A DNA stretch of 64,000 nucleotides, taken from an uncultured Pelagibacteraceae bacterium. GTDB lineage: Bacteria > Pseudomonadota > Alphaproteobacteria > Pelagibacterales > Pelagibacteraceae. The position numbers and the translations under genes were made by a program. The stretch covers positions 1 to 64,000 of the forward strand of contig CACCZY010000001.1 of the NCBI GenBank assembly GCA_902550635.1, given 5' to 3'. Positions 1 to 64,000 of the stretch are shown here, in pieces. The notes under the pieces are model-generated. The model searched no databases. It was not told the origin of the DNA and was given only the letters and a program-made list of their open reading frames with translations. Each line of letters begins with the position of its first letter. Position 1 is the stretch's first letter.

Positions 1-2
1 AT

Positions 3-362
3 TATATTCCAAAAGGTATGGCTGGCACTAGACAACTACTTAAATATTTTAAAAAAGGTTACTCAATTGCTATAATGATAGATCAAAGAGTTAGTCAAGC
101 CAAAAAAATAAAATTTTTTAATCATTATGCATATACAACAACAATACCAGCACAATTTTCAAAAAAATATAAATCTGAAATAGTTCCTATTCATATCGAA
201 AGATTAGATGGAATTAATTTTAAAATAAAAATTAATAAACCTATGAAGTTTAAAGATGAAGATAGTGTAGAAAAAATTACAACTGATCTTAATTTGTGGC
301 TTGAAAATATGATTTTAGAAAATCCTGGTCAATGGATTTGGACCCATAATCGTTGGAAATAA
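3..362 (+). CDS. Lipid A biosynthesis acyltransferase (LpxL/HtrB family), C-terminal part, truncated by window start
   Basis: Frame open from the window edge (YIPKGMAGTRQLLKYFKKG...); IDQRV and C-terminal NPGQWIWTHNRWK typical of LpxL-type acyltransferases. Confidence 0.8.
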   Translation, partial: YIPKGMAGTRQLLKYFKKGYSIAIMIDQRVSQAKKIKFFNHYAYTTTIPAQFSKKYKSEIVPIHIERLDGINFKIKINKPMKFKDEDSVEKITTDLNLWLENMILENPGQWIWTHNRWK

Positions 363-369
363 ATAAGTT

Positions 370-582
370 TTAATTTTTATTATCCTTCTTTTTGAAAGCT
401 TCCACATATGAAAAATATGGTTCTTGTAAATCTACGTTCCAATAGGTTAACTCATTTAAAAAAATTTTCTTTCCTGATACTGCACAAATCACGTGATCAC
501 CATCCTCAATAATTTTAAAACTATTTGGCAAATATTCTAATTTAGCTAACTTATTTTTCATTATTATTATATAATTTATCAT
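370..582 (-). CDS. DUF2093-like small protein
   Basis: LEYLPNSFKIIEDGDHVICAVSGKKIFLNELTYWNVDLQEPY resembles the alphaproteobacterial DUF2093 pattern; likely start is the internal MKNKLAK. Confidence 0.7.
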   Translation of the reverse strand: MINYIIIMKNKLAKLEYLPNSFKIIEDGDHVICAVSGKKIFLNELTYWNVDLQEPYFSYVEAFKKKDNKN

Positions 583-584
583 AT

Positions 585-1850
585 ATGAATATTGCTATTA
601 TTGGAAGCGGAGGCAGAGAACATGCTTTATGTTTTAAACTATCAGAATCACAAAATGTAAAAAAAATATTTTGCATTCCAGGAAATGCTGGAACCGAAAA
701 AATTGCTAAAAATATAAATATAAACTTTAATGATTTTAAAGAATTAAAAAAAGTTATTTTAAAAAATAAAATTGAAATGGTCATTATTGGACCTGAAAAG
801 CCTTTGGTAGATGGTATTGTCGATTACCTTGAAAAAAATAATATATTAGTTTTTGGACCCAATAAAATTGCATCACAATTAGAAGGTTCTAAAACATTTA
901 CAAAAGAATTATGCAAAAAAAATAATATTCCTTCTGCAAAATTTGAAATATTTTACAAATCTTTAGATGCAAAAAAATTTTTAAAAAAATCAAAATATCC
1001 TTTAGTTATAAAAGCAGATGGTTTGGCTTCAGGAAAAGGTGTTTATATATGTGAAAATGAATCATCAGGCCAAACAGCTATTGATGAAATTTTTAATGGA
1101 AAGTTTGGAAAAGCAGAAAAATTATTAATAGAAGAGTTTCTTCAAGGGGAAGAGATGAGTTTTTTTATTATTTCTGATGGAAAAACTTTTAAAACTTTTC
1201 AAACTGCACAAGATCACAAAAGAGTAGGCGAGGGTGATACGGGCAAAAACACTGGAGGAATGGGAGCTTACTCACCTTCAAGACTAATAAATTCAGATCT
1301 CGAAAAAAAAATTATAAACAAAATAATTCAACCTACATTAAAATCACTTAATAACATTGGCTGTTCATATAAAGGATTTTTATATGCCGGCTTGATGATT
1401 GTTAACAATGAACCATATCTTATTGAATACAATGTAAGAATGGGTGATCCTGAATGTCAAACAATAATTCCTAGATTAAAGACAGATTTATTTGAAATTA
1501 TTTTATCATGCTGTAATGGTTCTTTAAAAAATATAATTTTAGAATGGGACTCCAAATTTAGCGTGAGTATAGTTTTATGTTCAAAAGGATATCCAGATAA
1601 ATATCAAAAAAATATTAAAATAGATGGTTTGGAAAATCTAATTCATTCAAAAGATCAATTTATTTTTCATGCAGGAACAAACAGAAAGAATAATGAAATT
1701 GTAGCTACAGGAGGAAGAGTTTTAAACTTTACTTCTCTTTCTGAAAGTTTTTATTCGTGTCAAAAAGAATCTTTAAAACTAATTAATAATTTAGATTGGA
1801 ATAATGGATTTTTTAGAAAAGATATAGGATTTAAAGTAATTAAAAAATGA
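585..1850 (+). CDS. purD: Phosphoribosylamine-glycine ligase
   Basis: MNIAIIGSGGREHAL N-terminus, ADGLASGKGV, NTGGMGAYSP, EYNVRMGDPE motifs. Confidence 0.97.
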   Translation: MNIAIIGSGGREHALCFKLSESQNVKKIFCIPGNAGTEKIAKNININFNDFKELKKVILKNKIEMVIIGPEKPLVDGIVDYLEKNNILVFGPNKIASQLEGSKTFTKELCKKNNIPSAKFEIFYKSLDAKKFLKKSKYPLVIKADGLASGKGVYICENESSGQTAIDEIFNGKFGKAEKLLIEEFLQGEEMSFFIISDGKTFKTFQTAQDHKRVGEGDTGKNTGGMGAYSPSRLINSDLEKKIINKIIQPTLKSLNNIGCSYKGFLYAGLMIVNNEPYLIEYNVRMGDPECQTIIPRLKTDLFEIILSCCNGSLKNIILEWDSKFSVSIVLCSKGYPDKYQKNIKIDGLENLIHSKDQFIFHAGTNRKNNEIVATGGRVLNFTSLSESFYSCQKESLKLINNLDWNNGFFRKDIGFKVIKK

Positions 1851-2413
1851 AAATAATTTCTGGTTATTTAAAAAATAAAAAATTAATTTTGCCATTAGAC
1901 AAAAGTACAAGACCATTAAAATCAATGGTAAGAGAGTCAATTTTTAATATTGTAGAACATTCAAAAATATTTAATTTTAAAATTAAAGATTCAAATGTAT
2001 TAGACCTATTTTCTGGTATAGGTTCATTTGGCTTAGAATTTATATCTAGAGGAGCTAATAATGTGATTTTTTGTGAAAATTATCAACCATCAGTTAAAAT
2101 TTTAAAAAAGAATATACTTAACTTAAATTGCTCTAAAAATACTTTGGTATTTGAAAAAGATATTTATAGCCAAAACTTTTTTCAAAATTTACCAAATAAA
2201 AAGTTTGAAATTATTTACTTAGATCCACCTTTTAAAGAAAAAAGAATAAATGAAATTTTGCACAACATAAATAACAAAAAATTATTAAGTAAAAACGGTA
2301 TAATCATTCTACATAGAAATAAAAAAACTATAGATAATTTTAATGATTTTTTTTTAATTAAAAAAGAAAAAATTTATGGTTTATCTAAAATTATTTTTGG
2401 TTCCTTTTTTTAG
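1847..2413 (+). CDS. rsmD: 16S rRNA (guanine966-N2)-methyltransferase
   Basis: VLDLFSGIGSFGLEFISRGA and IIYLDPPF motifs. Confidence 0.9.
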   Translation: MKIISGYLKNKKLILPLDKSTRPLKSMVRESIFNIVEHSKIFNFKIKDSNVLDLFSGIGSFGLEFISRGANNVIFCENYQPSVKILKKNILNLNCSKNTLVFEKDIYSQNFFQNLPNKKFEIIYLDPPFKEKRINEILHNINNKKLLSKNGIIILHRNKKTIDNFNDFFLIKKEKIYGLSKIIFGSFF

Positions 2414-3577
2414 CAAAATTTTTTTGGTTTCTTTTTTAATTAATTCAACTGCTGGCTGATCAAAAGGATTTACTTTTAATAATCTACCCAAAAGTATTGT
2501 TTCTAATATAAAAAAAGTAAACAAAGTCCCAAGACTTTTCTCATCTTTGCTTAATATTTCAAAACTTCTAAAAGGTATCTTTTTTGAATTAAAAACATTT
2601 TGAGTTGCTATATTCTGAGAGTAAATTATTTCATTTAATTTTTTTCCTTTTAAAAATTTATAAGGTTCTAATATTTTTTTATGATTTATTTTTATTGTAT
2701 TTTCTTGGTGTGAGAAAAAAAAAGTATAAAAACCCTTGGGTTGACCATCCAGGTAATATTGCATTAAACTATGATTATCTTTTGGCATTGTAGAAATCAC
2801 TGGTATCACGCCATTTAATTTTTTCCCTAAACTTTCCGAAACTAGCTGTTGATACCATTTAAAAAAAGGCTCTGATAAAGGATCATAATTTAATATAAAT
2901 GATAAAAATTTACCTTTTTTCACATTTAAATAAATTGACTGAACATTGGCCAATAATTCTTTAACAAAAATTTTATTTTTAATTAAATAGTTAAATTGTT
3001 TAAATTTAATAACATTTAACCCCATTAACTCTGCTGGAATCATTCCTACTTCTGATAATACAGAGTATCTGCCGCCAATATAATTTTTATGTTCAATTAT
3101 ATCAGACTTTAAATCTGCTGCTAATTTATTTAAATAATTATTTTGCAATTCTGAAATAATAATATTTTTTTGATTATCTTTTAAAAGAATATTTGAATTA
3201 CATATGGTTTCTAAAGTATTTCCAGATTTTGATATAATTATATTAACTTGAGTTTTTTTATTTTTTTTTAAATTTATATTATTCTGAAGATTGTTTATGA
3301 ATGAAAAATTTTTTATTATTTTTTTTTTCAAAAAACTATAAATTGCTTCAGATCCTAAAATTGAACCCCCCATGCCAATTACTCTAAAAAAAGATTTTGT
3401 TTTTAATTTTTTTATGGTTTTAGAATTAAAATTATTGTTATAATCTTTGGATAAAGTATTAAGAATATTGTTTTTATTTTTATAATAATCTGAAATTAAT
3501 GAATGAAACTCTTTTTTTGCTATATTTAATTTTTTTTTAATTTTAAAATTTTTAAAATTAATATTATTAACATTCAT
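2381..3577 (-). CDS. pgi: Glucose-6-phosphate isomerase (short form, 398 aa)
   Basis: IGMGGSILGSEAI, ISKSGNTLET, GGRYSVLSEVGMIPAELMG, NPFDQPAVELIK motifs. Confidence 0.9.
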   Translation of the reverse strand: MNVNNINFKNFKIKKKLNIAKKEFHSLISDYYKNKNNILNTLSKDYNNNFNSKTIKKLKTKSFFRVIGMGGSILGSEAIYSFLKKKIIKNFSFINNLQNNINLKKNKKTQVNIIISKSGNTLETICNSNILLKDNQKNIIISELQNNYLNKLAADLKSDIIEHKNYIGGRYSVLSEVGMIPAELMGLNVIKFKQFNYLIKNKIFVKELLANVQSIYLNVKKGKFLSFILNYDPLSEPFFKWYQQLVSESLGKKLNGVIPVISTMPKDNHSLMQYYLDGQPKGFYTFFFSHQENTIKINHKKILEPYKFLKGKKLNEIIYSQNIATQNVFNSKKIPFRSFEILSKDEKSLGTLFTFFILETILLGRLLKVNPFDQPAVELIKKETKKILLKKGTKNNFR

Positions 3578-3578
3578 T

Positions 3579-3911
3579 TTATTTAATTTTCTTCAAAATT
3601 GATTCCTCTAAAGATTTATTTGTGTTATCAATTTTAATATCATTACTAGCACCATTGTTTTTTAATATCTTTTTTATATCTTCTTTAAAGCTTGTTTCCT
3701 CTCTATCGGCTAAATTTTTACTATCGTCAGGCTCGGGGAAATCTTCAAAATTTGGAGGCAATACTAATGGGTTTTTTTTTTCTACTAAAAACTCATCGCC
3801 AATCGGTTTGGTTTTTCCTGTTACAGCACTTTTTATACTTGATCCTAAACCACAAGAATTCAAAATCATAAAAAAAAGCAAAATTAAAATATTAAAAAAT
3901 TTTCTACTCAT
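3579..3911 (-). CDS. DUF3035-like lipoprotein
   Basis: Lipobox LNSCG; DEFLVEKKNPLVLPPNF pattern; immediately follows lspA. Confidence 0.65.
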   Translation of the reverse strand: MSRKFFNILILLFFMILNSCGLGSSIKSAVTGKTKPIGDEFLVEKKNPLVLPPNFEDFPEPDDSKNLADREETSFKEDIKKILKNNGASNDIKIDNTNKSLEESILKKIK

Positions 3912-4395
3912 GTGTTTTTTTATTAATTAATAATTCAGCAATAATAAGGCAAATAACACCAAGTGTAATAAATATATCTGATACATTGAAAATAAACCAG
4001 TGGAACTCCCTAAAATTTATATCAATAAAATCTGGAACTGATCCATAATACAATCTATCAAATAAATTTCCCAAAGAACCTCCTAGTATCATTAAAAAAA
4101 AAAGGGCACGTAAATCTTTATAAATAAAAACTAAATATAAAATAATTAAATTTATTATTACAATTAAAATAGTAATCAAATTGTAAATTAAAGATTTTTC
4201 AAATGAAAACAGGCCAAAAGCAACCCCTTTGTTCCAAACTAAATTTAAGCTCAAAAATTGATTAATATATATGTTCGTGTCTAAATTATTTGATGCAAAT
4301 TGAAGAATATAAATTTTGGATACTCTATCTAAAAAAAAAATTAAAGTTAAAACTGATATATATATAATAATTTTCTTATAAAAGTTATTATTCAT
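3904..4395 (-). CDS. lspA: Lipoprotein signal peptidase
   Basis: NKGVAFGLF, GGSLGNLFDRLYYGSVPDFID, FNVSDIFITLG motifs. Confidence 0.95.
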   Translation of the reverse strand: MNNNFYKKIIIYISVLTLIFFLDRVSKIYILQFASNNLDTNIYINQFLSLNLVWNKGVAFGLFSFEKSLIYNLITILIVIINLIILYLVFIYKDLRALFFLMILGGSLGNLFDRLYYGSVPDFIDINFREFHWFIFNVSDIFITLGVICLIIAELLINKKTHE

Positions 4396-4406
4396 ATCTT
4401 ATATTG

Positions 4407-7130
4407 TTATCCATGTCTTTCGCACTTGCCTTTTTTTATTTTCCAACAAATTTTGCATTTTTCGCCCTCTGCTTTAATTGTTTCAACATTTATTTCATTA
4501 TCAAGTTTTTCATCAAGTATTATCTCTGCTCCTGAAGTTATACAAATTTCAGCAAAATCAAAATTTTTTGCCAATTCATAAAATTTTTTATTCAGTTTTA
4601 TTTTAACTTTCGCTTCTAAACTTGAACCTATAACTTTACTTGCTCTTTTATTTTCAATGCTTATATTAGCTAAATCTCTTATTTTTTTTATTTTTATCCA
4701 GTTTTCATTTAATACTTGATTTTTCCATTTCGATGGTATTTTAACAAATTTTTCTAGGTGAATACTATTATCATTGTCTTTATTAACTAAATTAAAAATT
4801 TCCTCGGTGGTAAATGACAATATTGGTGCGAACCATTTAAGTAAACTTTCAAGAATTATATTTAGAACTAAAATGCAATTTTTTCTTCTTTCAGAATTTA
4901 AATCATCACAATAAAGCGAATCTTTCCTAATATCAAAATAAAATGCTGAAAGATCTACTGTACAAAAATTTAATAGTTCTTTATATAAATTATGAAATGT
5001 ATATGACTTAAAATTTTTATGGAAATTTTCATTCAAAATAAAAATTTTATGAAGCATGTACTGTTCTAACTCATCAAGTACATTTGGATTTATTTTTTCA
5101 AAATCTGTTTTTAAAAAATTATCTTTCAAGTTTCCCAAAATATATCTAAATGTATTTCTTATTTTTCTGTATGATTCAGCGTGTTGTTCTAGAATTAAAT
5201 TATCTATTCTTAAATCTTCGGAATAATCTGCTGCTGTAACCCAGACTCTTAAAATATCAGCTCCATATTTTTTTAAAATGTCTTCTGGTGATATAATATT
5301 TCCCAATGATTTAGACATTTTTAATCCTTTGCCATCGACAACAAAACCGTGTGATAATATAGTTTCAAATGGTGCTCTACCTCTAGTTCCGCAGGACTCT
5401 AACAGTGAAGAATGAAACCACCCCCTATGCTGATCAGATCCTTCAAGATACATGGATGCGGGCCATTTTAAATCTTTCCTTGTTTCCAAAACATAGGAAT
5501 GGGTTGAGCCACTATCAAACCATACCTCAACAATATCACTTAATTTTTCATAATCTTTAGCAATATATTTCTTTCCTAAAAATCTTTGAGGATCATCTGT
5601 AAACCAACAATCCGAACCTTCTTTTTCATAAATTTTAGCAATATTATCAAAAACTTCATCATCTATTAAAATTTCATTTGTTTTTTTTGAAATAAAAATA
5701 GGTAAAGGAACTCCCCAAACTCTTTGCCTTGACACGCACCAATCTGGTCTTGTTTCTATCATTGATTTCAATCTTTCTTTTCCTTTGCTAGGATAAAATT
5801 TGGTATCTTCAATAGCTTTTAAGGCTTTTTTTCTTAACCCATGGCTTTCCATTGAAATAAACCATTGTTGGGTAGCTCTATGAACAAGGGGAGCTTTAGA
5901 TCTCCAAGAATGTGGGTATGAATGATTTAATTTTCCGTTGGCTAGAAGTTTATTAAGATCTTTTAACTTTTCTATTACAATAGAATTTGCTTTAAAAATA
6001 TGTGTACCTTCAAAAACAGGAATATTTTTTGTATATCTTCCATCATCATCAACCGTTTCCAATGCTTTAATTCCGTTGTTTAGACATAAATTAAAATCAT
6101 CTGGTCCATGACTTGGAGCACAATGAACTATTCCTGTGCCCTGTTCTGTTGTAACAAATCTAGCTTCCAACATTGGAATATCATATTTATAGCCAATATT
6201 AAAAAAAGGATGTTGGCAAACAGTTCCTAAAAAATCCTTTCCATTAATCTCTTCTAAGGTTTTATAACTTTCAACATTACATTCTTTAATTACGGACTCT
6301 AAAAGATCTTTTGCTACAACTATCTTTTTATTTTTAAATTTATTGTCATCTAATAATTGAACAATCAAATATTTCAAATTATTATTATAGGCCAAAGCTT
6401 TATTTGCTGGAATTGTCCAAGGTGTGGTTGTCCATATAATTATTTCGCAATTATTTAATTCTTTTAAATTAGATTTCTTAACCTCAAAAGAAGCATAAAT
6501 TGTATCTGACGTGTGATCCATATACTCAACTTCAGCATCAGATAATGCAGTTTTTTCTACTGTTGACCAAAGAACCGGCTTATATCCTTTGTAAAGGCTT
6601 CCTTCTTTTAAAAATTTTCCAAGCTCTCTTACTATTTGTGCTTCAGCATCAAAACTCATTGTTGAATAATAATCTTCCCAATCCCCAATGACCCCCAGCC
6701 TTTTAAATTGATCCTTATGAACTTTAATCCATTTATTTGCAAATTCTCTACATTCTTTTCTAAATTCGGTAATTGGTACTTCATTTTTATTTTTTTTATT
6801 TTTCTTATATTGTTCTTCAATCTTCCATTCTATTGGCAACCCATGACAGTCCCACCCTGGAACATAAACAGAGTCTTTTCCATCCATTTGATGGAATTTG
6901 GTTATTATATCTTTTAGTATTTTATTTAGTGCAGTCCCCATATGAATATTGCCGTTTGCATAAGGAGGCCCATCATGAAGAATAAATTTTTCTTTGTTTT
7001 TAGTTCTTGCTCTTAACTTCTTATATAAATTTATCCTATCCCAATATTGAACAAAACCAGGCTCCTTAGACGGAAGGTTTGCTTTCATTGAAAAAGCTGT
7101 TTTAGGAAGATTAATATTTTCTTTTCCCAT
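4407..7130 (-). CDS. ileS: Isoleucyl-tRNA synthetase
   Basis: HDGPPYANGNIHMGTALNKILKD, PGWDCHGLPIE, KMSKSLGN motifs. Confidence 0.98.
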   Translation of the reverse strand: MGKENINLPKTAFSMKANLPSKEPGFVQYWDRINLYKKLRARTKNKEKFILHDGPPYANGNIHMGTALNKILKDIITKFHQMDGKDSVYVPGWDCHGLPIEWKIEEQYKKNKKNKNEVPITEFRKECREFANKWIKVHKDQFKRLGVIGDWEDYYSTMSFDAEAQIVRELGKFLKEGSLYKGYKPVLWSTVEKTALSDAEVEYMDHTSDTIYASFEVKKSNLKELNNCEIIIWTTTPWTIPANKALAYNNNLKYLIVQLLDDNKFKNKKIVVAKDLLESVIKECNVESYKTLEEINGKDFLGTVCQHPFFNIGYKYDIPMLEARFVTTEQGTGIVHCAPSHGPDDFNLCLNNGIKALETVDDDGRYTKNIPVFEGTHIFKANSIVIEKLKDLNKLLANGKLNHSYPHSWRSKAPLVHRATQQWFISMESHGLRKKALKAIEDTKFYPSKGKERLKSMIETRPDWCVSRQRVWGVPLPIFISKKTNEILIDDEVFDNIAKIYEKEGSDCWFTDDPQRFLGKKYIAKDYEKLSDIVEVWFDSGSTHSYVLETRKDLKWPASMYLEGSDQHRGWFHSSLLESCGTRGRAPFETILSHGFVVDGKGLKMSKSLGNIISPEDILKKYGADILRVWVTAADYSEDLRIDNLILEQHAESYRKIRNTFRYILGNLKDNFLKTDFEKINPNVLDELEQYMLHKIFILNENFHKNFKSYTFHNLYKELLNFCTVDLSAFYFDIRKDSLYCDDLNSERRKNCILVLNIILESLLKWFAPILSFTTEEIFNLVNKDNDNSIHLEKFVKIPSKWKNQVLNENWIKIKKIRDLANISIENKRASKVIGSSLEAKVKIKLNKKFYELAKNFDFAEICITSGAEIILDEKLDNEINVETIKAEGEKCKICWKIKKGKCERHG

Positions 7131-7134
7131 AATA

Positions 7135-8064
7135 TTATATTTTTTTTGCTATTTTCAAATCCTTATTAATTTGATTTCTAAGCTGATCAACTCCTCTGAA
7201 TTTTTTTTCACTTCTAATAAATTTTTTAAATTCAACTGTTAATTTCTTATTATAAAGATTTCTAGCAAAATTAAATATATTTACTTCTAAAAGAATCTTT
7301 TTTTGATTAAAAGTTGGTCTATATCCTAAATTTGCTATACCATTTAAATTAAGCTTGCTACCATGAATATTAACTTTTACGGCATAAACTCCTGTTTTTG
7401 CAATCAAATAGTTCGATAACCCTATGTTGCATGTGGGAAAACCAATTTTCTTTCCCATCTCTCTTCCCTTTTGAACTTTTCCTTCTATAGACCAAAACCT
7501 ATCAAGGTATTGATTAGCAATATCTAATTTTCCCGATTGTAATAAACTTCTAATTAAAGTTGATGAAATAATTTTTTTTTGTTTCTTTAGAGGAGAAGGA
7601 TTTATAATTTTATATTTATATTTATTTGATAATTTTTTTAAAAGATTAACATCTCCTTCTCTTTTATTTCCAAATCTAAAATTATTACTTACAAAAATAT
7701 ATTTTGATTGAAGTTTTTTTGACAATATGTTTTCAATAAAACTATAACTTTTAATTTTTGAAAATTTTCTATCAAATTTTTTAATTATTATAAAATCTAC
7801 ATTATATTTTTTCAAATAACCTATTTTTTGGTTAGTATTTGAAATCCTATAATTTTTAATTTTTTTATTAAAAAACATTTTTGGAATAGGATCAAAGGTT
7901 ACTACTCCAAGCTTGCATTGCAGTTTTTTTTTATATTTTTTTGCCTGTCGAAATAATTTTTGATGTCCCAAATGTAAACCATCAAAATTACCTATTAAAA
8001 TTATTGAATTCTGATCTGAAACTGAAACATTAAAATTCTTATATATTTTAATTCTTTTTACCAT
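7135..8064 (-). CDS. ribF: Riboflavin kinase/FAD synthetase
   Basis: IGNFDGLHLGHQKL, SSTLIRSLLQSG, GREMGKKIGFPTCNI motifs. Confidence 0.95.
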   Translation of the reverse strand: MVKRIKIYKNFNVSVSDQNSIILIGNFDGLHLGHQKLFRQAKKYKKKLQCKLGVVTFDPIPKMFFNKKIKNYRISNTNQKIGYLKKYNVDFIIIKKFDRKFSKIKSYSFIENILSKKLQSKYIFVSNNFRFGNKREGDVNLLKKLSNKYKYKIINPSPLKKQKKIISSTLIRSLLQSGKLDIANQYLDRFWSIEGKVQKGREMGKKIGFPTCNIGLSNYLIAKTGVYAVKVNIHGSKLNLNGIANLGYRPTFNQKKILLEVNIFNFARNLYNKKLTVEFKKFIRSEKKFRGVDQLRNQINKDLKIAKKI

Positions 8065-8873
8065 TTTAAATTTGATTGAGCATAATTTACTGTAACATTA
8101 TATTTTTCAAATAGTTTATCAATGCCACAATTAGTTTCATTTCTATGAACTCCATTTAAAACTAACAAAGAGCTAAAGTTTTGTAAATTAGCTCCTCTAA
8201 TATCTGTGTTTAAATTATCGCCTATGCACAATACTCTTTTATTTTTTATTTCTATAGATTGGGTGTAAACTAATGGATATGGCTTTCCAAAATAATCTAC
8301 TTTTCCACCTAATTCTTCAAATACTTTAGCGACAGAACCGGCACAAAATTCTCTTTCTTCACCTCTGTCAACTATCAAATCAGGATTTGTACATATCATT
8401 TTTTTATCTATTTTACTTTTTAAAAAACTTCTATAAAAATCCATATTTTTATCCTGATTATCAAACAATCCTGTACATAATAATAGTTCTGCTTCATCAA
8501 TTTTTTTTACTTTATTTTTCTCAAACATTTTAAATAAATTAAAATCTCTGGGAGGACCGATATGAAAAAATTTAGAATTTTTCCAATTAGAATTTAAATG
8601 TTTTAGAGCAGCTTCACCTGAAGTATAAACTTTTTTACATTTACCATCATCTAAACCCATTTTTTTTAAAAATTTAATCACATCTGAATTTGGTCTTGGT
8701 GCATTTGTTAATAAAACATATTCTTTTTTATTTTTTTCTAGTTCGTTAAGAACATTGATTGAATTTTGAAACAGTTTTATTCCATTGTGCACAACTCCCC
8801 ATATATCGATAAAAAATAATTCGAATTCATGAGTTATTGATTTAAGACCTTTATTGTCCAAATTTAATGTCAT
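8058..8873 (-). CDS. HAD-superfamily hydrolase (TIGR01459-like)
   Basis: FFIDIWGVVHNG, TNAPRPN, GKPYPLVY, CIGDNLNTDIRGA motifs. Confidence 0.9.
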   Translation of the reverse strand: MTLNLDNKGLKSITHEFELFFIDIWGVVHNGIKLFQNSINVLNELEKNKKEYVLLTNAPRPNSDVIKFLKKMGLDDGKCKKVYTSGEAALKHLNSNWKNSKFFHIGPPRDFNLFKMFEKNKVKKIDEAELLLCTGLFDNQDKNMDFYRSFLKSKIDKKMICTNPDLIVDRGEEREFCAGSVAKVFEELGGKVDYFGKPYPLVYTQSIEIKNKRVLCIGDNLNTDIRGANLQNFSSLLVLNGVHRNETNCGIDKLFEKYNVTVNYAQSNLKW

Positions 8874-8941
8874 TTAGGAGATATAGCCCAAAAATCAGCG
8901 AATTTCTTTGTTTTTTTGAATATATATATTTTAATTATAAC

Positions 8942-8971
8942 CTTGAAATCATTGAACCATATATCTATATG
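8942..8971 (+). promoter_or_regulatory. Candidate RpoH (heat-shock sigma)-type promoter of groESL
   Basis: CTTG at 8942-8945, N18, TCTATAT at 8964-8970; close to the alphaproteobacterial CTTG-N17/18-CYTATNT pattern, 26 bp upstream of the groES ATG. Confidence 0.5.
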
Positions 8972-8996
8972 AAATCAATATTTATAGGAGTATTTT

Positions 8997-9290
8997 ATGA
9001 AATTTAAACCGTTACATGACAGAGTTTTAATTTAAGTTTTAGATAGCAGTGAAAAAACTGCTGGTGGAATAATAATACCAGACACAGCGCAAGAAAAACC
9101 TCAGGAAGGTAAAGTTGTGGCCGTAGGTGGAGGTGCAAAAACAGAAGATGGAAAAATAATAGCAATGGATGTCAAAGTTGGTGACAAAGTATTATTTGGA
9201 AAATGGTCTGGAACAGAAGTAAAAATAGATGGTAAAGAATACAGTATAATGAAAGAATCTGACATTATGGGTATTTCTAGTGGAAAATAA
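8997..9290 (+). pseudogene. groES: Co-chaperonin GroES with in-frame TAA at codon 13
   Basis: [96 protein letters not shown]; 98 codons in frame, TAA at 9033-9035, AGGAG at 8986-8990. Confidence 0.93.
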
Positions 9291-9309
9291 TATTAATAAA
9301 GGAGAGTAA

Positions 9310-10965
<1,656 letters not shown>

Positions 10966-11017
10966 TACGTTTCCATTTAGAGATCACTCTAAAAACATAC
11001 ACTAAACAAAATTAGAA

Positions 11018-11049
11018 CCCTCGGAATGAAAGTTTCGGGGGTTTTTTTT
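11018..11049 (+). terminator. Rho-independent terminator of groESL
   Basis: CCCTCGGAA-tgaaag-TTTCGGGGG stem (with G-U pairs) followed by T9. Confidence 0.8.
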
Positions 11050-11695
11050 ATTTAAAAGTCTTTTCTGTTAAAAAAAGTCCTAAAGCAACCGCTGGACCAA
11101 TCCCAAAAGCAAATAATAAAGTTCCTGCTCCAACTGTTCCTCCCAAGTACCAACCAACTGTAACTACGAATATTTCAAGAAATGCCCTAACTGCTGCTAT
11201 TGGTATGTTTGTTTTTTTTTGTAGTCCTACCATTAAGCCATCTCTTGGTCCTGCTCCCAAATTTGCAACTAAATAAATTCCACCACCAAATCCTACGGTA
11301 AATACAGCAACTATAGCTAATATTAATTGTGAAATATAATTTTCTGGTGTTGGTACATATTTAATACAAATATCTATCATCATGGCGATTATTAAAGCAT
11401 TAAGTATTGTTCCAATTCCTGGTTTTTGTTTTAAAGGCAGCCAAAAAAGCAAAACACCTAAACTTATAAACAAAGTGATTGTTCCGATTGATAAATTTAC
11501 ATTCAATGATATGCCTTGGGCTAAGACACTCCATGGAGATGCTCCGGTAAATGAAACTATTAATAATCCTTCACCTAAACCAAATAATGTTAAACCTAAA
11601 CATAAATATAAAAAAGTCCAAAATTTTGGCTTGAAATTAAGTGGTTTTTTAGAACTCCATGAAGTTTTTGGTATTTTTTTTATAGTTAAAAACAT
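11048..11695 (-). CDS. YczE/YitT-like integral membrane protein
   Basis: Multi-TM; GASPWSVLAQG, GIGTILNALIIAMMID, NLGAGPRDGLMVGLQ motifs. Confidence 0.75.
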   Translation of the reverse strand: MFLTIKKIPKTSWSSKKPLNFKPKFWTFLYLCLGLTLFGLGEGLLIVSFTGASPWSVLAQGISLNVNLSIGTITLFISLGVLLFWLPLKQKPGIGTILNALIIAMMIDICIKYVPTPENYISQLILAIVAVFTVGFGGGIYLVANLGAGPRDGLMVGLQKKTNIPIAAVRAFLEIFVVTVGWYLGGTVGAGTLLFAFGIGPAVALGLFLTEKTFK

Positions 11696-11740
11696 AATTT
11701 TAAGTATTATTTATACTTTCGTGAGATAAAATCCAATAAA

Positions 11741-12421
11741 ATGAAAAAAAAAATTTGTTTATTTATAATACTTTTATTTTCTACAGACACTTTTGCTCAT
11801 AGTAATCATTACAAAGGAATTGTTAAAATTGAAATGGACGTAATTAGGAATGGCAAAATAATTGGTTATAGCAATTATTTTTTTGAACACGATAATAAAA
11901 AAATGACTATAAAAAATTATACTAAATTTAAAGTGGAGTTATTTGGTGTAAGTATATTTTCCATATTAAGTGAAGCTATAGAAGTTTATGAAGATAATAA
12001 ATTAATTAATTTTAAATCAAATACATTTCAAAATAAAAAAAAAAAATATGTTAATTTAAATTACGATAACAAGTCTAAAAAATTTATTATAAACGGATCA
12101 TCATATAAAGGAAAAGCTGAGTTAGATTGTGTAATTGGAAATTGGTGGAACCATAAAATTTTAAAAGCCAATAAACAAATTAGTCCACTTTCTGGAAGTA
12201 TAAAAGAGCAGGTTGTAAATTTTGTAAAAAGTGAAAACTTAATTATTAATGGTCAAAATTACTCTGCAGACCATTATAAATTAAAATCTAAAAATGAAAA
12301 TTTACCAGACGATAAAAAATTAAATTTTGACATTTGGCTAGATAAAAAAAATAATTTGATTTTAAAAGTAAAGTACAAAAGAATGGGGGAATGGGAATAT
12401 AGACTTAAAGATTTTAAATAA
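11741..12421 (+). CDS. Secreted DUF6134-like protein
   Basis: Signal peptide; VIRNGKIIGYSNYFFEHDNKKMTI and C-terminal LKVKYKRMGEWEYRLKDF pattern. Confidence 0.6.
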   Translation: MKKKICLFIILLFSTDTFAHSNHYKGIVKIEMDVIRNGKIIGYSNYFFEHDNKKMTIKNYTKFKVELFGVSIFSILSEAIEVYEDNKLINFKSNTFQNKKKKYVNLNYDNKSKKFIINGSSYKGKAELDCVIGNWWNHKILKANKQISPLSGSIKEQVVNFVKSENLIINGQNYSADHYKLKSKNENLPDDKKLNFDIWLDKKNNLILKVKYKRMGEWEYRLKDFK

Positions 12422-12438
12422 AATTAAATTTTCCATAA

Positions 12439-12732
12439 TTAATTTAATATTCTCAAAAGAATCTGATTCATAAAAGACATAAATACAACAAATGATAAAA
12501 AGAATATAAAGTACATAAATGTAACTACTCTATTCCTTTTTCTTCTAAGTAAAACAAATTCTTTATCATCTAAAATTGAAACATCTCTTTTTCCAATAAC
12601 AGGATAATCATAACTATATCTCCAGATAGATATTCCAAATCTTTTATCAAGTTGATTATAATATTTTATCCATGATACTGACCACATATAAATGATATAT
12701 AAAATTACAAGAACTATACTTGTTGTTAACAT
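12439..12732 (-). CDS. Small membrane protein, two predicted TM segments
   Basis: Hydrophobic N- and C-terminal segments; intact 97-aa ORF. Confidence 0.6.
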   Translation of the reverse strand: MLTTSIVLVILYIIYMWSVSWIKYYNQLDKRFGISIWRYSYDYPVIGKRDVSILDDKEFVLLRRKRNRVVTFMYFIFFLSFVVFMSFMNQILLRILN

Positions 12733-12764
12733 AAAAAAATTAAATTATATTTAAATTTAATCAT

Positions 12765-13490
12765 ATGTCTATCTGGGGAAGTTTAATTGGTGGAATGGTA
12801 GGGTTTTCTCTTGGTGGCCCATTTGGGATGTTGTTGGGCTCTCTTATAGGTGGAAAAATATCACGAGCAAGATCAGCTAGTAGTTTTAGATCTTTTGGAC
12901 AGCCACAACAAATATTTGCTTTATCTTTAATTGTGTTATCGGCTAAACTAAGTAAAGCAGACGGAAATGTAAGTAAAGAAGAGCTGGTAGCAGTCAAAAA
13001 TAAGTTAAAAATTCCAGATAATGAAATAGATCAGGTTGGTAAAATATTTAATCAAGCAAAAAAAGAAAAAACGGGTTATGAGCCTTATGCTCAACAAATA
13101 GCACAAATTTACAAAAATAATCCTAATGTGCTTGAAGAAGTCATTAATATTTTATTTTATATTGCAGAAGCAGATGGTCATGTGAGTCAATCTGAATTAA
13201 ATATGATCCAACATATAGGTCAAATATTTGGATTAAACGAAATTCAATTAAATAGTATAAAAGAAAGTAGAAAATCTTCTAACAAACTTAATCCTTATAT
13301 TGTTTTAGAAAGTAAACCTGAAGACGATCTTAAAATTATTAGAAAAAAATATATTAAATTAAGCAAAGAACATCACCCTGATTTATTAATGAATAAAGGT
13401 ATTCCTGCAGAGGTAATCGAAGAAAGTAAGAAAAAAATGAGAGCTATAAATTCTGCCTGGAACAAAATACAAGAACTAAAATCTACTTAA
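12765..13490 (+). CDS. TerB + DnaJ-domain co-chaperone (DjlA-like)
   Basis: Gly-rich N-terminus; TerB-like region AKLSKADGNVSKEEL; C-terminal J-domain with HHPDLL. Confidence 0.85.
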   Translation: MSIWGSLIGGMVGFSLGGPFGMLLGSLIGGKISRARSASSFRSFGQPQQIFALSLIVLSAKLSKADGNVSKEELVAVKNKLKIPDNEIDQVGKIFNQAKKEKTGYEPYAQQIAQIYKNNPNVLEEVINILFYIAEADGHVSQSELNMIQHIGQIFGLNEIQLNSIKESRKSSNKLNPYIVLESKPEDDLKIIRKKYIKLSKEHHPDLLMNKGIPAEVIEESKKKMRAINSAWNKIQELKST

Positions 13491-14330
13491 AATTTTTCCG
13501 TCTCGGTTGATCTTTCTCTTGCAAGTAATTGTGTTAGTGAGTCAACCATCAGATCAGATGCTTTAAATATTTCATTTGGTTTAAATTCGTAAGAATTATT
13601 TTTTTCAGGGTCAGATTTATCTTCTATTATTATTTCATTATTTGGAGAATTATCTTTGATATAAATTAATATTAACCACTCATCTTCAGGGCTTTCGTCC
13701 CATTTAATAAATATCTCACCATTTTCGAACCTTCTGTCGATACATCTAAAAAATGACATTTTTTTTGTTAGGTATCTTCTGTTTAATTGAAAAACTAAAC
13801 TATTTGCACTTCTGTAAAAACTTTCTAGAGAAAATTCAATTTTTTGTCTAAGAATATTAAACTCTTGTTCTTTTTTTAATAAAGCTTCTCTATCATCGCT
13901 ATCCAGAGTTTTAATACCTAGAGCTTCAACTCTCTCTCTGATTTTCTGATCCCTTATAAGTCTATATTTTTCTTTAAGATCATCTATTCTTTTCTGTAAA
14001 CCTTCATAATCTTCTCTTTTTTCTTTTAAAGATGTTTTTTCTAATATTTCAAGTTCTTTAATCTCTCTTATTCTGAATTTTTCAATTTGCTTTTCAATTT
14101 TAATTTCCTCTAGAAATTTTCTCTGTTTTTCTGCTTGTTCTTTTCTAATTATAGCTTGTTCAGCTCTTAAAAATTTTTTAATTTCTTTCGTTCTTTCTTT
14201 TTCTAATTTAATTTCATCCTTTAATTGCTTTTTTTTTAATTTAATTTCTTGCTCTTTTTTAATTTTTTCTTCTTCCTCAAGTTTTTTTGATTTTTTTTGA
14301 TTTTTTATTTTTTTTAGCTTTATTTTTCAT
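13487..14330 (-). pseudogene. ~280-aa lysine/glutamate-rich coiled-coil protein, interrupted by a +1 shift in an A-tract near its 5' end
   Basis: ORF 13487-13759 stays open upstream with no ATG to 14326 (KIKLKKIKNQKKSKKLEEEEKIKKEQEIKLKKKQLKDEIKLEKERTKEIKKFLRAEQ...). ATG at 14330 starts MKNKAKKNKKSKKIKKT* one frame away; removing one A from an A7/A8 run fuses the two. Confidence 0.75.
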
Positions 14331-14362
14331 TTTAGTATGTTTAAGCTAATTTTATCAATTAT

Positions 14363-15553
14363 TTATTGATAAATATAGTCTCTTCTCGTAGGAACTGAAT
14401 TAAGTTTTTTAGATAACTGCAATTGAAATACAACCTGATCACCCCATTTAAAAGCCATCTCACAACTTGCGAGATAAAATTCCCACATTCTAAAAAATTT
14501 TTCATCGAACGAGTTAAGAACTTTTTCTTTTTTACTCAAAAATCTTTCTTTCCAATGTCTAAGCGTATGGGAATAATGCATTCTTAAAACCTCCATATCA
14601 CTCAATACAAGATTTGATTTCTCTATTGGTCCTGCAATTTCACTTAAACTAGGTGTGTACCCTCCTGGAAAAATATATTTTGTAATCCAAGGATGTGGGT
14701 CTCTCGGAGAAACTACTGATCCTATTGTGTGTATTAGTGCTACTCCTTCATCATTTAAAAGTTTGTTAACAGTTTTAAAATAACTTTTATAAAACTTTCT
14801 TCCTACATGCTCAAACATACCAACACTTACAATTCTATCAAATTTCTCATTTAATTCTCTATAGTCCTTTAATTTAAATCTTACTTGATTTTCAAGATTC
14901 ATTTCTTTTATTCTTTTTTGACAGTGTTCTAATTGATTTTTTGAAAGAGTAATTCCCAAAACTTCACATTTAGTTTTTTTTGCAATTTCAATGGCTAATG
15001 CCCCCCATCCACACCCTATATCTAAAACTTTTTGATTCGGCTTAAGATTTAGCTTTTTTATTATGTGTTCCATTTTGTTAATTTGAGCAGTTTCTAAGCT
15101 ATCATTTTCATTTTTAAAATATGCACAAGAATAAATTCTTTTTTGATCTAAAAAAAGGTCATAAAGTTTTTCTGAAATATCATAATGATGTGAAACATTT
15201 TTTTTTGATATATTAACTAAATTATAATTTGTTAAATATCTGTAGGTGCCTCTAATCTTATTAATAATCCTAGCATAGATATTTGTTTCCTTTCTTCCAA
15301 TATTTTTAAAAGCAATTTCTAAAAATTCCGAAAGTGTTCCATTTTCAATTACTAAAGTACCTTCCGTGTATGCTTCGCCAAAATATAGATCAGGAAGTAA
15401 AAGCAATTTATAATGTAAACTTTTATCAAATAATCTTATTTTTATTGGATTATTTTTTTTTGGTTTTCCAATAATAAACTCTCTTGAGTTTGCATCAATT
15501 AATACAAACCCATCTTCTCTAAAAAGATTTTTTAAAAAAATAACTAAATTCAT
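14363..15553 (-). CDS. cfa: Cyclopropane-fatty-acyl-phospholipid synthase family
   Basis: SHHYDISEKLYDLFLD, VLDIGCGWGALAIEIAKK, FPGGYTPSL motifs. Confidence 0.93.
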   Translation of the reverse strand: MNLVIFLKNLFREDGFVLIDANSREFIIGKPKKNNPIKIRLFDKSLHYKLLLLPDLYFGEAYTEGTLVIENGTLSEFLEIAFKNIGRKETNIYARIINKIRGTYRYLTNYNLVNISKKNVSHHYDISEKLYDLFLDQKRIYSCAYFKNENDSLETAQINKMEHIIKKLNLKPNQKVLDIGCGWGALAIEIAKKTKCEVLGITLSKNQLEHCQKRIKEMNLENQVRFKLKDYRELNEKFDRIVSVGMFEHVGRKFYKSYFKTVNKLLNDEGVALIHTIGSVVSPRDPHPWITKYIFPGGYTPSLSEIAGPIEKSNLVLSDMEVLRMHYSHTLRHWKERFLSKKEKVLNSFDEKFFRMWEFYLASCEMAFKWGDQVVFQLQLSKKLNSVPTRRDYIYQ

Positions 15554-16438
15554 TTAACCTATTTTTAAATTATCAATATTAAAGTCTAATTTTTCTAAAT
15601 CTTCAAACAGTTTTTTTTTATTTTTCTCCGTTAACAAGCTAAGTATAGGTAAAATATTTTCAAAAATTTTATCTTTTTTTGACAAAAATGTATGAAGTGC
15701 TGAAATTAAGTTATGTTTATCAAATGCTTGTCTTACCTTGCATAATTTTTCATTGGCGGTTTGAGTATTGTTTCTATAAAAATCATCATAAACTTTTCTG
15801 GCTAATGATGCAGTTACATTGCATGTGGCTGTTATTATTCCAGAACAACCAAGTTTTAAACCTTTAAGTAGTTTTTCTTCCGATCCAGGAAAAATTGAAA
15901 AATTTTTAATTTTCAATGTTTCAAACAAGTTATATGAACTATCTTTAACACCAATAATTTGTTTTGGAAATTTGTTAACTAATTTCTCAACACATTCTTT
16001 GCTAAACTTATATCCACAAAGTTTTTCAAAATTATATAATATAATTCTACAATCTGTTATTTGTTCAATAATTCTTGAATAATAATTTAGCACATCTTCA
16101 TCGCCATATTTATAATATGCTGGTGGCATTATTAAAAAATCTTTAAAATTTAATGTCCTGGCTATTTTAACCAAATTAATTGTTTCAGTTAAGGAATTAA
16201 GTCCTGTTCCAATAATATACTTTTCATTAAATTTGCTTTTAGACAATTTATTAATTAATTGAATTTTTTCACTTACTGAAATTAACTGTGATTGGCCAGT
16301 GCTTCCAAATATTGCTACACCATGACAACCAGCATCAATAAGATTTTCAGCATGCCGAATGGTTTTATCAATATTTAGACCTAAATTTTCATCAAGTATG
16401 GATAATGAGGCCGCATAAATGCCTTTAATTTCAGTCAT
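15554..16438 (-). CDS. Dihydrodipicolinate synthase/N-acetylneuraminate lyase family protein
   Basis: GVAIFGSTGQSQLIS, ILYNFEK, IGVKDSSYN (Schiff-base Lys). Confidence 0.85.
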   Translation of the reverse strand: MTEIKGIYAASLSILDENLGLNIDKTIRHAENLIDAGCHGVAIFGSTGQSQLISVSEKIQLINKLSKSKFNEKYIIGTGLNSLTETINLVKIARTLNFKDFLIMPPAYYKYGDEDVLNYYSRIIEQITDCRIILYNFEKLCGYKFSKECVEKLVNKFPKQIIGVKDSSYNLFETLKIKNFSIFPGSEEKLLKGLKLGCSGIITATCNVTASLARKVYDDFYRNNTQTANEKLCKVRQAFDKHNLISALHTFLSKKDKIFENILPILSLLTEKNKKKLFEDLEKLDFNIDNLKIG

Positions 16439-16494
16439 AAGTAAAAATTTAAAGTATTATAACTTATATTAAATTAAAAAAATAAATTTAATTT

Positions 16495-17436
16495 ATGAAA
16501 ATTGGTGTTTTTTTAAACTATGTTGGTCTTGGATCAAACTTACTTCACCTATGCTATTGCCATGAGATAGCAAAGAAATATGGGCCAATTACCATAATAA
16601 CTTTATGTGAAAATTTAAAAATGGCACTAGAAGATGACCCTTTAATTAAAAACGTAATTTTTATTGAAGGAAAAAAATATAGAAGATTAATAGATTTAAT
16701 TGAATTAAGTAAAAAATTAAAAATAAACTCTTTTAATAAATTGTATATATTTTATCCAAGTATAAGAACTTATTTGGCTGCAAAATTGGCAAATATTAAA
16801 GAGGTATATTCTTATTCTTTTTTTAAAAAAAAAAAACTTCATCTAGTCCATGCTGCTAAAGAATTTACTGAAAGATATTTAAAAATTAATAACTGCCCAA
16901 CAGAAACTAATTTATTTATAAAAGATCATAAAAAAGAAATTGCCAAAAAAAGTATTAATCAAAATAGTTTTAATATAATTGTTGGTGCAGGATCTTCCGG
17001 ACCTACTACCAAATGGGGTGAAAAAAATTATATCGATCTTATAAATAAATTAAATTTAAATGATAATTATTTTTTTTATATTTTATGTGGTCCAAATGAA
17101 AAAAGTTTATCAGATAAAATAATTTCAAATATAAATAAAAAAAATTGCATTTCTCTAGCAAATAAAAAAATTTCTGAAATTATACCTTTGATTTCCTTGT
17201 GCAGAATGTACGTGGGTAATGACTCATTTGGACAACATGTATCTTCACAATGTAATATTCCAAGTTTAATTTTGTTATTAGATACTCCTAAAGCATATTC
17301 TGATTATAGTAAAAATCAATACCAAATTATTCCTGAAGGCGAAAATATAAATATGATTGAACACAATACTGCATTCGAACCTAGTTCAATAACAGTAGAT
17401 CAGGTTTACAAAAAAATATTAGAATTAAAAAATTAA
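16495..17436 (+). CDS. Glycosyltransferase family 9 (heptosyltransferase-like)
   Basis: IIVGAGSSGPTTKWGEKNYIDLINKL, CGPNEKSLSDKI, YVGNDSFGQHV motifs. Confidence 0.85.
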   Translation: MKIGVFLNYVGLGSNLLHLCYCHEIAKKYGPITIITLCENLKMALEDDPLIKNVIFIEGKKYRRLIDLIELSKKLKINSFNKLYIFYPSIRTYLAAKLANIKEVYSYSFFKKKKLHLVHAAKEFTERYLKINNCPTETNLFIKDHKKEIAKKSINQNSFNIIVGAGSSGPTTKWGEKNYIDLINKLNLNDNYFFYILCGPNEKSLSDKIISNINKKNCISLANKKISEIIPLISLCRMYVGNDSFGQHVSSQCNIPSLILLLDTPKAYSDYSKNQYQIIPEGENINMIEHNTAFEPSSITVDQVYKKILELKN

Positions 17437-17939
17437 TTTAATGTTTTTAATATTAGTTCTTTTGCCTCATTAACTATAGCTGATAAACGAGAGGTTTCTG
17501 GCGAAACATCAGGGTGAATTTTTTTTTGTATTTTTGTATGAGCTTTTTTAACATCCTCTTCAGTCACATTTTTATTTCTATCTAAATTTAAAATTTTGTA
17601 AGCTTCTTCAAGAGATAAGTTTGAGACATTGTTGAAATTATTTTTTTTATTAAAAGAAAATCTTCCTGAGTTTTTTAAAGTTTGTATTAATCTAAACAAA
17701 CCAATTAGTTGATAAATAGTAAGTCCTTTTAATTTAATAATTCCAAGGCTTAACAAAATTAAAGGCAGGGAAAGTAAGAATCTTCCACCAACTGCGAATA
17801 AAGCTGCTAAAGCTAATGAAATGATAAAAATTAAAATTCTCACAAATTTACTTATTTTTTTAGTTGAAGCATTTGCTATAAATCTAAGCAATAAATAACA
17901 GATGACAAAAATAATAAGTGAATAAATTATAATATTCAT
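17433..17939 (-). CDS. Membrane-anchored DnaJ-domain protein
   Basis: N-terminal TM segments; C-terminal J-domain with IHPDVSPET (HPD motif). Confidence 0.85.
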   Translation of the reverse strand: MNIIIYSLIIFVICYLLLRFIANASTKKISKFVRILIFIISLALAALFAVGGRFLLSLPLILLSLGIIKLKGLTIYQLIGLFRLIQTLKNSGRFSFNKKNNFNNVSNLSLEEAYKILNLDRNKNVTEEDVKKAHTKIQKKIHPDVSPETSRLSAIVNEAKELILKTLN

Positions 17940-17954
17940 ATATCAAAGTTTTTT

Positions 17955-20030
17955 ATGAAAATACCACAACTTCAAAAAAAACCGGAAACAAAATCTTATC
18001 ATAATATAACATGGAAAGATAATTATAGCTGGGTACATCAACCAAATATTCTTGAAGTTTTGAAAGATAGTTCAAAACTACTTCCTGAGGTAAGAAAGTA
18101 TTTAGAAGAAGAAAATGCTTTTACTGATTATTATCTAAAAGATACAAAAAAACTTCAAAAAAATTTATTTAAAGAAATTAAAGGAAGAATAAAATTAGAA
18201 GATGAGTCCTTGCCATATAAGGATAAACAATACGAATATTGGACAAAAACAACAGCTGAAGGAAATTATTCAATTAAATTAAGAAAAAAAAGGGAGTCTG
18301 ATAAAATAGAAGAAATTTGGAATGGAGATAAAGAAAAAGAAAAATTAAATTGTGAATATTTTGGTATTGGAGATTTGGAAGTAAGTTATAATGACAAATT
18401 TTTAGGATACTCTCTAGATCTTAAAGGTTCAGAATATTACACGATATACATAAGAGATATTTATTCAAATAAGCTAGTAACAGAAAAAATAGAGGATACA
18501 ACTGGAGGGATTACTTTTAGCTTAGATGATAAATATATTTTTTATTCAAAACTTGATAAAAATCATAGAGCAAAAAAAATCTTTAGACATAAAATTGGTG
18601 AAACTGTTAAAAATGACAAACTAATTTTCGAAGAGGAAAGTGAAACTTTTACAGTTGGAATTTCTTTGAGCTCTGATGAAAAATATTTTTTTATAAACTC
18701 ATCTGATCATAATACAAGTGAACAATATTATTTTTCAGTTAGTGAGGAAAACCCTAAACCAAAATTAATTAAAAAGAGAGAAAGAGGAATTATTTATTCA
18801 GTAAATTCATGGAATGGAAAATTTTATAATCATACAAATAAAGATGCAGAAGATTTTAAAATTGATATAAGCAATAGTTTAATTAATCAAAAATGGGAAG
18901 CTTATATTCCTCCAAGAGAAGAAGTTTTAATTGGGGGACTCTTTTTTTTAAATAGATGGATTTTGAGAAGTGAAGTTTCAAATGCTTTAGGAAAATTGTT
19001 TGTAAAAAATCTAGAAACAAATAAAGAGGAGATAATTAAGTTCACAGATGAGAAAGTGATTGATCCAAATATATCCTTAAAACAAAGAGATAGAAACACC
19101 GATTATGTTTACATAAGTTATTCATCTCCAAAGACGCAAAGTAAAGTTTACTCATTTAACTTAAGCACAAAAGAAAAAAAATTAGTTAAAGTACAAGAAA
19201 TTCCATCGGGTCATAATCCTGATGATTATATAGTTGAAAGACTTGAATGCCCATCACATGATGGGAGAATGGTCCCAATGACTATTATAAGACATAAAAA
19301 TACTAAAATTGATGGCTCATCCAATCTTTTGCTTTATGGATATGGATCATACGGGAATTCAATGTCTCCTAGTTTCTCTTCAACTAGATTATCTCTAATT
19401 AATAGAGATATAATTTGGGTCACAGCTCATATTAGAGGTGGAATGGAAAGAGGAATGAAATGGTGGAAAGAAGGAAAGTTATTAAACAAAAAAAATACTT
19501 TTGAAGACTACATAGCGGTCGCAAAATATTTAATAAATAAAAAATATACATCAAAAAATAAAATTATAGGAATGGGTGGATCAGCTGGAGGACTTTTAAT
19601 GGGAGCAGTAATAAACCAAGCGCCTGATTTGTTTTTGGGAGTAATAATGGCTGTTCCATTTGTGGATTCTTTAACAACTAATTTAGATCATTCATTACCA
19701 TTAACTGTAGGAGAGTTTGATGAATTTGGTAATGCAAAAGAAAATGTTGAGCATTTTAAATACATATATTCATATGCTCCATATAATAATTTAAAGAAAA
19801 TGAATTATCCTAATATGCTAATAACAACAAGTTTGAGTGATAATAGAGTTTTGTTTGATGAACCTGTTAAATATACAGCCAAATTAAGAGATTTAAAAAC
19901 AGATAACAATATCCAATTGCTTAAAACTGAAATGAATGCAGGACATGGAGGGAAGTCAGGAAGAGATGGTGCAATTGAAGAAATTGCATTGGACTATGCT
20001 TTTATATTAAAGATCACAAAAAAAAATTAA
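17955..20030 (+). CDS. ptrB: S9 family peptidase, oligopeptidase B-like
   Basis: YGYGSYGNSMSPSFS, IRGGMERGMKWWKEGK, IIGMGGSAGGLLMGAV motifs. Confidence 0.9.
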   Translation: MKIPQLQKKPETKSYHNITWKDNYSWVHQPNILEVLKDSSKLLPEVRKYLEEENAFTDYYLKDTKKLQKNLFKEIKGRIKLEDESLPYKDKQYEYWTKTTAEGNYSIKLRKKRESDKIEEIWNGDKEKEKLNCEYFGIGDLEVSYNDKFLGYSLDLKGSEYYTIYIRDIYSNKLVTEKIEDTTGGITFSLDDKYIFYSKLDKNHRAKKIFRHKIGETVKNDKLIFEEESETFTVGISLSSDEKYFFINSSDHNTSEQYYFSVSEENPKPKLIKKRERGIIYSVNSWNGKFYNHTNKDAEDFKIDISNSLINQKWEAYIPPREEVLIGGLFFLNRWILRSEVSNALGKLFVKNLETNKEEIIKFTDEKVIDPNISLKQRDRNTDYVYISYSSPKTQSKVYSFNLSTKEKKLVKVQEIPSGHNPDDYIVERLECPSHDGRMVPMTIIRHKNTKIDGSSNLLLYGYGSYGNSMSPSFSSTRLSLINRDIIWVTAHIRGGMERGMKWWKEGKLLNKKNTFEDYIAVAKYLINKKYTSKNKIIGMGGSAGGLLMGAVINQAPDLFLGVIMAVPFVDSLTTNLDHSLPLTVGEFDEFGNAKENVEHFKYIYSYAPYNNLKKMNYPNMLITTSLSDNRVLFDEPVKYTAKLRDLKTDNNIQLLKTEMNAGHGGKSGRDGAIEEIALDYAFILKITKKN

Positions 20031-20647
20031 TCTATATTTGATCTGTTTTTGAATGCAGAAAATAAAGTGCCATCATCTAAATTTTCAATTTCACCTCCCA
20101 CAGGTAAACCTTGAGCTAATTTTGTAATTTTAACATTTAAATCTTTTAAAATATCCTTAATATAAAATGCTGTAGTTTGTCCTTCTACAGTTGCACTAGT
20201 TGCTAAAATTACTTCATCGATATTATTTTTTTTAACTCTATCAACAAGAGAATCTAGTAATAAATCTTTTTTTTGATTTTTTTTAATTGAGCTTATTGTT
20301 CCTCCAAGAATATGAAAATATCCTTTAAATATGTTTGAACTTTCAATGGACCATTGGTCTGAAATCGTTTCTATAACGCAAATTTTATTTAATTTTTGTT
20401 TATTATTTTCACAATTTGAACAGTTGATTTTTTTTGATTTTAAAGTTCCACAATATGGACATCTAATAATATGATCATAAAATTCCAATAAATATTTAGA
20501 AAGTGGCTGAAGTATTTCGCTTCTATTATTTATAAGTTTTAATATTATTCTTTTTGCGGATTTTGGACCTAATCCTGGTAATTTAGATATAATTTTAACT
20601 AGATTATCTATTTCATCTAAAGTTTGCATAAAATTTACAATGGCCAC
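20027..20647 (-). CDS. recR: Recombination protein RecR
   Basis: LPGLGPKSAKRI, CPYCGTLKSKKINCSNC, GYFHILGGTISS motifs. Confidence 0.96.
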   Translation of the reverse strand: MAIVNFMQTLDEIDNLVKIISKLPGLGPKSAKRIILKLINNRSEILQPLSKYLLEFYDHIIRCPYCGTLKSKKINCSNCENNKQKLNKICVIETISDQWSIESSNIFKGYFHILGGTISSIKKNQKKDLLLDSLVDRVKKNNIDEVILATSATVEGQTTAFYIKDILKDLNVKITKLAQGLPVGGEIENLDDGTLFSAFKNRSNID

Positions 20648-20952
20648 TTAAAACCTGGTATTCCTAAACCACCTGTGGCCTTAGAAATCTCTTCAGACGT
20701 CTTTGATTTAAGTTGAGATTTTGCGTTATTAAATGCAGCAATTATTAAATCAATTAAAATATTTTTTTCTTCTTTATAAGCCTCATCTGAAATTTCAATA
20801 TTTACTATTTCACTATCTCCATTAATAGTAATCTTTACTGAATTATTACCCGACACACCTATTGCTTCTATATTCTTAATTTTTTCTTGACTATCTTTTA
20901 TTTTAGCTTCTATTTCTTTTGCCTGGCTAATAATTTTGGTAAAATCATTCAT
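20635..20952 (-). CDS. ybaB: YbaB/EbfC nucleoid-associated protein
   Basis: ISKATGGLGIPGF C-terminus; lies between dnaX and recR. Confidence 0.93.
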   Translation of the reverse strand: MNDFTKIISQAKEIEAKIKDSQEKIKNIEAIGVSGNNSVKITINGDSEIVNIEISDEAYKEEKNILIDLIIAAFNNAKSQLKSKTSEEISKATGGLGIPGFKWPL

Positions 20953-22630
20953 TGTCTAAATTTTTATTATTTTTCTTAATATCTAAAAGTTTAGCATCTG
21001 GAAATAACTCTTTAATTTTTTTATATAATGGAGTTACTTTAAATGCATTAATTTCCTTATCTATTAATTTTTTTTTATTATCTTTAATCGATAAATTACC
21101 CTTTTCTTTAGAAAGTGTAATTATCCATCTTTCATTAGTCCATTCAAAAAGTTTTTTTGTAATATCTTTTATAAAATTTTTTGCAAGTTTATCATTAAAA
21201 GATATTTCTATTCTTTTATTTTCAAACTTCACTAAATTAACGTTACTTTCTAATTCATATTTTAATTGCATTTCTTTTTTTTCATCACATTTTTTTATTA
21301 AATCGCTAAAAGATTTAATTTCATCTTGAATAGAAGAAAAATTTTTAATATTTTTTTCAATATTTTCTTCTTGAGTATAGTTTTTTATTTGATTAATTGG
21401 TCCATTTTTGTTTATTTCTAAATTTGATATTTCCTCTTCTGGTTTTTCAATAGTATCTAAAACTTTGTCCTGAGTTTTTAATTGAATGTTGTCTTTTTTT
21501 GTGTTTGTTTCATTAATAAAATTATTGTCAACTAAATACAAAAGTCTTATCAAAAACATTTCGATGGATATGTTCTGATCCGATACAATATCTAATTCAC
21601 TTAATGTTTTAATTGTAAATTGCCAAAATAAAAGAATACTTTTTTTGTCTAAAGAGCTTGAGATTCTTTTTATTTCATTAAATTCAGTATTATTTAATGC
21701 AAAATTAGAGTTTTCTACATTTAAAAATTGAATATTTTTAAAATAATAAAGAATTTCTAAAAAATCATTTAAAAAAGTTTTTGGATTGACTCCTTGCTCG
21801 TATATCTTTCTATAAAACTCTAAAGTTTCTTTTTCATTTCCATTAAAAATAAGATTAATTAACTCAATAAGTTTCGATCTATCAAAATATCCAAAAATTT
21901 TTTGAGCATACTCTAAACTAATCTCATCATCGTTATCCCTGGTTACGATTGCCCTGTCTAATAAAGATAGACTATCTCTGACCGATCCTTCAGATATTTT
22001 AACTATTAATTTTAAAGCTTCGTCACTTATATTTCCTTTTTCTTTATCAGAAACAATTTTGATATAATTAAATAATTCTTCTGCATTTATTCTTGATAAA
22101 TCAAATCTCTGACATCTTGATATAATCGTTACAGGAATTTTTCTTATTTCTGTTGTCGCAAATATAAATTTTAAATACTCGGGTGGTTCTTCTAAAGTCT
22201 TAAGCAATGCATTAAATGCTTGTTTGCTTAGCATATGAACTTCATCAATTATAAAAATTTTATATTTGGCAATTGAGGGACCATATCTAGAAAATTCAAT
22301 TAAATCTCTAATATCATCAACTCCGGTTTTGCTCGCAGCATCCATTTCAAGAACGTCTAAATGATTTGAATCTCTTATTGATTTACAATTTTCACACAAA
22401 TCTTCTTTACAAATTTTTTCAAATCCATTTTTACAATTTAAAGATTTTGCTAAAATCCTGGCTATTGTTGTTTTGCCAACTCCTCTGATTCCAGTAAAAA
22501 GATATGCGTTAGAAGTCTTTTTTGTTTTTATTGAGTTGATTAGTGTACTAACAATGACTTCTTGACCAATCAAATCTTCAAATACTTGGGGTCTATATTT
22601 TAATGCTAATACTTTTGATTTATTTGACAT
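20945..22630 (-). CDS. dnaX: DNA polymerase III subunits gamma/tau
   Basis: MSNKSKVLALKYRPQVFEDLIGQE; GVGKTTIARILAKSLNC; IDEVHML. The track ORF starts at 22657, but its first 9 codons fall in the SRP RNA 5' flank. Confidence 0.95.
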   Translation of the reverse strand: MSNKSKVLALKYRPQVFEDLIGQEVIVSTLINSIKTKKTSNAYLFTGIRGVGKTTIARILAKSLNCKNGFEKICKEDLCENCKSIRDSNHLDVLEMDAASKTGVDDIRDLIEFSRYGPSIAKYKIFIIDEVHMLSKQAFNALLKTLEEPPEYLKFIFATTEIRKIPVTIISRCQRFDLSRINAEELFNYIKIVSDKEKGNISDEALKLIVKISEGSVRDSLSLLDRAIVTRDNDDEISLEYAQKIFGYFDRSKLIELINLIFNGNEKETLEFYRKIYEQGVNPKTFLNDFLEILYYFKNIQFLNVENSNFALNNTEFNEIKRISSSLDKKSILLFWQFTIKTLSELDIVSDQNISIEMFLIRLLYLVDNNFINETNTKKDNIQLKTQDKVLDTIEKPEEEISNLEINKNGPINQIKNYTQEENIEKNIKNFSSIQDEIKSFSDLIKKCDEKKEMQLKYELESNVNLVKFENKRIEISFNDKLAKNFIKDITKKLFEWTNERWIITLSKEKGNLSIKDNKKKLIDKEINAFKVTPLYKKIKELFPDAKLLDIKKNNKNLDNE

Positions 22631-22644
22631 TCTTAAAATTAATA

Positions 22645-22732
22645 GGAGACTAATCAACCCAAGAAACGATGGTTTGAGCTGCTCAGTTTCCTGCCTAACT
22701 CGGTAGACCTCGGTCTTGCCTGTTTAGCCTCC
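22645..22732 (-). ncRNA. ffs: SRP RNA (4.5S-like)
   Basis: Minus-strand apical domain GTTAGG-CAG-GAAA-CTG-AGCAGC matches SRP domain IV; terminal stem GGAGGCTAA/TTAGTCTCC; adjacent to dnaX as expected. Confidence 0.85.
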
Positions 22733-22782
22733 AGACTTATTGTACTAAATGATTTTAAATCTACAAGAAAACTAATAAATTA

Positions 22783-23610
22783 TTATTTTTTCCTAAATTT
22801 GCTAGCTTCATATACTCCTAATACGTGAAAATCTAAAGTGTGAAGTCCAAGCTCTTCTAGAGATTTTTTAACTTTCTCATCTTGAATATGGCCTTCTAAA
22901 TCAAGTAAAAAAAAATACGATGAAAAACTATTTTTTTCTGGATAACTTTGAAGCTTAGTCAGATTTACACCATTAATTGCAAATCCAGACAAAGCTGAGT
23001 AAAGAGCAGCTGGTTTGTCTTTTAATTTAAACAAAAGAGAAGTAATGTAATTTTTATTTTGCTTTTCTGGTTCAAAAATTTCTTTTCCAAATAAAATAAA
23101 TCTAGTTGTATTATCTTTTTCGTCTTGAATATTTCTTTTTAAAATATTCAAATCATATATTTTAGAACTTAATTCAGATGCTATAGCAGCATTATTTTTT
23201 GATTTACTTTCTGATACAAACTTTGCACTTCCTGCTGTATCCGCTCTAACATTTTCATTAAAATTATTTTTTTTTATAAAACTTGATGACTGGGAAAGTG
23301 CTTGAGCATGTGAAAATATTTCTGTTATATCTTCAATTTTAGCGCCTTTAAGAGCCATAAGATGATGATTAATCGGAAAAAAGTGTTCTGCATAAATATT
23401 TAATTTATATCGAAAAATTAAATACTCGACGCCAATGTTTCCTGTAGTTTTATTTGATTCTGGAATTAAAGCCTTAATATTATTATCTCTTGATGCCTTC
23501 TCAAAACATTCATCAAAAGTTTTGCAAGCAATTGTTTCAATTCCTGGATAATTTTTTTGTGCACAGGCCTCGCTGTAACTTCCAGAAATTCCTTGATAAA
23601 CAATCTTCAT
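22783..23610 (-). CDS. pheA: Prephenate dehydratase
   Basis: YQGISGSYSEAC, ADTAGSAKFVSE, NTTRFILFG, ACT-domain LKDKPAALYSALSGFAINGVNLTKLQSYP. Confidence 0.95.
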   Translation of the reverse strand: MKIVYQGISGSYSEACAQKNYPGIETIACKTFDECFEKASRDNNIKALIPESNKTTGNIGVEYLIFRYKLNIYAEHFFPINHHLMALKGAKIEDITEIFSHAQALSQSSSFIKKNNFNENVRADTAGSAKFVSESKSKNNAAIASELSSKIYDLNILKRNIQDEKDNTTRFILFGKEIFEPEKQNKNYITSLLFKLKDKPAALYSALSGFAINGVNLTKLQSYPEKNSFSSYFFLLDLEGHIQDEKVKKSLEELGLHTLDFHVLGVYEASKFRKK

Positions 23611-23613
23611 AAT

Positions 23614-24351
23614 TTAATTCTTATATGACATTATTTTTTTAATATCTATATAATCTTGCATTGTATCTATTCCTATTGGAGCTTCATCTATTAATTTAAC
23701 ATGAATTTTTATATTATTTTCCAAAGCTCTCATTTGTTCAAGTTTAAGCATCTTTTCTTTTTTTGATTGTTTTAAATTAACAAATTTTTTAAGTGTTTCA
23801 ATTTTGTACTGATATATGCCTATATGATGATAAACATTTGTTTCGCTCTTACTAAAGCTTCTATTAAAATCTAAAGCAAGTGAAAAATCTTTTTTCTTTA
23901 GGTTTTCCGAAGTTTTAACTTTAACTATATTATTATCATTAAGTTTGCCTTCAGAGACTATATTGGCCGCTAAAGTTCCTAAATCCAGATTATTTAAAGT
24001 TACATAAGAGTTTAGCCTTTTAATATCCTCTGGATTAATCAATGGTTCATCTCCCTGTAAATTAATTACATATTTAATATTTTTTAAATTTAATTTAGAA
24101 ACAGCTTCGAAAATCCTATCTGATCCACTGTTGTGTCCTTTTTGAGTCATTATGCAATTTCCACCATTTTTTTTAACCTCTTCATAAATTGCCTCATCTT
24201 CTGTTGCCACATATACCTTGCCTAGATCTACTTTTTCAGCTCTTTTGAATACAGTGGTTATTATTGTATTATTGTTTAATTTTAAAAGAGGTTTTCCCGG
24301 TAGCCTTTTAGCGGCCATTCTAGAGGGTATAATGATCACTGTCCTAGACAT
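23614..24351 (-). CDS. kdsB: 3-deoxy-manno-octulosonate cytidylyltransferase
   Basis: IIPSRMAAKRLPGKPLL, GHNSGSDRIFE, NLQGDEPLI motifs. Confidence 0.96.
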   Translation of the reverse strand: MSRTVIIIPSRMAAKRLPGKPLLKLNNNTIITTVFKRAEKVDLGKVYVATEDEAIYEEVKKNGGNCIMTQKGHNSGSDRIFEAVSKLNLKNIKYVINLQGDEPLINPEDIKRLNSYVTLNNLDLGTLAANIVSEGKLNDNNIVKVKTSENLKKKDFSLALDFNRSFSKSETNVYHHIGIYQYKIETLKKFVNLKQSKKEKMLKLEQMRALENNIKIHVKLIDEAPIGIDTMQDYIDIKKIMSYKN

Positions 24352-24364
24352 AAATTTTATAAAC

Positions 24365-24381
24365 CTGCGTCCTACGGACGC
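24365..24381. repeat. Perfect 7-bp inverted repeat TGCGTCC-TAC-GGACGCA
   Basis: Direct reading; GC-rich dyad in the divergent kdsB/cytochrome c intergenic region. Confidence 0.9.
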
Positions 24382-24441
24382 AAAATATTTATTAAGAATT
24401 TTTTATAATAAAGTGTTATACGTGAAACATAAAATAAATAA

Positions 24442-24978
24442 ATGAATTCATTTGAAATTAACAAAATAATAGCTAGCATTTTACTGGTAGTATTGCTTGT
24501 TGTTAGTGTAAATAAACTTGGTGATATAGTATTTGAAGTTGAAAAACCAAAAATGGCTGCATATAAAGTTGAAGGTTTAGTTGCTACAGCTAAATCCACT
24601 ACAAATTCTAATACAGCCGAAGCAGTAGATGTTTCAGCTCTACTAGCATTAGGAAGTGTTGAAAAGGGAAAAAAAGTATTTAAAAAATGTGCTGCTTGTC
24701 ACTCAATAAATGCAGGTGGCGGAAACAAAATTGGACCAAAACTTTGGAATGTAATGTTTCGACCTGTAGGCGCAATAACGGATTATAAATACTCAAAAGC
24801 ATTATCTTCATATGGTAAAGAATGGACTTGGGAAGAAATGAATGGTTTTTTAATAAAACCAGCTAGCTGGATAAAAGGCAATAAAATGGGATTTGCTGGA
24901 TTAAAAAAAGAAGAAGATAGAGCATCAATATTGCTTTATCTTAATGAAAATAGTGATAGCCCTAAATCGTTACCTTAA
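24442..24978 (+). CDS. cycM: Membrane-anchored class I cytochrome c
   Basis: N-terminal TM; CAACHSINAGGGNKIGPKLW heme-binding motif. Confidence 0.88.
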   Translation: MNSFEINKIIASILLVVLLVVSVNKLGDIVFEVEKPKMAAYKVEGLVATAKSTTNSNTAEAVDVSALLALGSVEKGKKVFKKCAACHSINAGGGNKIGPKLWNVMFRPVGAITDYKYSKALSSYGKEWTWEEMNGFLIKPASWIKGNKMGFAGLKKEEDRASILLYLNENSDSPKSLP

Positions 24979-25902
24979 TTTTCCAAAGCAATATAACAGT
25001 ATACTTTTTTGAACATGTACTCTGTTAAAAGCTTGTTGCCAAACCTTAGACTGTTTTCCTAGAAAAACATCTTCTGAAACTTCATTTCCTCTTGGAAGAC
25101 AATGTAAAAATATCGTTGAACTTTTTTTTGTTTTTTTCATTAAGCTTGAATTAATTCTATAATTTTTGAAATCTTTATTTTTTTTTAATTTATTAATTCT
25201 ATCATTTAAAGAAACTACTTTATCAGAAAATATTACATCCGCATTTTCAACTGCTTTTTTAGGATCATCAAAAAAATTAATTTTTCTTTTATTTTTTTTA
25301 ACCCAATCCATAACAAATTTAGGAGGTCTATAGCTCTTAGGACATCCAACATTCAAATTGAATTTAAGTTTTACTGAGGTAGCTATTAAACTGTTTAAAA
25401 CATTATTAGTATCACCTATCCAACATATATTTAAATTTGATATAGGTTTTTTTTTGATTTCTTCTACGGTAAATATATCAGAAAGAACCTGGCATGGATG
25501 GGAGCTTGGACTTAATAAGTTGATTATTGGAATAGTTAAATTTTTACTAAAATTTTCAATTTTTTTATCACTATCTGTTCTAATCATAAAACCATCACCA
25601 TAAGTTGACAAAATCTTAGCGGTATCCGCTAAAGTTTCTCCACCTTTTCCTAAATGTAATTCATTTGCTTTGATAGTTATTGATCGACCTCCTAATTGAG
25701 CTATTGAAAGATGAAAGCTCAGACGAGTTCTAGAACTTTGTTTTTCATACATTTGAATCAATAATTTTCCCTTTAATGGCTTGTCTTTATCAACATCGAG
25801 GGTACTTAACTTTTTTCTTTTGTTTTTTCTTTTTTTTGCATCATTCAATATTTTTCTTAAATCTTTAGCGGATATATCTTTAAGATTAATAAAGTTTTTC
25901 AT
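24970..25902 (-). CDS. argF: Ornithine carbamoyltransferase
   Basis: EKQSSRTRLSF, HPCQVLSDI, FLHCLPRGNEVSEDV motifs. Confidence 0.96.
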   Translation of the reverse strand: MKNFINLKDISAKDLRKILNDAKKRKNKRKKLSTLDVDKDKPLKGKLLIQMYEKQSSRTRLSFHLSIAQLGGRSITIKANELHLGKGGETLADTAKILSTYGDGFMIRTDSDKKIENFSKNLTIPIINLLSPSSHPCQVLSDIFTVEEIKKKPISNLNICWIGDTNNVLNSLIATSVKLKFNLNVGCPKSYRPPKFVMDWVKKNKRKINFFDDPKKAVENADVIFSDKVVSLNDRINKLKKNKDFKNYRINSSLMKKTKKSSTIFLHCLPRGNEVSEDVFLGKQSKVWQQAFNRVHVQKSILLYCFGKLR

Positions 25903-25904
25903 AT

Positions 25905-27071
25905 TTATTTATACTCTTTACAAACTTTACTTATAATCTTTAAAGCTAAATCAATTTCATTTTTTTTAACATTTAAAGGCGGTAAAATTCTTATTACATT
26001 TTCAGCTGCTCTAATTGTTAATAAATAATTTTTTTCCAAAGATTTAATAAACTTCGATTGATCAAAATTTAATTGTATTCCGATTAATAAACCTTTGCCT
26101 CTAATTTCTTTAATAATATTGGGATAATCTTTTTTAATTTTATTTAATTCTTTGTAAAAATATTTTGATATTTTTTTTAAATTATTAAGAAATCCTTTTT
26201 TTAAAATTTGATCCAAAACAGCATTACCAACGCACATTGCCAGCGGATTCCCTCCAAAAGTAGAGCCGTGTGTACCAGGTGACATTGCAAATGCGACTTT
26301 TTTTGTCATTAACACTGCCCCTATTGGAAATCCACCCCCAATTCCTTTTGCAATAGGGACGATATCAGGTTTAACTTTTGAGTTTTCAAATGCAAAAAAA
26401 TTTCCAGTTCTACCGATTCCACATTGCACTTCGTCTAATATTAAAAGAATTTTTTTTTTATTACAAATTTTTCTTAGTTCTCTCAAGCACCAATCTGGTA
26501 TCACTTTAATACCACCTTCTCCCATTATAGGCTCAACCATAATTGCTGCTGTCTTATTTGTAATAGATTTTTTTAAAGATTTGTGATCTCCAAATCTAAA
26601 GTGGTCAAAACCTGCAACTGTTGGTCCAAATCCTTCAGTCATTTTTTTTGATCCACTTGCAAATATTGCTGCGATAGTTCTTCCATGAAATGAATTTTTT
26701 ACACATAAAATTCTATTTTTGTGTGGTTTGCCCTTGGAATAAAAATATCTTCTTGCGATTTTTATTGCTGCTTCAGTTGCTTCAGTTCCTGAATTTTGGA
26801 AAATAACATAATCAGCAAAAGTTTTTTGAGCAAGTCTTTTAGCAAGTTTTTCTCCTTCGGGAATTATAAATGCATTTGATACATGCCATACTTTTCTAGC
26901 TTGTTTATTAATAGCTCTAATTAGCTTTGGATTTGCATGACCTAGTGAATTAACTGCTATTCCTTGTACAAAATCTAAATATCTTTTTCCATTTAATGCA
27001 TAAAGAAAACTTCCTTTTCCTTTTTTAAATGCAATTTTTCTTCTATTGTAATTTCTTGCTAAAGCGCTCAT
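25905..27071 (-). CDS. argD: Acetylornithine aminotransferase
   Basis: LDEVQCGIGRTG, HGSTFGGNPLAM motifs. Start set at MSALARNYNRR, 1 nt after the upstream TGA; the track start (27116) would overlap the permease gene. Confidence 0.94.
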   Translation of the reverse strand: MSALARNYNRRKIAFKKGKGSFLYALNGKRYLDFVQGIAVNSLGHANPKLIRAINKQARKVWHVSNAFIIPEGEKLAKRLAQKTFADYVIFQNSGTEATEAAIKIARRYFYSKGKPHKNRILCVKNSFHGRTIAAIFASGSKKMTEGFGPTVAGFDHFRFGDHKSLKKSITNKTAAIMVEPIMGEGGIKVIPDWCLRELRKICNKKKILLILDEVQCGIGRTGNFFAFENSKVKPDIVPIAKGIGGGFPIGAVLMTKKVAFAMSPGTHGSTFGGNPLAMCVGNAVLDQILKKGFLNNLKKISKYFYKELNKIKKDYPNIIKEIRGKGLLIGIQLNFDQSKFIKSLEKNYLLTIRAAENVIRILPPLNVKKNEIDLALKIISKVCKEYK

Positions 27072-27072
27072 A

Positions 27073-27885
27073 TCAACTTTTAATTTTATATCCTCTCTTC
27101 CATAAAATCCAAGCACAGAACCATAATATTACAAAAATTATAGATAAATAAATTAAACCAAATCTTATTGATCCATCATATACTTGTATAAAAGCAAATC
27201 TAAATCCATCTATCATATGAAAAAATGGGTTAAAAAAACTAAGTTTTTCTAAAAAACTTGGTAATCTTTCAACTGAATAGAATGTTCCAGATAAAAAACT
27301 TAAAGGTACTATAAAAAAGTTAGTTACAGTGCTCATGTGATCGAATTTATCTGCCCACAGACCAGCTATTAGTCCGGCTGAAGCCAAAATAAAACTAGTT
27401 AAAAAAAGGTATATAAAAAAATATGAGTAACTTAAAATTTTTATTTCAATAAAAAAAGAAAAAGCTATTATTGATAACAAAGATATAGTTAAAGCTCTGG
27501 TTGTGGCAGCTAAAATAAGAGAAGTGGTAATTTCTAAAGCAGACAAAGGGCTACCAACAACATCTACAATATTTCCCATCATTTTACCCATGAGAATTGA
27601 GGACGAAGTATGTGAGAAACTTTGTTGAACTACTTGCATCGCTATAAGTCCTGGTGCAAGAAATTCAATAAAAGGTACACCTAAAACTAATCCTTTGTTT
27701 GGTCCAATTGCTAGAGATATTACAAGTAAAAATAGAAATGCAGTAACTACTGGCCCAAGAACTGTTTGTCCAAATACTATCAAAAATCTTAATGTTTCTT
27801 TTTTATATAGCGTGTAAGAACCAACCCAATTAATTTTTCCAAATCTTCTTTTTCCAATTTTATAATCTTTTTTTAATTCAACCAT
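27073..27885 (-). CDS. ABC-2 type transporter permease
   Basis: Six TM segments; FLAPGLIAMQVVQQSF, LSGTFYSVERLP, FNPFFHMIDGFR. Confidence 0.88.
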   Translation of the reverse strand: MVELKKDYKIGKRRFGKINWVGSYTLYKKETLRFLIVFGQTVLGPVVTAFLFLLVISLAIGPNKGLVLGVPFIEFLAPGLIAMQVVQQSFSHTSSSILMGKMMGNIVDVVGSPLSALEITTSLILAATTRALTISLLSIIAFSFFIEIKILSYSYFFIYLFLTSFILASAGLIAGLWADKFDHMSTVTNFFIVPLSFLSGTFYSVERLPSFLEKLSFFNPFFHMIDGFRFAFIQVYDGSIRFGLIYLSIIFVILWFCAWILWKRGYKIKS

Positions 27886-28001
27886 CAGTAACTATTTAAT
27901 CTAAAATGTTAATAAATATTAAAAAAAACTTGTTTTAAATTTTTTTTTATGTGTATCTCCATATTGTATATAATAAATATAATACACAATATATAGATCT
28001 T

Positions 28002-28502
28002 ATGAGCTGGGACGATGAAAAAGTAGAAAAGCTAAAAGAGCTTTGGGGTAAGAAAACTGCAAGTGAAATAGCTCAAATTATTGGAAATGTAAGTAGAAAT
28101 GCAATTATCGGAAAAGCGCATAGATTAAATCTATCTATAAAATTACAATCAAGCAAAAATATAAAAAATAATTATATTAAACCAAAAGATAGTAGTGAAA
28201 AACAACTATTAAGAAAAGGTAGAAAATCAAAATTTAAATCTTTAATTATTGATAAAAATTTTGAGCCTGAAAATCCAAAAACTCTTGAAGAATTAGACAA
28301 CACTACTTGTAAGTGGCCAATTGGTCATCCCAATGAAAAAAATTTTTACTTTTGTGGAAGAACATCATTAAAAGATTTTTCATATTGTAAGTTGCATTTA
28401 CTTTATGCTTTTCAACAAAAAAACGACAAAAAAGAAAATGTTATTATTAACAAAGAGGATGGGGTACCAAAATTTTTAGCAAAAAAAATTAAATCTGCTT
28501 AG
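28002..28502 (+). CDS. gcrA: GcrA-family cell cycle regulator
   Basis: MSWDDEKVEKLKELWGKKTASEIAQIIGNVSRNAIIGKAHRLNL; C-terminal CKWPIGHP...FCG. Start moved to MSWDDE from track start 27951. Confidence 0.93.
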   Translation: MSWDDEKVEKLKELWGKKTASEIAQIIGNVSRNAIIGKAHRLNLSIKLQSSKNIKNNYIKPKDSSEKQLLRKGRKSKFKSLIIDKNFEPENPKTLEELDNTTCKWPIGHPNEKNFYFCGRTSLKDFSYCKLHLLYAFQQKNDKKENVIINKEDGVPKFLAKKIKSA

Positions 28503-28504
28503 AT

Positions 28505-28753
28505 TTAATTACTTAAAATTTTTTTTTTAATATTTATAAATTCCTTTTTTGTTATAACTCCTTTTTTTTTCATTTCGTTTGCTTCTTTTAATTGATTTAA
28601 AATATCATTTTTTGAATAATTTAAAGTTTGATTTATGTTATTTGAACTAATGTTTTTTTTTAATTCAATGTTTGATTTAATACCTCTAAAAGATATATAA
28701 ATAACAAAAGCTAGAATAAAAAAAATTAATGTGTATATCGTATAAGTAATCAT
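28505..28753 (-). CDS. Small TM protein with SHOCT-like C-terminus
   Basis: N-terminal TM; LKEANEMKKKGVITKKEFINIKKKIL. Start MITYTIY avoids overlap with the upstream gene. Confidence 0.7.
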   Translation of the reverse strand: MITYTIYTLIFFILAFVIYISFRGIKSNIELKKNISSNNINQTLNYSKNDILNQLKEANEMKKKGVITKKEFINIKKKILSN

Positions 28754-28755
28754 CT

Positions 28756-29706
28756 TTAAATTTTTTTTGAAAATTCGCCACCATCTCTCCACATATGAGC
28801 ATATTTTTCTACCTCTTTTACAAAATAACTTGTGGAATCTAAATTAAAATCTTTTTGATTTTTATATTTATTAGACAAAATATTATCATATTTTAATATT
28901 TTAAATTGATCTAAAGTAATAATTGGTTTTGGAAAATACTCTAAAAATATACTTGAATATTTTCCAATAAAATTAGGCAAAGAAATTAGAAGTCTTTTTT
29001 TATTAATTAATTTTAAAAGTTCTTTTATTATATTTTCAAAAGTTAAGATTTCGGGTCCTGCACATTCAATCGTTTCGGAAAATATTTTTTTTTTAATAAT
29101 TTCAGAAATTATGTTTGTAAGGTCTGAACAAAAAATTGGTTGAAATTTAGTTTGGCCTTTGTAATAAAGAGGAAAAAAAGGCAGTAAGTTTAGCATCGTC
29201 ATGAACTTAGTGGTAAATTTGTCATCTACTGAAAATACTACAGAAGGTCTTAATATAGTAGTATTTTCAAAATTTTTTTTTATAGCATTTTCACCATTTA
29301 ACTTACTTTTGGCATAATCTGAATCTTGCACTTTTTCGACTCCTAACGCAGACAAATGAATTAACTGTTCAACATTATTTTGTTTGCAATACTTGGAGAG
29401 GATGTAGGGAAATTTGACATGAATGTTTTCAAAAGAGTTAAGTTTATTGTTTTGATGTAAAATTCCAATTAAATTAATTACTACTTGTGCCTCTTGAGTA
29501 AGTCGATTTATTTTTTCAATATCAAAAATATTTGCCTCTACTATATCAATAAATCCAGGGTTGGCTTGCGTTTTTAAAATGTACCCATTTTTATGGGTAT
29601 TGCGAGTTACAGCAGTCACTCTAAAATTATCTTTTGTTAATTTTCTAATCAGATTTCTACCTATTTGACCCGAGGCGCCCCAAATTAGACAATTTTTTTG
29701 TTTCAT
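28756..29706 (-). CDS. NAD(P)-binding protein, NDUFA9-like extended SDR
   Basis: CLIWGASGQIGRNLIRKL; LIHLSALGV, YAKSKLNGE, LRPSVVF motifs. Confidence 0.85.
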   Translation of the reverse strand: MKQKNCLIWGASGQIGRNLIRKLTKDNFRVTAVTRNTHKNGYILKTQANPGFIDIVEANIFDIEKINRLTQEAQVVINLIGILHQNNKLNSFENIHVKFPYILSKYCKQNNVEQLIHLSALGVEKVQDSDYAKSKLNGENAIKKNFENTTILRPSVVFSVDDKFTTKFMTMLNLLPFFPLYYKGQTKFQPIFCSDLTNIISEIIKKKIFSETIECAGPEILTFENIIKELLKLINKKRLLISLPNFIGKYSSIFLEYFPKPIITLDQFKILKYDNILSNKYKNQKDFNLDSTSYFVKEVEKYAHMWRDGGEFSKKI

Positions 29707-29723
29707 ATATATATAATTAAAAT

Positions 29724-30335
29724 ATGAGCATTGATATTAAACTGTACAAGAATGATCTACCAGAAGATTTAGAATTAGGCAACTCGGTAGCTATTGATTG
29801 TGAATTTATGGGACTTCGTTTAGGAAGAGACCCTTTGTGTTTAATACAGATATCTACAGGAAAAAAAGACGCACACATTGTTCAGTTTGACAGAAAAAAT
29901 TACAATGCACCAAATGTGTGCAAAGTTCTTAATAATCCCAAAATTAAAAAAATTTTTCATTATGCTAGATCTGATATATCCTTTTTAAAACTTCATTTGA
30001 AAGTTGAAGTAGAAAATATTGAAGATACAAAAATTCAATCTAAATTAGCTAGATCATATACTGATAAACATGGTCTAAAAGATTTAGTTAAAGAGTTCAT
30101 AGGAATAGATATAAACAAACAAAAACAAAATTCAGATTTTGGAGGAAGTTTATCAGAGGCACAATTAAAATATTGTGCTAATGACGTAATTTATTTGCAT
30201 GAAATTAATAATAGGCTCAATGATATCCTCAAAAGAGAGAATAGAATAGAATTATACAAAAAATGTTTAAAATTTATTAATACAAGAGTTGATTTAGATT
30301 TAGCATCTTTTGTAGATGATATATGGGCCCACTAA
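29724..30335 (+). CDS. rnd: Ribonuclease D-like 3'-5' exonuclease, short form without HRDC
   Basis: AIDCEFMGLRLGRDPLCLIQIS; YARSDISFLKLHL; YCANDVIYLHEI (DEDD exonuclease). Confidence 0.92.
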   Translation: MSIDIKLYKNDLPEDLELGNSVAIDCEFMGLRLGRDPLCLIQISTGKKDAHIVQFDRKNYNAPNVCKVLNNPKIKKIFHYARSDISFLKLHLKVEVENIEDTKIQSKLARSYTDKHGLKDLVKEFIGIDINKQKQNSDFGGSLSEAQLKYCANDVIYLHEINNRLNDILKRENRIELYKKCLKFINTRVDLDLASFVDDIWAH

Positions 30336-31300
30336 TGAAAAAACAAAAATTAGACATTGGAAAAAAAACCTTACAAATTGAAATAGATTCATTAAAAAAA
30401 TTAAAAAACAACTTTCCAAAAAATTTCAATAAAGCTGTAGAAACTATAGTAAATTGTAAAGGAAAGGTTATAGTTTCAGGTGTAGGAAAAAGTGGAGCAA
30501 TAGGAGCAAAAATAAGCTCTACGTTAGCTTCTGTTGGAACTCCATCATTTTTTATAGATGCAAATTCATGCTCTCATGGAAACTTAGGAATGATTGATAA
30601 TAAAGACTGCTTAATTGTTATAAGTTTAAGTGGAATGTCAACCGAATTAAAAAATATTATTCAATACTCTAATAGAAGAAAAATTACATTGATAGCAATT
30701 GTATCAAAAAAAAATTCAATACTTTACAAAGCAGCGGATATAAAAATTTTATTGCCAGAAGTAAGAGAAGCAGATCATAATCAAATAGTTCCAACTAGTT
30801 CTACTATAATCCAGCTAGCAATTGGAGATGCACTTGCAGTTGCATCGATGAAATTTAGAAAATTTGACAAGTTAGATTTTAAAAAATTTCATCCTGGAGG
30901 ATCCTTATCGATCCAATTAAAAACTGTTGAAGATTTAATGATTACAGGAAAAAAAATACCATTTATAAATGAAAACAGAAACATGAAAAATGCATTAAAA
31001 ATTATATCTGAAAAAAAATTAGGTGTTTTAATAATAATCAATAAAAAAAAACAGATAAAAGGAATTATAACAGACGGTGATATTAAAAGAGCTGTACAAA
31101 AAAATCATAATTTACAGAAGTTAACAATTAAAAAAATTATGACAAAAAAACCTATTTGTGTTGATAAAAATATGTTGGCTGCAAAGGCACTATCAATTAT
31201 GAATGAAAAAAAAATAACCAGTTTATGTGTTACTAATAAAATGAAAAAAACTATAGGTTTAATTCATATACATAATATTTTAGCTGGTGGTATTAAATAA
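30335..31300 (+). CDS. kdsD: Arabinose-5-phosphate isomerase (KpsF/GutQ family)
   Basis: SIS domain GVGKSGAIGAKISSTLASVGTPSFF; two CBS domains. Start at 30335 (TAATG overlap) preferred over 30323. Confidence 0.92.
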   Translation: MKKQKLDIGKKTLQIEIDSLKKLKNNFPKNFNKAVETIVNCKGKVIVSGVGKSGAIGAKISSTLASVGTPSFFIDANSCSHGNLGMIDNKDCLIVISLSGMSTELKNIIQYSNRRKITLIAIVSKKNSILYKAADIKILLPEVREADHNQIVPTSSTIIQLAIGDALAVASMKFRKFDKLDFKKFHPGGSLSIQLKTVEDLMITGKKIPFINENRNMKNALKIISEKKLGVLIIINKKKQIKGIITDGDIKRAVQKNHNLQKLTIKKIMTKKPICVDKNMLAAKALSIMNEKKITSLCVTNKMKKTIGLIHIHNILAGGIK

Positions 31301-31900
31301 ATGCTTTATAAAAGTATTTTTTATTTTTTAATCAGTTTATTGTTGTTTGTCCTTATATATGTAATGGGTTTTTATTATATAAATACAAAAAAAAATAATC
31401 CATCATATCAAGAAGATAAAAGTTTAACAAAAGATAGTTCCTCTAAAAAAAAAGAAAGCAATTTTATTGAAAATATTATTTATACATCAACAGATAGTAG
31501 TGGAAATAAATATCAAATAAAATCTGAAACGGGTTATTTTGATAAAAAAGATGAAGAACTAATTCTAATGAATAATGTTAATGCAGAAATTTTATTGAAA
31601 GATAAAACCAAAATTTTTATAACTTCTAAAAAAGCTATATATAATAACAAAACTAATGATACAATTTTTACAAAAAATATTAATATTTCTTATATTAATC
31701 ATAAAATATTGTGTGAAGAATTAAATTTTATGTTTACAAAAAATTTAATGTCATTAAAAGAAAATATTGTTTATCACAATGGTTATGAAAGTTTTTTTGC
31801 AGATATCTTGATAATGAATCTACTAACAAAAGAAACTAAAATATTTATGAATGACAACACAAGTAAGGTAAAATTTTTGAAAAATAATGGCTATAATTAA
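31301..31900 (+). CDS. lptC: LPS export protein LptC
   Basis: N-terminal TM; NKYQIKSETGYFD...LMNNVNAEILLKD; follows kdsD and precedes lptB. Confidence 0.82.
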   Translation: MLYKSIFYFLISLLLFVLIYVMGFYYINTKKNNPSYQEDKSLTKDSSSKKKESNFIENIIYTSTDSSGNKYQIKSETGYFDKKDEELILMNNVNAEILLKDKTKIFITSKKAIYNNKTNDTIFTKNINISYINHKILCEELNFMFTKNLMSLKENIVYHNGYESFFADILIMNLLTKETKIFMNDNTSKVKFLKNNGYN

Positions 31901-32663
31901 AAAATTTAGAATAAAATCTTTTAAAAAAAAAAAAAGTATAATTTCTTTTAAAAAGGTATCTTTATCTTTTGGAAATAGAAGAATTATAAATGAAGTAAAT
32001 TTTGAAGTTAATCATGGAGAAATAATGGGAATTCTAGGACCAAATGGTGTTGGAAAATCAACTATATTCAATTTAATAACAGGATTAATAAAACCTGATG
32101 CTGGAGAAATATTATTTGAAAATAAAAACATTACTAATTTACCAATGTATTTAAGAACTAAAAAATTTAATATAGGATTCGTACCTCAACATGGAGGCTT
32201 TTTTCATGACTTAACTTTATTTGAAAATCTAAATGCTATCGCAGAAATAATTATTAAAACTCAAAGAGAAAGATTGCAAAAAATTAATTATCTAATTTCA
32301 AAATTTGAGTTAGATTCTGTAAGAGATATTAAGGCTAAATTTTTATCTGGTGGTCAAAAACGTAAATTAGTAATTGCTCTAGCATTAATTGGAAATCCTA
32401 GGATCATTTTATTGGATGAACCTTTTTCTGCTTTAGACTTAATATCAATACAAATGTTAAAAGAAATCATAATTAATTTACAAACAGAAAACAGAATTTC
32501 TATAGTTATTGCTGATCACCAAGCAAGAGATCTTTTAACTTGTGTTGATTCAGCAATAATTCTTCATAACGCCTCTATAGTTGCATCTGGCACACCTAAT
32601 CAATTAATGGAAAATAAGAAAGCAAGAAGTGCATATTTCGGTGATTCTTTTAAATTTAATTAA
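31887..32663 (+). CDS. lptB: LPS export ABC transporter ATPase LptB
   Basis: GILGPNGVGKST, LSGGQKRKLVIALAL, ILLDEPFSALD; context. Confidence 0.92.
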   Translation: MAIIKKFRIKSFKKKKSIISFKKVSLSFGNRRIINEVNFEVNHGEIMGILGPNGVGKSTIFNLITGLIKPDAGEILFENKNITNLPMYLRTKKFNIGFVPQHGGFFHDLTLFENLNAIAEIIIKTQRERLQKINYLISKFELDSVRDIKAKFLSGGQKRKLVIALALIGNPRIILLDEPFSALDLISIQMLKEIIINLQTENRISIVIADHQARDLLTCVDSAIILHNASIVASGTPNQLMENKKARSAYFGDSFKFN

Positions 32664-32669
32664 TTTAAA

Positions 32670-34004
32670 ATGACAAATTCAATTTTGATAAATAAAAAAA
32701 TTAAAGATTATAATAAAAAAATTAATGTAAGCTCCGATAAAAGTATTTCTATAAGATGGGCTTTAATAGCTTCACAAGCAATCGGTAAATCAAAAGCATC
32801 TAATTTATTAATTTCCGAAGATGTATTAAGCACCCTAAATTGTCTAAAAAAACTTGGTATAAAAGTAAATTTAAATAAAAAAAAAAAAATATGTGAAATA
32901 TTCGGAAATGGTATAAATGGTTTTAATTATAAAAAAAATATTATTTTAAATGCAAATAACAGTGGAACATTAGCTAGATTAATTTGCGGTTTGTTGGTTA
33001 AGTCGAAAAATAATATAAAAATTATTGGTGATAAAAGTTTATCAAGAAGAGATTTTTCGAGAGTAATAGATCCTTTAAATAAATTTGGAGTGAATTTTTA
33101 TCCTAAATTTAAAAAAAAATTACCCTTAATAATTAAGGGTACAGAATTTTTAAGACCAATTGAATTTGTAGAAAAAATAGGGTCTGCACAAGTAAAAAGC
33201 TTATTAATTTTTGCTGGAATGAATGCACCTGGAACCACAATTATTCATGCAAAAAAATCTAGAGATCATACAGAAAAATTTTTAAAACATTTAAAAATTC
33301 CTATAAAAATCACTAAAAAAAATAGCTATGATATTATCAAAATCAGCGAAACAAAAAAAATTGATCCAATAGATTATAAAATTCCTGGTGACATAAGCTC
33401 TGCAGCTTTTTTTATTGTTTTAACTATTTTGTCAAAAAATTCAAAGTTGCTTATTAAAAATGTCTTAACAAATCCAACTCGTTCAGGAATTTTAACAATA
33501 TTAAAAAAAATGGGAGCAAAAATAATTTTAAAAAATAAAAGATTATATAAAGGAGAAGAAATTTCAGATATATTTATTAAAAGTTGTAATTCATTAAAAA
33601 GTATAAATTGTTCTGAAAAGTATAATGCTAATGCAATAGATGAATTTTTAATAATTTTTCTGGTTGCTGCCAAAGCAAAAGGCTGTTCGTATTTTAAAAA
33701 TCTTTCAGAATTAAATAAAAAAGAAAGTCCGAGATTAGATATGGCTACAAAAATTCTAAAAATGATGGGTGTAAAATTATATAGAAATAAAGATTCTATA
33801 AAAATTTATGGAAATCCAAATTTAACTCTAGATAAAACTTATGAAGTCAAAAACTTTCATAATGATCATAGAGTATTCATGATGTCAGTAATCGCGGGAT
33901 TATGTTATGGTGGCAAATGGAAAGTACATAATAAAAATTCGATAAAAACATCTTTTCCGGAATTTATTAATCTTACAAAAAAACTAGGAGCAATATATAA
34001 TTGA
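32670..34004 (+). CDS. aroA: 3-phosphoshikimate 1-carboxyvinyltransferase
   Basis: SSDKSISIRWALIAS, NANNSGTLARLICGLL, SAQVKSLLIFAGM, IPGDISSAAFF motifs. Confidence 0.95.
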   Translation: MTNSILINKKIKDYNKKINVSSDKSISIRWALIASQAIGKSKASNLLISEDVLSTLNCLKKLGIKVNLNKKKKICEIFGNGINGFNYKKNIILNANNSGTLARLICGLLVKSKNNIKIIGDKSLSRRDFSRVIDPLNKFGVNFYPKFKKKLPLIIKGTEFLRPIEFVEKIGSAQVKSLLIFAGMNAPGTTIIHAKKSRDHTEKFLKHLKIPIKITKKNSYDIIKISETKKIDPIDYKIPGDISSAAFFIVLTILSKNSKLLIKNVLTNPTRSGILTILKKMGAKIILKNKRLYKGEEISDIFIKSCNSLKSINCSEKYNANAIDEFLIIFLVAAKAKGCSYFKNLSELNKKESPRLDMATKILKMMGVKLYRNKDSIKIYGNPNLTLDKTYEVKNFHNDHRVFMMSVIAGLCYGGKWKVHNKNSIKTSFPEFINLTKKLGAIYN

Positions 34005-34666
34005 TTAAAACTACAAAAGATTTTAGATTTTCAATTGCAATAGACGGAGGCGCAGCGTCAGGAAAATCTACGGCAAGTAAAATAATTGCAAAACATTTTA
34101 ATTTTAAACTTCTAAATTCAGGAAGACTTTATAGATTTTTAGCTTTTAAAATGATTAAAGATAAAAAAAATTTGAAAGATAAAAAATATCTTAAAAAAAT
34201 TTCAAAAAGTATTTCTACTAGTAAATTAAACAAAACAAGACTTGATGAACAAAATGTTTCTTATCTTGCTTCAAAAATAGCAAAAAATATATATATAAGA
34301 AAATTGTTAAGAGATTTTCAAAAAAAATTTTCAAAGAACAAAAAATTTATTATAGAGGGAAGAGATATTGGATCAATAATTCTTCCAAATGCCGATTTAA
34401 AAATTTTTTTTAAGTGTTCATTAAATGAAAAAGCAAAAAGAAGATATAATGAATTAAAAAAAATAAATCCAAATACAAGCTTTAAAAAAGTTAAAAATGC
34501 TTTAAAAAAAAGGGATTTTTTCGATAAAAATCGCAAAGAAAGTCCCTTGCTTTTTGTTAAAGGTTCTGTATTAGTTGTGACCACAAATTTAAGTATTAAA
34601 AAAATGAGGCTAAAACTTATAAAATTAGTAAGAAATGCAATAAAGAAAAAATATGGAAATTTATAA
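34001..34666 (+). CDS. cmk: Cytidylate kinase (TTG start)
   Basis: FSIAIDGGAASGKSTASKIIA; IIEGRDIGSIILPNADLKIF. Confidence 0.94.
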   Translation: MIKTTKDFRFSIAIDGGAASGKSTASKIIAKHFNFKLLNSGRLYRFLAFKMIKDKKNLKDKKYLKKISKSISTSKLNKTRLDEQNVSYLASKIAKNIYIRKLLRDFQKKFSKNKKFIIEGRDIGSIILPNADLKIFFKCSLNEKAKRRYNELKKINPNTSFKKVKNALKKRDFFDKNRKESPLLFVKGSVLVVTTNLSIKKMRLKLIKLVRNAIKKKYGNL

Positions 34667-36386
34667 AAATATTGATTCAAAAGCCTCAAAAGAATTCGAA
34701 AAACTGTTAAATAGCCAAATATCAAAATCTAAGATTGTAGAAGGTAAGATCATTGATGGAAAAGTAACTAAAATTACAGATAAGTATGTGTACCTTTATA
34801 TTGAGAACTTAAAATCAGAACCAATTTTAGACATAAGTGAAATTAAAACTTTAAAGTTAGAAGGCATAAAAATAGGAACTAAAATACCTGTTTTGTTAGA
34901 AAAAATTGAAGATAGAAATGGTGATGTAATTGTATCGGCAATAAAAGCACAAAGAATAAAAGGTTGGCATGAACTTGAAAAAGCTTATGAAAAAAAAGAA
35001 ATAATTATGGGAAAAATTACTGGAAAAGTAAAAGGTGGAGTAATTGTCGAACATGTGGATACTGGTTCTTTGATGTTTTGTCCAGGAAGTCAAATTAGCG
35101 ATAAACCTTTAAAAGATATTTCACACTTAATGAATGAGCCACAAAAATTTGCCTTAATCAAACTTGATAAATTAAGAGGAAATGCGTGTGTATCTAGAAG
35201 ACAAATTATTACAAGCAACAAAAAAGAAGATAAAGCAAAAATAGTTGAAAAATATAAAGTTGGAGATGTGATTAAAGGAGCTATTGTAAAAGGATATAGT
35301 TCTTTTGGATGCTTTTTTGATGTTAATTCTGAACTTGATGTCTTAGTTCATCTTCACGAAATAAGTTATTCAAGAGTTAACCATCCTGAAGAAGTTTTTA
35401 ATATTGGTGAAAAACATAATTTGCTAGTAATTTCTGTTGATAAAGAAAAACTTCAAGTTGGATGTTCTATAAAACAACTAACACCCGACCCATTCGAAAA
35501 TATTAAAAATTACAAACTCAATACTCCTTATAAGGCAAAAGTAGTAAAAATCATGGAATATGGTGCATTTTGTGAACTTGATGGAAAAGCAGGTCTTACA
35601 ACTTTACTTCATTCTAGTGAATTAAGTTGGACAAAAAAAAATGTATCAGCAAAAAAAATGCTTAAGGTAGATGATGAAATTGAATGTGTAATAACTGAAA
35701 TTGATAAAGAAAAAAGAAGAGTTTCAATATCTCATAGACTTGCAAAAGAAAATCCTTTTTCAACTATGCAAAAAAAATATCCGGAAGGAAGCATCGTAGA
35801 AGGAAAAATAAGCTCAATAAATGAATATGCAATTTATTTAAATATAAATGATTTAGATATTGATGCCTTTTTACATTGTAACGATTTAACATATAAAAAA
35901 GATAATGAAGAAGAATTAAAAAAATATAAAAAAAATGACTCTTTAAAAGTAAAAGTGCTAGAAATTAAACCAGATCAACAAAAAATACGGGTAGGACTAA
36001 AACAACTAGAGCCAGATCCTTTCGATTGGTTTAAAAATAAAAAAGTAAATGACCAAATCACAGTAAAAGTTACATCGTCTGATTCTAAAGGTTTAAAAGT
36101 TATACCAGAAGGTACAGATCTAGAATTTATAATAAAAAAATCACAAATTGCCATAAACACTGCTGATGCTAGGCCAAATAGATTTATAAAAGGTGATAGA
36201 ATAGATGCGGCAATTTCAGAGTTAGAATTTAGTAAAAGAAAAGTAAGTCTAAGTATAAAATTATTAGAAGAATTACAAAATCAAGCAGCATTGAAAATGG
36301 GATCAAATCCTCTTTCTGGTAGACAACTTCCATTCTCTTCGTTATCTGATAAACTTGAAAATAGTGATAAAAAAAAAAAGAAATAA
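34653..36386 (+). CDS. rpsA: 30S ribosomal protein S1
   Basis: Tandem S1 domains (GAIVKGYSSFGCFFDV, AKVVKIMEYGAFCELDG); cmk-rpsA-ihfB context. Confidence 0.96.
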   Translation: MEIYKNIDSKASKEFEKLLNSQISKSKIVEGKIIDGKVTKITDKYVYLYIENLKSEPILDISEIKTLKLEGIKIGTKIPVLLEKIEDRNGDVIVSAIKAQRIKGWHELEKAYEKKEIIMGKITGKVKGGVIVEHVDTGSLMFCPGSQISDKPLKDISHLMNEPQKFALIKLDKLRGNACVSRRQIITSNKKEDKAKIVEKYKVGDVIKGAIVKGYSSFGCFFDVNSELDVLVHLHEISYSRVNHPEEVFNIGEKHNLLVISVDKEKLQVGCSIKQLTPDPFENIKNYKLNTPYKAKVVKIMEYGAFCELDGKAGLTTLLHSSELSWTKKNVSAKKMLKVDDEIECVITEIDKEKRRVSISHRLAKENPFSTMQKKYPEGSIVEGKISSINEYAIYLNINDLDIDAFLHCNDLTYKKDNEEELKKYKKNDSLKVKVLEIKPDQQKIRVGLKQLEPDPFDWFKNKKVNDQITVKVTSSDSKGLKVIPEGTDLEFIIKKSQIAINTADARPNRFIKGDRIDAAISELEFSKRKVSLSIKLLEELQNQAALKMGSNPLSGRQLPFSSLSDKLENSDKKKKK

Positions 36387-36392
36387 AATAAA

Positions 36393-36683
36393 TTGGCAGT
36401 TGTAAAATCTAATTTAGTAAAACAAATCTCAGATCAGTATCCAAATTATTTAAAAAAAGATCTAAATAAGTTTTTAGAAATTTTACTTAAAGAAATTACT
36501 AATTCTTTAAAAAAAGGAGAAAGAGTTGAATTTAGAGACTGGGGCATATTCTATACAAATATACAAAAAGAAAGAATTTCAAGAAATCCTAAAACTGGTG
36601 AAAAAGTAAAAACACCACAAAAAAGAAGCATTCATTTTAAAATGTCAAAAAAAATGTTTAATAAAATTAATAATAATGAATAA
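36393..36683 (+). CDS. ihfB: Integration host factor beta-like HU-family protein (TTG start)
   Basis: ERVEFRDWGIFYTNIQKERISRNPKTGEKV. Confidence 0.88.
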   Translation: MAVVKSNLVKQISDQYPNYLKKDLNKFLEILLKEITNSLKKGERVEFRDWGIFYTNIQKERISRNPKTGEKVKTPQKRSIHFKMSKKMFNKINNNE

Positions 36684-37347
36684 AAAAATTTTTATAGCTA
36701 TTGATACCAATAGTATACATAAAGCAAAAAAAATTATTACCGAAACAAAGACAAAAAAACTTAAAATTGGTTATAAATTTGGATTAGAATTTTTAAACTC
36801 TAAAAATGGAAGATTATTTATATCTAAAATTAGAAAAAAAATTATATTCGCTGATTTAAAGCTTAATGATATTCCAAATACTTGTATTTCAACAATAAAA
36901 TCAATTAAAGATTTAAAGATAAATTACTTAACAATACATATAAGTTCGGGATTAAATGCTCTAAAATCTACAAAAAAAGTTTCGGGTAAAATAAAACTAG
37001 TTGGTGTAACTACTCTAACTTCATTAAATAATAAAGATATAAAAGAAATTGGATATACAAAAAGTATTAAAAATTTAGTTATTCATCAAGCAAAATTAGC
37101 AAAAAAAGCTAAATTAGATGCTATTGTTTGTAGCGCTCACGAAGTTAAAGAAGTAAGAAAAATATTTAAAAAAGAAATTATTACCCCTGGAATAAAATTA
37201 AATTCAAAATCAAAAGACCAAAGAAGAGTAATGACTCCAAAAAAAGCATTTGAAAAAGGAAGTGATTGGCTAGTTATTGGAAGATCCATAACCAAAAATA
37301 ATATAAAAAAAAATATGAAAGATTTAGTTGATAATCTTAACGAGTAA
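36676..37347 (+). CDS. pyrF: Orotidine 5'-phosphate decarboxylase
   Basis: IAIDTNSIHKAKKI; FADLKLNDIPNT; ITPGIKL; DWLVIGRSIT. Confidence 0.93.
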   Translation: MNKKIFIAIDTNSIHKAKKIITETKTKKLKIGYKFGLEFLNSKNGRLFISKIRKKIIFADLKLNDIPNTCISTIKSIKDLKINYLTIHISSGLNALKSTKKVSGKIKLVGVTTLTSLNNKDIKEIGYTKSIKNLVIHQAKLAKKAKLDAIVCSAHEVKEVRKIFKKEIITPGIKLNSKSKDQRRVMTPKKAFEKGSDWLVIGRSITKNNIKKNMKDLVDNLNE

Positions 37348-37970
37348 TGGAAGCAAAAATCTGTGGAGTAAGAGACTCCAAAACTTTGAATTATATAGTA
37401 AATCATAAGTATCCACCAAAATTTATTGGTTTTATTACAAACTATAAAAAATCAAAAAGATATGTTGAGTACAATGATTTAAAAAAATTAATTAATGTTA
37501 AAAAAAAAGGTATAAATTTTGTATCAGTATTAGTGGATCCAGATGACCATATATTAGAGAAAATAAAAAATCTAAACTTTGACTTTTATCAGCTTTATGA
37601 TGTTGCTCCAGAAAAAGTAAAATTAATAAAAAATAAATATAATAAAAAAATAATTTCTGCCATAACTATTGAAAATAAACCAGATGTAGAAAAATACAAA
37701 AATTTTGAATTATTCTCAGACATTATTTTATTTGACAGTAAAGGTTATGAAAAATCACTTGGATTTAATCATGATCTACTTAATGGTATACCTCGCTCTA
37801 TAACCAAAATGCTTGCGGGAAACATTCAATTTGATGATAGACTTGATAAATATTCTAAAATAACAGATATTATTGATATATCGGGAAGTTTGGAAACGTC
37901 AGGTAAAAAAGATATTTTAAAAATAAATACTTTTTTAAAAAATATTAACAAAATAAAAAATGAAAATTAA
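37347..37970 (+). CDS. trpF: Phosphoribosylanthranilate isomerase, divergent
   Basis: KICGVRDSKTL; FIGFITNYKKSKRYV; IDISGSLETSGKKD; directly upstream of trpB. Confidence 0.85.
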   Translation: MEAKICGVRDSKTLNYIVNHKYPPKFIGFITNYKKSKRYVEYNDLKKLINVKKKGINFVSVLVDPDDHILEKIKNLNFDFYQLYDVAPEKVKLIKNKYNKKIISAITIENKPDVEKYKNFELFSDIILFDSKGYEKSLGFNHDLLNGIPRSITKMLAGNIQFDDRLDKYSKITDIIDISGSLETSGKKDILKINTFLKNINKIKNEN

Positions 37971-39189
37971 AAAAAAAATCGCTCTTATTGACCAACATGA
38001 TAAAAATGGTTTTTGGGGAGGAAAATTTGGTGGAAGCTTTATTCCAGAAACATTAAAAAAACCTGTACATGACCTTGCTAAAAGCTTTGCAAAGCTTAGG
38101 AAAAATAAAAATTTTATAAAAAAAAGAGATTATTATTTTAAAAACTATATTGGTTCTCCCACTCCTTTTATTAAATTAGAAAATTTATCTAGTCATTTGG
38201 GGGGAGCTCAAATATGGGCAAAAGTTGTTTCTGAAGCAAATGGCGGAGCCCATAAAATTTATAATGCAACGGTACATGCTTTACTTTGTAAAAGTATGGG
38301 TAAAAAATATATAGTTGGGGACACAGGTGCTGGTTATGCTGGAAAAATGTTAAGCATGGCAGCAAAAAAATTCGGTCTAAAATGTAAAATTTTTATGGGT
38401 GTTAAAGACATTAAAAGACAAAAACCTAATTGTATTGCTATAAGAAAAAATGGAGCTGAAATTGTTCCTGTTTATACTGGGAGTCAGACGTTAGTTGATG
38501 CCGTAAGTGAATGTATGAGATATTGGGTTTCTAATTGCGATACAACACACATGTGCGTAGGATCAACGGTTGGACCAAATATCTTTGTAAAAGTATGTGG
38601 ATGGAGCACCAGTCAAATTTCAAGAGAACTAAAAGTTCAAATAAAAAAAGAATTCGGAAAAATACCAAAAAAAATTAAACTTATAAATTGTGTTGGTGGT
38701 GGAAGTTCTGCTTATGGTTTTTGGAGTGAATTTGTTGATTTTCCCAAAACACAAATAGAATTTATTGGCGTTGAAGCAGGAGGACCAAAGAATTCTAAAT
38801 TACATGCTGCTCCTTTGAGTAAAAATGCTAAATTAGGAGTGTTGCATGGTTCTGCTTCTTATGTTTGTCAAAATAAAGATGGACAAATTAATGAGACTGA
38901 TTCTATTTCTGCTGGACTTGATTACCCAGGAGTAAGTCCAATACATTGTTTTTTAAAAGATACCAAAAGAGCAAAATACACTTATGCAACAGATGAAAGT
39001 GCCTTAGCAGCTTACAAAATGGTAACTAAATTTGAAAAATTAAATCCAAGCCTCGAACCTAGTCATGCATTCGCAGAGGCAATAAAAATTGCACCTAAAT
39101 TATCAAAAGACACAATTATAATAGTAAACTCATGTGGTGACGCAAAAAAAGACAAAGATATTCTGAAAAAAAGATTAGGAAAATATTAA
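37960..39189 (+). CDS. trpB: Tryptophan synthase beta chain, divergent
   Basis: GGKFGGSFIPETL, GGAHKIYN (PLP Lys), CVGGGSSAYG, SAGLDYPGVSP. Confidence 0.93.
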   Translation: MKIKKKIALIDQHDKNGFWGGKFGGSFIPETLKKPVHDLAKSFAKLRKNKNFIKKRDYYFKNYIGSPTPFIKLENLSSHLGGAQIWAKVVSEANGGAHKIYNATVHALLCKSMGKKYIVGDTGAGYAGKMLSMAAKKFGLKCKIFMGVKDIKRQKPNCIAIRKNGAEIVPVYTGSQTLVDAVSECMRYWVSNCDTTHMCVGSTVGPNIFVKVCGWSTSQISRELKVQIKKEFGKIPKKIKLINCVGGGSSAYGFWSEFVDFPKTQIEFIGVEAGGPKNSKLHAAPLSKNAKLGVLHGSASYVCQNKDGQINETDSISAGLDYPGVSPIHCFLKDTKRAKYTYATDESALAAYKMVTKFEKLNPSLEPSHAFAEAIKIAPKLSKDTIIIVNSCGDAKKDKDILKKRLGKY

Positions 39190-39992
39190 TGTTATTATCT
39201 CCAATAAATATAGCATTTAAAAATTGCAAAAATGAAAAAAGACCAGCACTTCTTACCTATACAGTTGCATCTGATCCCAGTAAAAATAAATCATTAAAAA
39301 TTTTAAAATCAATCTCAGAATATGTGGATATTTTAGAGGTTGGATTTGGTCACTCAACACCAATAGCAGACGGAGGACAAATTCAAACTAGCTCTTACAG
39401 AGCAATTAAAAATGGTTTTAAAATGAAAGATGCTTTTCAAATAGTTAAAAATTATAAGAAATTAAAAAATACGAAACCTATAATACTTATGGGTTACTAC
39501 AATATGATTTATCAATATGGAGAAGATAAATTTATAAACAAATGTAAAAAAGTAGGAGTAAATGGATTAATCGTAGTAGATTTACCTTGGCCAGAAAATA
39601 AAAAGTTTTCAAAAAAATGCAAAAAAAAATCTATTACATTTGTTCAATTGCTTTCACCAACTACATCAAAAGATAGGTTAAAAAAAATAGTTAAAGATTC
39701 CCATGAAATGATTTACTATATAAGTATGCTTTCTACAACAGGTGGCAAATTAAAAGTATCTCCAAAAAAAATACTTAAAAATTATAATAAAATAAAAAAA
39801 ATTGACCCTAAAAAAAATTATGTAATAGGTTTTGGAATTACTGATAAAACTATTTCAAAATTAAAAACTGCTGATGGACTAGTAGTAGGAAGTGCAATTT
39901 GTAAAGAAATAACGAAAAGTTTAAATAAAAGACAAAATCCTGTCACAAATGTAAGCAATATGGTAAAAAGATTAAAAAACAAAATTATATGA
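39189..39992 (+). CDS. trpA: Tryptophan synthase alpha chain
   Basis: LEVGFGHSTPIADGGQIQ (E49/D60 equivalents kept), VVDLPWPE, VIGFGITDK. Confidence 0.92.
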   Translation: MLLSPINIAFKNCKNEKRPALLTYTVASDPSKNKSLKILKSISEYVDILEVGFGHSTPIADGGQIQTSSYRAIKNGFKMKDAFQIVKNYKKLKNTKPIILMGYYNMIYQYGEDKFINKCKKVGVNGLIVVDLPWPENKKFSKKCKKKSITFVQLLSPTTSKDRLKKIVKDSHEMIYYISMLSTTGGKLKVSPKKILKNYNKIKKIDPKKNYVIGFGITDKTISKLKTADGLVVGSAICKEITKSLNKRQNPVTNVSNMVKRLKNKII

Positions 39993-40915
39993 ATTGGATT
40001 AAAAAAACCCTACAACTGGGTGAAAAAATTAAAAAAATTTTAAAGAAAAGACCTTCAAAAGAAGATATAGAAAACTCTGAATGGACCAATTGTTGCAAAG
40101 GACCAATATTAAAAACTGATTTAGAAAAAAATTTATGGGTTTGCAATTCTTGTGGAAAACATCATCGAATATCATCAAGGCATAGATTTGATATAATATT
40201 TGGAAAAAATAATTATCAAATACTTGATACCCCCATCCCAACTGAGGATCCATTAAATTGGAAAGATACCAAATCATATAAAGATCGATTAAAAGCAGCG
40301 AGAAAAAAAACTAACCAAAATTGTGCTGTATTAATAGCTAGTGGTAATTTAGGGGGAATCAATATAACTGCAGCTGCAATAAATTTTGATTTTATCGGTG
40401 GATCTATAGGTGCCGCCGAAGGAGAAGCCATAATATATGGGGTACAACATGCAATAGATAATAAAACACCATATGTATTTTTTCCATGTGGAGGGGGACA
40501 GAGAATGTTTGAATCTCCAATAGCTTTGGCAAATATGACTAGAACTACTCTTGCAATAAACGAATTAAAAAAAAATAATCTTCCTTATATTGTTTGTTTT
40601 ACAGATCCAACAGCTGGTGGAATTACAGCATCCTTTGCAATGCTTGGGGATTTTCATTTTGCCGAACCTGGTTGTTTAATAGCATTTGCTGGTAAAAGAG
40701 TAATACAGGCTACAGTCAAAGAAGAGTTAAGCCCAGATTTTCAAACTTCAGAGTTTGTTGAAAAACATGGTTTTGTGGACAAAGTTATTCAACGAAAAGA
40801 TTTAAGAGACCAAATAACTATGCTTTTATCTATATTGCTAAATAAAAATTCTGAGGTAGTTTCTGACACTAATGAAACTTCAGAACTTAGTGGCGAGACT
40901 AGAGAAGCGTCATAA
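39989..40915 (+). CDS. accD: Acetyl-CoA carboxylase carboxyltransferase subunit beta
   Basis: DLEKNLWVCNSCGKHHRISSRHRFD; PCGGGQRMFESPIALANM; PTAGGITASFAMLGD. Confidence 0.95.
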   Translation: MNWIKKTLQLGEKIKKILKKRPSKEDIENSEWTNCCKGPILKTDLEKNLWVCNSCGKHHRISSRHRFDIIFGKNNYQILDTPIPTEDPLNWKDTKSYKDRLKAARKKTNQNCAVLIASGNLGGINITAAAINFDFIGGSIGAAEGEAIIYGVQHAIDNKTPYVFFPCGGGQRMFESPIALANMTRTTLAINELKKNNLPYIVCFTDPTAGGITASFAMLGDFHFAEPGCLIAFAGKRVIQATVKEELSPDFQTSEFVEKHGFVDKVIQRKDLRDQITMLLSILLNKNSEVVSDTNETSELSGETREAS

Positions 40916-42137
40916 AAAAAAAATCGATCTATCCTTAGATAGAACTTTTAATTTACTTAAAAAATTAGGAAACCCCCAAAATAAATTAAAAAATATAGTC
41001 ACCATTGTGGGAACGAATTCTAAGGCGAGCATGGCCTATGGTTTAAAATCTATATTAAATGAGGCAGGATATAAGTGTAATCTTTATACTTCTCCTCATT
41101 TACAATCTTATACTGAAAGATTTATTTTTAATGATAAAGAGATAAGCAATAAAAATCTTTTTGATTTGTTGTCTGATATAGAAAAATTTCTTGGAGATGA
41201 TCAAGCAACTATATTTGAGATGCTCACATGTGGATTTATTAAATATGCTGAAAATTTTCAAAATAATATAAATATAATTGAAGCTGGTCTTTTTCATCAG
41301 TTCGATAGCACCAATGTATTTAAAGAAAATCTATTAACACTAATTGGTTATATCCATTTAGATCATTTAGCATGGTTGGATAATAAAACAATTGATGGAA
41401 TTATTCATGAAAAAACCACTAAATTATTAAATTCTAATATTTTTGTTAATCAACAAGAAAATAAAGAAATTTCTTTAAAAATTGAAAATGCACTAATTAA
41501 TAATTCATCTAAAAAATATATTTTTGGGAAAGATTTTAACATTCACAGAGCAGAAAATAATTTTATTCAATATCAGGATCAATTAGGAGAAATTATTTTA
41601 CCTGAACCCAATATTTTAGGAGATCATCAATTAGGAAATTTAAGCACAGCTATAGCAGCATCCAGAAAATTATTTAACGTTAAAGATGATCATGTAAAAA
41701 AAGGTATAACTAAAATTGAACTTAAAGGAAGATTACAAGAAATAAAATCTGGAAAATTAAAAAATCTTATAGGACAAAATAGATTAATAATTGACGGCGG
41801 CCACAATATTGGTGCATCTAAAGCAATAGCCAATTGGATCAAAAATCAAAATCAAGATGTACATATAATTGTGGGCATGATGAAAGACAAAACTCACAAA
41901 GAATTTATTAATTCTTTTAAAGATATTGTTAAATCTATTCAATTAATAGATATTCCAAACCAAGAAGGCGCTCTGTCAAAAGAACAGTTTAAAAGTAAAC
42001 TAAATGGAATTAATGTAAATATTTCTTTAGCAAACAATATAGAAGAAAGTATTAAATCACTTTCAAATTACCAAAATTCAATTGGAATTTTTACAGGATC
42101 GTTATATCTAATTGGAGAGGTTTTAAATCTAAATTAG
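40872..42137 (+). CDS. folC: Folylpolyglutamate/dihydrofolate synthase, divergent
   Basis: IDLSLDRTFNLLKKLGNPQNKL, VGTNSKASMAYGL, LIDGGHNIGASKAI. Confidence 0.88.
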   Translation: MKLQNLVARLEKRHKKKIDLSLDRTFNLLKKLGNPQNKLKNIVTIVGTNSKASMAYGLKSILNEAGYKCNLYTSPHLQSYTERFIFNDKEISNKNLFDLLSDIEKFLGDDQATIFEMLTCGFIKYAENFQNNINIIEAGLFHQFDSTNVFKENLLTLIGYIHLDHLAWLDNKTIDGIIHEKTTKLLNSNIFVNQQENKEISLKIENALINNSSKKYIFGKDFNIHRAENNFIQYQDQLGEIILPEPNILGDHQLGNLSTAIAASRKLFNVKDDHVKKGITKIELKGRLQEIKSGKLKNLIGQNRLIIDGGHNIGASKAIANWIKNQNQDVHIIVGMMKDKTHKEFINSFKDIVKSIQLIDIPNQEGALSKEQFKSKLNGINVNISLANNIEESIKSLSNYQNSIGIFTGSLYLIGEVLNLN

Positions 42138-42457
42138 ATATTTTCCTTAATCCATTTTACAAAATCTTGCTTAGTAGTCATGCCTACTTTTAAAGATTTT
42201 ACTTCCTTTGAAACTATAATCGCACAAGTAGGAATTCCTCTTACAGAAAATTCAGGTCTTATTGGAACATTTGGATTTTTATCAATATCCATTACTCCAA
42301 ATTCAACTTCATTCATTTCATTTGAAATTGATTCTACAATGGGAGCTAATGCTTTACATGGACCACACCAATCAGCAGTAAATCTCAAAAGAAATGGCTT
42401 TGGGCTATTTAAAACTTTTTCTTCAAAATTATCATCTGTTACGTTTGTAATTGTCAT
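42134..42457 (-). CDS. trxA: Thioredoxin
   Basis: FTADWCGPCKALAPIVE active site; FSVRGIPT. Confidence 0.95.
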   Translation of the reverse strand: MTITNVTDDNFEEKVLNSPKPFLLRFTADWCGPCKALAPIVESISNEMNEVEFGVMDIDKNPNVPIRPEFSVRGIPTCAIIVSKEVKSLKVGMTTKQDFVKWIKENI

Positions 42458-42513
42458 AATCTCTATATATAAATAATTAAATTATATTCAATAGATAAAA
42501 AAATTTATCCACA

Positions 42514-43944
42514 TTAAACATTTTCATATTTTTTTTGAATTTCCATTACATAACTATTTAATTTATCTAAAAATTTTAATTTTTCATGATCATTTTCATT
42601 AGTATATTTTTCTCTCAAATTGTCGCACTCAAAGTAAAATTCTTTACAAGTCCACCATTTTTCCTTTTCATCGCTAAGTATTCTTTTAGCAATTTGCATT
42701 TTAATACTTTTCAACATTTCAGTTGGCAAAGTTTCGGGTGACTCTTGAAAAATAATTTTTTTACCAAATCCCACGAGCCTTTCATCATCAAATTTATCTA
42801 ATAGTTTTAACTTATCTTTCCAAGAAGCGGCGTGCCATGATGGAAAGAGTGCTGTATCTTTATTTGATGTAAACTTTTTGTAGATACTTTCTTCTGCATA
42901 TATATCTTCTTGTGATTTTAATTGTTCTTTTTCCTCCGCAATTTCTCTTAAAGCAGTTAGAATATTTTGAGAAAACTTTTCATTATCTCTTATTAATTGT
43001 GCTCTTTTTTTTATCAATTCAGGATCTATAACATTATATGGCTCTTCCTTCATTCCATACTTTGCCTCAAGTATAATTGGTGCTTTGTTGGATCTAATTG
43101 TTCTTAAAAACTTTGGTGTTTTCTTCATTTCTACTTTTAATTCATTAATAGACATTTTTAATAAGGGTTGAACATCAACTCTTAAATCTACCGCTTGGCC
43201 CCATTGATAAATTGGATGAATGCAATGTTTTGGGTGAAGTGGAGCACATAAATATAATCTAGATTTTCCATAAAAATATTCGTTCAAAGTTATTATATTT
43301 TCTTTTTTAAAAATTGTTTCAGTATCTAATTTGTTTGCTGTTTTTAAAAAAGCATCCCAAATACCTGCTTGTTTTTTCTTAATTAAACCAAGTATTTTCA
43401 TAGTCAATGTTGCATCAAATAGTGCTGAATGAGCGTTGCTTGAGTCGAATCCATTCATGCGGCTTAAAGACTCTAATTTAAACACAGGATTATTTTTTTC
43501 ATTAATTTCCGTCTGTAAAACATTTTTATCTATAGCATACGCAGCTCTTGCGATGTTAATTCCATCGTGTCTTTTATTAGGAGAGGCATTAGTAATATAA
43601 GGATATCTAATTCCTTTAAAAAACTCTTTTCTAATCATTTCATCGTCAAACCCAATGTTGCTCCATCCAAGAAAAATTGCTGGGCTCCATTTTTTGAATA
43701 TTTTTTCAATTTCTCCAAGCATTTGATAATGACTCAAATTAACTTGAGTTAGTTGTTTTACTGTTGTTTTGTTTACTATAAGAGCCATTGCTTGAGGTAT
43801 TTCACCTTCAGGCAATCTACATCTTAAATTAAATCTATCTAATTCTTTGAAATCTTGATTTACCAGCACGCCACCTATTTCAATTATACTTCCAAAATCA
43901 GTGCTAGCGCTTGATGACTCGATATCCCAAATAGCTAAATTCAT
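42514..43944 (-). CDS. sbcB: Exodeoxyribonuclease I-like (SbcB family)
   Basis: N-terminal DEDD exonuclease IWDIESSSASTDFGSIIEIGGVL; SNAHSALFDATLTMKI; ExoI-like length and C-terminal region. Confidence 0.85.
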   Translation of the reverse strand: MNLAIWDIESSSASTDFGSIIEIGGVLVNQDFKELDRFNLRCRLPEGEIPQAMALIVNKTTVKQLTQVNLSHYQMLGEIEKIFKKWSPAIFLGWSNIGFDDEMIRKEFFKGIRYPYITNASPNKRHDGINIARAAYAIDKNVLQTEINEKNNPVFKLESLSRMNGFDSSNAHSALFDATLTMKILGLIKKKQAGIWDAFLKTANKLDTETIFKKENIITLNEYFYGKSRLYLCAPLHPKHCIHPIYQWGQAVDLRVDVQPLLKMSINELKVEMKKTPKFLRTIRSNKAPIILEAKYGMKEEPYNVIDPELIKKRAQLIRDNEKFSQNILTALREIAEEKEQLKSQEDIYAEESIYKKFTSNKDTALFPSWHAASWKDKLKLLDKFDDERLVGFGKKIIFQESPETLPTEMLKSIKMQIAKRILSDEKEKWWTCKEFYFECDNLREKYTNENDHEKLKFLDKLNSYVMEIQKKYENV

Positions 43945-43981
43945 ATATTATTTATCCTTTTAAAAGCTATGTTTTAATGAA

Positions 43982-44024
43982 TGTTTAGATTGTTTTTTAT
44001 GACTAAACCATTTGCATCTAAACA
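43982..44024. repeat. Perfect 9-bp inverted repeat TGTTTAGAT...ATCTAAACA with an internal third CTAAAC element
   Basis: TGTTTAGAT 43982-43990, ATCTAAACA 44016-44024, internal GACTAAACCA; lies 5' of sbcB and 3' of the PD-(D/E)XK gene. Confidence 0.85.
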
Positions 44025-44072
44025 AGTAGCTCTTAGTTAGTATTATCTTTTCTAAGAATTTATTAACGAAAG

Positions 44073-44759
44073 TCAACTTAAATTATTCATTTCGTTAAAT
44101 TTTTTTACTCTTCCTAGAAATAAATTTTGGTACATTTGTAATTCTGGTCCTTCAATTTTAAAATCTTGAAATAAATTGTCTACTGTACATAATAATATTA
44201 CTCCTAAAGTAATATTTGTTTTGTAGACAATATTGTGTGCTAAAGTATACGCACCTAATTGTAGAAAATAATCTTGAATATAATCAATTTTTTTTGGTTT
44301 ATTTGCTTGTTTAAAGTCTATAATAGCTTCTTTTCCTTGATAAACTCCTACAAGATCTGCTGTACCGGCATATTTTTCTGGATAGTGAAGTGTTGTTTCC
44401 ATTCCAAATATTTCTTCTAATTTTCCTTTGATACCTTTATTTATTATTTCTTTAGCCATATTTTTATATTGCTCATTGCTTTCAAAAAAACTCTCATTAA
44501 TCCTGCCTCTTAAAAAATCCTCTATATAAGAATGCATTGAAGTACCTCTGCTGGATGCCTCAGTTTTAATTTTATTAGCTTCTTTGTGGCCTACTCGCTG
44601 TTTCCAATTTTCTAATGCTGCTTTATCCTCCTCTGATTTGGTTGCTTGTAAAATAGAGGTAACACTTGGTAATTTTTCATCATTAAATAAATATTTTCTC
44701 ATACCATTTTCAATGGATCTTGATGATTTTGGATAATTAAATTTATTATTCCACTTCAT
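44073..44759 (-). CDS. PD-(D/E)XK nuclease resembling MGME1/phage-type exonuclease
   Basis: LPSVTSILQAT...LENWKQRVG, SSRGTSMHSYIEDFL, GTADLVGVYQGKEAIIDFKQANKPKKIDYIQDYFLQLGAYTLAHN. Start at MKWNNKF; the track start (44828) overlaps rmuC. Confidence 0.8.
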   Translation of the reverse strand: MKWNNKFNYPKSSRSIENGMRKYLFNDEKLPSVTSILQATKSEEDKAALENWKQRVGHKEANKIKTEASSRGTSMHSYIEDFLRGRINESFFESNEQYKNMAKEIINKGIKGKLEEIFGMETTLHYPEKYAGTADLVGVYQGKEAIIDFKQANKPKKIDYIQDYFLQLGAYTLAHNIVYKTNITLGVILLCTVDNLFQDFKIEGPELQMYQNLFLGRVKKFNEMNNLS

Positions 44760-44796
44760 TGTGTCACTTATAAATGTATTTAATTTGAAAATGAAA

Positions 44797-45852
44797 TTAA
44801 TTTTTAAGTTGTTTTGAGTGGTCGACAAATTTTTCTACGTTTTCAGTTTTAACAGCTTTTTCAACTTGCTCGGGATCTTTTATATTTTCTAAAGTTCTAG
44901 TGATTGATCTTGCATCTGTGCCAAATGTATCTACAACTTTCATTGCTTCTTCTAATTTTTTTCGAAGTACAATTACATTATCAAAATGCTTTGCAAACCT
45001 TGTACTAATTGTTTTTAAATGATTGTAAATTTCTGTTGCACCCTTTTGTACCTTTAATGATTGAAAGCCCATATGTAATGATTGCAGATAAGCTGAAAGA
45101 GTATTTGGACCCATAATTACAATTTTATACTTTTTCATTAATTCTTGAGTTAATAATTCTTTAGTACTAGGATCTTGGTAGTCAGTTAATTCTTTATATA
45201 AACTCTCAGTTGGCGCATATACTATTCCAAAATCTGTGGTTTTAGGTGGAACAATATATTTTTCATTTACACTTTTAGCTTTATCTTTAAAAGCTTTAGC
45301 TAATTTTGTTCTAGCATCTGCCATTGCTTTTTTATCATCTTCTTGGTGAGCATCATCTATTGCTTTAAATCTTTCTACTGGAAAATGACTATCTACTGGA
45401 ACTAAAACATCTCCTTGAAGTTTTATAGCAAATTCTACATTTTCTGAGGTATCTTCTTTCATCTTAACATTTGATATAAATTGAGAAGCTGGCAATAAAT
45501 CTTTTAATAAAGATGCCAAGCTAAACTCAGCCAAGGTTCCATATTTTTTAACTCCAGCTAAAATCTTAGTAATCCCCTCCTGGCTTTTATTTAAATTTTC
45601 AACTTGTGTATTAAAAGCAGAAACTTTTTCATTAACTGAAGTTAAAGTTTGTGTCATGTCTCTTGTCACATCTTTTGATAGACTATTAAAAGAAGTAGAC
45701 ATACTATTAAATGAATTGTTGATACTTTCTTTTAAATTATTAAGTTCTTGAGTGTTGTCTTTTGGCTCTTCTTTATTTTTACGCTGAGTAACCAAAAGGT
45801 AAATAACAATCCCTATTAGGACTAAAATTATATATAGTAACGAATCTTGCAT
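44797..45852 (-). CDS. rmuC: RmuC-domain protein (putative recombination-limiting nuclease)
   Basis: N-terminal TM + coiled coil; YGTLAEFSLASLLKDLLP, VPVDSHFPVERFKAI, KTTDFGIVYAPTESLY. Confidence 0.92.
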   Translation of the reverse strand: MQDSLLYIILVLIGIVIYLLVTQRKNKEEPKDNTQELNNLKESINNSFNSMSTSFNSLSKDVTRDMTQTLTSVNEKVSAFNTQVENLNKSQEGITKILAGVKKYGTLAEFSLASLLKDLLPASQFISNVKMKEDTSENVEFAIKLQGDVLVPVDSHFPVERFKAIDDAHQEDDKKAMADARTKLAKAFKDKAKSVNEKYIVPPKTTDFGIVYAPTESLYKELTDYQDPSTKELLTQELMKKYKIVIMGPNTLSAYLQSLHMGFQSLKVQKGATEIYNHLKTISTRFAKHFDNVIVLRKKLEEAMKVVDTFGTDARSITRTLENIKDPEQVEKAVKTENVEKFVDHSKQLKN

Positions 45853-45875
45853 AGATAATGTAATACTAAGATAAT

Positions 45876-46562
45876 TTATTTACCAAGCAAGTTTATAATC
45901 TTTTTAATTCCTGATTTTCTTAAGGATAATTTTGATATCATTAAGCATGCTTGTGATTTTAAAATTTCACCATCTTTTAAAACTCTTAAATTATTTGCTT
46001 TTAATGTTGCTCCTGTACTTGTTATATCTGATATAATTTCAGCAGTACCTGTAAACGGAGCTACCTCGGTACTTCCCAAACTTTTGACAAGTTGAAATTG
46101 AGTTACTCCTTTTGAATATAAAAATTGTCTAGTTAAATTGGGATATTTTGTTGCAACTCTTAAAAGTTTTTTTTTCTTTTTTTTAAATTCATCTGCAACC
46201 TCATCTAAATCCAGTAAAGTTTGTACATCTATCCAAAGATCAGGTATCGCAAGAACAAGGTTTGCTTTGCCAAATTCATATTTTTTTATAACTTTAATTT
46301 TATTTTGAATATTTATTTCACTTTCTTTTAATAGATCTATACCAGAAAAACCAACATCAATATTTCCCAAAGATAATTGTTCAATACATTCTCTTGCGTG
46401 AAGATATATAATTTTTATATTAGATTTTTTTATATGACCAAATAAATCTCTTTCTCCTCTTTCAGAATAAATTTTCAATTTCTTTTTCTTAAAGATATTT
46501 AGAGTATCATTCTTTAATCTACCCTTTGATGGTATCCCTATATTGATAATATTCTTATTCAT
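45876..46562 (-). CDS. hisG: ATP phosphoribosyltransferase, short form
   Basis: IGIPSKGRLKNDTL; VGFSGIDLL; VATKYPNLTRQF; GTAEIISDITSTGATLKANNL. Confidence 0.95.
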   Translation of the reverse strand: MNKNIINIGIPSKGRLKNDTLNIFKKKKLKIYSERGERDLFGHIKKSNIKIIYLHARECIEQLSLGNIDVGFSGIDLLKESEINIQNKIKVIKKYEFGKANLVLAIPDLWIDVQTLLDLDEVADEFKKKKKKLLRVATKYPNLTRQFLYSKGVTQFQLVKSLGSTEVAPFTGTAEIISDITSTGATLKANNLRVLKDGEILKSQACLMISKLSLRKSGIKKIINLLGK

Positions 46563-47610
46563 AAACGCTCATATTGACCGCTGCTCCAGCTGCTGAAACT
46601 TTTCTGAAACCTAAGTTGCTAGTTAATTCATCGTATCTTCCACCTGAAATAAAATTTTTAAATTTTTTTCCTTTTTTAACTTCTATTGAAAAAATCATTG
46701 AACTATAAAATTCTACATCTCTTCCACTTGATGCAGAAAATTCTACTCTTAAATTCTTATTATTTATATTGTTTAGTGGAAAAAAATCTTTTCCAACAAA
46801 TATATTAAGTCCGTATTTTTGAAAAAAATTATTCAATACGTTAGGAGCATTTTGCAATTTACATTTTATTTTTAAATATTCTTTAATAATTTTTGTATTA
46901 ATTTTGCCTGATGAAGATCTTCTAGGATCTTTTATTTTCATATCAAATCGATCTAATATTTCTTTGTAGCTTCTTCCTGCAACTTCTTTGAAATTTTCAA
47001 GTTTTCTCATTTTTAAATATCTTGATTTATCAATTTCAACAAAAACAGGATCTATATCTAAGTTTGTTTCTAATCTTTTTAAAAGTTCGTTGAAATAAAC
47101 CTCATTCCAATAATATCTTTTTAATCTATTTTTCCATCTTCTTGGAATATCAAGTTTGTTAATTAGGAGATTAAATAATTCAACATTTCCAATTTTTAAA
47201 ACTGCTTTTTTAAAACCACTACTCTTTAAAATTTTTATTGATGTATCTATAATTTCTCGATCTTCTTTTTGTTTATCTTTTGAACCTAATATTTCAAAAC
47301 CAATTTGATTTTTAATTATAGAGTCTTGTTTTCTATAAGTTTTTCTAAATGCTTCGCCACTATAAAAAACTTTTTGTTTTTTATTTAATTTATTTTGAAC
47401 AAATCTTAAGACAGAAGAAATTGTTAGATCTGGTCTAAGGCACAACTCATTTCCATTTAGATCATAAAATGAAAATAATAATCTTTTAAAATTCTCTCCT
47501 GACCTTTGCAAAATATATTTTGTTTCCAATACTGGATCTAATTCAATGTTATTAAACCCTTTGGATTTTATTAATCTAAGGATTTTTTCAGATAAGTTTT
47601 TTGATTTCAT
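46555..47610 (-). CDS. hisZ: ATP phosphoribosyltransferase regulatory subunit (HisRS paralog)
   Basis: ClassII-like LCLRPDLTISSVLRFV, GEAFRK, FISGGRYDEL; adjacent to hisG. Confidence 0.9.
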   Translation of the reverse strand: MKSKNLSEKILRLIKSKGFNNIELDPVLETKYILQRSGENFKRLLFSFYDLNGNELCLRPDLTISSVLRFVQNKLNKKQKVFYSGEAFRKTYRKQDSIIKNQIGFEILGSKDKQKEDREIIDTSIKILKSSGFKKAVLKIGNVELFNLLINKLDIPRRWKNRLKRYYWNEVYFNELLKRLETNLDIDPVFVEIDKSRYLKMRKLENFKEVAGRSYKEILDRFDMKIKDPRRSSSGKINTKIIKEYLKIKCKLQNAPNVLNNFFQKYGLNIFVGKDFFPLNNINNKNLRVEFSASSGRDVEFYSSMIFSIEVKKGKKFKNFISGGRYDELTSNLGFRKVSAAGAAVNMSVYE

Positions 47611-48979
47611 TAATTAAGTTTTCTTTGGAAACAGTTATTTGATCATTCTCTTTAGAAGAAGTTAATTTTTTTAAAATGATTTTATTTTCTTTAATTTCGT
47701 TTTCTCCCATTATAATTGCAATGGGGCAGCCTCTTTTATCTGCATAAGTTAATTGTTTTTTTAAATTTTTTGAGGAATCAAGATATAATTCTGAATTTAT
47801 TCCATTATCTCTTAAAAGGTTTAAAATTGAATAATAATTTTGCATAAGCTTTTCTTCCAATATGCAGATTAATATTGGTTCATTATTTTTAACTTTAATT
47901 TCATTAATTTGGTTTATTGCAAATAATAATCTATCAACTCCAATACTCATTCCAGTCCCTGGAAAATCTGCTCCTTTAAACCTTGAAATTAACTTGTCAT
48001 ATCTCCCTCCTGAAGCAATACTTCCAATATCTATTTCTTTTCCTTTTGGGTTTTTAACTTTAAAATTTATTTTTGTTTCAACACAAAAACCATCATAATA
48101 TGCAAGTCCTCGTACTATAGTAAAATTTGTTTTAATTTGATTAGAAAAATTTCCAAGGCTGACTATTTCTAAAAGCTCTTCAGTTTCTCTTATACCTTCT
48201 GCGGAAACTGAATTTTTCAATACTTTCTTTAATTCTTGAATATTTTTTATTTTTATAAAATTTAAAATTTCTGATGCTTGATCATTTGATAAATTTGCAC
48301 CCTTTGTAACTGCACCAGATTTATCTACTCTCTCTTTTTTTAATAAATCTTCAACACCTTTTATTCCTACTCTTTCTAATTTATCTATGGCTCTAATTAC
48401 TTTAAGCTCTTGATTTTGATCGCTGATTTTAAGTTCCCTAATCAATCCTTGAACTATTTTTCTATTGCTTATGGAAACACTAAATTGATCTTTTTTAAGA
48501 CCACAATTTAAAAGTGTGCCAACAATTACATTGCAAATTTCTGAGTCAGACTGTGATTTATTTGTGTTCCCAATTATATCAACATCAGCCTGAGTAAACT
48601 CTCTATATCTTGCGTTTCCACTTTTTTCATTTCTCCATACATTTCCAATTGCATACCTTTTAAATGGAAAAGCTAAATCCCTATAATTTTGTGCAACAAA
48701 TCTGCTTAGAGGACTACTTAAATCATATCTCAATGTTATTTGTTCATTGTCATCTTTAAATGAAAAAACATCAGACATAGGATTAGCCTCATCATCTGCC
48801 AAAAATGATCCGATATTTATACTTTTTTCAAAAGATGGGGTTTCTAATGGTGCAAAACCATACTTTAAAAAATTAGCCTCAATAGAGTTAATTAACTTTT
48901 TTTTAATAGCTAATTTTTTATTCCATCTATCTTCAAACCCAGAAGGTAAATCAGGTATTAATTTTTTTTCTTTTTCCAT
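47588..48979 (-). CDS. hisS: Histidyl-tRNA synthetase
   Basis: PSGFEDRWNKKL, LRYDLSSPLSRFVA, YAIGNVWRNEKSGNARYREFTQADVDIIG, ASGGRYDKL, GMSIGVDRL. Confidence 0.95.
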   Translation of the reverse strand: MEKEKKLIPDLPSGFEDRWNKKLAIKKKLINSIEANFLKYGFAPLETPSFEKSINIGSFLADDEANPMSDVFSFKDDNEQITLRYDLSSPLSRFVAQNYRDLAFPFKRYAIGNVWRNEKSGNARYREFTQADVDIIGNTNKSQSDSEICNVIVGTLLNCGLKKDQFSVSISNRKIVQGLIRELKISDQNQELKVIRAIDKLERVGIKGVEDLLKKERVDKSGAVTKGANLSNDQASEILNFIKIKNIQELKKVLKNSVSAEGIRETEELLEIVSLGNFSNQIKTNFTIVRGLAYYDGFCVETKINFKVKNPKGKEIDIGSIASGGRYDKLISRFKGADFPGTGMSIGVDRLLFAINQINEIKVKNNEPILICILEEKLMQNYYSILNLLRDNGINSELYLDSSKNLKKQLTYADKRGCPIAIIMGENEIKENKIILKKLTSSKENDQITVSKENLINEIKKLI

Positions 48980-48983
48980 TTTT

Positions 48984-49058
48984 TGGTACTGACGCTGGGA
49001 ATCGCACCCAGATAGCCCGCTCCACAGGCGGGAGTAATAACTGTTATACGACGTCAGC
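48984..49058 (-). tRNA. tRNA-His (GTG), CCA encoded
   Basis: GCTGACGTCGTATAACAGTTATTACTCCCGCCTGTGGAGCGGGCTATCTGGGTGCGATTCCCAGCGTCAGTACCA; loop CTGTGGA; 7-bp acceptor (GCTGACG/CGTCAGT). Confidence 0.93.
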
Positions 49059-49226
49059 TCCTTTTACTGTTTTATACTAAATGTGGATAAAATTAAATTT
49101 ATAATATGATTAAATTGCTAGCATGCAGCCAGCATGAAAATGATGTCTGTGTAAGTTTGTCAGTATTTTTACTTTTTTAATCATCGCTTGTTAAATAACA
49201 GTTATTTTTATAAATGCAAGATAGTA

Positions 49227-49276
49227 TTGTATAGGAAGTAAAAAGCTTTTTTATAGCTTTTAACATCCCTATACAA
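49227..49276 (-). terminator. Two-tier hairpin 3' of cspA (possible terminator or structured 3'UTR)
   Basis: Outer arms TTGTATAGG/CCTATACAA (9 bp, perfect), inner arms AAAAGCT/AGCTTTT (7 bp, 7-nt loop); begins 17 nt after the cspA stop. Confidence 0.7.
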
Positions 49277-49293
49277 ATATTTTTGAATTAGAA

Positions 49294-49503
49294 TTAAGAG
49301 GTTTTTTGCAATTTTACTGCGGAAGGACCTTTATCTCCATCTTCAACTTCAAATGTAATCTCATCACCTTCATTTAAAAATCTTAAACCAGCTTCTCTTA
49401 CAGCTGAGGCATGAACAAATACATCTTTTTCTCCATCAGTTCTTTCGATAAAACCGTATCCTTTTTTACCGTTGAACCATTTTACTTTACCTTTTAGACT
49501 CAT
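49294..49503 (-). CDS. cspA: Cold shock protein
   Basis: [31 protein letters not shown]. Confidence 0.96.
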
Positions 49504-49600
49504 TTTTACTCTTTCTTATTAGTTGTTTATTTTGCTATTAAGCAGCATCTCAGTAATAGATTTTTTAAGTTAATTCAAGATATTATTTTTAATTATTTGG

Positions 49601-49675
49601 TGGTGGCTTTGGTTGGAATCGCACCAACGACACATACCTTTTCAGGGTACTGCTCTACTACTGAGCTACAAAGCC
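49601..49675 (-). tRNA. tRNA-Phe (GAA), CCA encoded
   Basis: GGCTTTGTAGCTCAGTAGTAGAGCAGTACCCTGAAAAGGTATGTGTCGTTGGTGCGATTCCAACCAAAGCCACCA; loop CTGAAAA. Confidence 0.95.
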
Positions 49676-49681
49676 TTATAT

Positions 49682-49900
49682 TTAGTACCTAAAAACAATT
49701 CTTCCTTTTGTTAAATCATAAGGTGTTACTTCAACAGTAACATTATCTCCTTGCAAGACTCTAATTCTATTTTTTCTCAATTTTCCTGCTGTGTGGGCTA
49801 TAACAATTTTATTATTACCCTCCAATTGTACACGGAACATAGCATTAGGCAGCAAATCAATAACCTTTCCTTTAAATTCAAGTAAGTCTTGTTTTGACAA
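49682..49900 (-). CDS. infA: Translation initiation factor IF-1
   Basis: [59 protein letters not shown]. Confidence 0.98.
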
Positions 49901-49905
49901 AATTA

Positions 49906-51168
49906 TTATCTCCTCATTCTCGATTTTATACTTTCGGCATGGCCATATAAATTTTCATACTCGGCAAGATTTATAGCTTGCTTACCAATAACTTCAATCC
50001 CTTTTTTTGATAATCTTATTTGGCTTATTTTTTTATAAAATTCACTTACATTAAGTCCTGAAGAAAATTTTGCTGATCCTAAAGTTGGTAGAACGTGGTT
50101 TGTGCCTGCTGTATAGTCAGTCACTGCCATTGCAGAATATCTTCCAATACATATACTTCCCGCATTAACAATTTTTTTTAAGTATTTATTTGGTTTTTTA
50201 ACATTAATTTCTAAATGTTCAGGTGAAATTAAATTTATTATTTCCGGAATCTTTTTATCCTCATTAACGTAAATTATTAAACCATTTTTTCTTAAACTTT
50301 TTGATGCAATGAATTTTCTAGGTATTTTTTTTAGTATAATATTAATTCTTTTTATTACTTTTTTAATTAATAATTTGTCCTTAGTTAGTAAAATACATTG
50401 TGAGTTTTCATCATGTTCTGCTTGCCCAATTAATGACGTTGATATTTCATTTATATTTGTATTTCGATCTGCAACTACGCAAATTTCACTAGGCCCTGCT
50501 ATCATGCTCTCTATTCCTATTTCGCCAAACAAAGAAAGTTTGGCTTGGGATACAAATTTATTACCTGGACCTACAATCTTATCAACGTTTTGTATATAAC
50601 TTAAACTTGCTATTGCCTGAGCTCCTCCCATTGAGAAAATTTCTTTTATTCCTAACTTTCTTGCAACATACATAACTGCAGAATTTAATTTTCCATCAAC
50701 TCTTGGGTTTGCCAATACGATTCTTTTAACCTTTGCAATTTTTGCCGGAATTGCATTCATTAATAAAGAACTTGGTAAATTAGATGGAACATATATACCA
50801 ACTGAATTTAATGGAATAATTTTGTATTCTAATAGATTTTTATACTTATCAAAATACCTTACATTTTTCATTTTTTGTTTAATATGAAAATTAAAAATTC
50901 TTTTGTATGCAAAATCCAAGGAAGATTTAATTTTTGGACTTAGTTTTTTTATAGATTGAGTAATTTCTTTAGAATTTACTCTAATTCTTGAATTTTTACT
51001 ATATTTCTTTTCATATTTTATTAATGCCTTAATTTTATTTTTTTTAACATCATTTAATATTTTTTTTACAACAAAGTTATTAGATCTGGTTTTGAGTCTT
51101 CTATAATTTAAAAATTTATTTATATTTAATAAATAATTCCTGTTGCTTGTGTTTAATATTTTAATCAT
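49906..51168 (-). CDS. hisD: Histidinol dehydrogenase
   Basis: [55 protein letters not shown]. Confidence 0.97.
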
Positions 51169-51553
51169 TTATCTGTTTTAAATCTTCTAATGTTGCCTCA
51201 ATAATTTCTGCGGAGAGATTTATAATTGCATTATTTGAAAATAACAGTGTTATTTCATAATTTTTTTTTACTTTAAAAAGCTTAATTGCTATTAATTTAA
51301 GCAATATTTTATCATCTTTTTGATTTATATTTTTTGATTTTGACGAATCAATAAATTCAAATTTTAATATACTGCTAATTTTTTGATTTTTTTTATCTTG
51401 ATTAACTCTTTCAAGCAAAATTAAAAAAATTTTATTTTTTTTTAAATATTTAATATTATTGATTTTTACACTAGAGTTAGAACAATAAGCCGAAATAAAT
51501 TGTAAATCATCAGAAGAACGAGCTATAATTTTTTTAAAAAATTTATTTCTCAT
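51161..51553 (-). CDS. DUF2948-like protein
   Basis: ARSSDDLQFISAYCSNSSVKI; position between murA and hisD. Confidence 0.7.
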   Translation of the reverse strand: MRNKFFKKIIARSSDDLQFISAYCSNSSVKINNIKYLKKNKIFLILLERVNQDKKNQKISSILKFEFIDSSKSKNINQKDDKILLKLIAIKLFKVKKNYEITLLFSNNAIINLSAEIIEATLEDLKQIND

Positions 51554-52812
51554 TAACGTATTTTTTTTATATCTACTCCTATTTTCTTTAATTTTTTATC
51601 TAAATTTTCATATCCACGAGAAAGATGATAAATTCTATGAATAATTGATTTACCTTTAGCAGCAATTGCCGCCAATACTAATGCTACGGAAGCTCTTAAG
51701 TCACTGCTCATTAATTCAGCTCCTTCAAAATTAGCTCCTCCTAGAATTATTGCTTTTTTATTCCTAACTATAATGTTAGCGCCTAACCTTCTTAGTTCAG
51801 CACAATGCAAATACCTGTTCTCAAAAATGTTTTCTTTAATAATTGATCTCCCTTTTGCTTTACATAACAATACCATAAACTGCGCTTGTAGATCAGTAGA
51901 AAAACCTGGATATTCTTTTGTACTTAACAATTTTAAATTTTTTATTTTTTTTGAACCTTTGACTATAATTTTATTTTTTTTAGTTTTAATTTCTGCACCA
52001 ATTTTTTTTAGCAAGTTAATTTCAGTATTAATTATTTCTGGTTTCAAACCACACACTTCTAAATTACCCTGAGTTAATGCAGATGCTATACAAAACGTTC
52101 CAGCTTCAATTCTGTCTCCCATTACAGAATAGCTAGTTGAATCTAAAGATTTCACGCCGTAAATTTCTAAAGTTCTTTTTCCAGTCCATTTAATTTTTGC
52201 TCCTGCTGATTTAAGAAAATTGACTAAATCTTTTATCTCAGGTTCTATTGCACAGTTTTTTAAAATAGTTTTCCCATTAGCTAATGTTGCTGCCATTATT
52301 AAATTTTCTGTTGCTCCAACAGAAATTTTTGGAAATTTAATTTTTGAACCTATTATTTTTTTTGCATTTGCATGAACATATCCTTTTTTAATTTTATAAT
52401 TCATTTTTAATTTTTTTAACCCTGATAAATGATAATTTATTGGTCTGACACCTATCTGACAGCCTCCTGGCATACTTACAGTAGCCAAACCATACCTTGA
52501 TATTAAAGGACCAAGAACTAATATTCCTGCACGCATTGTTTTGACATGAGAATAAGAAGCAAAAAAATTTTTAATTTTGTAATTTTTAATTTTTACTATG
52601 CGTTTATTTTGTGAAAAAGATATTTTTGAACCTAATGATCTAAGTAGATTAATCATTGTTTCAATATCTTTAACTTTTGGTAAATTTTTAATCTTAACTG
52701 TTTTATTAAATAAAAGTGTTGATGCTAAAATTGGCAAAGCCGCATTTTTGCTACCTGAAACACTAACCACTCCTTTGACCTTGCAAGGTCCTTTGATAAC
52801 AAACTTTTCCAT
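51553..52812 (-). CDS. murA: UDP-N-acetylglucosamine 1-carboxyvinyltransferase
   Basis: VSGSKNAALPILASTLL, MPGGCQIGVRPINYHLSGL, SSDLRASVALVLAAIAA. Confidence 0.97.
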   Translation of the reverse strand: MEKFVIKGPCKVKGVVSVSGSKNAALPILASTLLFNKTVKIKNLPKVKDIETMINLLRSLGSKISFSQNKRIVKIKNYKIKNFFASYSHVKTMRAGILVLGPLISRYGLATVSMPGGCQIGVRPINYHLSGLKKLKMNYKIKKGYVHANAKKIIGSKIKFPKISVGATENLIMAATLANGKTILKNCAIEPEIKDLVNFLKSAGAKIKWTGKRTLEIYGVKSLDSTSYSVMGDRIEAGTFCIASALTQGNLEVCGLKPEIINTEINLLKKIGAEIKTKKNKIIVKGSKKIKNLKLLSTKEYPGFSTDLQAQFMVLLCKAKGRSIIKENIFENRYLHCAELRRLGANIIVRNKKAIILGGANFEGAELMSSDLRASVALVLAAIAAKGKSIIHRIYHLSRGYENLDKKLKKIGVDIKKIR

Positions 52813-52814
52813 GG

Positions 52815-53372
52815 TTATTTAATTTTTGCTAGTGTTACACCTTTTTGACCTTGGTATTTACCACCTCTAGACTTATAACTTGTTTCTGGTTGTTCATTCC
52901 CTTTTAAAAATAAAAATTGTGCACACCCCTCTCCTGAATAAATTTTAGCAGGATTTGGTGTTGTGTTAGAAAATTCTAATGTTATGTGACCTTCAAACTC
53001 ATTTTCAATTGGAGTTACATTAATCACAATACCACATCTTGCATAAGTACTTTTGCCAACACAAATACACAAAATATCTCTGGGTATTTTAAAAAATTCA
53101 ATTGTCCTTCCTAAAACAAAAGAATTTGGTGGAATTATACATTCTGATCCTTTTCTATCCACAAAATTTGATTCACTAAAATTCTTTGGATCTACAATTG
53201 ATGAATTAACATTAGTAAAAATTTTAAACTCATCTGCTACTCGTACATCATAACCAAAAGAACTCAGTCCATAGGATATTTTTCCAGATGAGACTTGTTT
53301 TTCCACAAATGGATCTATCATACCATGTTCCAAAGACATTTTTTTAATCCATTTATCAGATTGAATACTCAT
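52815..53372 (-). CDS. dcd: dCTP deaminase
   Basis: [50 protein letters not shown]. Confidence 0.96.
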
Positions 53373-53476
53373 TTAATAACTTTATTTTTTTTAATTTTTT
53401 TTTGAAAAATTTTTCTTTTTTTTAAATTTTTTTTTAAAGCAATCTCAAGCCTATTTTTTTTATGTTTATTATCCAT
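53369..53476 (-). CDS. 35-aa basic small protein overlapping dcd by ATGA
   Basis: Below the ORF-track cutoff: [35 protein letters not shown]; its TGA overlaps the dcd ATG (ATGA). Confidence 0.6.
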
Positions 53477-53482
53477 TTTAAA

Positions 53483-53680
53483 TTATTTTTCTGGATTTGT
53501 AAGATCATCGAGAGTTAATGGCTTAGAGGTATCTCTTTGATCTACTTTAGATTTTTTTTCTTCCGGACTTAATTTCGCTGCTCTTTTCGCTCTTCTTTCA
53601 GCAAGCTTTTTTTCTCTTTTAGCTTGCTTCTCCATAGCTTTCATTCCTCTAGTAGATTTATAATCGTAGTGAATACCCAT
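53483..53680 (-). CDS. Small highly charged protein (65 aa)
   Basis: MGIHYDYKSTRGMKAMEKQAKREKKLAERRAKRAAKLSPEEKKSKVDQRDTSKPLTLDDLTNPEK; intact ORF in a co-directional gene run. Confidence 0.7.
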   Translation of the reverse strand: MGIHYDYKSTRGMKAMEKQAKREKKLAERRAKRAAKLSPEEKKSKVDQRDTSKPLTLDDLTNPEK

Positions 53681-53773
53681 AATTTACCCTTCAAACTTAT
53701 AAAACATTTTGAAAAAAAATTAAGGCAATAATTTGTAAATTATTAATTTATACACTAATCTTGTATTTTTTTT

Positions 53774-53849
53774 GCCCAGATAGCTCAGTTGGAAGAGCAT
53801 TTGCATGGTAGGCAAAAGGTCAGCAGTTCGATCCTGCTTCTGGGCACCA
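53774..53849 (+). tRNA. tRNA-Thr (GGT), CCA encoded
   Basis: GCCCAGATAGCTCAGTTGGAAGAGCATTTGCATGGTAGGCAAAAGGTCAGCAGTTCGATCCTGCTTCTGGGCACCA; loop ATGGTAG. Confidence 0.95.
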
Positions 53850-54560
53850 TTATTTTTTAAAAAAAATTTTTTTTGTAAAATATGCTAACAAAAAAATTAT
53901 AATAAATGAAATTATAGGATAGTAAATATTGGGAGAGCTGAGTATTTGGTAAAATGTTGGTTTATTTAAATTATTACTTATAATTTTTTCTATTCCGGAA
54001 CCCATAGAAACCATTATAAAAATCTGTGGCAATATACCAAAAAAAGTTCCAAAAAAGTAATTTTTAATCTTTATATTAAATAACGTTGGTAGAATGTTTG
54101 CTATAAAAAAAGGTATTCCTCCAACAAATCTGTAAATAAAAAAATATAAAAACTCTTGTTTCTTAAATTTTTCTATTAAATAAATATATTTTAAAGAAAA
54201 CTTTTTTTTAATAAAATCTTTAAAAAAAAAACTGGCAATCAAGTAAAGCATTAATGCGCCTATGCTTAAAGAAAATGTAGCAATAATAGTACCCAGCCAT
54301 TTTCCAAAAATATAACCACTAAGTAATGCAACTGGGCTTCCAAAACCAAGAAGTAAAACCCAAATAACAATAAATAATATTGTTAATAAAATTGAAATAA
54401 ATAAATTAGAATTTTTTAAACTTAAAATAAATTGACTATTAGTTTTAATAAAATCATAGTCTGTTATTTCATTTAATGAAAAATTCATCAAAAAAACCAT
54501 TAAAAATGTTAAAACTAAACACAAATATGTGATTCCTAAAACAATTTTTATTTTTTCCAT
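53850..54560 (-). CDS. TVP38/TMEM64 family membrane protein
   Basis: [62 protein letters not shown]. Confidence 0.88.
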
Positions 54561-54646
54561 TTAAAACAATTTATTTAAATTTTCTGTACTTTTCACTTCA
54601 TTTTTTCTATATATACAAAACTTTAACAACAATTAATAAAGTATTT

Positions 54647-54781
54647 ATGAAAAGAACTTATCAACCATCAAAAATTGTGAGGTCAAGGCGTCATGGATTT
54701 AGATCTAAAATGAGAACTAAAGGTGGTAGAAAATTAATAAAAAGAAGAAGAGCTAAAGGAAGAAAAAAATTAACAGTTTAA
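54647..54781 (+). CDS. rpmH: 50S ribosomal protein L34
   Basis: Absent from track (44 aa): [44 protein letters not shown]. Confidence 0.98.
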
Positions 54782-55122
54782 TGAAAAATAAGATTTTGAG
54801 TCTTTCAAAAAATGAAGATTTTAAATCTCTTCTTTCTGGAAAAAAATATTCTAATAAATATTTAACAATTTTTTTTAAAAATATACCTGGTAAAAGTAAT
54901 AAAAAATTAAATATAAGTTTTATAACAAAGAAAAAAATTGGAAATGCTGTCAAAAGAAATAAAATTAAAAGAAGATTAAGAAATATAATGAATGATGCAT
55001 TAAAAAACCTTAGTATAAATCTCAATTATTCTTATTTATTTATTGCAAAAAAAAGTCTTTTAGAAGAAAAATATGGAAAAATAAAAGAAACACTTTTTAT
55101 CGAATTAAATAAAATTAAATAA
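54781..55122 (+). CDS. rnpA: Ribonuclease P protein component
   Basis: FITKKKIGNAVKRNKIKRRLRNIM; directly follows rpmH. Confidence 0.95.
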   Translation: MKNKILSLSKNEDFKSLLSGKKYSNKYLTIFFKNIPGKSNKKLNISFITKKKIGNAVKRNKIKRRLRNIMNDALKNLSINLNYSYLFIAKKSLLEEKYGKIKETLFIELNKIK

Positions 55123-55125
55123 ATT

Positions 55126-55365
55126 ATGAAACCTTTAACATTTTTATTAATAATTATAATTAAATTATATCAATTGTTACTTTCTCCGTTAATTGGAAAT
55201 AATTGTAGATATTTACCAACCTGTTCAAATTATTTTATTGATTCTTTAAAAGAATTTGGATTTTTTAAAGGAATTTTTATCGGATCAAAAAGAATTCTCT
55301 CTTGTCATCCATTTAAATTGTTAGGTGGTGGCGAAGGTTTTGATCCAATTAAAAAAAGGAAATAA
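55126..55365 (+). CDS. yidD: Membrane protein insertion efficiency factor YidD
   Basis: YQLLLSPLIGNNCRYLPTCSNYFIDSLKEFG...RILSCHPF. Confidence 0.96.
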   Translation: MKPLTFLLIIIIKLYQLLLSPLIGNNCRYLPTCSNYFIDSLKEFGFFKGIFIGSKRILSCHPFKLLGGGEGFDPIKKRK

Positions 55366-55368
55366 TTA

Positions 55369-57051
55369 ATGGAAACAAAAAATATAATTGCAGCTATATC
55401 CTTAAGTGCAGCAGTTATAATACTATATAGCCTCTTTTTTGCACCAAGCCAAGATGAGCTTAATAAATTAAGAGTTGAAAAAGAGAAAGATAAAATAGTT
55501 AAAAATTCTGAAGCACCAAGTTTGGATAATGAAAATAATATATCTACAATTAGCAGAAGTGATGCAATACAAGAAGTTCAAAGAATAAATTTTGAAAACA
55601 AAAATCTCTTAGGATCAATATCATTAACTGGAAGTACAATAGATGATTTAACTTTTAAAAATTATTCTAAAATTTTAAATGGTAAAGAAAAAGTAACTTT
55701 ATTAAATCCTAGAAAAGTTAAAAATGGTTATTATATTGAAACTGGTTGGGTAACAAATGATAAAAATATCGATTTACCTAATTCTAAAACAAATTGGAAA
55801 GTTGAAGGTAATAAAAAACTTTCGCCCAATAATCCTGTAAAAATATTTTGGATTAATCAACAAGAAATTAAATTTGAAAAAAAGATTAGTTTAGATGAAC
55901 AGTTTCTTTTTACTGTAGAACAAAGCATAACTAATAACACAGATAAAAAGTATGATTTTTATACTTATGCTCAAATAATTAGAAATACAGCGCCAGAAGT
56001 TACTAACTTCTATATTTTACACGAAGGAATGCTTGGAGTTTTTGAAGATCAACTAGTAGAAGAAGATTACGATGACATTGAAGAAAAAAAATACTCTTAC
56101 AATGCTACTTCTGGATGGCTCGGAATTACTGACAAATATTGGCTAGCAAGTTTAATCCCAGAAAAAAGTAAAAGTTTTAGAGCAGATTTTGATTACAAAA
56201 ATAAGTTTAGAGCTAGTTTTATTGAAACTGAACCATTAGAAGCGAACAAAAAAGAAAAAATAACCAATGAAATAAATATCATTGTCGCTGCTAAAGAAGT
56301 GAATGTCATTGATGGTTATGCTGAAAAATTAAAAATTAGCAAATACGATCTAGCTATTGATTGGGGTTGGTTTTATTTTATAGTTAAACCTTTATTTTTT
56401 GCAATTGACTACTTTTTCAAACTGACAGGAAATTTTGGTATCGCAATAGTTTTAATTACAATATGTGTTCGAGTGGTTTTTTTTCCATTAGCTAACTATT
56501 CTTTTAGATCAATGGCTAAAATGAAAATATTACAGCCAGAAATGGCAAGACTAAAAGAACTTCACAAAAATGATAAAATGAAACTACAACAAGAAATTAT
56601 GTCGCTTTATAAAAAAGAAAAGGTCAATCCTTTGTCTGGCTGTCTTCCTATATTAATCCAAATACCTTTTTTCTTTGCAATCTATAAAATGTTATTTGTT
56701 ACAATTGAAATGAGACATCAACCTTTTTTTGGTTGGATAAAAGATTTATCTGAAAAAGATCCAACATCCATTTTTAATTTATTTGGAATTATTCCCTGGG
56801 ATCCTCCGTCTTTTTTAGTTATTGGAGCTTGGCCTTGCTTAATGGGCCTAACAATGTACTTTCAGCAAAAATTAAATCCTGCGCCACCAGATCCTATCCA
56901 GCAAAAAATTTTTATGTTTTTTCCTTTATTTTTGACAGTAATACTAGCTCCTTTCCCTTCAGGTCTAGTAATTTATTGGACAGTTAATAATATACTTACA
57001 ATGGCCCAACAAGTTGTCATAATGAAGAGAACAACAGTAAAAACTAAATAA
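55369..57051 (+). CDS. yidC: Membrane protein insertase YidC
   Basis: FGIAIVLITICVRVVFFPLANYSFRSMAKMK; NPLSGCLPILIQIPFFFAIYKML. Confidence 0.97.
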   Translation: METKNIIAAISLSAAVIILYSLFFAPSQDELNKLRVEKEKDKIVKNSEAPSLDNENNISTISRSDAIQEVQRINFENKNLLGSISLTGSTIDDLTFKNYSKILNGKEKVTLLNPRKVKNGYYIETGWVTNDKNIDLPNSKTNWKVEGNKKLSPNNPVKIFWINQQEIKFEKKISLDEQFLFTVEQSITNNTDKKYDFYTYAQIIRNTAPEVTNFYILHEGMLGVFEDQLVEEDYDDIEEKKYSYNATSGWLGITDKYWLASLIPEKSKSFRADFDYKNKFRASFIETEPLEANKKEKITNEINIIVAAKEVNVIDGYAEKLKISKYDLAIDWGWFYFIVKPLFFAIDYFFKLTGNFGIAIVLITICVRVVFFPLANYSFRSMAKMKILQPEMARLKELHKNDKMKLQQEIMSLYKKEKVNPLSGCLPILIQIPFFFAIYKMLFVTIEMRHQPFFGWIKDLSEKDPTSIFNLFGIIPWDPPSFLVIGAWPCLMGLTMYFQQKLNPAPPDPIQQKIFMFFPLFLTVILAPFPSGLVIYWTVNNILTMAQQVVIMKRTTVKTK

Positions 57052-57065
57052 ATAAATACTTCAAA

Positions 57066-57911
57066 ATGGATTTAGAAAAAATACTTCCTGCTGATGGTCC
57101 AAATATTAAAAAAATTCAAAAATACATTAATAAGTACAAAGGTGAGATAATCGTTATAAAATGTGGAGGTTCTGTTTTAACCAATCAAAAATTATTTGAA
57201 CAATTTATTGAAGATGTTTCAATCCTAAATAAATTAAATCTTAGTATTTGTTTAATACATGGTGGTGGAGTTTTAATAAGTAAAAAATTAAAAGAAAAAA
57301 ATATACAAAATAAATTTATAAATGGTTTAAGAATTACAAATGAAGAAACTATAAAAGTTGTTGAGGAAGCGCTAATAGAATTAAATTTAGAAATAATTAA
57401 TAATTTAAAAAAAAGAAATTGCATTGCTCAATCAATTGCAGCAAAAAAAAAATTAATTATTGTAGACCCAAAAAATAAGGAATTAGGTTTTGTAGGTAAC
57501 CCTAAATACGTAAATAAAGATGTTTTAATAAAAATTTTAGAAAAAAATGAAGTTCCAGTAATCATACCTATGGGAATAGGAAAAGATGAAAAAACATACA
57601 ATATTAATGCTGACATAGCCGCTGGCTCTATAGCAAAAAATCTAAAATCAAGAAGACTTCTTTTGATGACTGATGTTGATGGAGTTTTGGACAAAGATAA
57701 ATTATTAATTCCAGAAATAAATTCTGAAAAAGCAAAAAAAATGATTGATCAAGGTACAATAAATGGGGGAATGATCCCAAAAATAAATACTTGTATAGAT
57801 GTTGTTAACAATGGTGTTACAGGAGTTGTAATTGTAGATGGAAGAAAAACTCATTCAATTTTGTTTGAACTATTTTCAGATGAAGGTTCTGGAACTCTAA
57901 TTAGAAAATAA
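57066..57911 (+). CDS. argB: Acetylglutamate kinase
   Basis: IVIKCGGSVL, LIHGGGVLISKKL, NINADIAAGSIAKNL, GGMIPKINTCIDVV. Confidence 0.96.
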   Translation: MDLEKILPADGPNIKKIQKYINKYKGEIIVIKCGGSVLTNQKLFEQFIEDVSILNKLNLSICLIHGGGVLISKKLKEKNIQNKFINGLRITNEETIKVVEEALIELNLEIINNLKKRNCIAQSIAAKKKLIIVDPKNKELGFVGNPKYVNKDVLIKILEKNEVPVIIPMGIGKDEKTYNINADIAAGSIAKNLKSRRLLLMTDVDGVLDKDKLLIPEINSEKAKKMIDQGTINGGMIPKINTCIDVVNNGVTGVVIVDGRKTHSILFELFSDEGSGTLIRK

Positions 57912-58597
57912 TGGATCTCAAAAATATAAAATATATTATTTTAGATATGGATGGTTGCTGCTACCATCCAAGGTATTTGAAGACTTTATTTGGACAAGTA
58001 AGTTCACGAATGACTGATTTTATTTCACTTAAACTTGAAATTGAAAAAACAAAAGCAAAACAAATTCAACAAGAATATTTTTATAAGTATGATACTTCCT
58101 TAAATGGATTAATGAAGAATTACCCAAAATTAATTGATCCTTATGAATTTCTTAAATATGTGCACAATATTAACTACGATTGCCTTAAAAAAGATATCGA
58201 CCTTAGAGAAGAACTTTTAAAATTAGATGTGAAAACTTATTGTGCAACTAATGGAAGCAAAGAACATGCAATTAATTGTATGAAAAAAATAGGAATTGAG
58301 GATTTATTTGAAGGTAAAATTATGGATATAGTAGATTTTAATTTTAAACCAAAACCAAACCCTGATTCACTTAATTTAATGTGTAAAAAATTTCAAATTC
58401 CAACCAATGAAGAAACTGTCTATATAGAAGATATAGCAAAAAATCTATCTTCAGAGACTGCAAAAGACATGATAAAAGTTTGGTTTGTCAATGACCAACC
58501 TATTAATGATATGGACAAATATAAACATCTAATTCAATATAAAATTGATAATCTTGCTTTATTTTTAAAAAAAATAAGGTTATTAAAAGAGGAATAA
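57911..58597 (+). CDS. HAD-family pyrimidine 5'-nucleotidase-like
   Basis: YIILDMDGCCYHPRYL; EYFYKYDTSLNGLMKNY; YCATNGSKEHA. Confidence 0.85.
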   Translation: MDLKNIKYIILDMDGCCYHPRYLKTLFGQVSSRMTDFISLKLEIEKTKAKQIQQEYFYKYDTSLNGLMKNYPKLIDPYEFLKYVHNINYDCLKKDIDLREELLKLDVKTYCATNGSKEHAINCMKKIGIEDLFEGKIMDIVDFNFKPKPNPDSLNLMCKKFQIPTNEETVYIEDIAKNLSSETAKDMIKVWFVNDQPINDMDKYKHLIQYKIDNLALFLKKIRLLKEE

Positions 58598-58601
58598 TAT
58601 T

Positions 58602-59432
58602 ATGAGTAATATTGAAAAAATTATTAATGATGCCTGGGAAAATAAGGATCAAGTAAATCAAAATTCAGATAAGAATTTAAAAGATACAATCAACCAAATT
58701 ATTGATGAATTAGATAGTGGCAAAGTAAGAGTTGCAGAAAAAAAAAATGGTGAATGGATTACTCTTCAACATATAAAAAAAGCCATAATGCTTAGTTTTA
58801 AAATTTATCCAATGGAAAATTTAAGTGGTCCATATAGTAGTTGGTATGATAAAGCACATTTATTAAAGGGCAAAACAGCTGGATGGACTAAACAAGATCA
58901 CGAAAAAGCTGGATTTAGAATGGTTCCAAATTCTCCAGTAAGAAGGGGATCGTTCATTGGAAAAAATGTTGTCTTGATGCCATGTTATGTGAACATTGGT
59001 GCTTATATTGACGAAGGTACTATGATTGATACATTTGCAAGAGCTGGTAGTTGTTGTCAAATTGGAAAAAACTGTCACATTTCTGCTGGTACAGGCATAG
59101 GTGGAGTTTTAGAACCTGCACAAGCCTTACCAACAATTATAGAAGATAATGTATTTCTTGGAGCAATGTCCGAAGTAGTTGAAGGAGTTATAGTAGGAGA
59201 AGGCTCTGTCTTAAGTATGGGAATGTATATTGGACAATCCACAAAGATTGTTAACAGAAAAAGTGGAGAAATAACTTATGGAAAAATACCTCCATATTCA
59301 GTAGTTGTACCGGGTTCTTTGCCAGATAAAAACAATCCTTCTGCGCCGTCATTGTCTTGCGCCGTAATTATTAAACAAGTTGATGAAAAAACAAGATCTA
59401 AAACATCAATAAACGACTTATTAAGAGAATAA
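58602..59432 (+). CDS. dapD: 2,3,4,5-tetrahydropyridine-2,6-dicarboxylate N-succinyltransferase
   Basis: PNSPVRRGSFIGKNVVLMPCYVNIGAYIDEGTMIDTFARAGSCCQIGKNCHISAG. Confidence 0.97.
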   Translation: MSNIEKIINDAWENKDQVNQNSDKNLKDTINQIIDELDSGKVRVAEKKNGEWITLQHIKKAIMLSFKIYPMENLSGPYSSWYDKAHLLKGKTAGWTKQDHEKAGFRMVPNSPVRRGSFIGKNVVLMPCYVNIGAYIDEGTMIDTFARAGSCCQIGKNCHISAGTGIGGVLEPAQALPTIIEDNVFLGAMSEVVEGVIVGEGSVLSMGMYIGQSTKIVNRKSGEITYGKIPPYSVVVPGSLPDKNNPSAPSLSCAVIIKQVDEKTRSKTSINDLLRE

Positions 59433-59436
59433 ATTA

Positions 59437-60573
59437 ATGAAAAACTTAGAGATAAAGTTAGCCCAAGAGCTAATAAGATTTCCAACAATTAAAACTGAGG
59501 ATAAAGGAATAATGAAATTTTTATCCAAAAAATTATCCTCAAATGGTTTTAGATGTAAAATTATTAAATCAAAAGGAACAAGGAAAAAACCTGCATTAAA
59601 TTTGTATGCAAAATTAGGTAGCTCAAAACCTCATATAAATTTTTTAGGACACACTGATGTGGTTGCAAACCTTAATAATTGGAAAATTCCACCATTTAAA
59701 GGTGTCTTAAAAAAAGGATATTTAAACGGCAGGGGCTCCCAAGATATGAAGGGTGGGATAGCTTGCTTTATAAGTGCAATAAGTAATTTTATTAAAAATA
59801 AAAATTTTAAAGGATCTATTTCAATTATTATCGCAGCAGATGAAGAAACAACTGGTTTAGGAACACCAGCAGTAATTAAATATCTTAAAAGAAGAGGTGA
59901 AAAAATTGATTTTTCAATTATTGCGGAACCATCTTCAAATCGATCCATTGGTGATGAAATAAGAATTGGAAGGCGTGGTTCTATGAATGGAACAATAGTC
60001 GTATATGGAAAAAGTGGTCATTCAGCATTTTATGGGTCATATATCAATCCATGTACAGCTTTAGCTAAAATAATAGCAAGATTAAAAAGTATATCTCTAG
60101 ACAAAGGTACAAAATTTATGCCTCCATCGAATTTGGAATTTACAAAGATGGATGTAGAAAACTTGTCAGAAAATGTAGTACCACAATCTGCAAGTGCAAA
60201 ATTTAATGTAAGATTTAACTCAAAACACAAATCATCTTCTTTAAAGAAAAAGTTAAATAAAATAATTAATATAGTCGCAAAAAAAGAAAATTGTAAAACT
60301 AGAATAGAATATAAAGTTAGTGGTGAAGCTTTTTATACTAAGCCTAATAAAGAAATTAACATGGTAAAAAAAATTGTAAAAAAAATCACAGGAAATTCAA
60401 CAAAGTTGAATTGTAGAGGTGGAACAAGTGACAGCCGATTTTTAGGCTCAATTCCAAGACTAGAATTAGGATTAAGAAATAATAGTATTCACATGGTTGA
60501 CGAAAGAACATCAATTTCAGATTTGAAAAAATTGACTAAAATATATTATAATATTTTAGAAAATTATTTTTAA
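59437..60573 (+). CDS. dapE: Succinyl-diaminopimelate desuccinylase
   Basis: INFLGHTDVV, GRGSQDMKGGIACFISA, IAADEETTGLGT, RGGTSDSRFL. Confidence 0.95.
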   Translation: MKNLEIKLAQELIRFPTIKTEDKGIMKFLSKKLSSNGFRCKIIKSKGTRKKPALNLYAKLGSSKPHINFLGHTDVVANLNNWKIPPFKGVLKKGYLNGRGSQDMKGGIACFISAISNFIKNKNFKGSISIIIAADEETTGLGTPAVIKYLKRRGEKIDFSIIAEPSSNRSIGDEIRIGRRGSMNGTIVVYGKSGHSAFYGSYINPCTALAKIIARLKSISLDKGTKFMPPSNLEFTKMDVENLSENVVPQSASAKFNVRFNSKHKSSSLKKKLNKIINIVAKKENCKTRIEYKVSGEAFYTKPNKEINMVKKIVKKITGNSTKLNCRGGTSDSRFLGSIPRLELGLRNNSIHMVDERTSISDLKKLTKIYYNILENYF

Positions 60574-61500
60574 ATGAAAACAGCTATTGTTACATCAGGC
60601 TCTTCGTTAAATCATAATACTGGATCTGGACATCCTGAGAGTATTTTTAGAGTTGTATCAATAGTTGAAACATTAAAAAAAAATAAAAAATTAATTTGGA
60701 AAAGTCCAACTGACTTTAACAAAGATATTATAAAGCAAACTCATTCATCCAGTTATATAGATACTATTGAAACTGCCTTTCCAAAGGAGGGATTAACCTT
60801 TTTGGATGGTGACACAGTTGTTTCGCCTGGAAGTAAAGATGCAACTTTTGATGCAGTTGGTTCAATAATAAGTGCAATTGATGGAGTTGAAAATAAGGAG
60901 TTTAATGCTGCACACTGCGTAACCCGGCCGCCTGGACACCACGCAGAAAAAAGTAAAGCCATGGGTTTTTGTGTAATAAATAATATTAGTGTGGCTGCAA
61001 ACTATTTAATTTCTAAATATAAATATAAAAGAGTTGCAGTTTTAGATTGGGACTGTCACTTTGGAAATGGAACTTATGATATTCTTAAATCGAATAAGAA
61101 TATTTTTTTCTCTAGTTTACACCAATATCCATATTATCCAGGTGGTGGAGCTGAGAATGAAAAAGGTGATCATAATAATGCTCTTAATATTCCATTGCCT
61201 GCAGGCACAAACTCTAGAGAGTATTTTGATGCTTACGAACATATGCTTAAAAGATTAAAAGAATTTAGGCCTGAGTTTATATTGATGTCAGCAGGATATG
61301 ATGCACATCGTCTTGATCCATTATGCCAGTTAAATTTAGAGTCTAAAGACTATTATGAAATAACCAGAAGAGCTTTGGAAACAACAAAGAATTTTTGTAA
61401 TGGCAAAGTTGTTTCTATTTTAGAAGGTGGTTATGACCTTGGGGCCTTAGCCGAAAGTGCAAATGAACATGTTAATGCACTTTTAGAATATAATAAATAG
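60574..61500 (+). CDS. Histone deacetylase/AcuC/AphA-family deacetylase
   Basis: THSSSYID, VTRPPGHHAEKSKAMGFCVINNISVAA, VLDWDCHFGNGTYDI, MSAGYDAHRLDPL. Confidence 0.93.
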   Translation: MKTAIVTSGSSLNHNTGSGHPESIFRVVSIVETLKKNKKLIWKSPTDFNKDIIKQTHSSSYIDTIETAFPKEGLTFLDGDTVVSPGSKDATFDAVGSIISAIDGVENKEFNAAHCVTRPPGHHAEKSKAMGFCVINNISVAANYLISKYKYKRVAVLDWDCHFGNGTYDILKSNKNIFFSSLHQYPYYPGGGAENEKGDHNNALNIPLPAGTNSREYFDAYEHMLKRLKEFRPEFILMSAGYDAHRLDPLCQLNLESKDYYEITRRALETTKNFCNGKVVSILEGGYDLGALAESANEHVNALLEYNK

Positions 61501-61518
61501 TAGTATATTAATAATTAA

Positions 61519-62367
61519 ATGAGCATAGTAACTGATATATTTTTACCTTTAGCTTTGGCATTCATTATGTTTGCACTTGGTTTGGGACTTACTGGGTTAG
61601 ATTTTTTAAGGGTTATCAAACAACCAAAAGATTTTTTTGTTGGTGCAATTGGTCAAATTATTTTACTTCCAGTAATTGCTTTTATCTTAATTTCTATTTG
61701 GCCAATATCACCAGAGCTAGCAATAGGTGTAATGATTATTGCTGCTGCACCTGGTGGAGTTACTTCAAACATACTAACATCATTTGCAAAAGGAGATGTT
61801 GCTCTTTCGGTATCACTTACAGCAATAATTAGTTTGTTGTGCGTTGTAACAGTGCCATTTATTATAGTAACTTCATTAAGTCTATTAGGTTTAGATAATA
61901 TAACTCAAAATATTTCACTAACTAGTATGGCAATTAGTATGTTTTTAATTGTTACAGTTCCTGTAATTATTGGAATGTTATTTAGAAAATTTGCATCAAA
62001 CCTAGCATTAAAATTTGAGCCAATTGCTAAAAAAATTTCTATGGTATTATTTATGATTGTTTTGCTTGGAGCTATTTTAGCAGAAAAAGATAATATCGTT
62101 TCGTATTTTGCTGATGCTGGATTGATAACATTAGTTCTAAATGTTGTTATAATGATTGCTGCTTTTTATGTTGCACAATTATTTGGTACGGGTAATTCTC
62201 AAAAAAAATGTATTGCTATAGAATGTGGTTTGCAAAATGGAACCTTAGCAATATTTGTTGGAACCACCTTATTTGGAGGTGGAACTTATGTAGTACCTGC
62301 GGCAACATATAGCTTAATAATGTTCGTAACTTCTATAATTTTTGTTTTCTTAGTAAAAAAAATATAA
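61519..62367 (+). CDS. Bile acid:sodium symporter (BASS) family transporter
   Basis: Multi-TM; LALAFIMFALGLGLT, AAPGGVTSNILTSFAKGDVALSVSLT, ECGLQNGTLAIFV. Confidence 0.92.
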   Translation: MSIVTDIFLPLALAFIMFALGLGLTGLDFLRVIKQPKDFFVGAIGQIILLPVIAFILISIWPISPELAIGVMIIAAAPGGVTSNILTSFAKGDVALSVSLTAIISLLCVVTVPFIIVTSLSLLGLDNITQNISLTSMAISMFLIVTVPVIIGMLFRKFASNLALKFEPIAKKISMVLFMIVLLGAILAEKDNIVSYFADAGLITLVLNVVIMIAAFYVAQLFGTGNSQKKCIAIECGLQNGTLAIFVGTTLFGGGTYVVPAATYSLIMFVTSIIFVFLVKKI

Positions 62368-62386
62368 TAATAAATCTCCCAAGATT

Positions 62387-62854
62387 ATGAAACTTTATAA
62401 GCAGAAAAAATCAAATATAGATAAAAGAGGTTTGTTTGCCACAAAAAATATCAAAAGAGGAACTAGAATAATTGAATATAAAGGAAAAATAATTACTAAA
62501 AAAGAAACTGAAAAAAACTTAAAGTTTGATAACGATAAAGATATATATCTATTTAATTTAAATAGTAGATATGATCTTGATGGTGATTATAGTTGGAATA
62601 CAGCTAGACTAATAAATCACTCTTGTAATCCAAATTGTGAAGTAGAAGGGAAAGGTTTGAAACTCTGGATTATATCTATAAAAGATATTAAAAAAAACGA
62701 AGAATTTTCCTACGATTATGGTTTTGGTTATGACATAAATTACAAGCAATTTCCTTGTAAGTGTGCAGCAAAAAATTGTTGTGGTTATATTGTACGTGAA
62801 GGATCAAGATGGAGGATTAAAAATAAAAAAAATTTAATATATAACTTTTTCTAA
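62387..62854 (+). CDS. SET-domain protein-lysine methyltransferase with post-SET cysteines
   Basis: RGLFATKNIKRGTRIIEYKGKII, ARLINHSCNPNCEVEG, EFSYDYGFGY, CKCAAKNCCGYI. Confidence 0.93.
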   Translation: MKLYKQKKSNIDKRGLFATKNIKRGTRIIEYKGKIITKKETEKNLKFDNDKDIYLFNLNSRYDLDGDYSWNTARLINHSCNPNCEVEGKGLKLWIISIKDIKKNEEFSYDYGFGYDINYKQFPCKCAAKNCCGYIVREGSRWRIKNKKNLIYNFF

Positions 62855-63574
62855 ATATAGACCTTCTGCTACAGCTGGGGGAGCACATTTACTTCTATTT
62901 TTTGATTCTAGTGCACTTTTAAAATCTTCTAAAGTCCATTTTTCTTCACCTAATAATTTTAGGCATCCAACCATTGATCTAACCTGGTTTCTTAAAAAAC
63001 TTTGTGATTTAAATTGAAAAATAATTTTATCCTTACTTTTTTTAATTGTTACTTTTTTCATAGTTCTAATAGAACTTTTAGAATAACAATTTGATGCTCT
63101 AAATGTAGAAAAATCATGTGTCCCTAGTAATTTTGTTGCTCCTTTTTTCATTAATCTAATATTTAATTTTTTTCTTATATGCCAAACTTTATTTTTATCT
63201 ATTGATGGAGGAGATATTCTGTTTAGAATTATATACTTATAAACTCTTTGTTTTGCTGAATATCTAGCATGAAATTTGCTATCCTTTTTTTTTATATTCA
63301 ATATTGATATTTTTCTTGGATTTAAAAAAAAATTAAGAGATTTGATTTTTTTTTTTATATCTAATATTTTAATTTTGTTATCAAAATGTGCTGATTGTTC
63401 AATTGCATGAACACCTGTATCTGTTCTGCCAGAACCATAAATAACTATTTTATTTTTAAACAATTTTGACAATTCAAATTGAATAGCTTCTTGTACAGAA
63501 ATTCCTTTTTTTTGAATCTGCCAGCCTGCAAATCTTTTTCCATCATATTCTATTAGAATTTGATACCTAAACAT
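62834..63574 (-). CDS. truA: tRNA pseudouridine(38-40) synthase
   Basis: EYDGKRFAGWQIQKKGISVQEAIQ, GSGRTDTGVHAIEQSAHFD, SFLRNQVRSMVG. Confidence 0.97.
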   Translation of the reverse strand: MFRYQILIEYDGKRFAGWQIQKKGISVQEAIQFELSKLFKNKIVIYGSGRTDTGVHAIEQSAHFDNKIKILDIKKKIKSLNFFLNPRKISILNIKKKDSKFHARYSAKQRVYKYIILNRISPPSIDKNKVWHIRKKLNIRLMKKGATKLLGTHDFSTFRASNCYSKSSIRTMKKVTIKKSKDKIIFQFKSQSFLRNQVRSMVGCLKLLGEEKWTLEDFKSALESKNRSKCAPPAVAEGLYLEKVIY

Positions 63575-63999
63575 TAAGTTATATAAGTGCCTTTTTTTAT
63601 TTTTGTTCCTAGAATAAATTCTTTAATATTTTGAACTTTTTTTCCTTCACGTTGAATGCAAAGAATTTTTATAGACTTATTGTTACAACCTATTTCAAAA
63701 TTATCACTAAACATCATTCCTTTTTCTCCCTTTGCATCTGATACTTCTGCTTTCAAAATTTTATACCTTTCGCCATTAAATAAAAACCATGCTCCAGGAA
63801 AAGGATAAAGTCCATTTATCTTTCCCATTATTTTTTCAGCATTTTCATTCCAATTAATTTTTCCTTCAGATTTATCAATTTTTTTTGCGTAAGTAGCTTT
63901 TGAATTATCTTGATTTGTAAGTTCTATATTTTCTTCAAAAATACTATCTAAATCATCAATTATTTTTTGTGATGCAAGTGTTGCTAAATTTTCTGACAA
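63574..63999 (-). CDS. fmt: Methionyl-tRNA formyltransferase, C-terminal part, truncated by window end
   Basis: ATYAKKIDKSEGKINWNENAEKIMGKINGLYPFPGAWF; frame open to the edge. Confidence 0.92.
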   Translation of the reverse strand: MSENLATLASQKIIDDLDSIFEENIELTNQDNSKATYAKKIDKSEGKINWNENAEKIMGKINGLYPFPGAWFLFNGERYKILKAEVSDAKGEKGMMFSDNFEIGCNNKSIKILCIQREGKKVQNIKEFILGTKIKKGTYIT

Positions 64000-64000
64000 T

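Follow-up and report, generated by a model that had tools for sequence, protein, structure and literature searches.

The window, by which we mean the whole 64,000-nucleotide stretch of SAR11 DNA analyzed here, carries a phage-type nuclease gene of the MGME1 kind between the genes of an ExoI (SbcB)-like protein and an RmuC-family protein. The reading that we favor, with some reserve, is that this phage-captured exonuclease and ExoI would trim single-stranded DNA (ssDNA) ends instead of RecJ and ExoVII. That the three genes are consecutive on the minus strand, as stated in the original prediction, is confirmed by their coordinates and family matches (Table 1). The gaps within the trio are 37 nt between rmuC and the middle gene and 128 nt between the middle gene and the ExoI-like gene. 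The flanking genes also lie on the minus strand: hisG precedes rmuC by 23 nt, and a thioredoxin gene follows the ExoI-like gene after 56 nt. For the middle gene, an alternative longer TTG start would give a protein of 251 aa.

Table 1. Positions of the trio, its downstream neighbor, and the residues discussed in the text (window coordinates).
Feature	Position	Strand	Description
rmuC	44797-45852	minus	RmuC-family, 351 aa; hydrophobic N-terminal segment and coiled coil; PF02646 E 9.9e-47
RmuC DxK site, Asp-Ser-His (GAT AGT CAT)	45385-45393	minus	VDSHFP in the window RmuC versus (V/I)D(S/A)KFP in RmuC nucleases
MGME1-type PD-(D/E)XK ssDNA exonuclease gene (predicted)	44073-44759	minus	228 aa, ATG at 44757-44759
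His76 codon (MGME1 His180)	44532-44534	minus	Motif Ia metal ligand; unchanged across 39 sequences from SAR11 and viruses
Asp135 codon (MGME1 Asp238)	44355-44357	minus	Motif II; invariant in 39 sequences
Asp148 codon (MGME1 Asp251)	44316-44318	minus	Motif III DxK; invariant in 39 sequences
Lys150 codon (MGME1 Lys253)	44310-44312	minus	Motif III DxK; invariant in 39 sequences
QLGAY (RecB-type motif IV QhXXY)	44247-44261	minus	Gln167/Tyr171 equal MGME1 Gln271/Tyr275; invariant
ExoI (SbcB)-like 3'-5' ssDNA exonuclease gene (predicted)	42514-43944	minus	476 aa
Thioredoxin gene (WCGPCK)	42134-42457	minus	PF00085 E 8.7e-24

The middle protein is of the MGME1 type

By sequence and predicted structure, the middle protein is an MGME1-like nuclease, for which an ssDNA exonuclease activity is predicted. 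Over its full length it matches the PHROG 298 exonuclease (E 1.5e-46), and human MGME1 is recovered both with a single sequence in phmmer (E 3e-11) and with a profile of the protein against the PDB (E 2e-17), where no second nuclease appears up to E 10. Its AlphaFold model (pLDDT 93) finds as best PDB match the MGME1 structure 5zyv (E 8.9e-13, TM 0.75); MGME1 accounts for the top nine matches, and the next, non-MGME1 chain stands at E 6.9e-6 with a TM below 0.5. Cas4, RecE, AddAB, and lambda exonuclease are thus all more distant in fold than MGME1 when the predicted structure is compared with the PDB. Membership in the Cas4 or AddA/RecB families was rejected, their model matches being partial and below threshold: Pfam PDDEXK_1 gives 18.6 bits against a cut-off of 22 and covers only 46 residues, and PADLOC Cas4_II gives a partial match at E 1e-3. 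The middle frame does not group with other PD-(D/E)XK families, an outcome that would have refuted the original prediction, and the MGME1 layout and catalytic residues first recognized in the sequence are borne out by sequence, profile, and fold matches alike.

Human MGME1 is the closest solved structure to the SAR11 protein by both sequence and fold. MGME1 Thr134, Trp152, His180, Asp238, Asp251, Lys253, Gln271, and Tyr275 can all be aligned and do not vary among the 39 sequences compared from SAR11 and viruses, so that the DNA-contact threonine, the metal and catalytic residues, and the QhXXY motif are kept (residue roles and motif definition from PMC6237815); the catalytic residues are unchanged across about 50% divergence. 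However, the two proteins share only about 25% identity, the SAR11 protein has no targeting sequence, and of the aromatic pin of MGME1 only Trp152 is retained, Phe173 being replaced by Ser, Ala, or Gly in 39 of 39 sequences. The resemblance to the human enzyme cannot by itself show shared descent through the mitochondrial ancestor.

Distribution and probable phage origin

The MGME1-type gene is present in 74 of 90 genomes of the SAR11 genus and in none of three complete sister-genus genomes. The rest of the Alphaproteobacteria sample gave only four matches, three weak and one within phage-like contigs, and the phylum sample gave AddA-like matches only. A match in the sister family (G135) lies on a contig of 3.4 kb whose genes are ordered as in the MGME1-bearing genus, and phage-type contigs carrying the gene are found under G417 and, by tree position beside G417, under G057 (L292, L293, and L036).

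In viruses, the PHROG 298-type gene occurs in 988 phage records and, by an alignment-based scan, in hundreds of viral stretches; a scan with a single middle-protein sequence as query returned none of the latter. Named carriers include the pelagiphages HTVC027P and HTVC023P, phage 023Pt_psg01, jumbo phages, T4-like cyanophages, and Ackermannviridae, and in phage neighborhoods the gene lies near a PolA-type polymerase, gp33/gp59, or uvsY/uvsW genes. In the phylogeny that the original prediction had proposed, SAR11 copies adjoin a marine phage clade with a support of 91/78 in a tree that is unrooted and does not prove the direction of transfer, whereas human MGME1 sits on a branch of 3.8, too long for placement. 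By similarity ranks, human MGME1 is equally close to SAR11 and marine phage copies. Since the gene is near-universal in the genus, absent from sister genera and sampled Alphaproteobacteria, and present in about 1000 phages, the ancestor of the SAR11 genus would most likely have gained it from a phage. The PHROG 298 exonucleases are homologous to the SAR11 protein over the full length (at most 53% identity to viral contigs), with the same residues and the same size, but the SAR11 copy is chromosomal, fixed in the genus, and linked to ExoI and RmuC, with phage genes absent nearby.

We rejected the idea that the window copy came from a prophage or a mis-binned contig, because the same his and trx-folC-accD neighborhood surrounds most of the 80 named loci.

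The ExoI-like and RmuC proteins

The ExoI-like protein possesses the exonuclease and Exonuc_X-T_C domains (ExoI C-terminal PF08411, E 1.7e-16, 60.6 bits against a cut-off of 27) and matches the structure of Escherichia coli ExoI, 1fxx, at E 2.7e-18; in the alignment with 1fxx, the DEDDh residues are found in the N-terminal DxE, FDDE, and SNAH...D. Despite this full-length family match to E. coli ExoI (SbcB) with its catalytic residues, the protein scores 148 of the 260 bits required by the NCBI ExoI equivalog, hence the name ExoI-like, and its nearest library model is PADLOC RTasSbcB (E 1.5e-66), which fits better than housekeeping ExoI models.

The window RmuC, with 159.9 bits against a cut-off of 26 for PF02646, resembles RmuC (COG1322) and Shield ShdA in this domain, its hydrophobic N terminus, and its coiled coil. 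However, the DxK site reads DSH in most RmuCs of the genus, against IDAK in relatives from Rhizobium, Bacteroidales, Sphingomonas, and Clostridia and DSK in the sister-genus type. Among 118 SAR11 RmuCs, the position of the catalytic lysine is occupied by His in 82, Lys in 35, and Tyr in one. The three nucleases originally named may thus be two, because most RmuCs, that of the window included, carry His for the catalytic Lys and are probably not nucleases themselves. Alternatively, the lysine may have been relocated, as described for some PD-(D/E)XK enzymes (PMC1189080). PADLOC reports RTasRmuC for the window RmuC, matching in the coiled coil only, and no Shield model; some other RmuC variants match RTasRmuC.

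Conservation of the linkage

In 79 of the 80 named SAR11 loci, exoI is found no more than 1.5 kb from the MGME1-type gene and on its strand, the 80th locus being at a contig end; rmuC is so placed in 76. These counts put the adjacency of the trio beyond chance. The slot beside the MGME1-type gene has been refilled by several distant RmuC types from different clades or by DUF2130, and gene order has been altered, yet the genes remain together; in G012 the trio is intact though not beside hisG. On the other hand, synteny is also strong with the unrelated his, trx, folC, and accD genes, and the adjacency would be partly an inherited position. The thioredoxin gene is the constant downstream neighbor of the ExoI/RmuC pair, likewise in sister genera, the sister family, and G417, and the placement of exoI next to trx-folC-accD extends to the sister family and to another alphaproteobacterial order. 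The ExoI-RmuC pair is older than the MGME1-type gene, which joined later. With synteny conserved across the SAR11 loci, regarding the group as a module, as proposed at the outset, is reasonable, and the three products may be partners.

Some relatives have further genes between hisG and rmuC, namely a C5 methylase together with a type II restriction enzyme, or else AAA_15/AAA_21 ATPases; only this edge of the trio resembles a hotspot for defense-type inserts.

Loss of the usual repair nucleases

RecJ is present in 46 of 53 sister-family genomes and in all three sister-genus genomes, but in only 14 of 90 genomes of the MGME1-bearing genus, and two of these 14 genes are apparently broken. Near-complete genomes of the genus also have no RecF (0 of 7, compared with 9 of 9 other genomes), and AddA was found in none of 13 SAR11 genomes. 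In one complete genome (G082), E. coli queries, run with controls, gave no match to RecJ, XseA (ExoVII), SbcD, or MutS and no SbcC match passing as an orthologue; among the dedicated ssDNA exonucleases sought there, only ExoI and the MGME1-type protein were present.

The MGME1-type gene occurs in five of five genomes of the genus that are at least 95% complete and have no RecJ. Conversely, RecJ is found in six of six tested SAR11 genomes without the MGME1-type gene, and both coexist in early-branching members (G012, G395, G059, and others). Since RecJ seems to have been lost mainly once, this correlation counts few independent cases. The folds of RecJ, a DHH enzyme, and of ExoVII, from another family, are unrelated to that of the MGME1-type protein, and the likeness would lie solely in the proposed job, that of an ssDNA exonuclease in repair.

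Proposed role and alternative explanations

SAR11 recombines promiscuously without RecBCD, RecF, and MutSL, in a report that does not state the enzyme for DNA-end processing (PMC12374537). We propose that the ancestor of the genus captured the phage gene and fixed it beside the older ExoI-RmuC pair. The MGME1-type enzyme would cut single-stranded ends and flaps, including 5' ends, like human MGME1, and ExoI would handle 3' ends alongside it. Together they would replace ssDNA exonucleases that are lost or eroding, RecJ in most of the genus and ExoVII in the genome tested, with ssDNA tails being prepared or removed during RecOR/RecA repair and recombination, and RmuC would act as a membrane-tethered coiled-coil partner. 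More tentatively, and as a possibility that we hold to be less than even, the phage-type MGME1 may have taken the place of RecJ (and ExoVII) specifically in digesting ssDNA from 5' ends and, together with ExoI and an RmuC that no longer cuts, may form a minimal end-processing system free of RecBCD, RecF, and MutSL, paralleling the mitochondrial use of MGME1.

The anti-phage or plasmid clearance originally suggested, in which the trio would destroy incoming ssDNA or intermediates of replication in the manner of RmuC-based Shield or of the ExoI/RmuC genes that PADLOC classes as reverse transcriptase-associated, is unlikely. It could draw on the RTasSbcB and RTasRmuC matches, on RmuC being a defense effector in Shield (PMC10270631), on the restriction-modification and ATPase genes in the hisG-rmuC gap, and on RmuC variants that turn over as defense genes do. 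However, the trio is found in nearly all genomes of the genus instead of being scattered, stands beside housekeeping genes in a position that exoI shares with another order, and is accompanied by neither a reverse transcriptase nor a sensor gene in the part of the window examined around it; moreover, the RTasRmuC fit of the window protein is limited to the coiled coil, the usual RmuC of the genus is without the catalytic lysine, and the defense-type inserts are at the edge only. A literature search of partial coverage found nothing on RmuC/SbcB with reverse transcriptases. Quite unlikely is a mitochondria-like processing of replication ends, with displaced 5' flaps trimmed in chromosome replication and not in repair or recombination. 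Human MGME1 does act on 7S DNA ends as well as on flaps of DNA and of RNA-DNA (PMC4222359), and the phage copies neighbor replication genes, but PolA is present and retains its 5'-nuclease residues, and Okazaki flaps therefore need no MGME1-type enzyme; the strand-separating pin residue Phe173 is not retained, and sister genera survive without the gene.

We also consider it very unlikely that there is no module at all, that is, that the operon-like arrangement of three unrelated DNA genes reflects the way in which small genomes preserve gene order, and that the phage-type gene is merely tolerated. The synteny with unrelated neighbors and the single acquisition of the MGME1-type gene would agree with this, whereas the persistence of the trio when its surroundings change (G012), RmuC is exchanged, or order is altered, together with the invariant catalytic residues, speaks against it, and useless genes are shed by streamlined genomes. 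Finally, the alphaproteobacterial home of the gene had been taken as a hint of mitochondrial ancestry. If the gene were ancient in Alphaproteobacteria and had reached eukaryotes through the mitochondrion, this would account for the true sequence and fold homology with MGME1 in SAR11, a member of the Alphaproteobacteria, but such vertical descent is extremely improbable and was rejected on distribution in the genus, class, and phylum samples: within the class the gene is confined to this genus, missing even from the sister genera and sister family, its relatives are phage genes, and the human sequence is no closer to SAR11 than to phage copies, on a branch that cannot be placed.

Biological meaning

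In our preferred reading, of end trimming by the MGME1-type enzyme and ExoI, the trio is a concrete candidate for DNA-end processing in SAR11, abundant ocean bacteria represented here by a dominant, free-living genus. A literature search of partial coverage found no report of MGME1 in this group. The likely dead RmuC would be useful for asking about the non-cutting role of RmuC, and the SAR11 proteins supply bacterial relatives for MGME1, a human disease gene. Phage-like replication enzymes of mitochondria are documented (PMC6963530); if the proposal is true, SAR11 would offer a testable natural parallel to mitochondria, two reduced systems with the same nuclease type.

Results

Organization of the locus

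The locus formed by rmuC, the gene of a 228-residue PD-(D/E)XK protein (MGME1-type) and an ExoI-like gene is real and conserved. In the window, whose genome assembly (918 kb, 59 contigs, completeness estimate of 68%) has SAR11 (Pelagibacteraceae) single-cell genomes and MAGs as closest named relatives, the minus strand carries hisS-hisZ-hisG, then this trio in that order and a thioredoxin gene, being followed on the opposite strand by folC and accD. The intergenic gaps from hisG through thioredoxin are 23, 37, 128, and 56 nt, a spacing that would make a single transcript possible.

Genes of the trio locus in the window
Gene	Position	Strand
rmuC	44797-45852	minus
PD-(D/E)XK gene, 228 aa (MGME1-type)	44073-44759	minus
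ExoI-like gene	42514-43944	minus
thioredoxin gene	42134-42457	minus

Identity of the middle protein

No NCBIfam model matched the 228-residue protein and its Pfam PDDEXK_1 score is below the cut-off of that model, whereas PHROG 298, a phage exonuclease family, covers 226 residues (E 1.5e-46). In the PDB, human MGME1 is the sole nuclease matched by the single sequence (E 3e-11); a profile of 14 SAR11 copies retrieves it at E 2e-17 and matches no further nuclease at E values as high as 10. Moreover, the AlphaFold model (pLDDT 93, pTM 0.89) matches the MGME1 structure at E 8.9e-13 with a TM of 0.75, the first non-MGME1 matches being DinG, Cas4, and RecE chains from E 6.9e-6 and with TM below 0.5. 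According to the residue roles described for the MGME1 structure (PMC6237815), the DNA contact Thr134, the pin residue Trp152, and the metal ligand His180 correspond to T34, W52, and H76, and the metal ligands Asp238 and Asp251, the catalytic Lys253, and motif IV Gln271/Tyr275 to D135, D148, K150, Q167, and Y171, all without variation across 39 SAR11 and viral sequences. Unlike MGME1, these 39 proteins lack the second pin residue, Phe173. The MGME1 resemblance claimed in the original prediction is right and specific.

Distribution of the MGME1-type gene

Of the 90 genomes of the window's genus, many of which are incomplete, 74 carry the gene. Practically none of the 53 sister-family genomes does: the single match there, in G135, lies on a short contig whose genes are arranged as in the window's genus. 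It is also absent from three complete genomes representing two sister genera. Among 387 sampled genomes of the class, the only other strong match is G417, from another order, with its copies in two phage-like contigs; a phylum sample partly overlapping the former gave further matches that were AddA-like only. By contrast, 988 phage records and at least 464 viral stretches contain the gene, SAR11 phages among them. The two G417 loci (L292 and L293) have an identical gene string and, with L036 from G057, are closely related jumbo-phage-like genes in two bacterial assemblies, probably phage contigs binned with bacteria. Separately, in the draft genomes G036 (L038, C12, 3789-4474) and G064 (C1:11629-12309), the gene is split between two reading frames or was flagged as carrying an in-frame stop, which could reflect pseudogenes or assembly errors.

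By parsimony, a gain from phage at the base of the genus is favored. In an unrooted tree, the chromosomal SAR11 copies group together, adjoining a marine phage clade. We infer the direction of transfer, phage to SAR11, rather than read it from the tree, because the root was not inferred and support for the exact border between both groups is 91/78.

Neighborhood across relatives

RmuC adjoins ExoI across SAR11, and an ExoI adjoining thioredoxin-folC-accD is likewise seen outside the genus: in the sister genera, in G417, and in the sister family, there with RmuC in between. Neither the exoI-rmuC order of the sister family nor the rmuC-exoI order of the sister genera includes the MGME1-type gene, which thus came as a newcomer to an older ExoI-RmuC pair. 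In the window and in L081-L087, L289-L291, and L294, a thioredoxin gene follows the pair, across the order and even in G417, with a highly variable sequence (28-57% identity to the window copy inside the genus).

A same-strand exoI is located within 1.5 kb in 79 of the 80 named loci of the genus, the 80th being at a contig end, and RmuC is present in 76, with two others at contig ends and two carrying DUF2130 instead. In these last (L136, 3875-4981; L137, 3705-4985), DUF2130 (PF09903) takes precisely the place of RmuC, upstream of the MGME1-type gene, and may be a functional stand-in. The RmuC slot itself is unstable: RmuCs of the DSH clade (window type) lie upstream, those of a clade shared with the sister genera separate the MGME1-type gene from exoI, and those of a third clade are encoded on the opposite strand or a short distance away. 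In the complete genome G012, the trio stays together in a changed order, with hisG not adjoining. Part of the linkage is inherited position; that the genes are kept together despite partner exchange and reordering nonetheless argues for a shared job.

L089, L090, and L091 (G022, G067, and G040) and L034/L035 (G069 and G061) have an additional, divergent ExoI accompanied by a different type of RmuC, not near hisG and lacking the MGME1-type gene. They also encode small uncharacterized proteins and, upstream, a protein resembling a repressor (Peptidase_S24 in L034). L089-L091 additionally encode a 530-residue uncharacterized protein, with a 562-residue relative in L088. This set looks like an accessory ExoI-RmuC cassette.

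Loss of end-processing genes

SAR11 bacteria are reported to lack RecBCD, RecF, and MutSL (PMC12374537). Here, none of the 7 near-complete genomes tested from the genus has RecF, which all 9 other tested genomes have, and AddA is absent in 13/13 SAR11 genomes tested. RecJ, found in 46/53 sister-family and 3/3 sister-genus genomes, remains in 14/90 genomes of the genus, in its more divergent members, and in none of the about 50 whose MGME1-type protein is at least 66% identical to that of the window. Two of these copies (G024:C18:7797-9399 and G071:C3:14092-15669) are in two frames or have an internal stop, corresponding to apparent recent recJ decay or assembly errors.

In the complete genome G082, E. 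coli RecA, PolA, RecO, and RNase III queries match their counterparts and the PolA 5'-nuclease residues are intact, but RecJ, XseA, SbcD, and MutS queries match nothing and SbcC gives weak short stretches only; in a control, the same XseA and SbcD queries recover alphaproteobacterial genes on plasmids. By these searches, the two ssDNA exonucleases of the trio locus are the only dedicated ones in G082 among those looked for.

Discussion

The DxK lysine belongs to the RmuC nuclease motif (PMC1189080), and loss of the corresponding lysine abolishes MGME1 activity (PMC4222359). The site is DxH in 82 of 118 SAR11 RmuCs and DxY in one, these forming one supported clade, while same-subfamily RmuCs of Rhizobium, Bacteroidales, Sphingomonas, and Clostridia show IDAK. 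Because the motif lysine is missing, most RmuCs of the genus, including that of the window, probably lack nuclease activity, barring its replacement by a different lysine.

MGME1 digests ssDNA from either end and also cleaves flaps (PMC4222359). ExoI would handle 3' ends and the MGME1-type enzyme would be able to attack 5' ends, so that the pair could supply resection and tail removal for a RecOR/RecA pathway and RecJ and ExoVII could be dispensed with. RmuC may anchor this activity at the membrane or at specific DNA structures. The identity of the proteins, their linkage, and gene loss point to such end processing as the most likely function, although the losses amount to few independent events. 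The chief alternative is a role of the trio in defense, since the best library match of ExoI is RT-associated SbcB and, in some relatives, the hisG-rmuC gap takes up methylase-restriction pairs and AAA ATPases. Nonetheless, the near-universal presence of the trio in the genus speaks for housekeeping. The defense-type inserts of the hisG-to-trio gap (L096, 2268-4372; L097; L103, 801-3777; L165, 636-3803) are of two kinds: in one, a C5 cytosine methylase is paired with a type II restriction enzyme; in the other, AAA_15/AAA_21 ATPases (NsnB/GajA-like) accompany an uncharacterized protein of 350-380 residues.

Finally, human MGME1 has no placement on the tree and is as similar to the SAR11 copies as to the marine phage ones. 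The suggested hint of mitochondrial ancestry is not supported. The more interesting point is the probable capture of a phage-type nuclease by a genus that lost the standard end-processing enzymes.
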